A stretch of DNA of 64,000 nt from Mytilinidion resinicola. Taxonomy: Eukaryota > Ascomycota > Dothideomycetes > Mytilinidiales > Mytilinidiaceae. The notes under the pieces are model-generated. The model searched no databases. It was not told the origin of the DNA and saw only the letters and a list, made by a program, of their open reading frames with translations. Location of the stretch: NCBI RefSeq assembly GCF_010093595.1, contig NW_022985442.1, positions 1,110,185-1,174,184 of the forward strand, given 5' to 3'. This document shows, piece after piece, positions 1-64,000 of this stretch. Numbering within the stretch: the first letter of the stretch is position 1; each line of letters starts with the position of its first letter. The position numbers and the translations under genes were made by a program.

Positions 1-59
1 ACTTCCTCGGCTTCATCTAGCGTACAGTAGGACCGTGGCGGTGGTGGTTTGAGGGCCAT
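1..59 (-). CDS. 5' end of a gene running off the left edge
   Basis: On the minus strand an ATG at 59-57 opens a frame that stays open to the window edge, giving a proline-rich N-terminus (MALKPPPPRSY...) followed by an acidic stretch. Only 19 whole codons are visible, so the product cannot be recognised. The roughly 600 bases between this ATG and the end of the next gene would be its promoter. A chance open frame of this length is quite possible. Confidence 0.35.
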   Translation of the reverse strand, partial: MALKPPPPRSYCTLDEAEE

Positions 60-654
60 GGTGAGTGTATTGAGGAAGTTGAGGATCAGGATGTAATGCT
101 TTGTGGCCACGCCGCACTTGGAGAGAGCATTTGGAATTAGTGAGAAACGTAAGCGAGCGAATCGGAGGCCCCGGAGCACTCCTCCGGACCAATCAGAAGA
201 TCAGACGTAAGAAGGGTGTATACGGAGTAGAAAAGGGGTGTACACCGAGTAAATATAGGGTGTACATTTAGCAGCGCCCATACTTTATTCTTAGGTATAC
301 AGAACCCACAAAAGCCCGCCCAAAAACCCATCATCTCCCCTTCACATCCCCACAACAAAAAATCCGCAAAATCTCACCTATAAACGCCATCCTAACGCCC
401 ACATATGCGTTTGCAAAATCGCCGCTCAACGCTCAGAACGTCTTTCGCTCCCTTTCATGTGTCTCGAAGATCAAAGTACACTATAACCGCATTCCAATCC
501 AATCAATCCGGTAAGCAGGCAGCCGTCCAGCTCCTATCCCCAAAGTCGCCATCGCTCGAAGTGCCAAAAACGCCAAAGTTAAAGAAGTGAATCAAATAGG
601 CTGGCGCGAAGCGAAGAATCGTAGGTCTCATATTTATGCCGACGTAGGTAGGGG
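60..654. other. Intergenic region, probable promoter of the left-edge gene
   Basis: No gene is supported here. A 61-codon open frame at 405-590 (+) has no recognisable features and is taken as chance. The only structure seen is the 22-bp periodic repeat at 214-279. Confidence 0.5.
214..279. repeat. Three 22-bp units each starting GGGTGTA
   Basis: GGGTGTA occurs at 214, 236 and 258, an exact 22-bp spacing. The first two units continue with a shared (G/C)GAGTA ending (GGGTGTATACGGAGTA and GGGTGTACACCGAGTA), and the third is more diverged. This may be a short tandem duplication in a promoter or a cluster of binding sites. The same core occurs at 4315, and a GGTGTATA variant near 5768. Confidence 0.5.
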
Positions 655-3489
655 TTACGCAGTCATGGTCTTGCTCAAGCTTGATTTCTGCGGTGCCTGT
701 TCTCTGCGCAGTGTACGGACGAGCGCTTCTAACTTGCGTCGTTCTTCTTGCTCGGCCTGTTTGACAATGTTAGTGAGATCAATCGGTAAAAGGTTACAGC
801 GAGCTGGACATACCCTCAAAGCCTTCAAGCCCTCAGCTGTCCGGTCTCTCATCATCTTCCTAAAGTCCTCGCGCAGCATCCTAATGCTCGTCGCCTCGGG
901 CGCCGCACCCGGCTGAGCCATCGGAGCACCCGGACTCCTAACGCCCAGCCAGCGCACCCGCTCGTCGCTTAGCTCCATCTCTAAGCTCTCCTTCTCGTCT
1001 CTGAGCGAGTCGATCATGGCCTCGAACCGATCGCGGTCCTTCTCGTTCTGGATCATATCCTTAGTGAGAGCTTCGTACTCCGAAGCCATGGCGCCGAGCT
1101 CCTGCTTCAGGTTGCGCTCCGTCTCACGGGCTTCGGTCTCGCTTTGCGCCGCGGCGTCGTGAGCACGACGGAGAGACTCCAATTCTGCGATTAGGGCGGC
1201 GTTGCTGGCGCCTAGCTCGTCGAGCTCTTTCTTGATCGTGGGATTTGCGGCGACTTCGGCTGCCCGTTGCGCTCGAGTGCCGTAAGCTCCATCCAGTTCT
1301 GCGCGAGCGATGGTGACCTCGGTTTGGAGTCGGATGACTTCGCCCTCTAGCTCTCTCAGCTCTTGTTCCTTGCTGGCGACAGCATTTGCGGCCTCGCTGG
1401 CATGCGCCTCGGCAGCCTCCTTCTCCGCAGTAGCAGAGCGTAGTGATACACTGAGAGACTCGACTGAGGCTGAGGCTTCAGCAAGCTCAGCACGCAACTC
1501 AGCAGCTTCGATCCGAGCATCATCTTGGAGTTCGCCGATCTGAGACTCGAGCTCGTGGTAGCGATCCTCTGCCTGGTGCCGCGCAGCTTGTTCGGCAACA
1601 AGAGCTTCTGAGTCCGCGGCGTTGCGATGTGATTCTTGGCTGTTTATATGCTCTAGATGATCAATAGCACGGCTAAGCTCACTCTCGGCTTTGGCTTGTT
1701 GAGCGCGGGCTTGATTAATTTCATCATTGAGACGGGCAAAGTCGTGCTCTTTTTGCTCATCCGACTTGCTGTTGAGTTCTCGCTGTTGCTTAATTTGTCG
1801 ACGGAGAATAGCCTCTTTCTCCTTGAGCGTAGTAGCACGATTGTAAAGCCATTGGACCTTGTTAGAGAACGCGGGCAGTGAGAACTCTTCGTTGGCGTTG
1901 CCTTCTTCGTCCGGAGATACATCATCTTCGGCGTCGTGATTCGCTGCTAGCAACTGACGCCGCTGGTACTTCTTTTGACGAGCCTCTTCTTCGCCGGCAA
2001 GGATGATAGACCACAAGCCGGTTAGGGTAGCTTCGTATTGGGAAGACTGAGAATGCTGATCGGTTGACTTTGAACGGAATTCGTTCAAGTCCTCAGACAT
2101 GTTGTAATGCAGTTGCTCGATGTTGTAGAATGCCTCTTCCATGTAGTTGATCTGATCCTGCGAACTGTGCCCTGATATTGCCGGAGGTGGTGGATAGTTC
2201 GCATCATCTTCTCCCTGGGCCGAGCTAATCAAGGCGTAGAGTTGGTTGTTGATACCTTCGAGTCGGCCTTCAGTCGCATTTTGGGAGTGCCTGGCCTGTT
2301 GGTGCAATTGGTTGTGCTCCGCTCCAACATCGTGCAGCGCTTGATCTAGAAAGTCCAAGTGTTGTTCGACTAACGAGCCTCTTTGGCTGTCCTGGCTGTT
2401 TGGCGCCGACTTTGGAGCTGGCGAGTAACCTTGGTTGCGCTCAGGGTTTGCCGAAACAATCAAATCCCTCAACCTATCATTGAAGTCTTCCAATCGCTTC
2501 TCTACCGAGTTCAAAGCTTGACTTTGTCGTTCAATAGCATCGTGGTCTGCTAGGGGCATATGGTGGGTGCCATTCTTCAACGCTTGCATTAGCCCATCCA
2601 GATTCTCCGGCGATCTGTACAAACTCCTCTCATCGAAATTACCATCATCTTTGGCGCGATTGCTTCTTCCATTCTCGTAGGTGTAGATGCTTGCCGGGCT
2701 ATCCGGTCGGCCATTTTCACCGCCAGGAAGGGCGGAATTCCGGTCCTGGCTGCGTTTCGAGGGACCTTCGTGTGTAATTTGCAGAATTCCTGCGGTATGC
2801 CGCAATAGTTGCGTCTCGACTTGTCGCGATCGTGTTTCGAGTTGATGTAGCTCACGGCCTAGATCGTCACACTTTTTCAAGCTGGCTGCAAACTCGTCTT
2901 CTGATTTTGCAAGAGTTTCGCTGTTTCCACTGCCCGTACTGCTCCGACTGCCAAAGCTTCTCCGGTGGCTTTTGGCCGCTTCCCGCTCCTGATCTCTTCC
3001 CTTCTTCGAGTGTAGGCGGTTGAGGGATTGCGCGGCATCGCGCACCTTGGATTCGAGGGCAAGCTTGCGCTGAACAGCGTCGATGCGAGTATTGATGGTT
3101 TGTTGTTCCCTCTTTAGAGCCTCCACTTCTTCGAACGATAAGATTTCGAAGCCTTGGCTGTCAATTATAGCCGTCTCAACCAGGAGGTGCATGGCCACGG
3201 GGTCCCGTTTGAGGATTGTCGAGCTACGCTCCTGGCTCCCGCGCGTACTGTCGGGCATGTTGCTGGTTATCGGCTTCCTCTGTCCCTCGAGGAACACGTC
3301 TGGCGGAGGCACAAAGGTGTTGCTGGCATAGTGCGGCGTCCCTTGGTAGGCAGAGTCTTCGTAGGCGGGATTGGTGCCGCCCATGTACGCCGGGTAGTTG
3401 GAGGTCGGCGACGGGTAGTCGTAGGGCGGCTGGGGACTTAGGCCGTCTCCATTCGGCGCATAGGCATTGCGCAGGCCATTGCTCTGCAT
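655..3489 (-). CDS. Uds1-domain (up-regulated during septation) coiled-coil protein
   Basis: The frame encodes about 944 residues from the first in-frame ATG (3489-3487). A segment about 100 residues in, with MHLLVETAIIDSQGFEILSF, matches what I recall of the fungal Uds1 domain (Pfam 'up-regulated during septation'), whose members are linked to septum formation. The N-terminus is Tyr/Pro/Ser-rich and disordered. After the Uds1 region come long Glu/Ala/Arg-rich heptad-like segments, especially in the C-terminal 400 residues, typical of an extended coiled coil. The open frame reaches 3573, with a TTG codon and plausible protein (TSYTTLNRD...), but no ATG precedes an upstream stop. The true start may therefore lie in an unseen 5' exon. 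Filament-like or septal localisation is inferred from the family only. The domain call is fairly secure and the start is not. Confidence 0.8.
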   Translation of the reverse strand: MQSNGLRNAYAPNGDGLSPQPPYDYPSPTSNYPAYMGGTNPAYEDSAYQGTPHYASNTFVPPPDVFLEGQRKPITSNMPDSTRGSQERSSTILKRDPVAMHLLVETAIIDSQGFEILSFEEVEALKREQQTINTRIDAVQRKLALESKVRDAAQSLNRLHSKKGRDQEREAAKSHRRSFGSRSSTGSGNSETLAKSEDEFAASLKKCDDLGRELHQLETRSRQVETQLLRHTAGILQITHEGPSKRSQDRNSALPGGENGRPDSPASIYTYENGRSNRAKDDGNFDERSLYRSPENLDGLMQALKNGTHHMPLADHDAIERQSQALNSVEKRLEDFNDRLRDLIVSANPERNQGYSPAPKSAPNSQDSQRGSLVEQHLDFLDQALHDVGAEHNQLHQQARHSQNATEGRLEGINNQLYALISSAQGEDDANYPPPPAISGHSSQDQINYMEEAFYNIEQLHYNMSEDLNEFRSKSTDQHSQSSQYEATLTGLWSIILAGEEEARQKKYQRRQLLAANHDAEDDVSPDEEGNANEEFSLPAFSNKVQWLYNRATTLKEKEAILRRQIKQQRELNSKSDEQKEHDFARLNDEINQARAQQAKAESELSRAIDHLEHINSQESHRNAADSEALVAEQAARHQAEDRYHELESQIGELQDDARIEAAELRAELAEASASVESLSVSLRSATAEKEAAEAHASEAANAVASKEQELRELEGEVIRLQTEVTIARAELDGAYGTRAQRAAEVAANPTIKKELDELGASNAALIAELESLRRAHDAAAQSETEARETERNLKQELGAMASEYEALTKDMIQNEKDRDRFEAMIDSLRDEKESLEMELSDERVRWLGVRSPGAPMAQPGAAPEATSIRMLREDFRKMMRDRTAEGLKALRVCPARCNLLPIDLTNIVKQAEQEERRKLEALVRTLRREQAPQKSSLSKTMTA

Positions 3490-3573
3490 CTTCCACGGCT
3501 GTGCAGATGTGGGAACCCGGGTTCTGGGAGGAATGGTGCTAGGATCGCGGTTCAGTGTGGTGTACGAGGTCAA

Positions 3574-4505
3574 AGAATGTAGAGCGTAAAGGACAGCTGC
3601 AGGCGCGGCGACAGAGTAGGTTCACCGCGCACGACGCATGATGTATGCAGATGTGAAGACCAAAGGAGAGGCCTGAAGGGTGTGTGTCGAGTGCGAAAAA
3701 AAGGACGAGTCGCTCTGTCTTCAGGGGAGGCTGGCGGCATCCAGGGATCTCAGCCCTGCACCTGTGGAGAACGCGCTTCCTTCGTACTTGGCACGCGAGG
3801 CGGGAAAAAGTGGCATACTCAAGCAGTTCAACACCGTCTGAGGTGGCCCGGAGAGCTATGCGGTTTGTCAAAGCTGGTATTTCATAAACAACAACACCAT
3901 ACTAAAGGATGCGGTGCCAAGGAAGCATAGAAGTTGTGTGTGCCTGATGGATAGGAAGCTCCAAATCAGAACCCCGGATTCGTGGACTGCCAATTTCTAT
4001 CTAAGGGGGCCTACCGCTTACCAAGTATGCTGCCTCATGTGTACACCTGTCTGCCACTGCTAAGGGTGCTTCAATGTCTTCGAGAGTGATAGAGTCTCTA
4101 GGCTATCTATGAGCTCTCCAAGCAGCGGCACACAGATGTACCCCGAGGCAGCTTATTCTAGAATCAGAGTGCCATCTTTTTCATACCCCGCGAGCTTGGC
4201 AGGGGAAATGCAGGTGCCAATCACGTGGATTAAATATTGCCCCGCGCTAAGGAGGTACTTCGTAGGGCCTTCACCACTTTTGACCCTCTTCGTACACGTC
4301 ACCCGGATAAAGAAGGGTGTATAATTGAATTTGTAGAGCGTTGAGTCCCCCCTTCATCGAGTTTGGTTCTTGTTCTTTGCGTGGTTTTCGTTTCCCTTTT
4401 TGCATTTGTTGTTTTTCTGTCATCATCTTAAGTAAATGATCATCGTCCTGCTACTCCACCTGCTTCTGCAACGAGAAAATACTTCCATCCGAATTTCCGG
4501 AAATC
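3574..4505. other. Divergent intergenic region between uds1-like and NAT genes
   Basis: About 930 bases with no supported gene; open frames here are short and lack family features. The two flanking genes are transcribed away from it, so it should hold both promoters. A GGGTGTATAA element lies at 4315, and T-rich sequence fills 4360-4430 just upstream of the N-acetyltransferase ATG. Confidence 0.5.
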
Positions 4506-5503
4506 ATGCCGGCCCAGATGCCCACGTTCTCCAGAGACCAGGTTGAGAAGTATTTTGCTCGGATCAGGCTTCCCTCGAAGTATCAAAAGTTCGATGTTGC
4601 ACAAGACAGTAATGCAGACGCACTCGCGTTCTTGAGCGTTCTCCAGAAATACCATCTGTCAGAAGTTCCGTTTGAGAATCTCAGCATCCACTATTCTCCG
4701 CATCGGCATGTCTCCATTCACGCCGACGAGCTCTACAAGAAGATTGTAGAGAGCGATGGGCGAGGTGGGTACTGCATGGAGAATAACCGCATTTTCGGGA
4801 TATTGCTCAAATCCCTCGGGTTCAAGCTCTACTCTGCGGGAGCGCGTGTGAATGAGGGACATGGTTACACTGGCTGGTAAGGCTCTCAATGCTTAGTACT
4901 ACCTACCACCCTTGCTCACTATCAATAAGGGGCCATATGATCAACCTGGTCTCAATCGGCGAGGACAAATATATGGTGGATGTCGGGTTTGGCCCAAATG
5001 GCGCTCTACAACCTCTTAAATTGGATCGATCAGGACTCGAATATCCACACATAACTCCGGGCTCAATCCGGCTCTCGTGGAGAAGCATCAAAGAGAACAC
5101 CGATCCGGACCAGCGACTCTGGATATACGAGCACCGCATCAACGACAACGTCGATTTCGGAGAGGTCTATTGCTTCAGCGAACTGGAATTCCTGCCATGC
5201 GATTACGCAGTCATGAATTACCATACTAGCACTGGCGCCGAGTCCTTCTTCACGCATGTGATCATCTGTGCTAAACACGTGCTTGGTGGAGACGATGACG
5301 AGGAAATTGTCGGAGCGGTGATAATCCACAAGAACGGCCTCAAGTGGAGAATGCTAGGGAAGAACGAACGTGAACAGACGTTTGAGACAGAGGCAGACCG
5401 TCTCAAGGCATTGGAGGACGTGTTTAGGATCAAGTTAAGTCCGGCGGAGCGAGATGGCATTCGAGCACGGGTGACTGAGATCAGGAGCTCGATGGATTTC
5501 TGA
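4506..5503 (+). CDS. Arylamine N-acetyltransferase (two exons)
   Basis: This enzyme family transfers an acyl group from acyl-CoA to aromatic amines through a Cys-His-Asp triad; some fungal members use malonyl-CoA. Exon 1 is 4506-4876 and exon 2 is 4930-5503, giving 314 residues. The 53-bp intron 4877-4929 starts GTAAGG and ends AAG, and the splice rebuilds a Trp codon. All three catalytic residues are visible: Cys90 in RGGYCMENN, His126 in GHM and Asp141 in VDVGFG. His and Asp lie 15 residues apart, as in known family members. Without splicing, exon 1 stops one codon after the junction. The length is normal for fungal NATs. Detoxification of arylamines or benzoxazinoid-derived phenols is the family role; the actual substrate is unknown. 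Confidence 0.93.
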
Positions 5504-5932
5504 TCTGTGTAGTAGCAAGGAAGGCCTGTCTCGTGAAGTTCTGCTAGTAGTATACAGCCCCTCATATATTTGTATACACCTCTTGCCACTACTTGAGAAA
5601 CGTCAATGTCCTGATGTCGATTTGGAACGACGGGTCAACATAAGTCTATGTACACATCCCTGCGGCTGATCGAGGTAGCTTAGCGAGTCGAATGGTTGTT
5701 CAAAATGATCTACTTTCATATACTTAGGGCGGCTTAACCTATCTTAATACACCCCAATTAGCGGAAGAAGGTGTATATACATATAACGAGGCATTGTAGT
5801 GGTTTGGGCATGGGCTCAGATTTGTCGCTTCACAGGCCTGACCTAATGCTGGACGGGCTCTTCACTTTTGGTGCCAGTGAATGAAACGGACTTGTACTTG
5901 AGAACATGGTGTGTTCATTGCTCCATCTTGAT
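5504..5932. other. Convergent intergenic region
   Basis: About 430 bases lie between the ends of the N-acetyltransferase and complex I subunit genes, which converge. It is A/T-rich with a GGTGTATATA element near 5768. No gene is visible; it presumably holds the two 3' untranslated regions. Confidence 0.5.
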
Positions 5933-6401
5933 CTAGTAGAAACGCTTCTCCATCTGTACTAATAATTAGTCCTGGCCTTCTCGATGACTTAAACATCCAA
6001 CATACCGTCCAGGGATTGTTCAGTTCGAATCCCTCTGGCGCAATGGCCTTGTCGGTTTGTCCTCTCGCGAATCCAGTCAATCGTCGATCGCGGTCCATCA
6101 CTGTGTAGCTTAGCTTGCTGTTCTCGGGGCGCCGGAGGTGGTGTCATACTTTGCTAGAGGTACGTTAGCAGATGCCGCAACTCGGGGCATTTCATCACTT
6201 ACCCTGTCCCATGCATCGAGTCCGCGTCTGCTCCTCTTGCTGCCGTTCTGCATATATCTGAGCTGCGCCAGACCGACTCCAGAGACGGCGAACATCTGCG
6301 TTTGCGTGAGCTTCGAGCTTCCCTTACGGAAGGGCACGGGTGAGGCAGCGTACGCCGAGCATGATCCCATAGGGGAGGAGAGCTTCAAACGGAACCCCCA
6401 T
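5933..6401 (-). CDS. NADH:ubiquinone oxidoreductase MWFE/NDUFA1-type subunit (four exons)
   Basis: This is a small accessory subunit of mitochondrial complex I with one N-terminal membrane helix. Exon 1 (6401-6354) gives MGVPFEALLPYGIMLG. Exon 2 (6295 to 6203 or 6199) gives MFAVSGVGL through GLDAWDR. Exon 3 (6100-6006) gives MDRDRRLTGFARGQTD through FELNNPWT. Exon 4 (5953-5933) gives MEKRFY and stop. The introns are 58 bp, about 98 bp and 52 bp. The MDRDRR-LTG segment and the NNPW...EKR-F-Y ending match what I recall of fungal MWFE proteins. The second intron's donor is ambiguous. GTAAGT after AGG joins in frame only to a weak AAG acceptor, whereas GTGATG four bases later joins a CAG acceptor and yields the family-like WDRVMMDRDRR. 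The product is about 86 residues. Confidence 0.82.
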
Positions 6402-7004
6402 GTTTGCTAGACGTCTACCGAGCGTATGTGGTGTGGGCAATGGATTGAAGTGGTTGTGAGGAGCTGCTAGTCGCTCACTTGAGGTCGCATTGGAAGTTTG
6501 GAAGCGGAGCGGGAGGTAGGCTTGGCGCGCGCCCGCAAGACCACCACGATTTCAAGGGGCACCTTTCAGTAGCCACGCCCCATCGACCTGCTATCACCAG
6601 GACCGGAACCACGTATTTACTTGTCCCTAGGCCCCTCACTGTGAGTTTGAATCGCGAAAGTGCCCCCATTCTGCCCCAGTTTCGCGCAGAACCGTGCGCG
6701 CGGCGCCGTCTCCGGCTTCACATTCACTGACAGCGCGACCGCGGCAGCTTCTCATCAGTTACACACTCCCGGAAAGGGCCTCCATCAATCTCAACCCCTC
6801 AAGCGCGGTTTCCAGTGCGCGAGAGGGCCCTTCGGCGCGTTGCGACTCCCTCCTCGACGCGACAAGACAACAGCCTGGTCTCATTGCATGACAGCACCAC
6901 CGAGGTGCCAGTTGGTCGCACCTTCAATGTAAATCACGCTAGACGGATTCAATAACGCTACCCTGGAGTACCTCTCTAAACTGGCGAACGCCGTCACATA
7001 TGCC
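6402..7004. other. Divergent promoter region between ndufa1-like and MYST genes
   Basis: About 600 GC-rich bases separate the ATG codons of two genes transcribed in opposite directions. Open frames of up to 90 codons exist on both strands but overlap each other and show no recognisable protein, so they are treated as chance. The region probably carries both promoters and 5' leaders. Confidence 0.5.
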
Positions 7005-10000
7005 ATGGCTGAGCCGAGCCGGCTCTTGGGGCAGGGGACGAATGCCAACGACCTCGAGGACAGCGACCTAGACGGCGAGCACGAGGAGGACGATGTCGAC
7101 ATGGATGCGCAAGCTCACGAAACAACACCGGGCGGAGACACTACGGACGCAGAGGGCTCGGACGAGGATGCCGAGGGCGAAGATGATGAGGAAGCTGGGG
7201 ACCCAGTTGGAGCTGTCAAGATATCTGCAAACAATGAAGCTTCCGAAGAAGAGGACGGAGAGGATGAGGACAATGACGCTGAAGTGGACATGGAATCTGA
7301 ATCCGATGCCAAGCCTAGCGACAGCGAGGGTTCCGATTCGAGCTCAGAATCCGAAGCGGGAAATGAGTGGGAGGCAGCGAGCGATGCGGCCGAAGAAGTC
7401 GAAACCGAAATCGCCGATCCCAACCGCTGCGTGTAAGTGCTGTTTGCGGGTTGTGGTGAAAGGAAAAACTAATTGGCGGCAGGTTTTGTGGAGAGGACGA
7501 AGAGCACGATCCAGGCGAAGAGTTCGAAGAATATCTGGCGTGTGCCGTGTGTGGGGATAACGGTGCGTGATTTACCGGCAAGGCTGTTGGACGGATCGGG
7601 TAGCTGACATGATTTTGGTTCCTGCAGCACATCGGCAATGCGCCCGAAACGCTAATACCCTTAGGGCCGATGATGGTAAGCCTTTGTTTACTTCGCCCAT
7701 CGATTCACCAGATTCACTGACGCATATATAGACGCCGAGCACTGGCGGTGCCAAACCTGTGTAGAAAATGGGCTTGAAGAAGACACCAAACACAGTGCAG
7801 AGCCCACAAGTCGTCGTAGGTTATCATCAGTGCCCAAACTTGCACGAGATCTCCTGCCTGCACACCGTGGTGTGGATAAGCCAGGACAGCACTCCGTGTT
7901 CAACGATCTGATATTGCCCGACGACCCCATGGATGGGTCGCGATCTCTACGGAAACGCAAAGCATCGAACGAGGAAGAGCCAGCACCTGTTCGGCCACTA
8001 CGGAAGAAGCGCAGGCCGTCAGAAGAAATATCTGACGATGAAGCCGTCGATGCGTCACTAGCCGCATCGTCCCCTCGCGCTGTAAGAATTGCAGTGTCTG
8101 AGGCTATTGAGACTGACGATGGGCATCACACAGGGGCCGAAGAGACATCGCCGAAGCGGTCATCGCGGGCTCGTAGCTCGAGGTCTAAAGTAGAGAAAAA
8201 GCTGTTGGCATGGACTGTGGACTCTCCCGGCGTCAGCCTAATTGTTGCGTTTCACCTGGACAATGAACGCCTCCAGAAGATCCTGTCAACCAAACCCAAA
8301 AAGAAACGCATCCGCGATCGATCACGCAAAACGCAGCAAGTCGTCCCTGAAGAGCCGGAGGTATCACACTACCCTGCTATACAGAACCACTATGCCACGC
8401 CGTTCTATGCACTCGCTGAGAAGGACGTGGATGAGACGAAGAATAAACCATATGGTGGCATTCTCTCAGAAGCGGATGCAGACACATCTAAGACGTACCC
8501 CGGTCCAGCTGATCGAAAGAGGTTTGAGGAGGCTCGACAAAAGGCGGAAGAAGATTGGAAGCAGAAACAAGTTGCTCTCTATGGTATCCCGGAAGCTTCC
8601 AGTCGAGCCCACAAGGTGTCGGGGCCTCCAAGCAAGATCAAATGTATCAGCTTTGGTGGCTGGGAGATCGACACATGGCACGCAGCGCCGTATCCCGAAG
8701 AGTATAGTAAGAACAGGGTGCTCTATATTTGCGAGTTCTGTCTTAAGTACATGAACTCGGATTACGTGGCATGGAGACATAAGGTCAATTAGTCCCTATT
8801 CGTAACTTAGAGCAGTGCTAACTTCTTTCAGTTAAAATGCCCATCCAAGCACCCTCCAGGCGATGAGATTTATCGCGATAAACAGTTCAGCTTCTTCGAA
8901 GTCGATGGTCGCAAAAATCCTGTCTACTGTCAGAACCTTTGCCTGCTTGCCAAACTCTTCCTGGGCTCAAAGACGCTCTACTACGATGTGGAACCATTCC
9001 TCTTCTATGTTATGACAGAGAACAACGACTTTGGCTGCCACTTCGTGGGCTATTTCTCCAAAGAAAAGCGGCCGAGCTCGCTCAACAATGTCTCCTGCAT
9101 CCTTGTCCTCCCCATCCACCAGCGCAAAGGATACGGCCAATTCCTGATTGAGTTCTCGTACTTGCTCACTCGCAAGGAGGAGAAAACGGGCAGCCCGGAG
9201 AAGCCCCTCAGTGACATGGGTCTTGTCACCTACCGTAATTACTGGCGCCTCGTCCTGTGTAATGAACTGAAGGACCAACGCGACCCTATCAGCATCACGA
9301 CGATCTCTAAGCGTACTGGCATGACGCCCGACGATATTATATCTGCGCTCGAAGGTCTCCGTGCTCTAGTGCGGGATCCTATCACCAAGACATACGCCTT
9401 GAGGCTCGACTATGCCTTCTTCAAGCAGCATGTTGAGAAGGCCAACGCACGCAATCACCCACGAGTCAAAGAAGATTCTCTTGTGTGGACTCCATATGTT
9501 ATGAGCCGCAACAACATCTCTCAATACGAAGATGGCCCTGCCATTCACACGGTCCAGCCGCGCGACGAGGAGCAGGAAGACGGCGACCTGGTACCAGAAG
9601 AGGGCGTCCAGATGGCCCTGGCCAAGCAGGTCAACGGCTCAGCCGGGGGAGCTTCCCGTCCCATGTCTAACACAGGCTCACAAGACAACGAAGCCGATGA
9701 CGGAGACCCCATGACCCCGTTTCTAGATTCTATTGCCGTGTCGACACTCGGCACACCCCTCGCAAACGGCAATGGCAACGCTGCTACACCCCCTACAGTA
9801 ATCGCCGCATATCGCATCCCGCCCACCCGCTTCGAAGTCTACCCTCCTCCTCCGGGTATGCCAGCTCCTAAGCGTCGTGCTGGTCGTCCCTTCGGAGCTC
9901 GCCGTCGCCCCAGCACACCAGCTAAGCGCAACAGTGTCAACGTCACCCCACTCCCTATGCCGCTTGGAAACTCCACGCAGATATCTCCATCACGCAATGG

Positions 10001-10319
10001 CACTGGCAAGGCTATGGGCAAGGCTTCGCCGCTGCTCAATGGCGTAAGCAATGGAGTCTCCACGCCATCTACGACCGTGAGGAGGACTCGTAGTAAGCTC
10101 CATGAATCCGTTAATGGGCTTGGCTTTGAACTTAGCCTAGGTCTAGGGGAGACACCCGAAGACGAAGGAGGCGAAGTCCGAGTCAACGGGACAAGTGCCG
10201 CGAGTGCGAGTCCCCGAACGACTAGGGGGAGAGGGAAAGTCATTGAGATGGAAGCTGACGAAGACCTCGATGCAGAGGGCGAGGAAGAGCCGTTGGATAT
10301 GGTCATGGCGGATGCGTGA
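7005..10319 (+). CDS. MYST-family histone acetyltransferase, Sas3/Mst2-like (five exons)
   Basis: This nuclear enzyme acetylates histone lysines from acetyl-CoA. Sas3 and Mst2 relatives form NuA3-type complexes acting on H3; placing it there is inference. Exons are 7005-7432, 7483-7562, 7628-7675, 7732-8783 and 8832-10319, all in phase, giving 1031 residues. In order: an acidic N-terminus; a PHD-like zinc finger (two CxxC pairs, HRQC, then CQTC) assembled from exons 1-4; a basic linker; and the MYST domain. The MYST C2HC finger is YICEFC...H...KC, the autoacetylated Lys is in [15 protein letters not shown], the catalytic Cys (about residue 625) is in NVSCILVLP, and the acetyl-CoA loop is QRKGYG. 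The C-terminal 300 residues are disordered and end acidic. The fourth intron (8784-8831) has an unusual GTCAAT donor but an ideal GCTAAC branch site and TTTCAG acceptor. Confidence 0.93.
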
Positions 10320-11021
10320 ACGCAGTCTTTTGACATGGGTCTTTGCTTATACCGCAGCGATTTAGGCCGGTCGTTCTGCTGGATACGTGTACGATTCTTG
10401 AAGGTATGGTGTCTCGGCTCGGCTTTTGGTGCTGGGTGTCTACGGCGTCTCTCAGTCTTAGACAGACTTCTCTGCTTCTCCTCACCCCTTTCATCTGGAG
10501 GACATTGGGCGGATGGGAAAAGGATAGCGGGCTTGCGTTGCCGAATACCTTCTAATCTGCATGGCGTTGCATAACCTAGTTAATCCGGCCCATAATTGGA
10601 TAGGTAGTAGTTCGTAAATAAAGTATCGAGGCAGTAACTCACATGCTTTAACCATCGATATTCCTAAAGGCTTGAAGGATAGCATTTAAGTATGGATATT
10701 CAGCCAATCAAAAGTGCTGAACACCTGCACAACGCTTCCTCGCTTACACGCAAGCGGTAAGTCTACGCGAATGGTCGTTAGGCCGCCCGTTGAAGCTAAT
10801 GCAAGCTTATCACGATCCACCTGCAAACGTCACGTTTATCCCGTCCGCACACTGTACGGACTTCCTCCATTTATACCATCACCTTGCTCTCTAGCCTCGC
10901 CAACAAATTCCGAGAGTCTGTATAGACCTTCAAATCAGGCTTCAGACTCGTCACTATCACTCACAGCGGGGTTCTTTGTTGCCAGATCACCGCTGAACAC
11001 TTTCCCTTCTGACTCAGAAAC
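10320..11021. other. Intergenic region between MYST and P450 genes
   Basis: About 700 bases with no supported gene. Overlapping open frames of 60-150 codons occur on both strands without family signatures. The left part should be the MYST 3' untranslated region and the right part the P450 promoter. Confidence 0.5.
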
Positions 11022-12987
11022 ATGCTCCCCATCCTACCTCTCTTCCTCATCGTTTCCATCTCCTACCTCGTCTACACGTTCCTTATTACCCCCTTCTTCC
11101 TCTCCCCTCTCCGCCACCTGCCCGCCGCCCACTGGACTGCTCGCTACTCCTCGCTATGGATAAACCTTCAACGGTACCGCAGCCATGAGAATGCGGCGAT
11201 CTGGGGTGCTCACAGACATCTTGGACCGATTGTTCAATTGGGGCCCAACGAGGTCAGTGTGAATTGTATTCAGGGGGGTTTGCGAGAGGTGTATGCGGGC
11301 GGGATGGAAAAGCCGCCTGGCGAGGCGGGGTTTTATAACTTCTTTCAGAATTTTGGGTGAGTCTGATTTGTTGAGGTTTCATTGCTATATGATGCCAAGG
11401 CTTCTGTGCACTCTAAATCAGTTCTTTTCTATCTCATCACAATCTTCTCAAACAGTTTTCATTGGTAAATATGGTTGTCATACATGCTATATTCTATGTT
11501 CTATTTCAAGACCTCTCGATACTGTCGCTCTGCCTCTTGCCCCAATTCATCCCCCCCAAGTCCTCCCACCCCTAACTAACACCCCTCTCTCTCTCTCAGC
11601 ATCCCTAATATGTTCTCCACCTCCCCCACCCGCCCCCACTCGCACCGCAAACGCCTCATCAGCAGCCTCTACAGCAAAACCACCCTCGCCACCTCGCCCG
11701 CGCTCGCCGCCCAAACCTCCCTCATCCTCTACACCCGCCTCCTGCCCGCCCTCTCCGCCACCCAACCCACCGGCGGCACGCTCAACATCTACGCCCTCCT
11801 CAGCGCCGCCACCATGGACATCGTCACCGCCTACCTCTTCGGCCTGCGCGCCTCCTCCACCTTCCTCCTCGACCCCGCCGCGCGCGACCGCTTCCTGGGC
11901 TGGTACACCTCGCGCCACGGCTTCAGCTTCTGGGGTCAGGAGCACCCGACCCTCAGCGCGTGGGTGCATCGCTTCCTCGGCATCCGCCTCTCGCCCGCGT
12001 TCGTGGGCGAGGCGAACGCGGCGATCGAGGCGTGGGCGCTGGAGATGTGCGACACCGCCGCGCAAGCTAGCAGCCCTCGCACGATTGGAAACGAGAAGGA
12101 AAAGGGGGAGGGGCAAGGGGTCGCAGACACGCCGACCGTGTACGCGACGCTGTACGCCGCCGTCGCCACCCCACCCCCTTCGTCCAAGGAAGCGGTGGTA
12201 GCCGTGGACCGCACCGCGCATCTGACCACCGCGTCCGAGCTGCTCGACCACTTCGCGGCGGGCTTCGACACGAGCGGCATCACGCTGGCGTACGCGGTCC
12301 ACGAGCTCTCCTCGCGGCCGGCGCTGCAGGCTGCGCTGCGCGCGGAGTTGCTGGGGCTAGAGCCGCCGATCATCCCGGCGTCTGCGCCTGCGCTGCCGAG
12401 CGCGAAGGCTGTGGATGCGCTGCTGCTGCTGCACGCGGTCGTGTGGGAGACGCTGCGGCTGCATCCTGCGATTCCGGGGCCGCAGCCGCGGGTCACGCCG
12501 GCGGGGGGGTGCAGGTTGGGGCCCGAGGGGGTGTGGGTGCCGGGGGGCGTGAGGGTGAGCGCGAGCGCGGGGTTGTTGCATGCGGAGGAGAGCGTGTTTG
12601 AGCGGGCGGGGGAGTGGAGGCCGGAGCGGTGGGCGGAGGAGGGGACGGAGAGGAGGCGGGAGATGGATCGGTGGTTTTGGGCGTTTGGGAGTGGGGGGCG
12701 GATGTGTGTTGGGAAGCATTTGGCTATTCATCGTGAGTGTGGTGTCTTTCTATGCTTTTTTTTGGGGGGGGAAGGAGTGGGGGAAATGATGGGGCTTTGC
12801 TTGCCTTGTTGAGGTTTGTGTTGCTAACAGTGGATTTACAGAAATGAAACACATCCTCGCGGCCATCTACTCGAATTTCACCACTAGCATCGTCAACGAC
12901 GAGGGGATCGAGCAGCGCGATGCGTATACGGCGCCGCCGACGAGCGATGAGCTGATCATCACGTTGGTGCCTGTGTCTGCGGGCTAG
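11022..12987 (+). CDS. Cytochrome P450 monooxygenase (three exons)
   Basis: This is a heme-thiolate oxidase anchored in the endoplasmic reticulum. Exons are 11022-11356, 11600-12732 and 12842-12987, giving 537 residues. The first intron is long for this window (243 bp, GTGAGT to a CT-repeat tract and CAG), and the second is 109 bp. The N-terminus is a hydrophobic anchor (LPLFLIVSISYLVYTFLI) followed by a proline region. The I-helix oxygen-binding motif is AAGFDTSG, the K-helix motif is ETLR, the PERF-type motif is WRPERW, and the heme loop is FGSGGRMCVG with Cys481 as axial ligand. Exon 2 has extreme GC-rich third positions. The substrate is unknown, and no backbone synthase or other pathway gene is nearby, so a cluster role is not supported. 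Confidence 0.93.
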
Positions 12988-15900
12988 TGCAGTGCTGCTT
13001 TAGAGAGTCTGTCAGTCCGTCAGTTAGGCAGTGCCACAGTCGGTGGATCAGTGTGAAGCGTCTGTTACTAGTATACAAGCATCTCTTTGTCCGGAGGTGA
13101 CACTGAGACGGTCAGTGCAATAGCGTTGGCGGTAACCATCAGCTGATAGACAAATGGGAAGTGGAGCATAGCAGATGATGAAATGGATGATAAAAATAGG
13201 CATTCAGATTACTATTCCTGGATTGAGTAGGTGTGCTATGCGTCTTTTCTAAGAGAAGGAATGCATCTAAATATCCAGAAAAGCCATGCGTGATGTCAAT
13301 GACAGGTCTCTAGACTCCCATCACTTCAGATAAAACAAAGTCAGCCACGCTAATCTTATCTCACCTCCGCACTCTCTTGCTGATCACTGCGAGCCAGTCG
13401 GTCCTCTTGCACAGACGCTGCCAGGTGGTCAGCCGCCGTGATTGGGCGTACCGGACTTGAGCGTGGGCCTGGGTCCTCGAAGTGACCACTCTCGAATCAC
13501 TCCGATCAGACCGCGGCAACTCGTGACCATCCACACAAGCCGATCCGTCCAGTTGCCGCCCCCGCTAGAGAAGACGAACTTGACGGTCTGCTGCGCCAGC
13601 CACTGAACAGCTGCGTTATCGCCCTGCTGCAGCGGAGTAGAGCCCGCCCCGGCTGCAGTTGACACAGCTACGCAGCGCGACTCACAAGGGTTAGGCTTAG
13701 ATCTGTGGCGAAGAGTAGGTCCGTTTTGAGTTGCTAGTGTGTGGGGCATAAAATGCGGATGCGGACCCGCAGGGGTGCTTTGGTCGTCGTGTGCCTGTCA
13801 GTGTCGACGAACCGAACGCCTGTGAGGGCCCGCTCGGGTGGCAGATGTCCTCCTGCATGCTGCGTCGTCCAGGGACGCCGACGGGCAGAGGGAATGAATA
13901 TGCTGCGGTGTCTGCTGAATATGGCCAAGGACGTACATAGCAGATCGGCCTCGTGGTGGACAGGCAAGGGCGCCTGGTTTGTTGTGCATGCAACGGCTTT
14001 TGCGCAAGCGCGACAGTCGGCGATTTAATGGTCTCGGTGCTGCAGAGGGTGAGGGAGTGGGATAGTCCAGATGCATGTTAGTGGGGAGTGAGTCGTTTGG
14101 GCACAAAAGACTTTTCTGCCATTTCAGTCGGAGACGAAGAGAGATCGGGCAAGCCGAGCGCAGGGGAAGATGTGGTCTAGGGTTTTGCTGCTTAGTAGCT
14201 CGGGGGGTCTCTCTCTCTCTTGCAGAATGGATATTGACTTGTTGAAGCCCTTTTAAGAGAAGCGGTGTTCAGGCCACTTTTTGCTTGCAATTCGCATCGA
14301 CGCTATGCTGTTTTAGGTGCTGGAGACATGTACGAGGTGAAACGTGCTTTCTCTGATTTTGATCTTCGGTCACTTGTTTCAACCATCGGCCTCGCAGGAC
14401 AGGACTGCAGCTATAATCTCCGAGAGGCGCGGAAACTTGCAGCCCCCCAACCGACTGCTGAGATATATTTGGGGTAAGCGGGAATGCATCAAATGGGCGT
14501 TTGTTTCCGCGGTGTTTGTGGGGTTTGGCTGGCCTGGTCTATTGCACTTTGGGGCCTAAAGGACCCGACAGGCCGAGCGGTTCGCACATTGAACTGTCGC
14601 AAGAACTGAGAGGCTTGTGGAAGAGGCTCAAGCATGATGTTGCGCTCGCACGCAGATCCCCCGGGTTTGCTCAAAACGCAGGGTCCGGGTTCTTCCCTGT
14701 TCGAGAGCAGATGCAGCGCAAAGTCTCGGCATGTGCAGTTGCAGCATCGCTCGATAGCGTTTCGACTTACCGTTGACGGCTCCGCGCCCGCTGCGTGGAT
14801 TGGTGGTCCGGGGGTTTCAGGAGCATGTGCAGCCGAAGCGCCGCTAGAGCTGCTACAGGGAACCAAGCGGGCGAGATTAAGTAGCGGGTCTCCTCCACAT
14901 ACAGCCAGCAGCCGACTTGGTAGCACAGGCGCTGTCCGTTTCTGCTATACGGAAGGTCAGCTTTCTCTTCGACATTCCTGCTCCGTCCTGCCGTCCTGCC
15001 CGGTTCGGGAAGTCAAGCAGGGGCTCAAGCCGCTTTCGGCCCTCGCTCGATACTCATCCCGGCATGGCGAGGGTCTTGCTGTAAGGCTCTCCTGGTCGGC
15101 GGGCGGCGAAGGGCGGAAACCGTTTGGGCGGTATAGCTACTCCAAGGCTATTGCAGCGTCGGCTTCAGGCTGGCCCAGAGTAGCAACAGTGGGCTAGCAC
15201 CACAACGGATCCCGGAAACGGCGGTGGGCGTCGAGATTGAGCCCAACGGGGGGCTTCATGTGCATGCAATTGAGCAGCAATTGCGCCGTGCGGAGAAGGC
15301 TGGCGGCGCATAATGCAGGTACGGCGGGGAGAGGGTCTGTACACACAGCACAGCTCGGAACAGGGCCTGAAGTGCTGGCGACGGGGGGAGACAGGCAGGA
15401 AGCTGGTTCCGAGGGCCCACGGTCCCGCAGAGGCTTGGCCGCGGCGAGATTGCTTCGGCGCCTGGGAAGAGGAACTGAAATCCGGGGTTGATTGTCGCAT
15501 GCTGGCGGGCGACTGGCAGTATGAGCAGGGCCGGGTATATGGCGACGTCAACAGGGAGACTGCCGAGCAATAGAGTTGTGCCTAAGACGCTGCCACGAGG
15601 CAACTCCGGTGGACAGCGTGCGCAGGAGGAGAGAGGCCGTCGTGGCTGAAGGCGCGGGCGAATAGGGCTTCGAGTGAGGTGTAAAATTGTAGCAACGCGG
15701 TGGTGCAGCAGTTGAGATGTGAGCCGTGCCGCTCAGACCTCCTCGACGACAACGACGACGACGACGACGACAACGACACCAGCCATCAGCGTTTCGGCCT
15801 CGCCATCGCCACAGCCCTCGCCCTCCCAGCCCAGCACTGTGGCCCATACTGCTCCGGCCTGCCGCTTGCCGTCGACTGGCGCCAATGCGTCTTCCCGTTT

Positions 15901-18368
15901 GCCCTGGCCGCCGCGCTCTGGTCTCCGTCTGCGCTCAACTCGACGTCCGAGGTGCTCGGGACGGCACCCTGGCGCTGCCCTCTGTCATGGCGAGGAACGG
16001 GAGCGTGTTCCTGCATTTCGTCTCGGTCGAGCGTCGCCCGGCGCGGTCTCGTTCGTCCTTCTGTGGCACGGCCGGTAGGAGCTGCAGCCACGAGGGGTTC
16101 GCAGGCCCGCAGAGTTCTATCAGTTTTCCAGCAGCCGGCGCCAACGCGCACCAGACGCATGTGCGAGACGTGGTGTGGCACCACGGGCGATCGGGGCCCG
16201 TCCAGAGTCGACCAAAGGGGACGTCGTTGCTGTGAGGTAGTGCGGCCCAGAGGGGGACGGGCTCGGCGCGGGAGAGGTAGGTTGAGATATGGGCGCCAGC
16301 GACAGCTATATAGACGGCCGCTCCAGCAATGTAGACGCCGTCCCGACTCTGACGGCTAGAGGGCTGGCGCTGCGCAAATGGGCGGTGGCGGGCGAGCTTC
16401 CGGAGCCCTTTGCGCTCCAGCAAGCCCATGCTGGAGGCCCGGATGCCGTCAACGCACGACGGACGGGCTCTGCCGCACCCATGCTGTTGCCAGCGCCGAT
16501 GCCGCCATGGTGTGCACACGCAGCAGACTCAAGCAGACTCAGGCGGCGGAGAGGGAAGGTGGCCGGCGGGCTGCAGCACCGCCAGTGGACGGGCACTGTC
16601 TCAACTTCACGGCGCCAGCGAGGCCATATAGCGCGGCATCGTCACTCCACGCGCGCCCCTTTGCCTCTCTGTTCTCCCGCCGCGTCTGCATCTGTGCCGC
16701 CCGCCGTCGCTACATGTCCCTAGCGCGGCCCGTCAGAGAGCAGCCAGCTTCCTCCCTTGACCGCATTCCCGGCGGAGCACTGCGCGGCACTGCACCGCCA
16801 ACAACGCCATCCCGGCCGCACGACACGCTGCACCGAGCGCGGCGACTCCAGGCAGCATTGGCAGCAGGCTGGGTGGTGCAGCGCCCCTGGAGAGTGAAGG
16901 CGTGCGCTGGGCATCGACATCGCGGCGATCAGCCGGGAGCAGGTCTGGTAGCGAAGATATCTTGGGCGGAGACCACGACTCTGGAGCGTGCTGTGGCGTC
17001 GGCCGTTGAGCTACTGTGCCCTGCGACAGCCCTCCTGCTGCACCTCGATCGTCTCGCCGCACTGGACGAGGCCTGCGGCGACGGCTCCACCTGCCCTGCG
17101 TCCCCCCGTTGGACCTCTCCCCTCGAGCGCCTCACTGGCCCTCTCTCTCCTCTCTCGCGGCCGCGTCTCTTCCGGCCGCTGTCGAGTCCCCATCGGCCTC
17201 GTCGTTGCTCCACACTGCCGCGCCGACTGATGCCTCCGCGGGATCCATCGTCTCGTCGCCCATCGCTGTGCTGCTGATTCCGACACTGCCGCACGCTGGC
17301 CTCTACCATTGGCCTCTGTGCAGCGCTCCCAAGACGCGCTCCTGCTGCGGCCAATCGTTGGGACGGGACGGCGGCCGGCTGCTATGCTTCCACGGTTGCC
17401 TCTTGACGACTGAGGCCATCCCCACGTCTCGCTGTGGAGGCGGCCCAAGATTGCGCCATCTCCCGCGGCGTCCCAGGGTTGACTGCTCGGCACACTCCCG
17501 AGCAGAATAGCGTGTGGCCAAAATTGGGGGGCGCGGGTGGAGCAAACGCTGGAATAGTGAGCTCACCAGACACTCTGCACTGAGCGAACCGCGCCGGCAC
17601 GCGTCGGGCGAGTCCAGTCCCACAACCTTATTCGAATCGCCCAACGGCAGCGCATGCAGACGACCGCCGTGACTAAAGCAGCGCTGAAGACTCGCTGAAC
17701 AGTCGTGCAGTCGTGGTTGCGGTGGATATAGCGGTGGATTCGACAGTGCGGTGGATGCCTCTCGTGCCTGGACTTCCACGGTTCTTTCCACAGCTCCATC
17801 ACTTGCGAATCATTCGACCAGTCCGGACCTGCTGCAAACGCCGGCCCCGATCGTTATTCGTTAGGCTCGCTACCAGAGCCCACTCCCACCTTCCGGCTCC
17901 TACCAGCATCTGCGCTGGAAAGCGACTTCGTCGTCTCTGTATCTTCTCAACCTCGACATCTGCCTCGGGGTGGTTCGCCCAACATCTTATATATCCTTCT
18001 ACAGCTCTCTCGTAGCACTGTCCATAAAAAAGTCCGATCCCCGAGGCCACAATCGCCATCGCGCTGCACTAAATCCTCTCCTCATCCTCAACCGTGTCCC
18101 TTGCTCGAGCCGTCCCCGTAGGAACCCAGGTAGTTCTTTTCCACGGTGCCTCGACGCTCTCCTACGTGCAAAGACCGGCCAGGCCAGGAACCTACAAACC
18201 TTGCCCCAAAGAGTTTGACGGCATCTTCACGGCGCCAGGTGACAGGTACCCTACTGTATCACTGCCAGGCCTGCTCCCGCTTCCTGCGTGGGCAGCCTTT
18301 TGATCCACGGGTGGCCTCCTCATAGTTGCTTAAGCTCACCCACGCGGACGCCCGCGATTTCTTTCTCC
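12988..18368. other. 5.4-kb GC-rich gene-free stretch upstream of the velvet gene
   Basis: From about 13.4 to 17.9 kb the sequence is GC-rich, and overlapping open frames exist in almost every frame of both strands. The longest, 16378-17277 (+, 299 codons), is rich in Arg, Pro, Ala and Cys with no protein-like pattern, as expected when high GC removes stops. The best candidate for something real is 13429-13749 (-), whose last 70 codons have sensible amino-acid composition, but I recognise nothing in it. A (GAC)n microsatellite lies at 15745-15777. The simplest reading is a long promoter plus 5' leader for the velvet gene. Confidence 0.45.
15745..15777. repeat. (GAC)n trinucleotide microsatellite
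   Basis: About eleven GAC-type triplets in a row, with two AAC interruptions, lie inside the GC-rich region upstream of the velvet gene. Confidence 0.85.
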
Positions 18369-20108
18369 ATGGCGCAGATGGCATACTACAGCCAGCACTT
18401 TGCGCAGACCTTTGCCCCCCCACCCATACCATATCCCGCCCCAGGAGAATTGCCCAGGTACGAGTTGAAATCGCCGTTACGCTCTGCCTCCCACGCTGCT
18501 GTCCCTACGACTAATCTCGGCATACGCAGCAATTCAACCTCGTTGTACGTCCGCCAGCAACCAAGAGTAGCGCTAGTCTCAACCACTGGCACCGAAAAGA
18601 GTCAGTCTGCTCTATCCTCCATGCCACCAGTTGGTGTCGATGCTCACAAGTGTTAGATCGCAAGCCGATCGACCCGCCTCCTTTTGTAGAGCTTCAAGTG
18701 GAGAGACGCGTAGACCCATCGCAACATTTTCTCAATAATCCCTACATTTTTTCGACTGTAACCCTCTACAAGGCGGACGTAGACCAAGACTACGACGACA
18801 CACCTGGCAAGTCGCTAGCAGGAACTTTCGTCTCGTCTGCCAACCGATTGAAAAATGAGGTCAACATCGGTAATGATACAAATATCCCTTACCAACAAGT
18901 CGTTTGCTAACTGGTTCAAAGATGGCTGTTACTTCGTGTTCGGAGATATTTCTGTTAAGGTTGTCGGCACTTACCGCTTGAAATTCTCCGTATATGAAAT
19001 GAGGAAGGATGGACAAGGAGTAGTAGTGTACCTTGGCGCGGTCATTTCAGACAAATTCCAAGTCCAGACACAGAAAGATTTCCAAGGATTGTCAGAATCG
19101 AATTATCTCACCAAATCTTTCCACGAGCAAGGCATGCATTTGAGGATTCGAAAGGAACCACGAACGACGCTAGGGTTTGTTCCCACCACTCTCCTCTACA
19201 GCAAACAAGACACTGACTTCGAAACAAGCAAGCGAGGATATGAGTACAAGCCGCCGAACGCGCCCCCCGCCACGCTTGCCGCCCGACCGTCTGTGGACGC
19301 TTACGCACCGGGAGGATATTCCAGCGGCTACTTTGACGATGGGTCATCGCCCTCCTCTATTAAACGCTTAAAGACTAGCAACTATGATAGCAGGGGGACT
19401 TACAACTCGAACATGTACCAGCAATATCCTGTCCAAAACGCCACCTTTCCGTCAACACCAGTACCGCACAGCAGTGCGGACTATCAGTTTGGGTCAATGA
19501 ATACAAACGGGCTTGGTGTATTCACCTTTTCCAGTGGGCCTCAGTTGCCCTCTTACAGATCCGACTCGCGCTTCTCTACCTTAGTAGAGCGTTCTATGAC
19601 GAGCGCTATTACTCCACAATACGGATACAGTCCAGAACAAGCTCATAATAGCCTCGGACAACAACGCAGCCCACATCAGCCCGTACAAGCCCCTAGTACT
19701 TACAGCGACGGCCACAGCTTCCCTGCATACCGTAGCTCTTCGAACAATGAGCATACCACCACGGATCATCGATCCAATATGTCGTTGAACGCCAGCACTT
19801 CAGAAGGGTTCCCGTCACAGCCTCTCCCCTACCGTAACCCGCCCGCCACGATCGGGAACGGAGGCGCCACGCATGGGAATAGGGATCATCAAGGTATCTC
19901 AACTTCGGGCAGTTTGCAGATGGGTGGGTTGTCGGCGAACGGTATGACCTACTCCGCTCCATCCAGGACAGGACATGTTGGGAATGGAAATTATCGAAAC
20001 ACCGCCTCTTCAGATAACCTATTGCCGTTAGAGGATCCACTTCAGGAACAACCGTCGCAATCGGGAGACCAGTTCTTGACGGTCAACTTTCCTAGTCTAG
20101 GGCGCTAG
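18369..20108 (+). CDS. Velvet-domain developmental regulator, VosA type (three exons)
   Basis: Velvet proteins are fungal DNA-binding regulators that couple sporulation, spore viability and secondary metabolism, acting as homo- or heterodimers in the nucleus. Exons are 18369-18600, 18657-18869 and 18922-20108, giving 543 residues. Introns are 56 and 52 bp, the second with a GCTAAC branch site. The velvet domain spans about residues 58-231: YVRQQPRVALV, KNRKPIDPPPF, the core YFVFGDISVKVVGTYRLKF and the closing LRIRKEPR. VosA is favoured over VelB because there is no long insertion inside the domain and the FVFGDxSVK and RIRKEPR strings fit VosA as I remember it; VelC is the main alternative. 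The C-terminal 300 residues are Ser/Gln/Asn-rich and disordered, with a basic KRLK patch. The start chosen is the first ATG with a good context; an in-frame upstream frame lacks protein-like content. Confidence 0.87.
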
Positions 20109-22022
20109 GCTAATGTGGCGATACAGGGGCCGGCCTAGGGGACGACGAAGCGGAGAACAACGACCCCGAACACCCCAGACGGCTTCCCGATCCTAGGGGA
20201 ATGGCCTCGTCTCTCGATCCTATGGGGGGTTTGGGTGCTCTTTGAGTCTTCCTTTTTGCTACTCCTGACGGGTGTTCTAGGGCCGGCTTCCGCTAGCAGT
20301 AGACAGCTCCCAGTAAGATCTCGCGCCTTGAATGAGATTGAATGGAATTGCTAGAGTTGACGCCCCTCAGGCTCCCATACCCACCTTGTTCGGTCCTTTC
20401 GCCACGGCCGACAGCTATTACTTCAACTGGCCTGAATGATCCATTTCTATCAACCGGGATCTCATTTTTTGGTCTGCATCTTGCCCATCTTATCCCCTAC
20501 CTTCGCTTATTGTCTTACTGCCGCGTTTTGTCCCTCGCGTTACGAATACCCACATTCTTCTCTGTTTTGGCAATCATGGTCCGGAGTACCGTATTCATCA
20601 GCGTTTTGCAACGGAGTCTGGGGTATCGGCGAAAATGGTTGACTGAGTTGGTGGTTTCCATCATCATCAGAGTAAAAAAACGGAGTAAAAAAAGGAGTAA
20701 AAAAAGGCGTGACGACGCTGTGGGAGTTTGGTGTTTCGGTTGTTTCTTTCTATTGCGTTACAGTAGTTTGTTTTCTTTCTTGATTTTCCTTTTTGCCTTA
20801 TCATCACGCTCCGTGTGACTTCTTGTCATGCTTGGTATGACGAAGCCTTGCCGTTCCAAGGCTGTGTTGGGCCCCAAAGTCTACCTTGCTATCGGAGTGG
20901 AGAGGTGTCAATGCGTTGCAACAGGCGTTTATGGGTTTGCTGATATCCCGGCAGGCCGAGGCGGCGGCATGGATATGTCCATTCTCAGTGCAGCCTTGAT
21001 GCCGCCGGCGGTGGTGGTGTTTGGATTGCTTGAACATTTTGGGATTTCTTGATTTTTTCATGGGATCTGCTTTTTTTTTTTCCTTTTTCTTATCTGTGCT
21101 TATACCTCTTAGGGGACTCTTGTGATCTTTTTGGAACTTTTTATCTAGGATTACTTGCTTTTCGGATTTGGTTTCATGGGGATTTAACGAAAGCGCGGAG
21201 TGTGGAGTTTGAGTAGACTGATTGTCAGGTCTACGCACGTCGCATCGTTTATCCTTAGTGTTGCTCTTATTGGTTTGTTGAATGTTTGGGATGCGTGTAT
21301 GTATGTTGGTACGTTTGTTAGTATGCATGTAGGCATGGTGCGCGGGTCCGGGAAGGCGGAAATACTTCAATGGGAGAAAGAACTTCCAACCAATGGCTGT
21401 TCCTGTGATTGTGTGGGTGTGAACCTGGTGATGCGTGAATGGTGGTGTGACAGAGTGACTACCATGGTCCTGGACTGTGAGCCTCGAAGCCTCGACTTGT
21501 GATATATTGAAGTGAACACTTGACACTTCGCTGATCCGGTCGTGTGTCAGAAGGTAATCTAAACTAAGTTTGAGGGAGGTAGACGAATGCGCTCGATAGA
21601 GAGAGGAAGATGGTATGATGGGGCGTTGTGGCGGCGTCGGCACGGGTGAGAATTTCTCCTTTCACCGCTTTCGCTAGACGATTACACATCGCTTAGTAAG
21701 CCGCTAGCGTTACGGGGTCCGATCGCAGGACGTCGAATTGGGTATAGTCAATGCTGCATTTGCTGGTCCGTTGCTGATGACTAGTTTCCGCTCTCTGACC
21801 CCTTTCTTCAGAAGTTTAGACTCTAGCTCTGCTAGACTGACTTGCCATGGTTCTATCGACCCTCCCATAGTGGTAGGTTGTTGGCGTTCTGGTATAGAGG
21901 CAGCGGAGTGAAACAGGTCATCGAAGGGCGGTCGCCCTCTGCGATATGAAGGTGTCCAGCAAATCCGTCTGAGCAATGTTTGAATCGGAGCACCTGGTGC
22001 CGTCCGAAGAGAACCTCCTTCA
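20109..22022. other. Gene-free region downstream of the velvet gene
   Basis: No gene is supported. The sequence turns T-rich on the plus strand (20.4-21.2 kb). A 279-codon minus-strand frame at 20804-21643 is His/Lys/Thr-rich without order and is the complement of this pyrimidine-poor/rich bias, so it is treated as chance. Part of the span may be a long 3' untranslated region. Confidence 0.45.
20670..20705. repeat. Three copies of an 11-base GAGTAAAAAAA unit
   Basis: GAGTAAAAAAA occurs at 20670, 20683 and 20695, separated by one or two bases, immediately followed by a GGCGTGACGACG stretch. This is a minisatellite-like run likely to be length-variable. Confidence 0.8.
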
Positions 22023-22160
22023 GGCTCGGGTTCGATCGATCGATCGATCACGAGTTTCTGGATGATCTCGGGCCAACTATAGGGCCGTGCCCCCGTGCAC
22101 GGTACTGTGTGAGGTCCGAGATGAACTCGATCGCACCCTCTGATCGATCGAACCCGAGCC
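22023..22160. repeat. Perfect 19-bp inverted repeat with 100-bp spacer
   Basis: GGCTCGGGTTCGATCGATC at 22023-22041 is exactly complementary to the segment at 22142-22160. The left arm runs into a further GATCGATC tract. The spacer holds a short GTGCCCCCGTGCAC-type palindrome. No open frame or transposase is associated with it. It could form a cruciform or be the remnant of a small foldback element. Confidence 0.75.
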
Positions 22161-25100
22161 CTGACTCCCAAGTCCTCCTTTTCCATGAAGCGGGGGTCTC
22201 AAGAACACGATGCCCAAGGCGAACTTTCAACTCCCCGGAGATAGGCGGTTTCCAGAGCTAGGATTCAATCAACGGCCGACTCAAGAAATCTTCAGTCAAC
22301 TGAGGCCTCTGCTGAATAAGGAAGCTGTCCCTTCAATCAAGGTTGAGAGGCGCCGTTCGTTGATTGGCTGACTGAATCCTCGCCCTGGTAGTCCTCTATC
22401 TAAGGTGGAGAGGCTGAAAGGTATCAGACCTTAACACTCCTCAGGATGACCCTCACTAATCCTCCACGAAGATGTCGAGAGCTTTCGAGTCTTTGCAGTG
22501 CTTGAGACCTTGCCCCTATTCGTGTTCGAGCATAGCTTCCCATGGCCCCATCCAAAGGCGGAGACACTGAAAGGTATGACGACGTCGAGGATCAGCCCCT
22601 TATCTAAGACAAGGGCGTTGGAGGTATCGAGTGCTTATGGTGTTTGAGGTAGGATTGGGGCGGTGGCTAAGAGGTGCTTCTATGTCGACGATGGAGAAGT
22701 TGGATGGGTTTGAGCCTCGGAGGCTCGTGGTGTTTAGGGAAGCCCCTGAGAGTGCTCTCGAGAGACTGTTGAGAAAGCGAGAGGTGTTCGAAGGATGTGT
22801 GTGGAGGGTGGAGGATAGGACGGTAAGGGTCGGAGATTCAGGGGAGTGGGAGCATGATCGTTGATGTCCCTGTTGGAGGGGGTTGGAGTGTAGACAAGGG
22901 AGTAAGCAGGTGTTATCGTAGGGGGAAGAGGATTGGATTGAGCTACGAAGGGGTATATATTAGACCGCGAGTAGCGGTGAATACGGGCTTGGGGAAGGAA
23001 GAGAGAGTTTGAAGTCTGAAGCGTGCTGAGGAAAGTACACCGAGTCGTGACGACTGCCGTTGAGCGTCGTAATGGCTGGCGTGTGCGTTGACGGAAAAGG
23101 AATGGAGAAAGAAAACCGAACAACTATGAGGAGAAGAAGGTGACCTTTTGTACACGGACGACGACGATGACTTTTGAGTAAGCCACAGATATTTGATGTT
23201 GATTTCCAGAGAATTATATGGTTGTACCAGAATTTCACAATTCTAGATGAGGGGAAATGTATCACGTAGAAAAGACTATCGTTGAAACATGGTCCACAAG
23301 ATGGGGAGCCCAAGGTACGGAAGCCAAAATGACGGCTCAAAGAGTCCTTGGAAATACAGTTACCCAATCATTACTAAACATGACTAGGCTCGAGGAACCC
23401 TGTAACCATTCTCCCGAGGACGCGTTCCCGCTTGACCAATCTCAGGTGGTACTGTGCCTGACGTTCATCAAAAGATTTCGATCTCCTACATTTGGCTCTA
23501 GATACGAAAGACAAGGTGGATTCAGAAAAGAGCATGCTCCCGACAATTGAAGTTTCGAAAAGAAGTAAGCTATTGGCAGTCCAGAAGATCCGATATCGGA
23601 GAGGGAACTATGTAGCGTTTGAGCTCTTTCTAGGCCGTTTTCGTGCTAACATTTTGCTGTGCCGGGAAGATTGGCACCAATGGTTTTATACACATCGATC
23701 CGCTCTTGCTTGAATGTTGATTGGTACGACAGAAGTCTGTCCGAAGCTTCCATCTCAAATTAGTTAGTGAGGAGGGTCTCAATCAGGTCCACACTCCTTG
23801 ATTAGTGCTGTTGATACTGACCGTGACGGGCGCATTGAAGCGTATTCATCCCGTCTTATAGACGGTCACTTAAACACGGAACACGCTACACTTTACAAAG
23901 CTACGTTTGTAGAAGACTGATTCAGCCTAATCATGAGCGGGTGTTGCATCGGTGTCCTTGAAATGATACCTCAAGGTCTGAAGACCAGGCGAGGATCAAA
24001 TGCTCTTGCATGCTAGCAAAACCGGTCGAAATACGGATAGAAGCTTCCGAGAGCTCATGGCCATGAACGAAATGGTGAGTAAATAACAAGCTGGGTCCTC
24101 AATTGCTACCAGAGAATCAGATTCGCATACTCAATTGCTACCAGAGGATCAGATTCGCGTACTCTAATGATTCTTACATATGAAGCAGTCCGTGTCTTGG
24201 GAGTTAGTCAAGTATTTGTCTTTCGGCCTGTGTTAAGCCTTGCAGAGTTGGTTCAAAGTCATTCCATCCTTCTAGAACAGCTAATTTGGGAGCATGTCCT
24301 GCGCTATCCGTCTCTGAAGACGTGTCGCTATCAAGTTAGATCACTCGGGTGGTTCGACAATGGACCACGTGTCTCTTGTTCATTCACCTGAAGCTTAGAC
24401 AGCCTATCGTAGGTGACTGCTCCGAACAATGTTCTATTCTTGGTGGGGAGTGTGCCCCGGTTGAATGGCGTTCTCAGGCAGGAATTGGTAGGTAGTCAGT
24501 CGATGGGGTCATGTGGAGTTTGTTTGAGTGGTTCGCATTGCTTAGTGAGAATTGTTGGGAACATCATCTATGAGGAAGTAAGTTCTGGAACATCTAAAGA
24601 TAGAGACACGAGAAATACACGTCAACTTTTGTGAGAATGTATAGTTTAAATACCTCGCCATCTCCTGCATGTTCTAAGAGAAGACCAAACATTGTACGCA
24701 GGTAGCTTCCGTTGCTTCGCCAAGTGAGTTGTAGCTTTTAATGAAGTCGTGACCCCACAACGGCGCAATCAAGTAGTAGCCATGGGCCCGATAATCCGGG
24801 CATCCAGCTATGTAACGATCGCATTCCGGCTTGTAGTGAAAGAAACATCTTTCCGTAGGAGGTATACAAGTCGATATGCGACATAGAAGCGTTGACTACA
24901 CTCAAATGGCGACGAGCGAAGTGATACTAGACAGTGAACCAACCTCAAGTGAGATCTCATGAATCTTAGACCACCCCAAGACGGCTAAGAGAGACGAAGA
25001 TGAAGGATCGATTCGCGGAATCTGAACTTGAAACCTCACTAGGCAACGTCTGATGGTATTGCAGTAGTGATGCCACGAACAAGGGAAAAGTAATATGTGC

Positions 25101-26641
25101 AGAGCACGAAAGAGAAAGTTTGAAGGAGCGCGAGCGTTTGGGCCTGCTCTTTCACTGCGCATACAAACGATGTTAATCTAGGATGAAGTCAAGAGGGTGG
25201 TCCTTTCATTTGGCGCGTGTTGGGGCGCAGCGGTCGGGGGGGCTTTTAGTGCGCCGGACCCGCCAAATTTGATGGGATATAATGGCGAACAAAGACTTGT
25301 TTTCAAAGTGCAGGGCAGATCTCTAAAACTACTTGCATTTCTCGAAGAACGCTCATCCTGCTCATCCTGCATACGGTTGTTGGTACCTTTACGGGGGATA
25401 GGTGCTTGTCTAGGGCGTTGCTAGCATAGTCGGACCTCTGCGCCTGGGGCAAAATTGAATGATTAACCAGCGTCCCAGAACGTCACCTCGTGAAGGCAAG
25501 AGTGTCCAAGCAAGCTGAAACAAGGAAAGTTCAAAGATGAGTTATTGTTGGCCGAAGGATCAAGCAATTCTGTTAAATTTTGATTATATACCCTTTTGAG
25601 GGGAGCATGAACACTTACCTCTGGTGCGTGAAGCAAGCGAGCCAAAGAATATCTACAGAACGCATGACTAACCCATCTTAAAAAGGCTTCGCGGTTCTCA
25701 AGCTTTTTGTACTGAAATTTGGAGCAGCTGGTTACGTTATTGTAGTTATTTGGTATGAGGGGTATTTTTAGGAGGGCATGAGGTCGTATCAAACTTCGTG
25801 GGACCTGCTTCGCGTGGCGTAGCTTGAGGCTAACGATAGAATACGAAGGCGCTCGACTTTAGTGTTGCATAACCGAAGTAGTGCGAAGATGCTTTGAACT
25901 TCCGTACACTGCATCCGCATTCTAAAATAAAAGGACGTCTAGCTAGAAGAATAGAGAAATATATGCTCAAGAAATTTCGAGTGTTTTTCCCTAATTTATT
26001 TGGCCTCGTGGTGGGTGCTGGATGTTGATAGAATGATTACACGGTTTTGGTTATGCACCACTAAAAACGAGCTCCTTCGCAAGAGGCCAAGCGTCCAGAA
26101 ACACGTGATACTACCGAGATATATATATATATATACATCAGCCTCGTTCCAGGCTTATCCAACACCTCTCAACTACTGTATCACGTTATAATTCCAGGTT
26201 CTAGCATCATGATGTAATGTTTAGGTTCCCAGTCCTGCTGTATGTCGCGTAGATCCGGTCATATTCTTTCAATCCTACAGGAAACTAGTGCGGCTAACAA
26301 ATCTCAGAAATTAATTTCCACACCCATTCCCCTTGCCGCTGTCACACTTCAATTTGTCACCTTTAGTCGCTCAATAAGCTGTTATAGCTTTATAGAAGCT
26401 ATCTATACTCTTGAATTTTTAAACCTGGAAGCTCTACCTCGGACACACGCTCGGTCGCACTGAAATCATGCTCCTCGGAACATGTCAGATTACTGGAGAT
26501 TGAACAAAGAACAACCAGACCAGCCCCCTCAACATCCTTTCCAATAGCACACGTAGTGTACCCAATCTTTATCCACCAATCGTGTTTGAGAAAGTGAATC
26601 GGGTTCATGAAAAGAAAGGATGGGAAGAAAATTGCGAATTT
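22161..26641. other. Gene-poor region with decayed repeats
   Basis: No gene could be supported over about 4.5 kb on either strand. Open frames are short, scattered and without family features. Weakly similar segments recur at 22338, 22395 and 22552 (sharing AAGGTGGAGAGG-like and CTGAAAGGTAT strings), suggesting an old, diverged local repeat. A 2x32-bp tandem duplication lies at 24098 and a short (AT)n tract at about 26120. With the broken HET gene next door, this looks like a degenerating segment. Confidence 0.4.
24098..24161. repeat. Two tandem 32-bp units
   Basis: The 32-base unit beginning CTCAATTGCTACCAGAG at 24098 repeats directly at 24130 with only two differences, both A-to-G. It lies in the gene-poor region. 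Confidence 0.85.
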
Positions 26642-28781
26642 CTAGCCAATGATCATCTCCATTTCGACGGGATCGGGTCCTTGGATAACTTTTAGGTCTT
26701 GTGTTTCCGCAGAATCTCTCATAGTGACGTAAAAGAGACAGGAGTAGGAATAGCAGGGTATGGTCCCATCTACAGCATGGCCAGCGTCCCAAAGAACCCC
26801 TACAGCCTTCAGGGAGTCCGCTGTACCTCTTGGAGCTCTCTTGAGCACGATGGTGTCAAAAGAGCAAGCCTTAAATCCCCAACGAAGGATGTACAACCGC
26901 ATGCTCGGTGTCTGAACGGTAAATCTGAACATTTCCTCCGGAAGCTGATAGCTTTCTCCAAACTCCAAGAGCCTAATCGCGAGATAATGTGCGTGAATGC
27001 CTCTGTCGCTTATCGATGCGTCCGGCTGGCTATGTCCATCAAAGCCATCAGATACACGGGACCATAAACGAACGTGGAGCAAATCTGAATCCTGGATATG
27101 CAAGCTTGTCACCTCTGTTGAAAAGTATGCTGTGGTGGACCCTGCTAATCATGAGCCATATGCTCTTTATGGTCTCATCATCCTGTAGGGAGGTATCTAG
27201 ATAGTCTTGTGTGACATAATTCATGTCTAAACCTGCGATTGTTGCGATTACGAGTGCTTCGTCTCTCCGGACACTGCTTGATCGATCCTGGAGCATCATC
27301 AGCTTGAACGTGAAATTCGTTGAATCGGTACATCCGAGACGACGTAGCTCCCATAACAAGGTCTCAACTAGGTTTGATTGATCTTTCAGTGACTCACTCA
27401 GATCTTGCACTTTAATAGTGCGAACTTTGAAGGCAGCGTAGAGCTGTTTAACTAGAATAGCTTCTTGAAATGTCCAAAGGCGCCGGTTCCAGTCACAAGT
27501 CAAAAATCTTATGGCAAGCGCGTGCCAGGTTGAGGTTTCGGTCGACAAAGACAGCAGATCCTGGTCGATCGAGACTACAGCTGCAGCATTACGGTAGATG
27601 CTCTCCATCATCGATATTGACTTCATCTTCAGCCCCTCGTCTCGAGGAATGCAAAGTGAATCCAACCAAATCCAATCATGACTGGCCAGGCAATTTATTG
27701 ATAAATGATTGCAGTCTACATCTTGCCAATCCATCATCGGCACCACTTCCTGCTCCGTGAGACCAGACGTGAGAGACTGCGACATATTGGAGACTCCTTG
27801 AGTAGAGTCGCACGGCGTCGCTTGGGTTGCTTCGTGTGTCAATGAGAGTAGGAATGTGTAGGACAAAGTAATTGTCAGTATCTAGAGCGTTTCGAATACT
27901 TGGGATCGAAATTTTTATCCAGTCGCATTTGCAATCGTCCTTCATATGGCGAGCTTGGAATGTCGAAGTTGACAAACTATTCGTACTGCAAGCGCCAGGA
28001 GTGCAGTGGTCGTGTCGATTTTCTTGCACGCTACTGTCATCCTGCAGAACGCAAGCATATTCAAGCTCACTGATCCCCCATGTTCTGAGCCTTGTGTATA
28101 GTGAGGGGCAAATACTGCTTGCTTTCAGTCGACTCAGGTAGAAGTCGTCGTCGACAACTAACTGACCCATTTGATCAAGCTGCCTGTCGATGCCCATGGC
28201 CTCGAAAGTTCTATTTAGCGTGCTAAGAATGTCTTCAATTAGAAATGCTTGGCGACAAAGAACTCTAATAGTAGAATCGCGGGATTTAGCGTCTCTGAAA
28301 CCGGCCTTCAGAAGCACACACCATTGGCATAGAGTTCGATACTCTCTGCGCAGTGTGCATGCCATTCCAGCGAAGATGATGTTATCGGCTGTGTTTCCGA
28401 GTCGGTATACCTCTGCAAAATAGTCCTCGATGATGGGTCTTAGAGCAGTGAAGGACAGGCCCTTCCGGGGCTTCAAAGACGTAGTCGTTGAATGTAAGTG
28501 ATGTATAAAAAACGCCCTCTAATAGCCCAAAGAAAAGCATGCTCTGAAGTCTGGCCAACGCCGCTCCGTCAGACAAGGCCTCCCTGTTGGGGACTTGAAG
28601 CTGAGTACGTTCTTATGCACTCCAGCCTTGGGATTCGGCGTATGCGTCAGCGCCAGGGTATGGGTCGGCACTGCTCGCTCTAGGTTCTTCGGGGCTTCGA
28701 TGCTGGTATCCAAGCCATGGACAAGGAATGATGTTGGCGCCGTACAGTTCAAGCCCACGCTCGTCCAGCAGGTGCTGCATG
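26642..28781 (-). pseudogene. Broken heterokaryon-incompatibility (HET) domain gene
   Basis: HET-domain proteins trigger incompatibility and cell death after fusion of unlike hyphae. The HET core is visible: YVAVSHVWSHGAG in one frame, then WIWLDSLCIPRDEG and RRLWTFQEAIL in the next. The reading frame changes three times within conserved stretches: near 28475 (between FNDYV and LKPRKGLSF), near 27678 (between KLPGQS and WIWLDSLC) and near 27060 (between RFAPRSFM and SRVSDGF). Each change is a +1 step, equal to one inserted base, and no intron of usable length fits at any of them. A TAG at 26644-26642 ends the last frame, although the same frame stays open again to 26399. The N-terminal limit (a possible ATG at 28781) is unsure. 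A decayed gene is the simplest reading; sequencing indels are the alternative. Confidence 0.75.
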
Positions 28782-29381
28782 GTGTTGCGAAGAAGCAGGT
28801 GATGGAAAACAGGTATTGATAGACCGTTTGATGATATAGAGCCAGATCATACATGAATAACCTATGTAGTGATGACGAAGAGAGCACAAGTGATGAGAGT
28901 AATCTTACAAGGCGGCAGTCAGCCATGCCTGACGCCTGGATTCCGGGCACGTGGCTAAACTCATTACAGTGAAAGTATGAAGCTTTTCTGCTATCATGAC
29001 AGTGAATGGAAGGCGGTTGCTGAGATTTCTACGTAGAGGATACATGCATGTCGTGTGACAAGGGGGCGTCACGGGCGTCAGAGCCCTGAAAAGTATAATA
29101 AGTGGTTTTGGTCCAAGGTGGTCCGAGCGGCAACCAGGGAACGCGTCTATTCTGCGGGTCACCTCTCCCAACTTTGAACCTTTCACCACCAAATTTGTGA
29201 CGCCCTCAGCACTCAGCATTTATCTTTTTTCACGCATTCATACGGACTCCTCTCTAGTTTTACAGAACCTTGCAATCAACTACGCAATGCAATCGCCCGT
29301 ATTCTAAATATCCACCACCAAACACGCGTTTTCCTCATCGCGGCGCGTGAAACCAGCGGCCATTGAGACGCATTCTCCGCC
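28782..29381. other. Divergent intergenic region before CDC45
   Basis: About 600 bases without a supported gene lie between the HET relic and CDC45. The CDC45 promoter should be here; no clear TATA element was noticed. Confidence 0.45.
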
Positions 29382-32008
29382 ATGTATCTCCCACGGGAAC
29401 TAATATCACAGCTCTACCTTCACCTCCTCCGAACGAACCATACTCTTTCACCACCTGTCCTTCTCCTCGTCGCTCTCGAACCCGACGCGCTTTGCGCATG
29501 TCGCATCCTGACCGCGCTCTTGAAACGCGATTATATACAACACAAAATCCAACCAATCGCCGGATATGGAGACCTTACCCGTGCTGGAGAAGAGCTGGTA
29601 CGACCGATGCGGACCATGGACGGAGGTAATGGTGGGGTCGTCATCTGTCTAGGTGTTGGAGGCATGGTGGACCTGGAGCACGAGCTTGGATTGGAAGTGG
29701 ACGAGAACGGAGAGGGTGGATTCGGAGGAGTAGAGATATGGCTTATGGACTCGAGACGACCTTGGAACTTGACCAACGCGTTTGGATCGCCTCTGTTTCC
29801 AGATCCGCAAACCGGTGAACTGGTGCGAGCCCAACCTGGATTAGATCAGGGTCGCATATCTCAAGCTTATAAACCAGGAAGAGGAGGAGTGGTGGTATTC
29901 GATGATGGGGACATCGAGGAAGAGCTTGCTGCGGAAAGAGCCGCGTACTGTAGTCTCGAGGAAATGCCTGAGCTCGGCGACGTGGATGACGCGATGGACG
30001 GTGCCGAATCCGAGATGGAAGACGACCCTCCCATCTCGGGTCAAGCGCCGAAAAAACGGAAATCGTGGGGAATGGATGAAGACGACAGTGACGATGACGA
30101 AGATGGTCCTCCAAGGCAAAAGCGAAGAAGTAACTCAGTATGTTACGCTGTTCGTTTGATCTGAAATAGTAAAACTAATAGCCTCAGTCATCTCCAATAC
30201 CCTCGTCTCCAGACCATGCAGAGCGTCCAGCGCGGCGTGGTCTTCTGACGCATCGTCTCGGCGGCTCTTCAGATTTCTCTAGGTCCGACTCTCCTCGCAG
30301 CCGATCCTCGTCTCCTGTCGTGCCAAAGGAGAAATCTACGCTGGTTCTGCGCAGGGAACTTATCAAACTACATGCAAAGCACAACAAGACTATTGAAGAG
30401 TACTACACCCTCGGCGCGTCCTACTCAGAGCCAGTCTCATCGATCGTCTATTCACTCGCTTCGGAACTCGGACGTGAAGACAACGACCTACTTTGGCTAG
30501 CAATCGTCGGTGTGAGCAGTCTTGAGCTATATGGTCGAACACAGAACGGTGTCAGCTTAAGTCCGCTTTCCACTGCCGGAGGCTCTTCAGGCTGGAATGG
30601 TGACCGAGGAGAACGGGTACGAAGTATTTTCCGTGACGAAGTACGTCGACTTAACCCGATCGATCTAAAAGACATAGCCCGCGAAACCAGTCTAGGAGAC
30701 TCTGGAGGCGTGATACCAACGCATGCAAGATCACCCACGGATATGTCAATACGATTGTCTCCTGAACCACGATTTCTTTTGATTCGACATTGGAGCCTGT
30801 ACGATAGCATGTTACATTCTCCCTACCTTTCGGCTCGACTGCACATCTGGAGTGATGCTGGACGACGTAGGCTCCATAAACTTCTTGCCAAAATGGGTGT
30901 GAGTCTCACACAATGCAAGCAAAACTATACGCACATGGATATGGAACTAAAACGCGGGCTTCGGGAACGACTCCTGAAGTTTGCTCCTGTCTATGGTCTT
31001 GACGGCCTCGTTCCACCACCTTCACAGCAGACAAAAGACGGGTGGGGCTTCGTACGATGTTGGGGCTGGAAAGCATGTCTCAGTGCAATAGACGCTGGGG
31101 TAGTCCTCGGTGCCATTCTCGAAGTCGGAGACGCGACAAGCTTTAAACAGACTAGCGAATTCGAGTCTCAAGACCGCGGCAGGAATGGTGCCTCCCAAAC
31201 AAACGGGCACGACGAAGTCGTAGAAGCTTCAGACACCGCTCAACAGCACATCTCGGCTCGTTTCTGGACGGCATACGATGCCATATCGTCGGTTGACCTG
31301 CTCGTATCTCATATTACCACCGCACAGCATCTCCACCGCGCTATCCTGCGCACAGGTACCAGCCTCATCGAAAAGAAACAGATACGCCATCTGCGTGCTT
31401 TCCGCATGGCTGTTGTCAAAGAAGGCCCCGATGTTCAACTCTTCACACATCCCGGTGCTCTCATCAAGCTCGCCTTGTGGGTTGCCGAAGCAATCGGCGA
31501 GCTCAACGGCGTCAAAGGGAGACGGAAAGGCGGCGAGCTTGTCGTAGCAGGACTAGACGAGGCACGTGGCCTTTACGTAGTCGTCGGGCTCGGGAGTGGA
31601 GGAGGTATTGGACCAACCAAAGATCAAGAGAAGAAGAAAGAAGACAAGCGAAAGGCCAAAGCGAGCAAAAAGGAGGCAAAAGAGCTGGAAAAGGAGAGGA
31701 AGCGACAAGCACGGATTGATCGCAACCTCGCCGCCGGCCTCGACGAAGACGAGATCGAGGACGATACCGAGGACGAAGAGGAAGACGACGAAAGCGATCT
31801 CAGTGATGACGAGGACGGGCCTGAGGCTGAGGAGAGGAAACGGCGGGGCTACGGGAGAAATCGCTTCGGACTGGCGTTCAACGAGGTCGTTAATGAGACG
31901 AGGGCGCGAGTTAAGATCGATAGCTTTGAGCATTGCGTTGTTGAGGTGAAGAAGGAAGATCTTAGCGGGTTTTTGGAAAGCTTGAGCATGAAGGCTGTGG
32001 TTGGGTGA
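29382..32008 (+). CDS. CDC45: CDC45 replication initiation factor (two exons)
   Basis: Cdc45 joins Mcm2-7 and GINS to form the CMG replicative helicase in the nucleus and is essential for origin firing and fork progress. Exon 1 is 29382-30137 and exon 2 is 30188-32008, with a 50-bp intron (GTATGT to CTCAG), giving 858 residues. The N-terminus MYLPRELISQLYLHLL begins the DHH-like fold. An acidic, Lys-rich loop follows (around residues 190-260), then the EYYTLGASYSEPVSSIVYSL segment. The C-terminal ending VKIDSFEHCVVEVKKEDLSG is the hallmark of the family. A second charged insert, Lys/Glu-rich then Asp/Glu-rich, precedes it. Length and order of blocks are normal for filamentous fungi. It converges with the kinase gene to its right. 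Confidence 0.96.
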
Positions 32009-32622
32009 TCACAGGGTGAGGGGAACTGGGTCATTGCGGGCATGAAGCGTGGGATTCGGGCGTGCATAGCATTGCGGCTGGCGTTTTAGGAAGGCTGAGC
32101 TACTGTGCTTTTTGGGTATGTTGGGTGTAAAGTCTCGCGATAGTTTTATACACTCTAGTTACTACTCCTTGTCTATTCTACGCTTTCTCTACTGTGTTTT
32201 ATAATACTCGAGATTTCACTCGCTGATAGGTAGAATTGTAGAGCCGAGGCATGAAATGATGATAGCGAACGTGCTGCGAATAACAACCTTCCCTCGATTC
32301 TTCCCCAAGCCCCTCGGAGTATTTCTGGAAAGACGAGACGTTCACGTGATTCCTTGCCCATGCTGATGTGGGAAGTCTTGGCAATCCGAAAAGCGTCAAT
32401 CTGGAGGATATCAAAGGGCGCCAACAGCTAATTTACCCTCGAATTTTCAGGTTGCTGTCAAGAGAGTGGAATCCAGGCTCGAACCTAATGTTCCGTCCCG
32501 GAAATCGAGAATTAGGCCTGTGCTCGAGGCGCTTTGACACATCAGTCACGACAGTGAAGGACCCCTGACCACACAACCCAAGTCAAATACAAGAGCCTAA
32601 TTCGCAAACTTATGGAGTTCTG
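32009..32622. other. Convergent 3' regions of CDC45 and the kinase gene
   Basis: About 610 bases with no supported gene between two convergent stop codons. Small minus-strand frames at 32173-32424 show no features. Confidence 0.5.
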
Positions 32623-35600
32623 TTACCCGTGACGTCGATACTGAGGGGCCCACGCCGTCTCCATATGATCTCTCTCGTCAATTGGTGTCTCCGGCCCATA
32701 TAGTTTCCGTGGAGTCTTGGGTATGAAACCCATTAGGTTCCATGGAATCGTGGGGATGAAGTCCATTAGGTTCCATCTAGAAGGCTGAGCGCGGCGCAGT
32801 TGATACTACATATTCATACGCATTAGGAAACTTTATGTACGCAATGATATGGTAATGAACCGGATTACGTGCATCTAGACTTACCATTCTGGCTGACTCT
32901 TCGCAAGACCGTTTGAGTAATTGAAGTTTTCTTTGGATTTCCTTCAGTGTGTCAAACGTGTTGTGAATGTCTCGGAGTATGAGTTGAGCACGTCGCTCCG
33001 AGAAGTCAAATTCCGATCTTAGAGAGCCCCGAGAGGTGGATTTGTAAAAGTACGCAATGTCTCCGTTGTCAAGATCTCTAAATCTTTCCCAAGTCTGGGT
33101 CGTTGCGGTGAGAACTTCCAAAAGTTGGCTTAAGAGCGTTATCACCCTAAGGATCCAGTCAAAACAATCCTTTCCATTATTTGTCCGGCGTTCTTGCTGA
33201 ACTCCGAGATGTGGAAAAAAGTCGGGATGGCGATATCGCTATTGCGAATGTCAACTACCGTTAATGGGAGGGCAGGACTGTACGTACGTAAGTATTGATT
33301 CTGGATTCGACCGCACTCGCTAAATTTTCCCATTCTTCCAGAACATTCTTCCCACGCTCTTCGAGTGTCCTAAGAAAGTAGTCTCTCAGGTCCCAAAGTG
33401 GTAAATTGGCATCCGTATTACAGATGATTGGGTCCTCTTGAAAACCCTCGTAGGAACAGTCTTCTTCCTCCATTTCTTCGTCATCAAGGTCTCGATCCAC
33501 AAAAGCATATGCAATCCAACGTCGGTTGTCCGAGCCACAGATCACAAGCGAGAATCGTGATTTGGATATGCCAATCATCGGCTCAGGTTGCGGGTTTGAC
33601 GTTTGCGGGGTTAGGAACGATATATCGATGCACTGTCTTCTTGGTATATCTCGAATATATGGCATGGGCATTGGATAAGTTATGAGCGCAAAGAAGGGAA
33701 TATGCAGTTCCATGTGGAAGTAGGGATATCTCCCAAAGCCCTATATCATAAAATAGTAACATCCCCGTTAGTAAAATATACTTCATCTTTTAAAGTATAT
33801 TGACAGAGCATTAGAAGCGCTTACAGGCATCTTTATCCTTATTGATGTTTCCAGTGCTAGGTGCTTCCTGATAGCATCTCTTAGGGAGGTGACTTGGTGG
33901 AATGCTGCGGTCTCTGCCAGCGCGATTATGAAATTAGGATCCAAATTTGGTATATAGCTAAGCGATACAAATTAATTAGGTGGCTTACGTCAGATCGGGA
34001 GAAGTTCCTCTTACATCAAGCGTCGGTCCGCCTCTGGTAAATGTGGGTTGTTGAATCTCTAAACATACATTGGTTAGGCTTTGTATGAGACTGATGTGTT
34101 ATGATTTGCTCTTTACCGGTTTTTGCAAGTGCTGGAGGAGCCCAGTCGCCGTTAACGGGTTCCGGCATTTTCTGACCTGTCCACCTCTTGCTTCGTCACT
34201 TGTTTGACGTAGAAGGCTCCTATCATCCACCCACGCGACCCGTCTTCCTCCCGCTGCTCCTAACCCATGTTCAACATCATAAAGATGGACATCTTGGCAG
34301 AACTGTATCACTTCGTCAAAATTGCATGAAGGTACAGCGTACTCAAAGTCGTCTAAGCCTAGGAAAATTGTAACGCTATTGGTTCGGTATCCACGAGAGT
34401 TCTCTTCCTGACAATGCAGGATTCTGTGTCACGGGGAATCCGGTCATTGGAAAACACAGGGTCCCACTCTTTGGTAAGGTAGTTGCTGGGTGGACCAGGA
34501 GAGGTGTTCTTGAAAGCGGGGATTGCCTCTTCCCAGAGTTCGGAAAGCATTCTGTCAGCAGCTCCAGAGGCCCTTGCATGACCTTTGACCAAATTGTTAT
34601 CGGCTACCATATCCAAAATTTGGGACAAGTCTGAAGTGCCTTCAGCCTTGTCGCTCGGTATAGAAGGCTCTACAGTTTCTGTAGACTGCTTTGATGGAGT
34701 TATCATTTGGGAACCTGAGCAACAGGAGTGAACGAATGAACATCGGGCCAACACATCATACTCGGTTGGCAGAGTATCGATAGCCTTCAGCACGGATATA
34801 ATTTCTGCCGCCTTGGGGCGATCTTTTGGCACTTTTGAAAGAGTTTCCTTGATCAAGGCAGCTAGAACCCGTAGTTTCATTGAACGACATTCTCTCAACA
34901 GATTTGTCCATCCATTCAGATTTCCGAGATTGGCCTGGAAGGAGCAATCGCCATCGCTCCGGAGTCCTTCCAGTTGCTGTAAAGGGAGCCGAGCGATACC
35001 ATACGCCATTTGTAGATACGTACATCCCAGGCTAAAGATGTCCTCTGACCGGCCAGTAGGTTGCATCTGAGCTCTTTCTGGTGAATGGTATTTCCTGTTG
35101 ATGGTTTCTCCATTGACCGAAACACTAGTGCTTAGATTTGAGATGTCTTTGGACCACCCAAAATCGGTTACCCATAGTCCGTCGCGCGAGATGAGGATCT
35201 GATCGGGCTTCAAGTCTCGGTGCCTGATCTTATTGATGTGAAGGTAATCAATTGCGTGAGCAATGCAGCCAAAGGCGGTACATAGTCGCCTGATCATGGC
35301 ATCATAGATTTCGGCCGGGGAATTCGAGAGCTGTTCTTGATGAGGGATGAGGGTAGCCAAGAATCTGCAAGTCTCCTTTTCTTCGTCATCAAGTTCCAGC
35401 TGGGTATAGGTTGCTACTAGTTTCCTCAGTTTATCCAGTTCCAGAAGGAATACTCCAAGGTCGCAACGGGCTACCGGCCAGATCAATAAGCCCACTTCGT
35501 GGATGCCTCCAGCCTTGCTACGACGAACGTACGATCCCACAAGTTCCACAATGTGCTGGTGCCGTCGCATCTCACTTAAGATCTTTATCTCGTTAAGTTG

Positions 35601-35792
35601 GGTCTCTCCAATGACTCTCGTGTACGTTCGTTTCCAGGCCAAAGCTATACCTCCAAATTTCGTTTCGTAGACAGTGCTGACACCGCCGCGACCCAACACA
35701 TGGCCTTGCTCAAACGGGATTTGGTCTTTCTGGCTGAATTGTAAATGTCGAGAGGAGAAGTTTTTCGCCCATATTTCAGCAGCGTCTGACAT
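32623..35792 (-). CDS. Orphan protein kinase fused to an unnamed fungal domain (seven exons)
   Basis: Exons are 35792-34433, 34358-34117, 34058-34015, 33957-33825, 33740-33288, 33238-32885 and 32805-32623. All phases agree, giving 922 residues. Residues 1-330 are a kinase domain: glycine loop LGRGGVSTVYE, Lys54, HRDLKPDQIL (Asp193) and DFGWSKD (Asp210). The usual catalytic-loop Asn is Gln198. Residues 454-922 resemble a widespread unnamed Pezizomycotina family as I recall it: LDDFEYAVP, GGRRVAWVDDRSLLRQTSDE, ADRRLIYIPNLDP, SLRDAIRKHL, CGSDNRRWIAYAFVD, HPDFFPHLGVQQERR and TWERFRD. The least certain splice is the first (GTGACA donor, TTTTCCTAG acceptor, 74 bp). If it is not used, the kinase ends at the stop in 34361-34359 and the second part needs another start; no in-frame ATG was found for it. 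The function of the fused region is unknown. Confidence 0.72.
32705..32774. repeat. 33-bp duplication inside the last kinase-fusion exon
   Basis: Two neighbouring 33-base units on the minus strand encode the 11-residue repeats WNLMDFIPTIP and WNLMGFIPKTP. They are near-identical in DNA at TGGAACCTAATGG and differ by several substitutions after it. The duplication keeps the reading frame. Confidence 0.7.
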
Positions 35793-36457
35793 CGCGAAAT
35801 ATGAACGACTTTGAAGGAGTGAACGCGACTCTGCGAGGCAGAGAACGAGTGGGTGAAATAAACGGCTCTAGATTCTCAACGCTTAGGTACTAACCAATGA
35901 TTGAGCTCTCATGTATCGCCACTGCAAATGATGAAATGACGAGCCCTAAGGTGTAGGCTTGATGGATATCAGAGATGAGGAGGTGAGCAGTCGAACAGCG
36001 AATTTGGGGCCGGGGATCTTAACTCGCCAAGCATTATCTCATGCAGCAATACCCAATTACAGGAGCAACTTCAGCAAATGGCGGTGGCTCAGCAAAACGC
36101 AGCCTTGTCCCGCTTCCGGTGAAAATTTTCAAGCCTCAGGTTCAAGGACTCTCGCCGAAGGGATGATTAGCGGTGGAAACGATGTCTATCCTGGATCCGC
36201 CTTGGACCTCCAGTGACTCCACTGTTGGAAGTATATAATGTTGCTTATTTTCTGGTCCCCCGAATCTTAGGCGGGGCGTGCTTTTTCATCCAACATCCAC
36301 ATCTCCTCGAGGCTAAGACTTGCTGCATCGAGTTGTATTGAGATACCGACGCACCGCATCGACATCAAGAGATAAGTTAGAACAACTTGATTCGATTCAC
36401 GATAGTGCAGGCTTGGTTGGAAACACGGATTTGCTTTCATTCTACGCTACAAATCAC
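35793..36457. other. Intergenic region left of the zinc-finger gene
   Basis: About 660 bases with no supported gene. The left end is the kinase-gene promoter, and the right end is the 3' side of the zinc-finger gene. An 85-codon plus-strand frame at 35959 shows no family pattern. Confidence 0.45.
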
Positions 36458-37445
36458 TCATATGTGCCGGCTCGAAACATGCCTATCGACATTCCTTTTC
36501 CGTGAAGAGCTGTACTTGCACCCAGCTACAGGGCAAATAAATGGCGGACCATCGCTGAAGTTCTGATGGTTGTCGATGTTGATGCCTTGCGGGTCGGCGA
36601 TGGCGTTTGGACCTTGAATTGTATGTTTGGCTGCCACATGGATGCTGCACAATACATGAGTCAGAACCGAAATCGAGAGATGGCATGGCGTTGAAAGAGA
36701 GGAGGACTTACTTCAGGGAATCGAGGGATGGAAACGATAGGGGACACGATGGACAGCCGTGATACGGGCTGGCAGGTACCTGCGCGGGGGCATTGACTGG
36801 TACCAATGGCTGGAGAACAGCCGCATCGTGAAGTAGAACTGTGGCATCATGTTGGAGAAAGTCCACATTGTGTTGCGGAACGGCCGCGTTGTGTTGTAGA
36901 ATGGTCGCATCGTGCTCGTTGGGTGCTTGCCGGCTGTGAAAAGAGGGACTGATATCCTGAGGTCTAGGATTGGACGAGAATAGAGGAGGAACGCTGCTAT
37001 GCCTTTGCTCATTCGGTGAAGAAGCGCCATCTCGCTGAGGCGGAGGAAGTGGTTGGTAGATACGGCTGTCGAGCAGGAACGGTTCGATGGTCCCAGAATG
37101 TAGATGATGTTCGTGATCAGCAAAGGAAGTTACTGCCCGATTACTCGAAATCTAGAACCCTTCTCCGGGTGGTGTATTGTCTCTGCGCCGCTGCAGCGAA
37201 AATATTACTTCTTCAAAGACCGAACGAATGAAGAGAGGACCAGGCACAGCAACGCGAAGAAATGAGGGGAAAGGAGTGACTGCAAAAGAGTGGCGACTAA
37301 CGAACGCGCCAGCGCCGCAGTGAAGAGAAAGAAAAGAGAAAGGAATCGTACACGAACGCCAGGCCTTATATATCATCTCGACCACAGCCTGGCCTTCAGC
37401 CCGAGCCTCTCTAAGCTGTTCGTACAATTTTCGGGTGTTCCGCAT
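36458..37445 (-). CDS. Two-finger C2H2 zinc-finger protein (three exons)
   Basis: Exons are 37445-37302, 37151-36712 and 36644-36458. Phases agree, giving 256 residues. The last exon carries a classic finger, FICPVAGCKYSSSRKRNVDR then HVSSRH (C-x4-C-x12-H-x4-H). A second finger is split by the last intron: CPSCPLSFPSLDSL is at the end of exon 2, and the splice adds N-IHVAAKH to complete C-x2-C-x12-H-x4-H. This supports the junction strongly. The N-terminus (MRNTRKLYEQLREARAEG) is helical and basic, and the middle is Gln/His/Pro-rich and disordered. The first intron (150 bp, GTTAGT donor) is less certain. It is likely a DNA-binding regulator; the target is unknown. I know no named orthologue. 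Confidence 0.65.
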
Positions 37446-38050
37446 CGCTGATTGGGTCAACGTTCAGACCTCGCATGACCATGCAGAGATAGAAGGCCAC
37501 GCATGAAGTGACGGTCTCGGAATGCCGCTGGCGTCACCACTATGTACAAGATGCTGGGAAATTTTCATGACTCTCGCATCCGACTGGCCAGGGCTTATCA
37601 GAGTGCATCTTCGCCATGATCCGGTGAAGTGATGGCATACTAGAACGTCTCAAACGGGCATGATTGTTCGATCTTGTGCATTGTTCGTGACCGTGGTGGG
37701 GTTGGCATTGGCTAGGGGACGTCCCAGAAGTATTCCTAAGCAGAGCCCAGTGGTTAGTGAAGCGTCTGATGAGCACTGAGTACCCTATCCGGTCGAGGTC
37801 AGACACGCCTTGTGCAAGACATGCTGCAGTCGATGAGAGCTGCCTCCTCTGATTTACCGTATTTGCTTCCTCCTCGCATATATAAGGATGAACGTCTCCC
37901 TCTTCCTTTGAGCATAAAAAGCACCGGATAATTTAGCTTGTCTTCCCATTACGTCCAATACGATCACGGCGTACATAATCTTCGGAGTAAGGCGTAGCCT
38001 CTAACCCCTTTGCTAGGAATCAACTAAATTACTTCTAGATTCAAGATACA
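37446..38050. other. Divergent intergenic region
   Basis: About 600 bases between the zinc-finger gene (-) and a small plus-strand gene. A minus-strand frame of 88 codons at 37540-37806 shows no features. Probable shared promoter region. Confidence 0.45.
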
Positions 38051-38368
38051 ATGAGTTCCATATTCTGCTGCTCCCAGGTTGGGCCTTACAAATCGCGATT
38101 CTTGAATCATGAGTCGAAGTTCCAAGAATTCGTCCAGTGGGCGGCATTCCCGGCAGCAAGCTCTGTCGAGGAGCAAAAGGACGTGGTACTCCTCCTGTCT
38201 GAGTTGGGTTACCCCTATGTGGTACAAGTTGTCCGGCAGGTCAACTATGGCCCAATTGAAAGCAAACGATATTTCGTAGTCACCAAAGGAAAGGATGGGA
38301 AGGAGCCGTTTGTCGAGGTCACCGAGGACCATCTCATCCAGGGGAACTATGAAAAGCTGAATTCGTGA
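38051..38368 (+). CDS. Small protein of unknown function
   Basis: An ATG-started frame of 105 codons encodes a compact-looking protein: SIFCCSQVGPYKSRF, then a helix-like EEQKDVVLLLSELGYPYVVQ, then an amphipathic KRYFVVTKGKDGKEPFVEV segment. Composition and codon use look coding, but I recognise no family. The end is uncertain. The stop TGA lies inside a GTGAGT donor-like sequence at 38366, and splicing to a CAG acceptor near 38451 would replace the last residues by a short Thr/Ser-rich tail. That tail would overlap the opposite-strand exon at 38462-38678. Confidence 0.5.
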   Translation: MSSIFCCSQVGPYKSRFLNHESKFQEFVQWAAFPAASSVEEQKDVVLLLSELGYPYVVQVVRQVNYGPIESKRYFVVTKGKDGKEPFVEVTEDHLIQGNYEKLNS

Positions 38369-38461
38369 GTTTTCTTCTAGTAGTTATCAAGAATGCATCT
38401 ATTTGGAAAAAAAAGATGTATCGGCCGAAGCGCATAGCTAACGGAGAAGCAGATTTAAGAA

Positions 38462-38761
38462 TTATAGATGCACCACCCAAACAAGTTCTTCGAGCTGAAT
38501 GTCTACCAGAAGGACCCCGTCAACAAACATCATTGGCGCGCTAACATCGCTCGTCCAGCTGGAGAGATTGACTTGTGAACGCACGGCAAGGAAGAATGGG
38601 TAGATACGTTCAGATAAGGAAATGAATTGGACTTCGCCGTTTACTTCTGCGTGATGGTCATGCGCTCCCAAATTGAATCTGAGTTGAATAGAGCTTGCTA
38701 AGCTGGGCGGAAATAGAGCATACCTGTGACTGGCGTACAGCTCATCGTGCTTCGTGGCTGA
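38462..38761 (-). CDS. Possible 3' part of a spliced gene, unknown product
   Basis: Two pieces join in phase on the minus strand: one ending at 38724 (KHDELYASH) and one from 38678 to the stop at 38464-38462. The intron between them is 45 bp (GTATGC to CTCAG), and the join makes an Arg codon. The protein reads HDELYASHRFNLGAHDHHAE followed by a regular alternation of hydrophobic and polar residues (QFISLSERIYPFFLAV, WTSDVSAPMMFVDG). An in-frame stop at 38764-38762 means any earlier part must come from another exon, which I could not settle. The product is unrecognised and the whole model is tentative. Confidence 0.35.
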   Translation of the reverse strand, partial: SATKHDELYASHRYALFPPSLASSIQLRFNLGAHDHHAEVNGEVQFISLSERIYPFFLAVRSQVNLSSWTSDVSAPMMFVDGVLLVDIQLEELVWVVHL

Positions 38762-39415
38762 CTATGGCGTTTCCAGCCACCTTGACGCTGAAGTTAGCAC
38801 GATTAGCGCAAGGGCGTTAGCGGAGCCATAGTTGCAGATTTTGCGCTAGAAAAGAATGTAAAAGACCTTGAAGACGTCGAGATGCGGATATCTTTGCTTT
38901 CCTCATTGATTGCGATCCTGTCTGGGTACATATATAGAGAGAAATGTGGTGTCGGGTTTGCTATCGTAAAGATAAGGAAACTCGAGGGCGTCCAGCAGGA
39001 AAGAAACTGAGAGGAATACAGAGCCGTGGGTTTCAAAGATGTCGCCTATAAAAAAATTCGCAATGCCTAAGGAGTCATAAAAGCATAAATCTAGCATGTC
39101 GACCTATTTCCGAAAGTAAGATAGCCGTTGCTTGCCAAGACAGTTGCTTTGAAGACGGCCAGGTCAATCTAAGAGCATTTCAGGTGCTCAAAAGATGGAA
39201 ATTGGGGAACATGAAAAGAATGATGAGGATGGAAGGGAGACGAGGACAAAGTCGACGCGTGCAGTCAATAGCGCACAGACCATCCGAAATGAGGGACTCG
39301 CCCCCCCACCTCATTCGAGTCACTTCAGCGTTGCTCAGCAGACTCTTTAACGCACTGCTCGCCACCTAAAATCTCTCCTCATACTCCTCTAATACCTCTA
39401 CTCGCAACACCTACC
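38762..39415. other. Intergenic region, may hide 5' exons of the minus-strand gene
   Basis: About 650 bases. Minus-strand frames at 38803-39036 and 38903-39097 could be pieces of the preceding gene, but no phase-consistent join was found. The right end is the promoter of the CCDC124-like gene. Confidence 0.4.
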
Positions 39416-40176
39416 ATGGCACCAAAGAAAGTCGCTGGCGAGGGCTCCAAGAAAGCAGCTGGTCAGGCCCGCAAGGCAGAGGCCGCCCAAGCAAAGCAAG
39501 CTGCAAAGGACAACCAGAAGGCCGCCGAAGAGGACAAGGAGTGGAGCAAGGGCTCAAAGTCAAACTCGAAGGCGTAAGTGCCACCAGCTGACAAGCCACG
39601 AAGCCCGCCTCGAGCTGTGCTTTGATACAGCTTCTGCATTAATCATAGCACTTGCTGACATTATTGCCCCTCTACAGTGAAGCAGCTGCAGCTAAAGCCG
39701 CCGAAGCCGCCCGGAAGAAGGCGGAGAAGGATGCCCTGCTGAAAGAGGAGGAAGCCTCTCTACCAAAAGCCAAAACCGGCAATGCCAAAACCGCGCAGAA
39801 GAAGTCAAAAGGCATCGACTCTGCACTGGGTTCTTTCGACAAACCCTCATCACTCAACGCGACTGGTATCGAAAACGCTTTGGATGCGCTTGACATAGCG
39901 GCCGACGCCAACGACAAGGTGGACAGGCATCCAGAGAGGCGGTTCAAGGCGGCCTATACGGTGTTTGAGGAGAGGAGAATGGAGGAGATGAAGGACGAGA
40001 AGGGCCTGCGACGAAACCAGAAGATTGATCAGATTAGGAAGGAGTTTGAGAAACACCCTGATAATCCGTTCAATCAAGTGGCTGGCAAGTTCAACTCGAC
40101 AAGAGAAGAGCTGGCGGAGATTAGGGAGCAGGAGAAGGGCAAAAAGGAGTCGAGGCTTGCGAGCCCGACTGGATGA
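39416..40176 (+). CDS. CCDC124/Lso2-like ribosome-associated protein (two exons)
   Basis: CCDC124 in animals and Lso2 in yeast bind empty 80S ribosomes and help them restart after dormancy. Exons are 39416-39573 and 39678-40176, with a 104-bp intron (GTAAGT to CTACAG), giving 218 residues. The N-terminus is a Lys/Ala/Glu-rich single helix (APKKVAGEGSKKAAGQARKA). After a linker with GIENALDALD comes the conserved C-terminal block: HPERRFKAAYTVFEERRMEE, then GLRRNQKIDQIRKEFEKHPD-NPFNQV. That block is diagnostic of the CCDC124 family. The length is normal. A cytosolic ribosome-bound location is inferred from the family. Confidence 0.92.
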
Positions 40177-40924
40177 GAAGCTGTATGAATATGCATAGCT
40201 ATATGATGAGTAATGAGGTCCCGAATACTTGACGAAGTGCTCGTTGAGTGGGGAGAACAGTGGTTCATTGTTTATGGCCTATTGCGTTAGGAATCGAATA
40301 GTCGCTATTGGTGCTCTTGTCAGTATTAGATGGCTTCTGAACATTCAAGATCGAGAAACAAGTAAAATCCTTTGGGTCCAGTGAGAATTCAATAGAGAAT
40401 GTCTTTATCGTAAAGCGAACGGATGTAATACTTTGAGATGTGAAGAGAGTGACTCGGTGGCATGATTCCAATAGCTAGATCTAGTTCTGAGCCCTCTGCG
40501 TGATAACGATATTGTTTTTCGGTTCCTGAACATATGTGGGACGCGGAACTAGCTATACGCGGTAGACTATCTGTAGAAAAGAGAATCACGCTAATACGAT
40601 TGCGGCAAGAGAAGAAGCGCCGGAGGTCTGACGACATTCCAATCTCAAAGGAAACCGAGGTTGTTCGCGAGCTTCGTCTTTCTTGACATTCTTATTATAC
40701 GGAATCCTAACTATAAGTACTAGTCTCTGCAAAGGGTGTCCGCGTGTTTCCAGTCTTCACCGCAAGAGCTAAATCTGTCACGTCAAAGACAGATATCCAA
40801 TACCTATATTCCTTTTCTATCAAAGTCTACGACTCGTGTCTATCATATCGCCACTCTTTTCATTTCTTGCTACATCTCGAGTTCCTTGTTTCTTTCTCAT
40901 TCCGAAACTCCTCTCGAGCACGTC
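40177..40924. other. Intergenic region between CCDC124-like and DJ-1-like genes
   Basis: About 750 A/T-richer bases with no supported gene. A pyrimidine-rich stretch at 40840-40920 sits just upstream of the ATG at 40925 and looks like a leader. Confidence 0.5.
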
Positions 40925-41871
40925 ATGGCATCAACCACTCCCAAGGTCATCTTCTTAATGGCTGATTACGGCCACGACCCAACCGGTAGCACCCATCACT
41001 TCTGCTTAATTCATATTCAAGAACTAACCCATCACAGAGACCGGCCGCCGGGGAGGAATACGAGGTTGTAGGGGAATAGGGTAAAGCCGGAGGTGTTCCA
41101 GGAGATCGGAGAAGTATACTCCGGGGCGGAAGACATCTCTTTATAGAGGTTCAGCGTTGCTTGGTTGGCTCCCTAGTGACGTAAGATTTTAGATGAAAGT
41201 TCGTGTGCGCTTTGAGGGGGCGACTGGGGTAGACTGACGAGGAGCTTTTGCGTCCATCCTTGGAGCATCTTCTTATCGCACTCGAGCGCTTTGCCTGCTT
41301 CGGTTGCGAAGGCGATGATGAAGCCGGCGGCCTTGAATGCTGCGTACGGGACGGCATGAATAAGGGGTCCGCCAAGTGATAGACTCGCCCATCATCCAAA
41401 CTCAGCTTGCGGCTTACTTCCCGCAAACTTTCAAGTCCTCGAAGTCCGCGAAGGCGGTGGCGGCCATCTGCCACGGCGTGCTCGGGTTGTCTGAAGCGAA
41501 GGGACCAGACGGGAAAAGCGTGTTGTATGATGTTACGACTACGGCGTTGCCGGGGAAGATGGAGCAGGGGATCTTTTGGGCGACTAGGGCGGTGTTGGGA
41601 GATTATTACAAGACGTATGAGGCTGGGAGCGAGAGCGTAGAAGCGGCAGTGAGAGGAAGGATGCGAGAGCCAGAGAGTCAGTATAAGAGTAGTCTTACAG
41701 GGAGTCCGTAAGTTATGCGTGGCTTCTTTGAAGGTAATGAGTGCTAACGTTAGTGATTTTAGATTTGTTGTTGCGGATGAGAAGTATAATTATTTGAGCG
41801 GAAGATTCCCGCCGGATGCACAACTGCTAACTGAGAAAGCAATTAAATTGGTCAGAGATATCGTGAAATGA
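40925..41871 (+). pseudogene. DJ-1/PfpI (ThiJ) family gene broken by an internal inversion
   Basis: The family includes glyoxalase III-like enzymes and glutamine-amidotransferase-like proteins with a nucleophilic Cys. Exon 1 (40925-40985) gives TPKVIFLMADYGHDP and splices (52-bp intron) to GAG ACC at 41038-41042. The frame then turns to nonsense and stops at 41082-41084. The right part reads on the plus strand from about 41364 (GVRQVIDSPIIQ) through AAICHGVLGLSEAKG, with the expected Cys, to 41707. It then splices (55 bp) to 41763-41871, FVVADEKYNYLSGRFPPDAQ, ending in TGA. The missing middle of the protein is found complete on the opposite strand in 41043-41355. An in-frame TAA (41361-41363) would remain even if the segment were turned back. 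As it stands the gene cannot make a full protein. Confidence 0.85.
41043..41355 (-). other. Inverted internal segment of the DJ-1/PfpI gene
   Basis: Read on the minus strand this 313-bp segment encodes the central part of the family: AVPYAAFKAAGFIIAFATEA, then GKALECDKKMLQGWTQKLL, a 66-bp intron (41238-41173, GTCAGT to CACTAG), then GANQATLNLYKEM, SPISWNTSGFTLF and NLVFLPGG. Turning it around joins ET to AVPY on the left and PGG to an HE codon pair on the right, both in the expected order. The outermost bases are complementary (G at 41043, C at 41355), so the ends are ambiguous by one base. GGC/GCC microhomology sits at both junctions. The inversion carries exon sequence and its own splice sites. 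Confidence 0.85.
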
Positions 41872-41967
41872 TGAATGTTCTGGTTTCCTTGATGATCATA
41901 ATAATATCTCTCTCGTCCTACTGTACATATCTTATCTTGTATTCCACAATATCCCTAGCATCAAATC

Positions 41968-43184
41968 CTATCCCTTCTTTTCAGTCCCGACCTTCTTAGC
42001 TGAGCTTGGATTGACGCCCGCCATAGCGTTATCAACGCCGCTCCACCGTCGCACTAGATACTGCAATCCGGCTGGTAATACGCCTAGAACATCAATCCAT
42101 CTCGCGTAAAGCGGTACCGCAATAGTGCCGCCACGACCTCCATCGACCAGACGAATGATCTCCTTGGCTATATCTACCGGTGCAAGGACGGGGGCTAGAA
42201 ATGCCGATGGTGTCTTCACGTTCGCGAACATTGGTGTAGAGAACTGCCCTGGTTTGCAAAGGATTGTGCGGATGTATTGGCCTCTAGGATCTCTAGCTAG
42301 CTCGGCCTCCAGGGAGGCGTGCATGGCGAGAAGAGCAGCTTTCGAGGCTGTATAGTCTGAGAGATTTGCGGCGCCGAGATGACCGAGCACGCTGGAGACC
42401 GTGACTACGGTGCCTCGTTCTTCTTCGAGCATGCCCGGGAGGAACGCCCTAAGGGTATGGAAGTGTGAGAGTGTGTTGATTCGGAAGGTTCTGGAGTATG
42501 TCAGCATTATTCACGCTTCAGTAGGAAGAGTCGTGGGCACTTTTCTATCTCCTCAGATGAAAGCTCGAGTAGCGATTTGCCATGGACAATGCCAGCATTG
42601 TTGATTAGAATCGTAGGGACACCAAGCTGTGCGAGGTCAAAGTCAGCAGTGCTCATTCCAAAGTGACGTATGAGATCGCATACATCTTCAACGATTCGCT
42701 TCCCCGCCGCCTCCACCTGCTTCGGGTCTCCTACATCACACTCATAATATGCAATGCCCTTCTCCTCAGCCTCATCTTCCGAGAACTTCTTCACATCCAA
42801 CACAGCAATATTCGCATTCCGCATCCCATACACCTCGGCGATCAACGCGCCCAGCCCACTTGCCCCGCCCGTTATCACAATCACCTCCTCGCTGAGATCC
42901 ACCTCGCGCGGCGGGCCGTACGCGATGCGGTCGTTGATCAGGCCCAAGATACCGTAGACCGTAAGCAAGGACGCCCATGCAACAGTAACATACATGGACG
43001 GGTGGTCGTACGGCGTTGCCTGGGCGCGAAGGCAGAGGGGTATCATCCACGCGACGAACGGGTGCAGAACCGTGTAGCTGAGGACGTTTACGATGAGGTC
43101 GAGGGTCAGGTAATGGTGCCATGGCTTCTCGACGCCTGATACGATTGCGCCTTCGGGCATCTTCGCGGGTATCGTTTGAACCAT
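41968..43184 (-). CDS. Short-chain dehydrogenase/reductase with N-terminal membrane segment (two exons)
   Basis: This is an NAD(P)-dependent oxidoreductase resembling the RDH10/SDR16C group, which acts on retinoid- or lipid-like alcohols. Exons are 43184-42541 and 42490-41968 with a 50-bp intron, giving 388 residues. The ATG at 43184 is used because the open frame above it begins with GTG. Residues 20-80 are hydrophobic with two likely membrane segments (VLSYTVLHPFVAWMIPLCL and YVTVAWASLLTVYGILGL). The cofactor loop is VITGGASGLG, followed by LINNAG and the catalytic YTASK. The splice restores EIEKTFRINTLSHFHTLRAF, as expected for the family. The donor (GTGCCC) is unusual, but no other in-phase choice was seen. 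The substrate is unknown. Confidence 0.9.
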
Positions 43185-43462
43185 TGTGGTTGTTGGGGGG
43201 TATATTGCGGCGCTTAGATGGCGGGTTGTTCTAGACACTAGATTACGATATGGATTAATTTGAAGCAGAAGAAGAAGCTATCCTGGATCCCGTGGAGTAC
43301 AATGGAGAACTGTTAAAGGGTGACAAGACGATACAGAAGACATGGTGTTCTCTTTGCCGCCGCCTTCTTCACGCGCTGCGTTTCAAGGGGACCATTCGGC
43401 GATCGAAAGACTTTCACCGCTCCAAGGGATTGGCTTACATACTCATACGGCATACTTAACTA

Positions 43463-43862
43463 ACGTAGTCTGCGAGCCAGTAGCCACCCCAATTTTTAGT
43501 GCAACTCGGACATTTTAGCACCCCAGCAATCTCAACAACCACAAAAGATTTCAAGTTGGAACTTAGGATAATGATATGCGTAGCCATTTTAATGTAATTA
43601 GTAGACCTTTTTAGGTCTCTCAGTAGCTCTATTTAGTTACAGTAGAGTTTTGGCCCTCATAATCAGTAATATCTACGATACAGCGGAAATACACCTACAT
43701 ATCGCTCTAAACCTTTGTACCTTTCTGTAGCTATTAGAAAGGGCTAAGTAGTATACGCCCTTACATGATTTTATTTAATAGTATGTGGTTGTTGGGGTGC
43801 TAAAACGTCCAAGTTGCATCAAAAATTGGGGTGGCCACTGGCCCGCGGCCCGCAGACTACGT
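43463..43862. mobile_element. MITE-like element, Tc1/mariner type, 400 bp
   Basis: The element begins ACGTAGTCTGCG and ends with the exact complement CGCAGACTACGT. Each end is flanked by TA (43461-43462 and 43863-43864), the target duplication of Tc1/mariner elements. The terminal inverted repeats extend imperfectly for about 80 bp, including GCCACCCCAATTTTT and TTTTAGCACCCCA on the left and their complements on the right. The A/T-rich interior has no transposase frame, so it is non-autonomous. It sits between the dehydrogenase promoter and the Bys1 genes. Confidence 0.85.
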
Positions 43863-44678
43863 TACGAGTAGTGTATTATGTTATCGTATGCCGTAATTCA
43901 CTACCCCTGACATCAACCTGCACCATAACGGCTGTCACACGCAGCCGTGCAACGTTCATTTAATTTGCAAGGGATCTTGTATGACCGCATAATCCATGAT
44001 CTTCAGACGACCCCCGGAACTGCTTCTTAAGGTTACATTCGAAGCCGCCTTCTCCGCTTATGGATATCGACATCACAATATCATCAATAGAACATGACAT
44101 GCAACGCCGCGAGGCAATTAGATAAGTTAGATGTGACAACTCCATCACAACCTTGGAACTCTCTATAAGAAGCTTGGCAGAGTTCCAGATGCAACTTGCA
44201 CTCTTCACAAGACAATCTCACAGTCGCAGCAAGGTACATGGTACAAGCACACAGTACCATTCCGCTAGTGGCAACAATATTCGCGCGAGTACCTTCACCG
44301 ACTCCTTTCTGCCTACTAGCGATTCGGCCTTTTAGTGATTCTAAGCTCTTAGCATAGTCATACCTGACCAGAACGGTCTGAAATAGATTGGGTATGGTGC
44401 TATCGCTCCCGAAAGTTCTGGAATTTGCATCTGGTCTTGATTTAGCACTTCAGGCTTTACCCTTCCAGGGCGGTTGGTACTCCCTGACGGCTTGTGACTT
44501 ACCGTGGGCGTATATCCGGGTCTCAATTGGAAACATGGTTACGGATCACACAGCATATTTGAAGTAGAGTGGCAGGAAATGACCAGAGGGTACGAATATC
44601 TATAAAGCTTTGCTTTGCTCAATAAAGTTCTCGTCTCTCATCTACATATGATCATCTCAAGATTACTCGTTAGCTACT
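43863..44678. other. Intergenic region upstream of the first Bys1 gene
   Basis: About 800 bases with no supported gene. The right end contains the TATA-like element at 44601 and the probable promoter of the secreted-protein gene. Confidence 0.5.
44601..44607 (+). promoter_or_regulatory. Candidate TATA box of the first Bys1 gene
   Basis: TATAAAG lies 72 bases before the ATG at 44679, a usual distance for fungal TATA elements with short leaders. Confidence 0.5.
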
Positions 44679-45221
44679 ATGCGTTTCCTTCCAGCTATCA
44701 TCTCCGCTCTCGCGGTCCCCCTCCCTTTAGCCCTCGGAGTAGGAACAGCCTACGTCGTGAATAGCTGCGATTACGATATCTTCGTCTGGTCCGTTGGCTC
44801 AAACGTCGGGCCTAAGAGTACGCTTCACCAATTCGACACATACAGCGAAGGGTTACGCTATGATAACAAGACCGGCGGCATTTCTATCAAAGTCACGACG
44901 AAAGACAACGGTCTCTACGACGCCAGTCCGCAATTGAACTTTGCATATACTTTGGACACAGCAAACAACACCGTCTACTACGATCTCTCTGATGTCTTTG
45001 GAGATCCTTTTGCGAACGAGACCGTGCTGCTGTATGCGAAGCAGGAATGCCCGTCTATCGCTTGGCCTGAGGGAGTTCCTCCAGCTGGTAGTAAAACGCA
45101 GGCGTGTGCTGATGACACAGGCCTTTGGCTGGCTCTGTGTGGCCAAGAGGTACCGCCCAGTCTGCGCCTCCCCAGAGACTCCAAATCGGAACTAACGTGT
45201 TTCAGCAATAAGAAAGAGTAG
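44679..45221 (+). CDS. Secreted Bys1-domain protein
   Basis: Bys1 (Blastomyces yeast-phase-specific protein 1) domain proteins are small secreted fungal proteins of unclear, possibly antifreeze- or thaumatin-like fold. The single exon encodes 180 residues. Residues 1-19 form a signal peptide (MRFLPAIISALAVPLPLALG). The mature part starts GTAYVVNSCDYDIFVWSVG and contains GGISIKVTTKDNGLYDASPQ and YYDLSDVFGDPF, blocks I associate with this family. It has five or more cysteines and N-glycosylation sites (NKT, NNT, NET). It is followed 650 bases later by a paralogue in the same orientation, suggesting tandem duplication. Apoplastic or cell-surface location is inferred. Confidence 0.82.
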   Translation: MRFLPAIISALAVPLPLALGVGTAYVVNSCDYDIFVWSVGSNVGPKSTLHQFDTYSEGLRYDNKTGGISIKVTTKDNGLYDASPQLNFAYTLDTANNTVYYDLSDVFGDPFANETVLLYAKQECPSIAWPEGVPPAGSKTQACADDTGLWLALCGQEVPPSLRLPRDSKSELTCFSNKKE

Positions 45222-45872
45222 GCACATTATGTGGAGGCCGATGGTGGTTTTCGTTGAAGGACATATGTGTTGCGAAATGAAGTCCGTCCGGTAGATGATA
45301 TCATGTACCTCACTGTTTCTTCATACATTTCGACGGCTACTTGAACACTTGCAAATGATTCAATACAGGGCTTCAAAGAACACATGACTCAAAGTTCCCT
45401 ATTGGTTTGGGTCTTACATCTCGCTAGCTCCCTTTCCTCATGCCTCTTTCCTCCTCAATCAATTGGCGGCGATAAGCCGAAAAACATCCCTGCCGCGGTG
45501 CAAGTGCTGGAAGGATGTGGTCGATGGACAGTGATGGTAGGTACGAACATGGCGCCTCTCTCGTAAATAAATACTGGTGCTCGCCCGCTTCTTCCCTTTC
45601 TTCTTCACATCCAAACCAACAGCTTTCCCCACCAAGAGTATTACTCGATCCGCTCCAAGCTCCGCAATTCATCAGCATCATCATCACTCTCACAGCTCTA
45701 TCTTCTAGCCATCAGCTTACCTCTCTCACCCACTCGCCTCTCATCCGCTCGCCATAGTCCCATCCTCGACCGCATCCGACTTGGTACCACCACCAAGCTG
45801 CCCCGACCATTCGGGCCTGACATCGTAAGCCCCCACCTACATCTCTTCAAAGCTTCTACTGACTTGGCAAAG
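45222..45872. other. Spacer between the two Bys1 genes
   Basis: About 650 bases without a supported gene, ending in a pyrimidine-rich leader before the second Bys1 ATG. Confidence 0.5.
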
Positions 45873-46607
45873 ATGCACTCCACCATGATCTTGTCGTCTG
45901 TCTGTCTCCTCTCGGTTCTTTCATCCCTGCCAGCAGTCACTGGCAAAGGCACCGCCAACGTCAGGAACGAATGTGACAAACCAGTCTACATCTGGACCGT
46001 CGACAGCAAGTCCACCGGCCCTGAGATCGTCCAACCCAACGAGGAATACACCGAGGATATCCACGTCGATGGCAGGAAGCATGTCGATGCGAAGAAGAAG
46101 GCTGGCGTTGCCATCAAGATTAGCCGTGAGCCGAATGGCCTCTTCGTCAAGAACTCCCCACAGCTCCTACTACAGTACAACGCCGATCCACCCAAGCTTT
46201 GGATGAACCTCCACGAGATCAACGGACATCCCTTCGACGGAAGCCCTTTGTCGGTGGCCGGTTGCGGAGACGACATCACCTGGCCGACCGGTGTCAACTG
46301 GAAGGATCCGAAGGGAACCGGGAACGGGACTACTCACTGCCAATATGGTCAGTCCATCACGTTGACGCTGTGCGGTTTGTCAGAACCTACTCCTAGTAGC
46401 AATGAGCTCGATTGCGGCCCAAGACGGAGGGCGCAGGCTTGCGCACCTGCGCACGGAGTTTGTGCCGGTGACCTCGTTAAGAACGCTGGTTGTTGCCCCG
46501 AGCTTGTTTGCATGGGTGGGATATGTCGAGACTTTTCACTCCCAGTGGGCGTGGAGGAGCACGTGGACCCCTGGGAGATTATAGGGACAAACACCACGGC
46601 TCTGTAG
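45873..46607 (+). CDS. Secreted Bys1-domain protein with cysteine-rich C-terminal tail
   Basis: The single exon encodes 244 residues from ATG 45873; the three codons above it begin with TTG. A signal peptide (MHSTMILSSVCLLSVLSSLP) leads into GTANVRNECDKPVYIWTVDS, and GVAIKISREPNGLFVKNSPQ and WMNLHEINGHPF follow, matching the neighbouring Bys1 paralogue block by block. Unlike the neighbour, it carries a C-terminal extension with six cysteines (residues 190, 197, 207, 208, 213 and 218), in the spacing C-x6-C-x9-CC-x4-C-x4-C. That spacing resembles inhibitor cystine-knot modules. Whether the tail folds as a knottin, or is cut off after a basic GPRRRAQ stretch just before it, is unknown. No activity is assigned. 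Secretion is well supported. Confidence 0.8.
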   Translation: MHSTMILSSVCLLSVLSSLPAVTGKGTANVRNECDKPVYIWTVDSKSTGPEIVQPNEEYTEDIHVDGRKHVDAKKKAGVAIKISREPNGLFVKNSPQLLLQYNADPPKLWMNLHEINGHPFDGSPLSVAGCGDDITWPTGVNWKDPKGTGNGTTHCQYGQSITLTLCGLSEPTPSSNELDCGPRRRAQACAPAHGVCAGDLVKNAGCCPELVCMGGICRDFSLPVGVEEHVDPWEIIGTNTTAL

Positions 46608-47185
46608 TAGGCCGGAGGTGCTGCGGCTCTGAGGATGGCTTCGCTTTGTTTCTTCTTCTTTTTTTTGTACTGTACACAGCTTCTGCTGAGCGTTTCAATT
46701 GACCTTCTTGTCCCGTGGTTTGATATAATGTTCCCTGCGTGACACGCTTCAACCCATGAATGCGAGCATCTCCCAGACTGGAAAACCATTGAGACGTGAA
46801 ATACAAACGCTCGATCCACAGAATATCGAGGATAGCTGTGCCTTTATCTGGATGCCCTTATGTCACGTGCCAGGGCCGCACGGGCCCCAGAAGTGAAGAG
46901 TCCGATAGCCGACGCTAAGCTAGAAGCATGAGCACCAACGGGTCATGCTCCACTCGGGCTGGGCGGCGGATGATTCCCAGCTTTATGTTGCCAATTGTCC
47001 AACACGTCTCTCTACCTCTCTTACAACCCTCAAACCCTCGCTAGACATGCCCTAGCTAACCTTGGCCTGACTTAGAAGCTCTCGAGACATAGGCACCTAC
47101 GACCTAGCTTCTGGCCGCTCTCCATCACCACCGCATCCTTCCTCGCAAAAACCGCCCGCTATTGCATACAACAACCTTGGACACT
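46608..47185. other. Intergenic region before the Sds3-like gene
   Basis: About 580 bases with no supported gene; the 3' side of the second Bys1 gene and the promoter of the Sds3-like gene. Confidence 0.5.
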
Positions 47186-48978
47186 ATGGCACGGATTCGC
47201 AGTGTGTCGCCAGCGGACGGCTTCCCGCTGGGTCACTCCGCAACCTCGCCGCAGCCGCAGGTGTCGAAGCGGGACAAACGGAGGAACATGCTCTCGGACA
47301 AGCTTCAGGAGATGGTGGCATCTTTTGCGGACAATAGGGACACCCACTACAAGGCCCAGCTGGCTGCGGTACAGGCTGACATGAACCTGATTATGCGAGC
47401 CGACCCCTATGCGAACAAGCCTCTAGAGGACGGTGGTGAAGAAGCCGCCGAGCTCATTCAAACCATCTTGGGAAACCACACACGCCCGGCACCAAGCGCG
47501 GAGACAGACTACGTCGCGCAAGTGGGATCATACTATTCACGGTTTGTGGAAGCCGTCAATGATGCCATGGAGGAGAGAGACTACAACTTGACCATGCTTT
47601 GGGTGCGTACACGACCTCAAGCCCTTCCATCCGTTCGTTGTGCATGCGCTGACCAGGTTTTGATCCGCAGAACAAACACCAAAGCGCTAGGCTAGAGCAC
47701 GAGAACACCCACCAGTACAAGGTTCGCGTTGCCGAGGAAGAGCACCGACTCTTGGCTGCGACGGTGCGCGAGCGCCTCACTCAGAGCATCACGGCGCGTA
47801 GAGCGCGATTGCTACGCGAAAAAGAGCAACTCGATCTTGCAGACAGCAATGCGCTGCTCCTCCACCCCAACCAATTTAGCATAACAAACCCCGCAAGCCC
47901 CGGAGGTGTCCAGAGCAATCGGAAAACGCGGCACACAAGACATCGAATCGACCCAGACGACTTGGCGGGCGCAGCGGCCGCAAATGAGAACAAGAAGAAG
48001 CGGAAGCTATTTGAGGCAGAAGACAATGGCTCGCCAGGACCATCTGGCAGAAACGCCGATCTGGGGACGAATTCGCCCTTCAGAGACGCCAAGGCGAGGA
48101 CGATTCACACCCAATTCGAAGCCCCGGCATATTCGATAGAGCGTCTCTTTACCGAGAAAGAGCTCGCCATGTCCATGAATAACGCTGCCATAGCAGCCGC
48201 ACACTTCTTTGCCAAGATGAAGAATGCAGATAACACTACCTCTCAAGATCCAACCACAAATGGTACGAACGGCGTGAGCCATGAGAATGGTTCGGACAAC
48301 GAAGTCAATTCCAATGAGATAGACCACGATTCGGACTCCCCCCCAGGCCCGCCTGACATGCTCCGTACAATGTCGCAATCACACCACGCAACCCGCGGTG
48401 CGACTCGTTCCGCTTTAGGCGATCTCGCGTCCCTCGCCACACGCTCATACCCATTCACTGCGGCACAACCAATAATCCTACCCGCCAACATCGGCTCGAA
48501 GCCGAATGCCGCTGCTCCGAGTCCTGCGCCGTTGCAGGCCCAAGATGCGGAACAGGATTTCATGATCATATTCCGAGACGCGCCAGCAAATGATGCCCTG
48601 AATGAGAAACTCCTCGCCGATGCCGTCGCGCCCCTAAGAACTCGCGAATATCAGTACCAGCCTCCCGGCTGGCAACCTCCAGTTCCGGAAATCACCACAA
48701 ATATTCGGACTGTGGCTCCGCATCTGGAGGTCGGCATTGGCGGCACCTCAAGCGGGATAGGAGGCGTGCCTATGAGCGCGCAAAGTAGTATGGGTGGCTA
48801 TAGTGAAATCGGTGGGGGTGTGGCGATGAATCGGTTTGGTGAAGGTAGCTCGCTCGGTGGTGTCGGGATGCGGAGGACGGCGAGTGGTGCTGGATATTCT
48901 GAGATTGGGGAGGAATCCGGACCAGTACGAGGAGCGGGAAGCGGAAGGGGCAGGAGGGGCGGTAGAAGGGGCGGTTAG
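47186..48978 (+). CDS. Sds3-like subunit of an Rpd3-type histone deacetylase complex (two exons)
   Basis: Sds3 relatives scaffold the Sin3-Rpd3 large complex in the nucleus. Exons are 47186-47602 and 47671-48978, with a 68-bp intron, giving 574 residues. The N-terminal conserved region reads KRDKRRNMLSDKLQEMVASF then ADNRDTHYKAQLAAVQADMN, a long helix as in Sds3. It continues with YSRFVEAVNDAMEERDYNLT across the intron into ARLEHENTHQYKVRVAEEEH. A second conserved patch, YSIERLFTEKELAMSMNNAA, follows a basic KKKRK signal. The C-terminus is low complexity and ends in an Arg/Gly-rich RGRRGGRRGG stretch, suggestive of RNA or protein contacts. The family name is given from memory of fungal Sds3-like proteins; membership in the complex is inferred. 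Confidence 0.75.
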
Positions 48979-49577
48979 GTGAGGCATTGGCAAGGTGATC
49001 AGGCTTTTGGGCTACGGCGTAGACGGGATTCATTCACCTTAGGTTTTGGACTACTATATCCCCCGGACCATCTCATAGCGAACGGAGCTCGCCATGGTAG
49101 GCTTTTAGGGATCTGAGCATAACGTTACCTTAGCGGCTGGTGCTATGTGTTTGTACAAGATTGGCAGGCATCGGGAATTTAACTCTGACTTCTTGCGTTG
49201 AGCCTGTTGTTTTACGAGTGCGGTGTGTCTTGCTTTCTTTGATACATATTAGACTAGTATATCTCTGTCTTGTTGTCAACCCACAGGAATGCGACCCCGC
49301 TTTAATATCCTAAAGACAAAGAGCAGTGAGATTAACGCCTTGCTCATGAACATGTATGTGGATGAAGTCCGCCCATGATCTCTTGGGCAGTTACGGAGCT
49401 CACCATTGGCAGGTGAAAAGGAAGCTTTCCGCTCCTCTCCGCCACCCCACTTCGCTCCGCTGCCAAGCAGCTAGGTAAGCGTAATAAACACGTCTTCAAT
49501 AAATATCGCTCCATCGCGTCGCATGAAGACCGCCACAATCACAATCACCTATTCCCAGCTCACATCCGCCGCCAAGA
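48979..49577. other. Intergenic region between sds3-like and tfb1
   Basis: About 600 bases with no supported gene, holding the 3' region of one gene and the promoter of the next. Confidence 0.5.
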
Positions 49578-51616
49578 ATGTCAAAAGCTTCCACTTCCTA
49601 CAAGAAGCAGGACGGCAAGCTTCTGGTAGCTCAAAATGGCAGGACAGTGACCTGGAAACCGAATGCCCCGTCAATGCCATCGTTGACGATAGCTATTTCT
49701 GAGATTGCCAGTAAGACCCCCAAGCCTTCCCTTTCGGCTGTGCAGCCTTGAAGACACTCACGCACGCACAGAAGCTCATTTTAGTCGTCACAGATCTTCA
49801 ACAGACACCTGAGAAGAGCGCCAAGGTCTCTATCAAGATTGTCGTCCAGCGCTTCCCAGACGTCCCCGCAGAGAACCACACCTTCAGCTTCACATCGCCA
49901 ACATCTGCTCGGGCGGAGCAAGCAGCAACAACCGCCCTCCTCCGAAAGCACATCGAAGCTGCAAGGGCCTCAGGCGCGAACACTCCAGCACTGGCAGCAG
50001 AAGATGCGCCCAGACAGCCAGCAGCCCTGGCCATCGCCCAAGCAGTTTCCGCAGGCGCACGAGCTGAAGACAATATGTACGAAGACAGTCGGCTGATGTC
50101 AGATACCGAGCTCCAGAAGGGACTGCTGAATGCAAATCCAGAGCTCTTCCAAAGATTCAATCAAGCTTTGAGAGAAAAGCCGGACACGATCTCAATAATC
50201 CAGTTCTCTACACAGTTCTGGGCGGCAAGAGTACACCTGCTACGTGCATATGCCGTAGAGAAGAGTCAAAATCAAGGAACGTACAACGTGCTGTCAGAGA
50301 TCAAGCCGGTGAATGTCGACGGTGCTATGAGGCTCAACATCAGTAAGGAACAAATCCAGCTTATCTTCAAACAGCATCCTATGGTGAGGAAGGTGTACAA
50401 CGAAAACGTGCCCAAGTTGAACGAGGGCGACTTCTGGAGTCGGTTCTTCGGTAGCCGACTGTTCAAGAAGTTGAAAGGCGAGAAGATTACTGAAAATGAC
50501 ACCGTTGATCCCAAGCTCGATCAGTATTTGACCTTCAACGAAGACGCCGACCGCACTGAACAATTTGTCATGGCTCACGTACCCCATATCATTGATTTGG
50601 AAGGAAATGAGCAGAACCACAGCCAGAGGCTGGGCAACCGGCCGGATTGGACGATGCAACCTAGCACAAACGAAAAGGTGCCCATCTTACGCGTGCTCAA
50701 CACCATGAGTGAAAAGATGTTAGCCGATGTAAACCCCACAGATGCTGCTGATCCGCACGCACCGGCAGGTATGGACGAGGAAACGTATAAGGAATTAAAG
50801 CTACGAGATCTTCAGCGTGGGGCTGATGACAATCGAATCATGCTCAACATCAGCAACCAGGAACAATTCTTCACGGGCAGTCATGGCACGCAAAACTCCA
50901 GCAGTGCCACTTACGCGAAACGAAGTCCCGGCAAAGTTCTTTCCGCAGTACGAGAAGACTTTCGGAACATCTCGGACAGCATGTCAAGTGGCGGAGGCCT
51001 GAATCTCGAAACAGCTATTGGTACCCAAGAGGATACTGATAGCGAGGATGATGAAGAAGGCGTAGAAAAGAAGGCTCGCGTAGGCAACAAACAGAGTCGA
51101 GGGGCAGCCACACTGCAGATCATGCAGGCGATCAATCAGCGCCACTTGCACCTGGATGATCAGCTTCTCTCGAACACATCCACAGCGGAACAAGCTGCAA
51201 AGGTTGGGCTGACATCGAGCGTGCTTGACACACTGACTATGACACACAACACCACCGTGGAGTTCCTGCATTACTTCTGGACGGTATTTTTATCTGGCGA
51301 TGCAGACCGGGCTGTTGAAGCCGAGAGGTTGGTGGAAACACTGGCCAAGTCGCTCGAAAGAATCAAAGCAGTGGCTGACACCGCGGAGAAAGAACGAGCG
51401 CACAAGTTAGGGGAGCAGAAGAAGCGAATCGAAGAACACCTCCAAAAGACAGGCAAGCGGAGGAAGTTCGACCCCAATTCGATCAAGGGCGGCTCCAAGG
51501 CAGTCAACGAGATGATGGGACCCATCACGAGGGCGATCGGGTCGGCGCTGGAGCAGTATAAGCGGGCGTATGAGGAACAGAGGGCACAGATGTCCCAGCT
51601 CCAGACGATGCTATAG
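49578..51616 (+). CDS. TFB1: TFIIH core subunit Tfb1/p62 (two exons)
   Basis: Tfb1 (human p62, GTF2H1) is a core TFIIH subunit needed for RNA polymerase II initiation and nucleotide excision repair. Exon 1 (49578-49710) and exon 2 (49794-51616) flank an 83-bp intron, giving 651 residues. Exon 1 encodes the start of the PH-like domain (TSYKKQDGKLLVAQNGRTVT...ISEIA), continued by NLQQTPEKSAKVSIKIVVQ after the splice. Two BSD-type repeats follow, recognisable by IQFSTQFWAARVHLLRAYA and EGDFWSRFFGSRLFKKLKGE. The C-terminal half has an acidic TDSEDDEEG stretch and a helical end. Domain order and length are normal for the family. Confidence 0.93.
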
Positions 51617-53086
51617 GGTTGCGGATCTCCTTCTCTCCTTTCGTTGTCTTCATAGCGATGGCGTTGTGGCTGGGGAGGACCGGCTCCCGGAAACCAATGG
51701 TCCGTGTTGATCTCTGAATTTATGTCTTGCTGTTATGCTCGCGATTCATGAGGTGCATCTAGCCAACCGCACGCACGACACCGCCGGCGGGTATCAGGCG
51801 TCGCCCGGGTAAGGTAATACCAATACCGGGCGCGTGGAACGGTAAGATCAATCGGTACCCGCGCGCAGGGAGGGCGTGGGACGGGAGTCCCGGTGACGAG
51901 GGCCCTCCCGCAAGCCAATGGCACGGGCTGGACACAACTCCGCCACATGCCGCAGTCTGCCGGGAAAGTGTGGAGACGGCCCTGGTCAAACGGCTTTCGG
52001 CTTGGCAGGGCGGCGGGAGTGAATGGCGGTGGAGGACCTGACTCGGGTTAATTTGGAATCTTTGAGCTCGCCAGCCTCGTGGGCGTCAGTTGGGATGCTC
52101 GGAGATGGCTGGCCGATGGGAATGGCGGCCCTGAAGCAGTATTTGGCGTCACAGATCGACTCTCGCGTGGCTGCGATCAGCAACTCTGTTTGAGAAAATG
52201 GCCTGATTCTCACAGCAGCAGCTGCGTCTCCGGCAACAGTGCTGAGGAATCTCTGTGTTGTTGTGCCTGCGCGGTGGTCCGGCGACCTCGATATGTAGAA
52301 GACCCTGTGACATCATGGAGCTTGGATCCGGCGTCGTTTGCCTAGTAGATAGACGCAGCTTAAAACACCCGCTGCCGGCCTCCTTTCCCCCGCGAAACAG
52401 CTCCCCTTCCGCCGCGCAAGCTCCGAATTCCTTCCATGATATATCGTTTACTAGCCTGCAGCTTCGTGTCTATGAGTTCTGTGCGTGTCACGCGGTTGCT
52501 TCATTGCTTGTGTTTCAATTGGCACTGGCGCGTGCTCGGCGCCTTCAATCTGAGACCCGCGCCAAGCATGTTGCAATCCTGCCTCCAATGCTTATGTTGC
52601 TTATTCATGCTTAGGCATACATATGTAAGTGGTTTTTAGTATTTCAATTGCAAAAAATCAGCATGAAAGAGCTTGGGGCACAGGGGCTATGAGCAGATAG
52701 GGGCTAGGACGTCACGCCCCAGGATTGGTTTAATTGGTTAAACATACTGCCACTTAAGCTATACTCCGGTGTTACCTCCAGCTATAACGAGTGGTGTGTC
52801 AAGACAAGGACATGAAATCGCAAAGGAAGAGAAGGAGAAAGAGAGACCATGAACTCCCAGAGAGCATACTGTCGCTAGGAACCTTGATGGTTCGACTAGC
52901 CAAGTACGGCAACTCTTCCCTCCGAAAAAACACCTTCGGCGTATGACATCTACACTCTTTTTGTTGTTTAGACCGGCATGCGTTGAGCTTTGGTCCTTTT
53001 TCCGACACCGTACCTAGGCATGTGCGATGATAGCTGACGTTGTTAGGCGCACACATCAACCACCCATCGCCGCCCTGCGTGTCGTC
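51617..53086. other. Intergenic region right of tfb1
   Basis: About 1.5 kb in which I see no gene. The left half is GC-rich with overlapping chance frames. The right half is A/T-richer. No repeats of note. Confidence 0.45.
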
Positions 53087-53702
53087 CTAGTTCAGGTTTT
53101 TGACGGGGTCCCAGTACGTGACTACTCCCGAGGTTAGCGCGTGATCGACTGTCACATGGGTACTGCTGGACCGCAGCCTTATGCTGAAGCTACGCACCTT
53201 GAGCAGTATGTTTCCCGTGGCCGGCATTCGGCTCCGTGAGCTCGGTTGGACGTCTACAATTCCGGTTGTCTCTATATCGGAACACATGCCAGAGGGTCCA
53301 ACGAATTACCCAATTATCCCTGGTGGCCTGGTTTTGGATTGACCCGTAGTCGTAGTAGGGACGAGTCTCTTCGCTAGCGAGCTTCCAGATGTTCAAGACC
53401 TCCCGGTGCATGGCCGTCTCCGTCATGTTATCTGCCGAGTAAGGGGGTCGAATGTTCGGATCGCGCATGTTCTGGGCGTAGAGGTTGTTTGGATCTTGAC
53501 TCAATCGATCCCTGCCGGCAGATGCTTCGTCCTGCGCCCCCAATTCCGATCAGCAACGTCAAAGAAGCGAGAGGCTGTTACATACCAGCAAGTGTCGGTA
53601 TAGCAGCTTGTGCGAGTGCTCAACGTCATTCAAACCAAGACGAGCAAGAAATTCCTCCTTCCTCGCACTCCTGGCCAGATAGGAATTTTTTGGAAGAGGC
53701 AT
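53087..53702 (-). CDS. Unrecognised three-exon protein
   Basis: Exons are 53702-53586, 53531-53198 and 53148-53087, with introns of 54 bp (GTATGT to GCGCAG) and 49 bp (GTGCGT to GACAG). All phases agree, giving 170 residues from an ATG. The protein begins MPLPKNSYLARSARKEEFLA and continues LLYRHLLDEASAGRDRLSQD, NLYAQNMRDPNIRPPYSADN, HREVLNIWKLASEETRPYYD and TRDNWVIRWTLWHVFRYRD, ending SGVVTYWDPVKNLN. It is rich in Trp, Tyr and Arg and looks like a folded, helical domain. No signal peptide or membrane segment is visible, and I know no family that fits. It lies alone in otherwise gene-free sequence, so its conservation is unknown. Confidence 0.6.
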
Positions 53703-56605
53703 TTTTGGCCAGTGTCGAGCTATTGCGAGTCAGGAAGATGCTTGTGCGGTAAGGAAGCAGACAAAACCAGCAGCGGATCCCTTGTTTTGACGGAGTCTTC
53801 CAGCAGCTGAAACCGACGGTCGATTCTTATAGTTCGGTCAAGGACTCTCCACAGTGAACGGCACAGCAGATAGGCCGCTAGCCATTTGACTAGGGGTGCG
53901 GTCGTCCCACCTTACCGGAACTCTGGGACCCCTCAATCGCACGTTGGGCATGATGAGTGGTCAGTTATGCTGCAAGATGGCCTGCGGACTGGGGAGAGTG
54001 AGCCTGCCAGCACAGCCTTCGCCCCATGCATGAGCTCTGACGACAGTTCCCAAACCCGGACGAGCTAGGAGGGGATGGACGCAGCCAGTCCCCATCAAGA
54101 ACTGGCACTCTTTTCGGTTTTCGCCGATCCGTCGGGTGATCTGATGACAGTTTGCACTGGCTGCATACCGGTGCATCTCTATGCAATGGCGGGAGCGCTT
54201 GCGGACTATCTCATTCGTCAAGGAGGCGTTCAACAGTCCAATGGCGGAGGTTCGCTGGTCGTTGGGGAGTGGAACAACGAGCAAGGGCTTGTTCAGCTCC
54301 TGGCAATGGACAACAAGGCTTATCTCATCGCGGCGACGGTATTCGAATTCGGCACTAGCATCCGATCGGTTCACTGGGCGGAGTCTTCCGGACCAGCGAT
54401 CTCTGCGGATTTCCTGAGGGCGCTGTTGGATCGGCGCATTGTCTGGCGCCAACAGTAGACACGACGAGCGAGCATGGACACGACGGCGCTGGACGGCACC
54501 CCAAACGAACAAGACGTGCGGCACCTGTCCCAAGGCAGCAGCAGAAGCTCCCTCAGGCCATTCTTGCATTTGTGATTTGTCTAAGGCGCCCTGTTGTCTT
54601 GGTGTGCTCAAGTCAGGGGTCGACGATGGCCCGGGCTCGGAAGCATATGGGTGCCATCACTTCACGCTGAGTGGCTGGAGAAGCGCAACGACACCACATG
54701 GCGGGCTTGGGGAGACGTGTGGGGCAGTCTGCATTCCAGTTCCTCGCCTGGACGGCTGGCGGGAGCAATTGGGGCTCGAGGGAGCCGTTTTTGGCGGTAC
54801 ATGGGCCACGATTGGGCTCGCCGTGGCTAGCTGTTGAGCAGGCCAATTGGGGAGGAGAGGGGATCGACGATGGCAGTGATTCGATGTAGCACGATTTGCA
54901 TGCAAGCGGCGGCCCTGACGCAGGCCGACACGGCGCCACGATGCTGAATTCTGGCGTCCTGCGACAACATCATCCATACTCCTCGACACGCCGGCTCAGC
55001 GCCACGCTCAGACGTCGTGCCGGCGCTGTGGCAGAGCCATTCTGACAGTGCACGGAGCGTCCCCGGGCTCGGAGAGCTTCTGGAAGATGCATCGAAGGGC
55101 CTGGCAGCGCCACAGACGGGCCTCCTGCGCTCTGGGCACGCCGCTGTGATCGGCGGCTCTCAAACCGGCTTGTGCTCAGGACCGGCACCCCCAGCGCGGG
55201 ACCTGCCATGTCCCGTACCGCGCGCCCGAACTCCCAACGGTGAGCGGCTACCCGACGGTCGCTTGTGCCAGTCCAGGCAGCGCTGACGCTCAACTGACGC
55301 CGAACTGGCGCTCCACGCCGCTGCTCAACTCTCGCTCCCGTCGCCGCGCCGCGATGCCGGCTATCTGCCCGCTCCTTGCTGCCAGGGCCCATCCTGGCGC
55401 ATCTCGCTCCGGCGATCTGGGCCGGAGATCCACGTCCGGGGGATCTCACCACGACGCCAGGACGCACTGCTGAGCGGAGCGCGCCAATGCCCGTCGAGCA
55501 GCGTCTGTTACCACCCGTCCCTTGGCCGACAGCCGCCACCAGCAGGCAGGCCCGGCGGTTGGGCGTTGCGAGAATGTCGGCTAGCCTCCCGACGAGCAGA
55601 ATCCCGGGTTGCAGCCCAGCCTGCGTGCGCCATGATGGCACTTCGGGGGCGGCCGCTGCTCGTCACTGAGCCCTTCGGCCCCTATGATGCGTTTGCAATG
55701 GCAGGGCCTGGCAGCCCGGGCCTGGCAGCCCGGTTCTGCCAGCGGGCGGGCCAGCCGCAGGGCTCGCACCCCAGGGGGCCGTGAATCGTCCCGCTCGCGC
55801 TGCCAAACAGGCCCAAACGGGACATCGAGTCTCCATGGACACATCGAGATCGCTCCGAGCTGTCAGATCAGACGAGATCCACCGGATTGCATTCCAGAGC
55901 GGCTGAGGCGCTCTTCCACGTGGCCCGCAGGGTCCCGCTCGGGCGCGAGGAGCACTCGTTTCTGCTCTCCAGGCCACCGGCGCAGAGCGCACCGTCGGCG
56001 TTGGCGTGGAGCGTGCGGTGCGACAGGCGCTGTCCAGAAATCCCTCTGTACGTCGTGGCCCTAGACGTTGCCCGTGTGGACCAACGCCTCCTCTGCTCCC
56101 CTTCTCCCTGCCCGGCAGTGGCTGCAGCACTCGCTCGACACGGCAATAAAAAGCGACACCAAAGACAAAACCTGGAGCCGTACTCGACTCGGGATTTAAG
56201 CTTTCTTTTTGCTCGAGACATGGGCGTTGCGTTGGGGGGCGTCCACTGTGAGGCCCGAGCACAGACAACTCCGCCCCAGGCTGCTGTACCACCATCGTCA
56301 GCTGCTGCCGCGACCCTCCCACGTCTCTTCTCCCGCGAGCGGGCTGGCGGCGCGATTTGGAATGCCATGCCATGTTGGTGCCAGTGCGACCTGGCACGGG
56401 GTTCTAGAGGCCGCCTCCTGTGCCAGACGCCGTTGCTCTGCTCCTGCTCTCCACATGCCTTGGCATCGATCGGTGAAGCAACGTGCTCTTCTCCCCGTCA
56501 CAGCGACAGGCAGTGGCGACGATGCGGAGGGCAGCTCGAGCATTGGGCATATGCTTGGTGGTTGTTTCTTTCAATTTTCAGCCCTTGTAGCCTGCTCTGG
56601 TCTGG
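53703..56605. other. 2.9-kb GC-rich stretch upstream of the disordered protein gene
   Basis: Mostly GC-rich sequence with long overlapping frames on both strands, resembling the 13-18 kb stretch. Frames such as 55663-56397 (-) and 55887-56609 (+) overlap each other and lack protein-like patterns. The only frame worth noting is 54075-54458 (+), listed separately. It probably contains a long promoter or leader for the gene at 56606. Confidence 0.4.
54075..54458 (+). CDS. Doubtful open frame, unknown product
   Basis: A 127-codon ATG frame has a balanced composition and plausible hydrophobic segments (VHLYAMAGALADYLIRQGG, EQGLVQLLAMDNKAYLIAAT). A longer antisense frame (53961-54611) covers it, and no family is recognised. 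It could be a real small gene or GC-driven chance. Confidence 0.25.
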   Translation: MDAASPHQELALFSVFADPSGDLMTVCTGCIPVHLYAMAGALADYLIRQGGVQQSNGGGSLVVGEWNNEQGLVQLLAMDNKAYLIAATVFEFGTSIRSVHWAESSGPAISADFLRALLDRRIVWRQQ

Positions 56606-59338
56606 ATGATCGGACAGACCGACGCTCGATCCTCATCACTCGTCTTCGATTGGCAATCGGCCATGGCTGCCCCCAAACCAGACACCAAGACTCCCCTTTG
56701 CCAGGAGAAGAGTCACCATGGCCTGCTACTGGCTCCCTCCCCAGAGCCATCTGACGAGCGGGCTCCCCGTGGCCCTATTGACGGCGCTTCAGGCATTTCG
56801 TCAGTCCTGCCCGCCCTCCACTCTGCAAACTCTCCTACTGGTCCAGATCCCCTTTCTGGCTTGTTGACTGCCACGTGCGTCAACGAAATCGGCTCACCGA
56901 TCCAGCCTGGGGAGCCAGAGCGCGTCATTAGCCAGGACGTCGGGGACGATGCGTACGCCCAAAACAAAAAGGAGTCCTGCAAGGATCCCAAACCACGTCC
57001 CGTGCCGTGCAATCTGGCACTTCGATTTGCCAACCGGCCAAACGGCACACAGCTCACAACTATAATCGAGCAGAGATCTTACTCGACGCTAAGCTCGCTG
57101 CCGTCTCTTATCAGCACCCCTCGTCGCTATACGTCTGGCCAGTTGAGCGCCAGCCATTCATCCAGCACTCTATCACCTAATACGAGATGTCAAGAAGGTG
57201 CCAGCCGGCGAGAGGTGTCGAGGAGTCTGGACGAGGTGGCTTTGCACAAGGTCTTCGAGGCTGCCAAACAGAGATTACAAGAGGCTACGAGCGTCAAAAC
57301 TCATAGCACACCGAAATACGCTCCTGAACAGCCCGTAGTCGATACGCCCAAAGATGTCCCAGTTGCTACTCAACTTGACACGACCCCTAAAGACTCCAGC
57401 AAACCTCCACCCTCTCCTGTCACTCAACCTCAACCTCCTCCCCCGGACCATGAACGGGAGGGCAGACCAGTGAGGCAAGTTCTTCGGACCCTTTTCGACA
57501 CGGTGCGTAAAGCACCTCGACACACGCTTTCTCTCTCTGCCTTGAGAACTCGCCCAAATCAGGACACATCGATTCACGACACGTCGATCTTTCGATCAGC
57601 GAGATACAAGGGACTTTCAGAGCCGTCAACAAAAGGTGACTCGAGCGGCCACACACACAGGAGGAAACGCGCGGTACACGAACCCAACGTTACTGGGTCT
57701 GTCCATGTTGGTTACAACTTATTGTCGGGGCGATCTGCGAGTCCTACCCGGAAGGAGAGGGGAGGCCGCGATTCCAAGGCGACCTCTCACCAGCCAGAGA
57801 ACGCGCCCGGCAGCGAATCACCAGCAATATTCCTGAGAGGACACCATATTCAAGAAGACCAAGCAATTACGCCGAGCTGCACAACGCCGGTATTGTTGAG
57901 ACCTGGCGAAATCTCAGCTTCGCCTACGCCCTCGCCGTCGCAGTTCTACACACCACCGACCGCGCCCATCATCTCATCGAAGCGCTTCTCGATCCCAAAC
58001 AATGCACCGACGATCGTTCCCCCTATCACTCCTCTTCCGCTCTCAGTCAGAGGTAGAGATGGCGAAGATGCGCGATATTCGTTTGATGGAGTCCTTCTCT
58101 ACCGTCCGAACGCCCCTTCACTCCACAAATACGACCGTAGCCGCACCACCAGTGGCAGCTCCTTGTCAGTCTCTAGTTCTATTCTAGGGATAGACGGAGA
58201 GTCCAACTTAGAAGCTACCATAGCACGGAAGGCAAAGGCTACCTTAGTCCCTTACCACGCCCATAGCCGCCTCCCTACGTACGCGACGACAAACACCAGC
58301 TCGAACCCCAGCACTCCCCTTCCCTCCAACGACGGCAGCGACAACACCCACGCAACAACTACCGGTACCGACTTCAGCCTCAGCGTCAACGCCGCCCTCC
58401 CAAGCGTCTTCCACGCCCCTAAACCCGCCGCCTGGTTCGCCTCCAAATCCCCCCTCCTCACCCCCCACCCGCCGCCCACCCACATCAAATCCCACACCCT
58501 CACCTCCGCCGCCCTCCCCGTCCTCCTCCCCTTCGCCGCCGCAAACGGCATCGTTACCACCTCCACCACCTACAAACAAACCCCCAGCACCTCAACCACC
58601 TGCGTCACCTCCTTCCACTCCCCCTCGGGCAACCTCATCCGCGTCACAGAATCAGACTCTGAGCCCGACGTCCCCCGCTCCTCACACCGCCACTCGCGCA
58701 TCGCGAGCCCGTCCGCTATCGACTCTTTCCAGCACCCCCTCGAACCCCTCGCCCGCCCTGTCACGCTCCCTGCGACTGCGTCGCCGCCGTCCACGTACCC
58801 GTTACCCAGCTGGCTCAGGAAGCCAGCTGCACGACAGGGAGGTAGTGAAAGAGGTGGAGGCGGCGTGACGTATCGCCCGCTGAGCAGCGAGAGCGTCCCG
58901 CGCGTGCATATCCCGATTCGCACGCACGTCCACCCGCCGCGTGCCCTCCTTATACAGCCGTCGGTCGAGCCCAACACCGGCCCTACCCTGAACCACAGAG
59001 CGGGGCTGCCGAAGGGCCGCCTCGTCGCGCACCGCGATGTGCATGGCTGTGGGGGAGAGGTGAGGGCGGTGAGTTTGCAGCCGAGGAGTGGGGTGAAGAA
59101 TAAGGCGGTGGGGATGGGGATGGGGATGCAGGCGAGGGGGTGTAGGGCCAGGGGCGTGGGGAGGGTGATGCAGAGGGTTAGGTTTGTGGCGGTGGATGGG
59201 ACGGTGGATGATGATAATGAGGATGATGAGAGGAGGGATAAGGGGGGTGGTTGTGGGGTTTGTGGGGGGGAGAGTGTTGGGTGGGCGTTGAGGGTTTGTT
59301 TCTGTCAGCCGAGGGATGATGGAAGGGGGGGTGAGTGA
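56606..59338 (+). CDS. Large disordered Ser/Thr/Pro-rich protein with C-terminal Cys cluster
   Basis: A single frame of 910 codons starts at ATG 56606; a second ATG at 56663 (MAAPKPDTK) is an equally good start. Almost the whole protein is low-complexity Ser, Thr, Pro and Arg, with candidate phosphorylation motifs (RSASPT, SPSPSQF). Recognisable points are a helical patch EVALHKVFEAAKQRLQEA, basic patches (THRRKRA), a YSFDGVLLYRPNAPSLHKYD segment, and a C-terminal CGVCGG...CFC cysteine group after an acidic run. I recognise no family. The late exon is extremely GC- then G-rich. The even codon pattern over 2.7 kb and the absence of stops despite moderate GC in the first half support a real gene, perhaps a signalling or regulatory scaffold. 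Confidence 0.65.
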   Translation: MIGQTDARSSSLVFDWQSAMAAPKPDTKTPLCQEKSHHGLLLAPSPEPSDERAPRGPIDGASGISSVLPALHSANSPTGPDPLSGLLTATCVNEIGSPIQPGEPERVISQDVGDDAYAQNKKESCKDPKPRPVPCNLALRFANRPNGTQLTTIIEQRSYSTLSSLPSLISTPRRYTSGQLSASHSSSTLSPNTRCQEGASRREVSRSLDEVALHKVFEAAKQRLQEATSVKTHSTPKYAPEQPVVDTPKDVPVATQLDTTPKDSSKPPPSPVTQPQPPPPDHEREGRPVRQVLRTLFDTVRKAPRHTLSLSALRTRPNQDTSIHDTSIFRSARYKGLSEPSTKGDSSGHTHRRKRAVHEPNVTGSVHVGYNLLSGRSASPTRKERGGRDSKATSHQPENAPGSESPAIFLRGHHIQEDQAITPSCTTPVLLRPGEISASPTPSPSQFYTPPTAPIISSKRFSIPNNAPTIVPPITPLPLSVRGRDGEDARYSFDGVLLYRPNAPSLHKYDRSRTTSGSSLSVSSSILGIDGESNLEATIARKAKATLVPYHAHSRLPTYATTNTSSNPSTPLPSNDGSDNTHATTTGTDFSLSVNAALPSVFHAPKPAAWFASKSPLLTPHPPPTHIKSHTLTSAALPVLLPFAAANGIVTTSTTYKQTPSTSTTCVTSFHSPSGNLIRVTESDSEPDVPRSSHRHSRIASPSAIDSFQHPLEPLARPVTLPATASPPSTYPLPSWLRKPAARQGGSERGGGGVTYRPLSSESVPRVHIPIRTHVHPPRALLIQPSVEPNTGPTLNHRAGLPKGRLVAHRDVHGCGGEVRAVSLQPRSGVKNKAVGMGMGMQARGCRARGVGRVMQRVRFVAVDGTVDDDNEDDERRDKGGGCGVCGGESVGWALRVCFCQPRDDGRGGE

Positions 59339-59656
59339 GGATTGGAGAGAGGGTGTGTTTATTGATTGATGGAAGTTGGATGGGGTACTGGTACGTCTCG
59401 GATACCACTTGCTGAATGACGCTTTGAAGACGCCGGATGGACAACGCTTTGGGTACGACGACACGACATACTTTACGACTATGGTTACGGAAACGGATGA
59501 TTCTCATGACTGGAGTAGATTTTGGTATTCTTACACTGTATATACATACACACACCTCTGTATAATAAAAATAACAGTCCGCTAGCGTATGCACTCACTT
59601 GCTATTATGATCATCGTCATCCTCATCATCATCATCATCACCACAAGCCTCATACA
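59339..59656. other. Convergent 3' region with a (TCA)n run
   Basis: About 320 bases between convergent stop codons. A short (TCA)n microsatellite lies at 59623-59640, next to an A/T-rich TATATACATACACAC stretch. No gene. Confidence 0.5.
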
Positions 59657-61339
59657 CTACCCACTCCCCTCCTTCCCCCACACATCCCTCCAAAACTCTT
59701 TAAACCCATACGCCCTCCCGGGCCTCTCATCCTTCACCCTCACGCCTCCCCCAGTTAATCGCTCCACCATCCCGGCACCCTTTCCAAACCCAAACCCATC
59801 ATCCGTCGGCCGCTTAGGGGCTAACGCACGCTCGGTAATCGCGCTCGCGATTTGCGGCGCGACGTCTGAGTAGCAGGCGGCGAGCTCGCGGGGGAGGGAA
59901 AAGTAGGGTTTCTTGGCGAGGTCGGGCGCCATGAGGTTGTACGTGCGGGTTAGGGCGTTCAGGGAGGTGATGGAGAGGGTGAGGTAGGCATTTTCGGTCG
60001 CGAGCCAGGTAGGGTCGCGGAAGGGGATGGGGGGAGGTGGGGCCGCGCTGGCCTCAGCGGATGGGGGGTCCGGTTTTGAGGGCTTGGAGGATTCAGGAGA
60101 CTCAGCAGAAACTGGATCTGGGGTTTGGGTTTCTGTGATGGTGATCTCGGTGACGGGTTGGGTCTCAGGAGAGGCGGAAGGCGATGGTACGCTGAGCTCC
60201 CCTGAAAGGGAGATCTGAGAAACGTGGCCTGCGTCGTCTATGGTGTTGAGATTCTCCTCTTTTCGCCGAGGAGGGTTGACGATGAGTTCAGCGGCCGCGT
60301 AGGCTTGCGCTCTGCGGACTTGCTCTTGGAGGCTCCCTCCTCTACTAGCAATCATCCTAGCAGCATGCCGCTTCCAGTCATTTCGTAGTCGGGCGCGGAA
60401 CTTGGTAGCAGTGCTAACAAGCTCCTGCTGCTTCTCTATCCAAGGCGGGACTATCTCTTGCTTTTGGATGATCTTGTTCATGAAATACTCCGTCGTATCC
60501 AAGAAGGGGCTACTAGCGTTGTAGTCCCGCTCAATCTGCTTGCCACGATTCGGAAGATTCTTAAACTGTCCCCTGGCAATAGCATCCTCAATACGCTCAT
60601 TCGCCAGAGAAGCCAGTCCCTGGATAGTCGCCGGAACCGCGCGAGCGTGCGGGGAGAAACGATCTTTCATATCCTGTCGCATCTTCTCCTTCTCCTTCTC
60701 AGATAGCCCAGAGTCCTTCAACGTAGCATATATAGACGTCTTATCCCTCGCATTCGCCAGCCGCGTCCCCGTAGACCTATGCCCCGGTCTTCCCGTATCC
60801 ACCCTCTTCGGCGGTTGCGCAGCCGGCGACGGAATCCTCGTCTTCACCCTTATCGGCTTATACGAATCCGTAAGCATCCGCAACGACGCATCTTCCACGC
60901 TCTCCGTGCCCGTCCACGCCTGCGCCGCCGCGATATCCCTCGTGCCCCTGCCCGCACTCGACGGCAAGCCCGCTTCCGCAAACGCGCTGGCGTACTCGTT
61001 CTTGAAGTTTGCGGACGCGATCCGCTCCTCCAGTTTCCGGCGAAGCTCTTCGTCGAACCCGGCTTCCTCGACGGCTTTTTGGGCGCTTCGTCCGCCGGTT
61101 TCGAGGCTTTCTTCGCTCAGTTGTGCTAATCGGCGGGCCATTGCTCCTCCGCCTTCCTCCTCTTTCGCCGTGCCATTGTCCACGCTTCTGACATTTTCGG
61201 CGGGGGGAGTTTCGTCTGATGCGGGGGGTGATGCGGGATCAACGAAGTGGCGGCGCTGGAGACGGGATCGTGGAGGGTGGAAAGCTGCTCGCAAGCAGCG
61301 AGTGCATGTGTACGATGTCACAGGAGAGTGCTTTGGCAT
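59657..61339 (-). CDS. DNAJC28-like protein with DUF1992 domain
   Basis: The single exon encodes 560 residues. The conserved region, residues about 241-312, contains LASLANERIEDAIARGQFKN-LPNRGK and FMNKIIQKQEIVPPWIEKQ, the signature of the DUF1992 / DnaJ homologue subfamily C member 28 family. The J domain itself is absent here, as I believe it is in fungal members. The N-terminus (HSPVTSYTCTRCLRAAFHPP-RSRLQRRHF) is basic and Ser/Arg-rich with no acids, typical of a mitochondrial targeting sequence. A Pro/Glu-rich linker separates a C-terminal conserved-looking block (TYNLMAPDLAKKPYFSLPRE). The exact role is unknown; mitochondrial location is inferred. Confidence 0.85.
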   Translation of the reverse strand: MPKHSPVTSYTCTRCLRAAFHPPRSRLQRRHFVDPASPPASDETPPAENVRSVDNGTAKEEEGGGAMARRLAQLSEESLETGGRSAQKAVEEAGFDEELRRKLEERIASANFKNEYASAFAEAGLPSSAGRGTRDIAAAQAWTGTESVEDASLRMLTDSYKPIRVKTRIPSPAAQPPKRVDTGRPGHRSTGTRLANARDKTSIYATLKDSGLSEKEKEKMRQDMKDRFSPHARAVPATIQGLASLANERIEDAIARGQFKNLPNRGKQIERDYNASSPFLDTTEYFMNKIIQKQEIVPPWIEKQQELVSTATKFRARLRNDWKRHAARMIASRGGSLQEQVRRAQAYAAAELIVNPPRRKEENLNTIDDAGHVSQISLSGELSVPSPSASPETQPVTEITITETQTPDPVSAESPESSKPSKPDPPSAEASAAPPPPIPFRDPTWLATENAYLTLSITSLNALTRTYNLMAPDLAKKPYFSLPRELAACYSDVAPQIASAITERALAPKRPTDDGFGFGKGAGMVERLTGGGVRVKDERPGRAYGFKEFWRDVWGKEGSG

Positions 61340-62250
61340 GTAGATTGGAGAAGGCTGAGGATGGATGGTAGAGCGGGTTGAGAGACAGTGTATTTAGAGA
61401 AGATGGGTAATCGCTAATCGTCATGCATCATTAGATACGGGCGGAGCGGACTTGGCGCCAGCGGAAATGTGCACGGTCCATTTAGAAATGTGGGGATGTC
61501 AGGATCCGTTGGACATGTCAATTTGATGCCGTTTGAGGTGGCTGGAGAGTTATTGGGCTTTTCGAACCTGTCATTTTTCCAGGTTTTGGTAACGTATCAG
61601 AGGACCTCAAGCGGTGTTAAACAAGTATACACAAGCCTAGAATGGTCGCATATCTTTACTGGAGGTAAGTGAAGTATATATTCAAGTTATTATCTATACC
61701 AGCCGGCCTGATTGAACTCCTTGCTATGATGAGTTGCGATGATTCCCTGGTGTAAGACTAAGAAGCCGCCAAATGAGTAGGCCATCCCAAAGCTCCGCTC
61801 CGGATAATTCAAACGCGCAAATGAAATTGAGAGTAAAGACCAAAGACGGCCACCTATAATCGAGCCCTAATCCAAACACCGCCCAATGAGTGATATCCAA
61901 TGTCGTTGTGTCGTCTCGTTACTCCGTGTTCTTCCTCTCAGGGCTTGCAGTAGGTTAATGTCCAAGTGGAAGTGGTCAAAGAGAAAACCGCCGTTTTAGG
62001 TTGTATTCGCAAAAGTGGATGTCCGGAAACCGAGGTCCTATTCGTAAAAGCATGGTAGTTTTAATCTAGCCGTACCTCATTCTGATATTAAGAGGGAGAG
62101 CAGATACTAGTAGAAGTGAACGTTGCCACTTGTGTCTGTGACATCGGATTGCTCATCGTTCGCCAAGATGGCCAGTTCGGATGGGTTTCGAAGCCTGGCG
62201 GGTGGACTAACAGCCTTGCCGTCTAACGACGCATATTACTTGAGGGTTCG
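61340..62250. other. Intergenic region
   Basis: About 900 A/T-richer bases with no supported gene on either strand. It should hold the promoter of the DUF1992 gene and the 3' region of the next gene. Confidence 0.5.
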
Positions 62251-63017
62251 TCAGTACCTGTAACCGCCTCCAGGAGGATATCCGCCGTACCCGGGCTGAA
62301 TCGGTGGCGTGGGAACCATGGGTGGGATTCTCGTTCTTCCTACCACAGTATATGAATGGTCCTCCTTGGTGGACTCTCGTCTCGATCGCCTGTCCCGCTC
62401 GGGTGGCGATGAAGCGTCCCTGTCTCTCCTGCTCTTCTTCTTCTCTTTGGTAGTAGTCGACAGCTCATAGCCTTTATCCACGTACCCCGATACAGCAAAC
62501 GGGGGCTGTGACACGCCCTGGGCCCGATCGCTGGGGAGCCGCACCTCGACAAGGCTGTAGAAATAGTCCAGGACCTCTGGATACCGCACCACCGAGGCGC
62601 GCCAGTCGGCATCAATCCCGCGTTTCAGCTCAGCATGCGCCTCAGAGATCTGCGCCTGAAGCTGGCCAAGCAGGAACGGGTGGAGCGGCGGGTGGCCCGA
62701 ATATTGCATGTAGATGGAGTAGTTGGGCAGCGAGGCCAGGTACGCAGCATGCGCCTGCTTTCGGGTCGACGTGAGGCGCTCGAAGGCGTTCAGAATGTGC
62801 TTCCGGGCGTGCGAGATGACCCAGTCCCTGCCACAACATACGTCAGGTTGGTGATACTTTGCGTGCGGCGAGCTGCTACCCACCGTATCTCGGCCAAGCG
62901 CGAGTCCATCGCCCGTGTTTCTGCTTGCCTCACGGCGATCTGGAGGCGCTCCGACTCGCACGGGCACTCGGGGTATGCAGGCGCGTTGCATATGGCACAG
63001 TTTGGGGCCGCATCCAT
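62251..63017 (-). CDS. Conserved fungal protein of unknown function with Cys-rich N-terminus (two exons)
   Basis: Exons are 63017-62884 and 62827-62251, with a 56-bp intron (GTGGGT to GGCAG), giving 236 residues. The splice joins RLAEIR to DWVISHARKHILNAFERLTS. The N-terminus CAICNAPAYPECPCESERLQ has five closely spaced cysteines and may bind a metal. The central part (YLASLPNYSIYMQYSGHPPL, ELKRGIDADWRASVVRYPEV-LDYFYSLVE) matches, as I recall it, an uncharacterised protein present in most Pezizomycotina. The C-terminus is Lys/Arg/Ser-rich and ends in a Pro/Gly/Tyr tail. An upstream open frame to 63129 is the unspliced shadow frame and is not used. The function is unknown. Confidence 0.82.
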
Positions 63018-64000
63018 TGCGAGTGGGGTCTACTGATGCGGCGAGACCATGCTGGCGAGGGCGAGTTTGCAAACAGAGAGGTGGCGATGTTGTGCAGGTG
63101 AGGCTCAGGCGGCGAAGGTGGTGGAGCAACCGAGAACACGATCCGACGGCGAGTGTGTTAGATTAGACAGGCGGTGACGGCGTACATGATACATGACGCG
63201 GAACGGCTGTTTGGGAAGAGTGTTGGTTTAGCATCGCGAGCTTATGTACGTGGGATGAGTTGTCGCTGTCGCTAAAGTCGAGACCCGCCGGGCTTGTTGA
63301 CATTCCCCAGCTTTTCCAGCATCGCATGCATGTCGTCACAAAGCGGTGAGTTCGTGTCGCTGAGGGCCACGGCAGCTGTTATTGGTGGCAGCGAGAACCT
63401 GCGGCGAATGAGATGTCAGTCATCCGGATTCCGGGTGTTGAGAGGCGGGAATCAGCTGCTTTTGACAAACTTGTGCCCCATCGAGTCATGGCATCTCAAT
63501 GCTCCGATTCGTACGCCGAGTGCTTCTATTCATGAGCTGGAGTGAGCAGTTAGTTGTGTTGTTGTAACTGCGCACATACCTCCCCATATTGCTACTATCT
63601 TGAGTATCCCGGAATCATGCGTACCCATTTTGAGAATTGAGCAATTGAAAGTCTGTGCTGCCAGTGCCTGTGCCTGATAGGCACTGTGGAGCAGAATCAC
63701 CAATGTTAATATATGCTGCCAGCGAAGTGTTGCACAGGTAACGACGCAGCTTTTCCGACTGAGAAGAACGAAGACGACCAATAACGGATTCAGCAGAGGA
63801 GCCAGCTGGCTCTTTAACAGTTGTTAGGCAGCAGAGCATAGTATCGAGTTTCACATTGACTTGGGTGCCTAATTTAAGTTGTACATCCCGCGCACTCGCA
63901 ACAGCTAGGACTGAAGTGTGCACCTTGTATTTTGATGTCTACCTTGTACGCATCCCAGCTACTGGCGATCCGTCGTGTAGTCATGGCGTCGTGTCCCTGT
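63018..64000. other. Right-edge region, no secure gene
   Basis: About 980 bases. A minus-strand frame at 63615-63923 includes a plausible stretch (DTMLCCLTTVKEPAGSSAES) and could be part of a spliced gene. An ATG at about 63984 on the minus strand precedes a GTAGAC donor-like site, but no phase-consistent model was reached. Nothing else is seen. Confidence 0.35.

Follow-up and report, generated by a model that had tools for sequence, protein, structure and literature searches.

Apparent loss of a ThiJ/PfpI-like gene of Mytilinidion resinicola through a recent microinversion

A ThiJ/PfpI-like gene (Pfam PF17124) of the dothideomycete Mytilinidion resinicola (order Mytilinidiales) appears to have been turned into a pseudogene by a recent microinversion, probably generated by a break and rejoin of the end-joining type, a reading to which we assign a probability of about 0.84. 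This single gene occupies positions 40925-41871 of the window, i.e. the whole stretch of 64,000 nucleotides that was analysed, which is part of contig NW_022985442.1 in an assembly of 47.1 Mb and 44 contigs. The arrangement is judged to be real in the organism, and the gene probably gives no working protein. The locus would thereby represent an unusually clean and well-resolved case of an ordinary route to gene death.

Organization of the locus and its match to the family

On the plus strand, exon 1 (40925-40985; MASTTPKVIFLMADYGHDPT plus one base), as delimited from the sequence and its translation, is followed by intron 1 (40986-41037; GTAGCA...CACAG, from sequence) and by the remaining start of exon 2 (41038-41042), which completes a Glu codon, codes for Thr and ends at the left breakpoint. 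The plus strand departs from the family order at 41042/41043 and resumes it at 41356, where the C-terminal exon (41356-41707) starts within a His codon, reads from GVRQVID to SLTGS and carries the Cys of the AICHG motif. The plus-strand part is completed by the last intron (41708-41762; GTAAG...TTTTAG, from sequence) and the last exon (41763-41871; FVVADEKYNYLSGRF...VRDIVK, then a stop).

The intervening segment (41043-41355), assigned by Pfam and alignment, reads on the minus strand and codes for residues 12-93 of P0002, the nearest relative. It was shown to comprise the rest of exon 2 (41239-41355; AVPYAAF...WTQKLL), an intron of 66 nt with GT...AG borders (41173-41238; GTCAGT...CACTAG, from sequence) and a further exon piece (41043-41172; GANQATL...FLPGG and the first base of a His codon), all on the minus strand. 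The two minus-strand ORFs that contain these exon pieces match PF17124 (ThiJ_like) at profile positions 12-52 (E 8.3e-8, 32.7 bits) and 51-94 (E 8.4e-12, 45.7 bits), respectively, and the plus-strand C-terminal exon matches at 98-183 (E 2.9e-14, 53.7 bits), all three scores lying above the curated cut-off of 30. The Pfam scan covered these three pieces, and exon 1 (profile 1-11) was placed by alignment to P0002 instead, where exon 1, together with the two residues contributed by what remains of exon 2, is identical to residues 1-11 at 11 of 11 positions. The earlier note, in which the middle exons of a DJ-1/PfpI gene were described as flipped within the gene, is confirmed in this respect by complementary PF17124 ranges on opposite strands, as is its assignment of the first and C-terminal exons to the plus strand and of the middle, with its own intron, to the minus strand of 41043-41355 (Pfam and tiling of P0002).

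The pieces tile the 246 residues of P0002 as 1-11 (plus), 12-50 and 51-93 (minus) and 97-246 (plus), with no repeated residue and no column conflicts; only the split His codon, a Glu and the stop-bearing codon fall outside the tiling, and these are located in the right flank. This fit was obtained in the alignment to DJ-1/PfpI proteins of related fungi that had been proposed as a check. This alignment comprised 113 relatives of 235-290 residues, P0002 included, from among 120 listed matches of 526; P0001 (see below) was excluded, as were six shorter proteins. At the protein level, all 113 relatives read through the segment in the normal order, and at the M. resinicola locus a single-copy reversed segment lies between flanks in that order; judged from the proteins compared, the normal orientation would be the ancestral one.

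Both edges of the segment are in frame with the family, and turning it restores the family order at each of them, as had been claimed. At the right edge the split codon, which corresponds to P0002 residue 94 (His in 113/113 relatives), is given as CAT by its two sides. The segment starts with G and ends with C, in keeping with the earlier observation that its ends are complementary by one base, and because of this complementarity each edge can be placed only to within one base. The previously proposed length of 313 bp therefore stands as one of two options, the other being 311 bp.

Compared with the fungal PF17124 proteins P0002 and P0003 (Glonium stellatum), the conserved blocks are also present at the M. 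resinicola locus, whereas their order along the DNA is disrupted and the gene contains a stop codon. No continuous frame results from splicing: translation of the spliced plus strand ends after 35 residues, and in the C-terminal frame no ATG occurs upstream of 41559. The fragments that encode the conserved Glu of DPTE (exons 1-2) and the Cys of AICHG (C-terminal exon), both of them putative active-site residues from work on the DJ-1 family, are no longer read together.

Other ways of reading a product from the locus were considered and rejected. Trans-splicing of plus- and minus-strand transcripts was dismissed by reasoning, since there are no splice sites at the left edge, which falls within an exon, and the coding flank contains a stop. 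For the long minus-strand ORF at 41154-41789, Pfam gave no family up to an E value of 1e-4. A search of the public proteins for a minus-strand gene model or a protein of the middle part alone gave a single match (one of one candidate), a 132-residue partial protein of Lachnellula cervina; no protein from the minus strand of the locus was seen among public proteins. A search for relatives of the C-terminal piece among solved structures returned none.

Copy number, second lesion and age of the break

A whole-genome search with PF17124 returned the two adjacent halves of the locus, i.e. profile 12-94 on the minus strand and 90-183 on the plus strand (2/2 candidates matched), and no match elsewhere in the M. 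resinicola genome as assembled. Likewise, no second, normally ordered copy was found in the 47.1-Mb assembly by searches that scored the best candidates only. The wider family PF01965 is represented by five genome matches (5/7 candidates), none of which is located on the contig carrying the gene. With PF17124 matched only at this locus, and hence no intact copy found elsewhere in the genome, the gene has the character of a unitary pseudogene, and the one ThiJ_like protein of this strain has probably been lost.

In the surrounding window, the next gene downstream (41968-43277, minus strand) is a short-chain dehydrogenase in two adjoining open frames and looks ordinary. An ORF at 18852-20105 encodes the C-terminal portion of a domain of the Velvet factor family (PF11754), whose members regulate fungal development and secondary metabolism. 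A heterokaryon-incompatibility HET domain (PF06985) is encoded by an ORF at 27051-27881 on the minus strand, which is overlapped by an ORF at 27679-28518; up to an E value of 1e-4, Pfam returned nothing for either the latter or a 915-residue open frame at 56591-59335 (stop to stop).

The inversion is accompanied by a second lesion. A TAA codon (41361-41363, plus strand) lies in the frame of the gene and starts six bases past the last base of the inverted segment; in 111/113 relatives this position is occupied by Lys. The earlier claim that the gene was broken by inversion is supported, with the correction that the plus-strand part carries this further damage, a stop that had been missed. Since the stop is located outside the flipped piece, restoring the orientation of the segment would not reopen the frame. 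The stop may be part of the inversion event or a separate lesion.

The same codon bears on the public record of the locus, a 150-residue fragment (P0001) entered as 'uncharacterized protein BDZ99DRAFT_558387, partial' of M. resinicola. This model begins at GVRQ, directly behind the stop, and the C-terminal exons from GVRQ onward are identical to it over 150 residues, which would show how a gene of this kind comes to be recorded publicly as an odd 'partial' fragment.

The locus could conceivably still be expressed, with the flipped exons now serving as an intron and exon 1 being spliced to the C-terminal exon. Three frame-keeping AGs, with second bases at 41364, 41376 and 41382, lie at the stop or shortly after it, and splicing at these would skip the stop and yield a shortened protein of 164-170 residues. 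However, AG is common, 10 frame-keeping AGs being listed between 41200 and 41560, and 87-93 residues would be gone from the conserved domain of the product, among them a Gly-Gly-His kept in 113/113 relatives, which makes this a very unlikely outcome. If true, the inversion would have made coding sequence into an intron of 379 nt or slightly more.

To place the break in time, P0002, a JGI-source protein from a contig of 1,676 bases that dates the break only loosely, was used for comparison. The inverted part is identical to P0002 at 61/82 positions (74%) and the C-terminal part at 127/150 (85%). Against P0003, the M. resinicola gene and P0002 each scored 54/82 in the inverted part and 114/150 in the C-terminal part. 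When ten outgroups were used, 3-6 replacements in the inverted part and 3-7 in the C-terminal part were unique to the M. resinicola gene, the corresponding values for P0002 being 2-6 and 3-7; neither part displayed an excess of amino-acid change relative to P0002.

At columns conserved in at least 90% of sequences, the M. resinicola gene departs at 1/24 (inverted part) and 2/50 (C-terminal part), and P0002 at 1/24 and 1/50 (medians 0 and 1). At the 80% threshold, departures amount to 1/34 and 5/61, with P0002 departing at 1 and 3 columns, respectively (medians 1 and 3). The C-terminal value of 5/61 exceeds the median of 3 and is equalled or exceeded in 24/113 relatives, leaving slightly relaxed constraint in this part possible. 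Accelerated decay was rejected as a clock, as it gave no signal against P0002. Given the lack of excess change in either part and of any clear sign of long decay, the break looks young relative to the split from the species of P0002.

Breakpoints and origin of the flip

The edges of the segment were searched for repeats. Within 20 bp on either side of each edge, the longest inverted repeat across the edges in the DNA as it stands is 4 bp, a length reached by 980/1000 random site pairs from approximately 38-44 kb and by 1942/2000 from the whole 64-kb window. In the family order it is 6 bp (a CCGCCG pair), a length reached by 494/2000 random site pairs from the whole window; both are within chance. 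Of nine inverted-repeat pairs listed for 40600-42000, none connects one edge with the other. In one such pair, of 15 nt and 80% identity, one arm (41027-41041) ends beside the left edge, with its partner located upstream (40723-40737). The sole tandem repeat in 40000-42500 consists of 2.3 copies of 9 bp, and a scan out to 500 bp from each edge showed no 1-4-base unit repeated over 8 or more bases. The joins overlap by one base pair at most.

With none at the edges, inverted or tandem repeats were rejected as drivers of the flip, and the edges would seem to offer nothing apparent for a recombinase or for homologous recombination, as judged from repeat searches. These observations also bear on whether the flip is a feature of the genome or of its assembly. 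Assemblers flip pieces mainly at inverted repeats, and no inverted repeat beyond chance is present here to mislead one into reversing a short piece of a normally oriented genome. The inverted exons retain their coding quality without excess change, as an assembly artefact would predict, although a young break would look alike. Furthermore, the in-frame stop outside the piece damages the gene in either orientation, unless it is also an error, and thus makes a pure artefact less likely; overall, this explanation is regarded as improbable.

The earlier note had also suggested that the inversion could be a reversible or strain-variable state. A reversible or programmed switch, with both orientations in a population, would agree with the clean edges and the intact inverted coding part. 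A site-specific switch would be marked by inverted repeats or recombinase sites at both edges, and the 4-bp and 6-bp pairs described above do not rise beyond chance. Together with the flanking stop, which persists in both orientations, this argues against a switch and leaves the proposal scarcely credible; the inversion looks permanent.

Under the favoured reading of a recent microinversion, double-strand breaks at both edges of 41043-41355 would have released the fragment, which would then have been rejoined in reverse, as in non-homologous end joining, with no net change visible in the coding bases. The pseudogene reading also accommodates a different mechanism, polymerase template switching during replication, in which the flip would arise otherwise than by break and rejoin. 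A segment of 313 bp in which no coding base is lost would be long for an event of this kind; each join overlaps by at most one base pair, and the CCGCCG pair of the family order is within chance. Template switching is nevertheless a described source of small rearrangements in the excerpted text of PMC7954356, and here it is considered an unlikely origin. Within the pseudogene reading, we infer that end joining rather than template switching made the flip, at odds of approximately six to one.

Comparison with known inversions

Searches of the literature, by title or by the start of the abstract, returned no precedent for an intragenic inversion or microinversion in a fungal gene among the papers listed, though such reports may exist elsewhere. 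Other cases would come to light in a scan of fungal genomes for one protein family whose complementary halves are matched on opposite strands.

Among animals, 143 microinversions have been described between Drosophila melanogaster and D. pseudoobscura, all shorter than 5 kb and 77.6% shorter than 1 kb, with 142/143 being single copy (PMC1779558, as excerpted). The M. resinicola inversion resembles these as a short single-copy segment turned in place. It differs in that its segment is mostly coding and breaks its gene, whereas none of the 143 Drosophila microinversions in the excerpted report overlaps an exon of its host gene, though for seven there is overlap with an exon belonging to a nested or overlapping gene. 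In the comparison of human with chimpanzee, 2,377 ultramicro inversions of 5-125 bp were listed, 65 of them in exons (excerpt of PMC3227671). These are likewise short and in place, while the M. resinicola inversion, at 311-313 bp, lies outside that size range and traps an intron.

Within the Dothideomycetes, the fungal class to which M. resinicola belongs, intra-chromosomal inversion is described as the chief mode of rearrangement underlying mesosynteny, with an enrichment of simple repeats at distances of up to 500 bp from the breakpoints (PMC3516569, in its excerpted text). Mesosynteny inversions reorder genes along chromosomes, whereas the flip presented here lies inside one gene and its edges are devoid of simple repeats. 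According to the same excerpts, old breakpoints in this class are too changed for close study (PMC3516569); in contrast, the break in the ThiJ/PfpI-like gene is young enough for both edges to be placed to one base, and it would provide an example, in the Dothideomycetes, of a repeat-free inversion a few hundred bases long.
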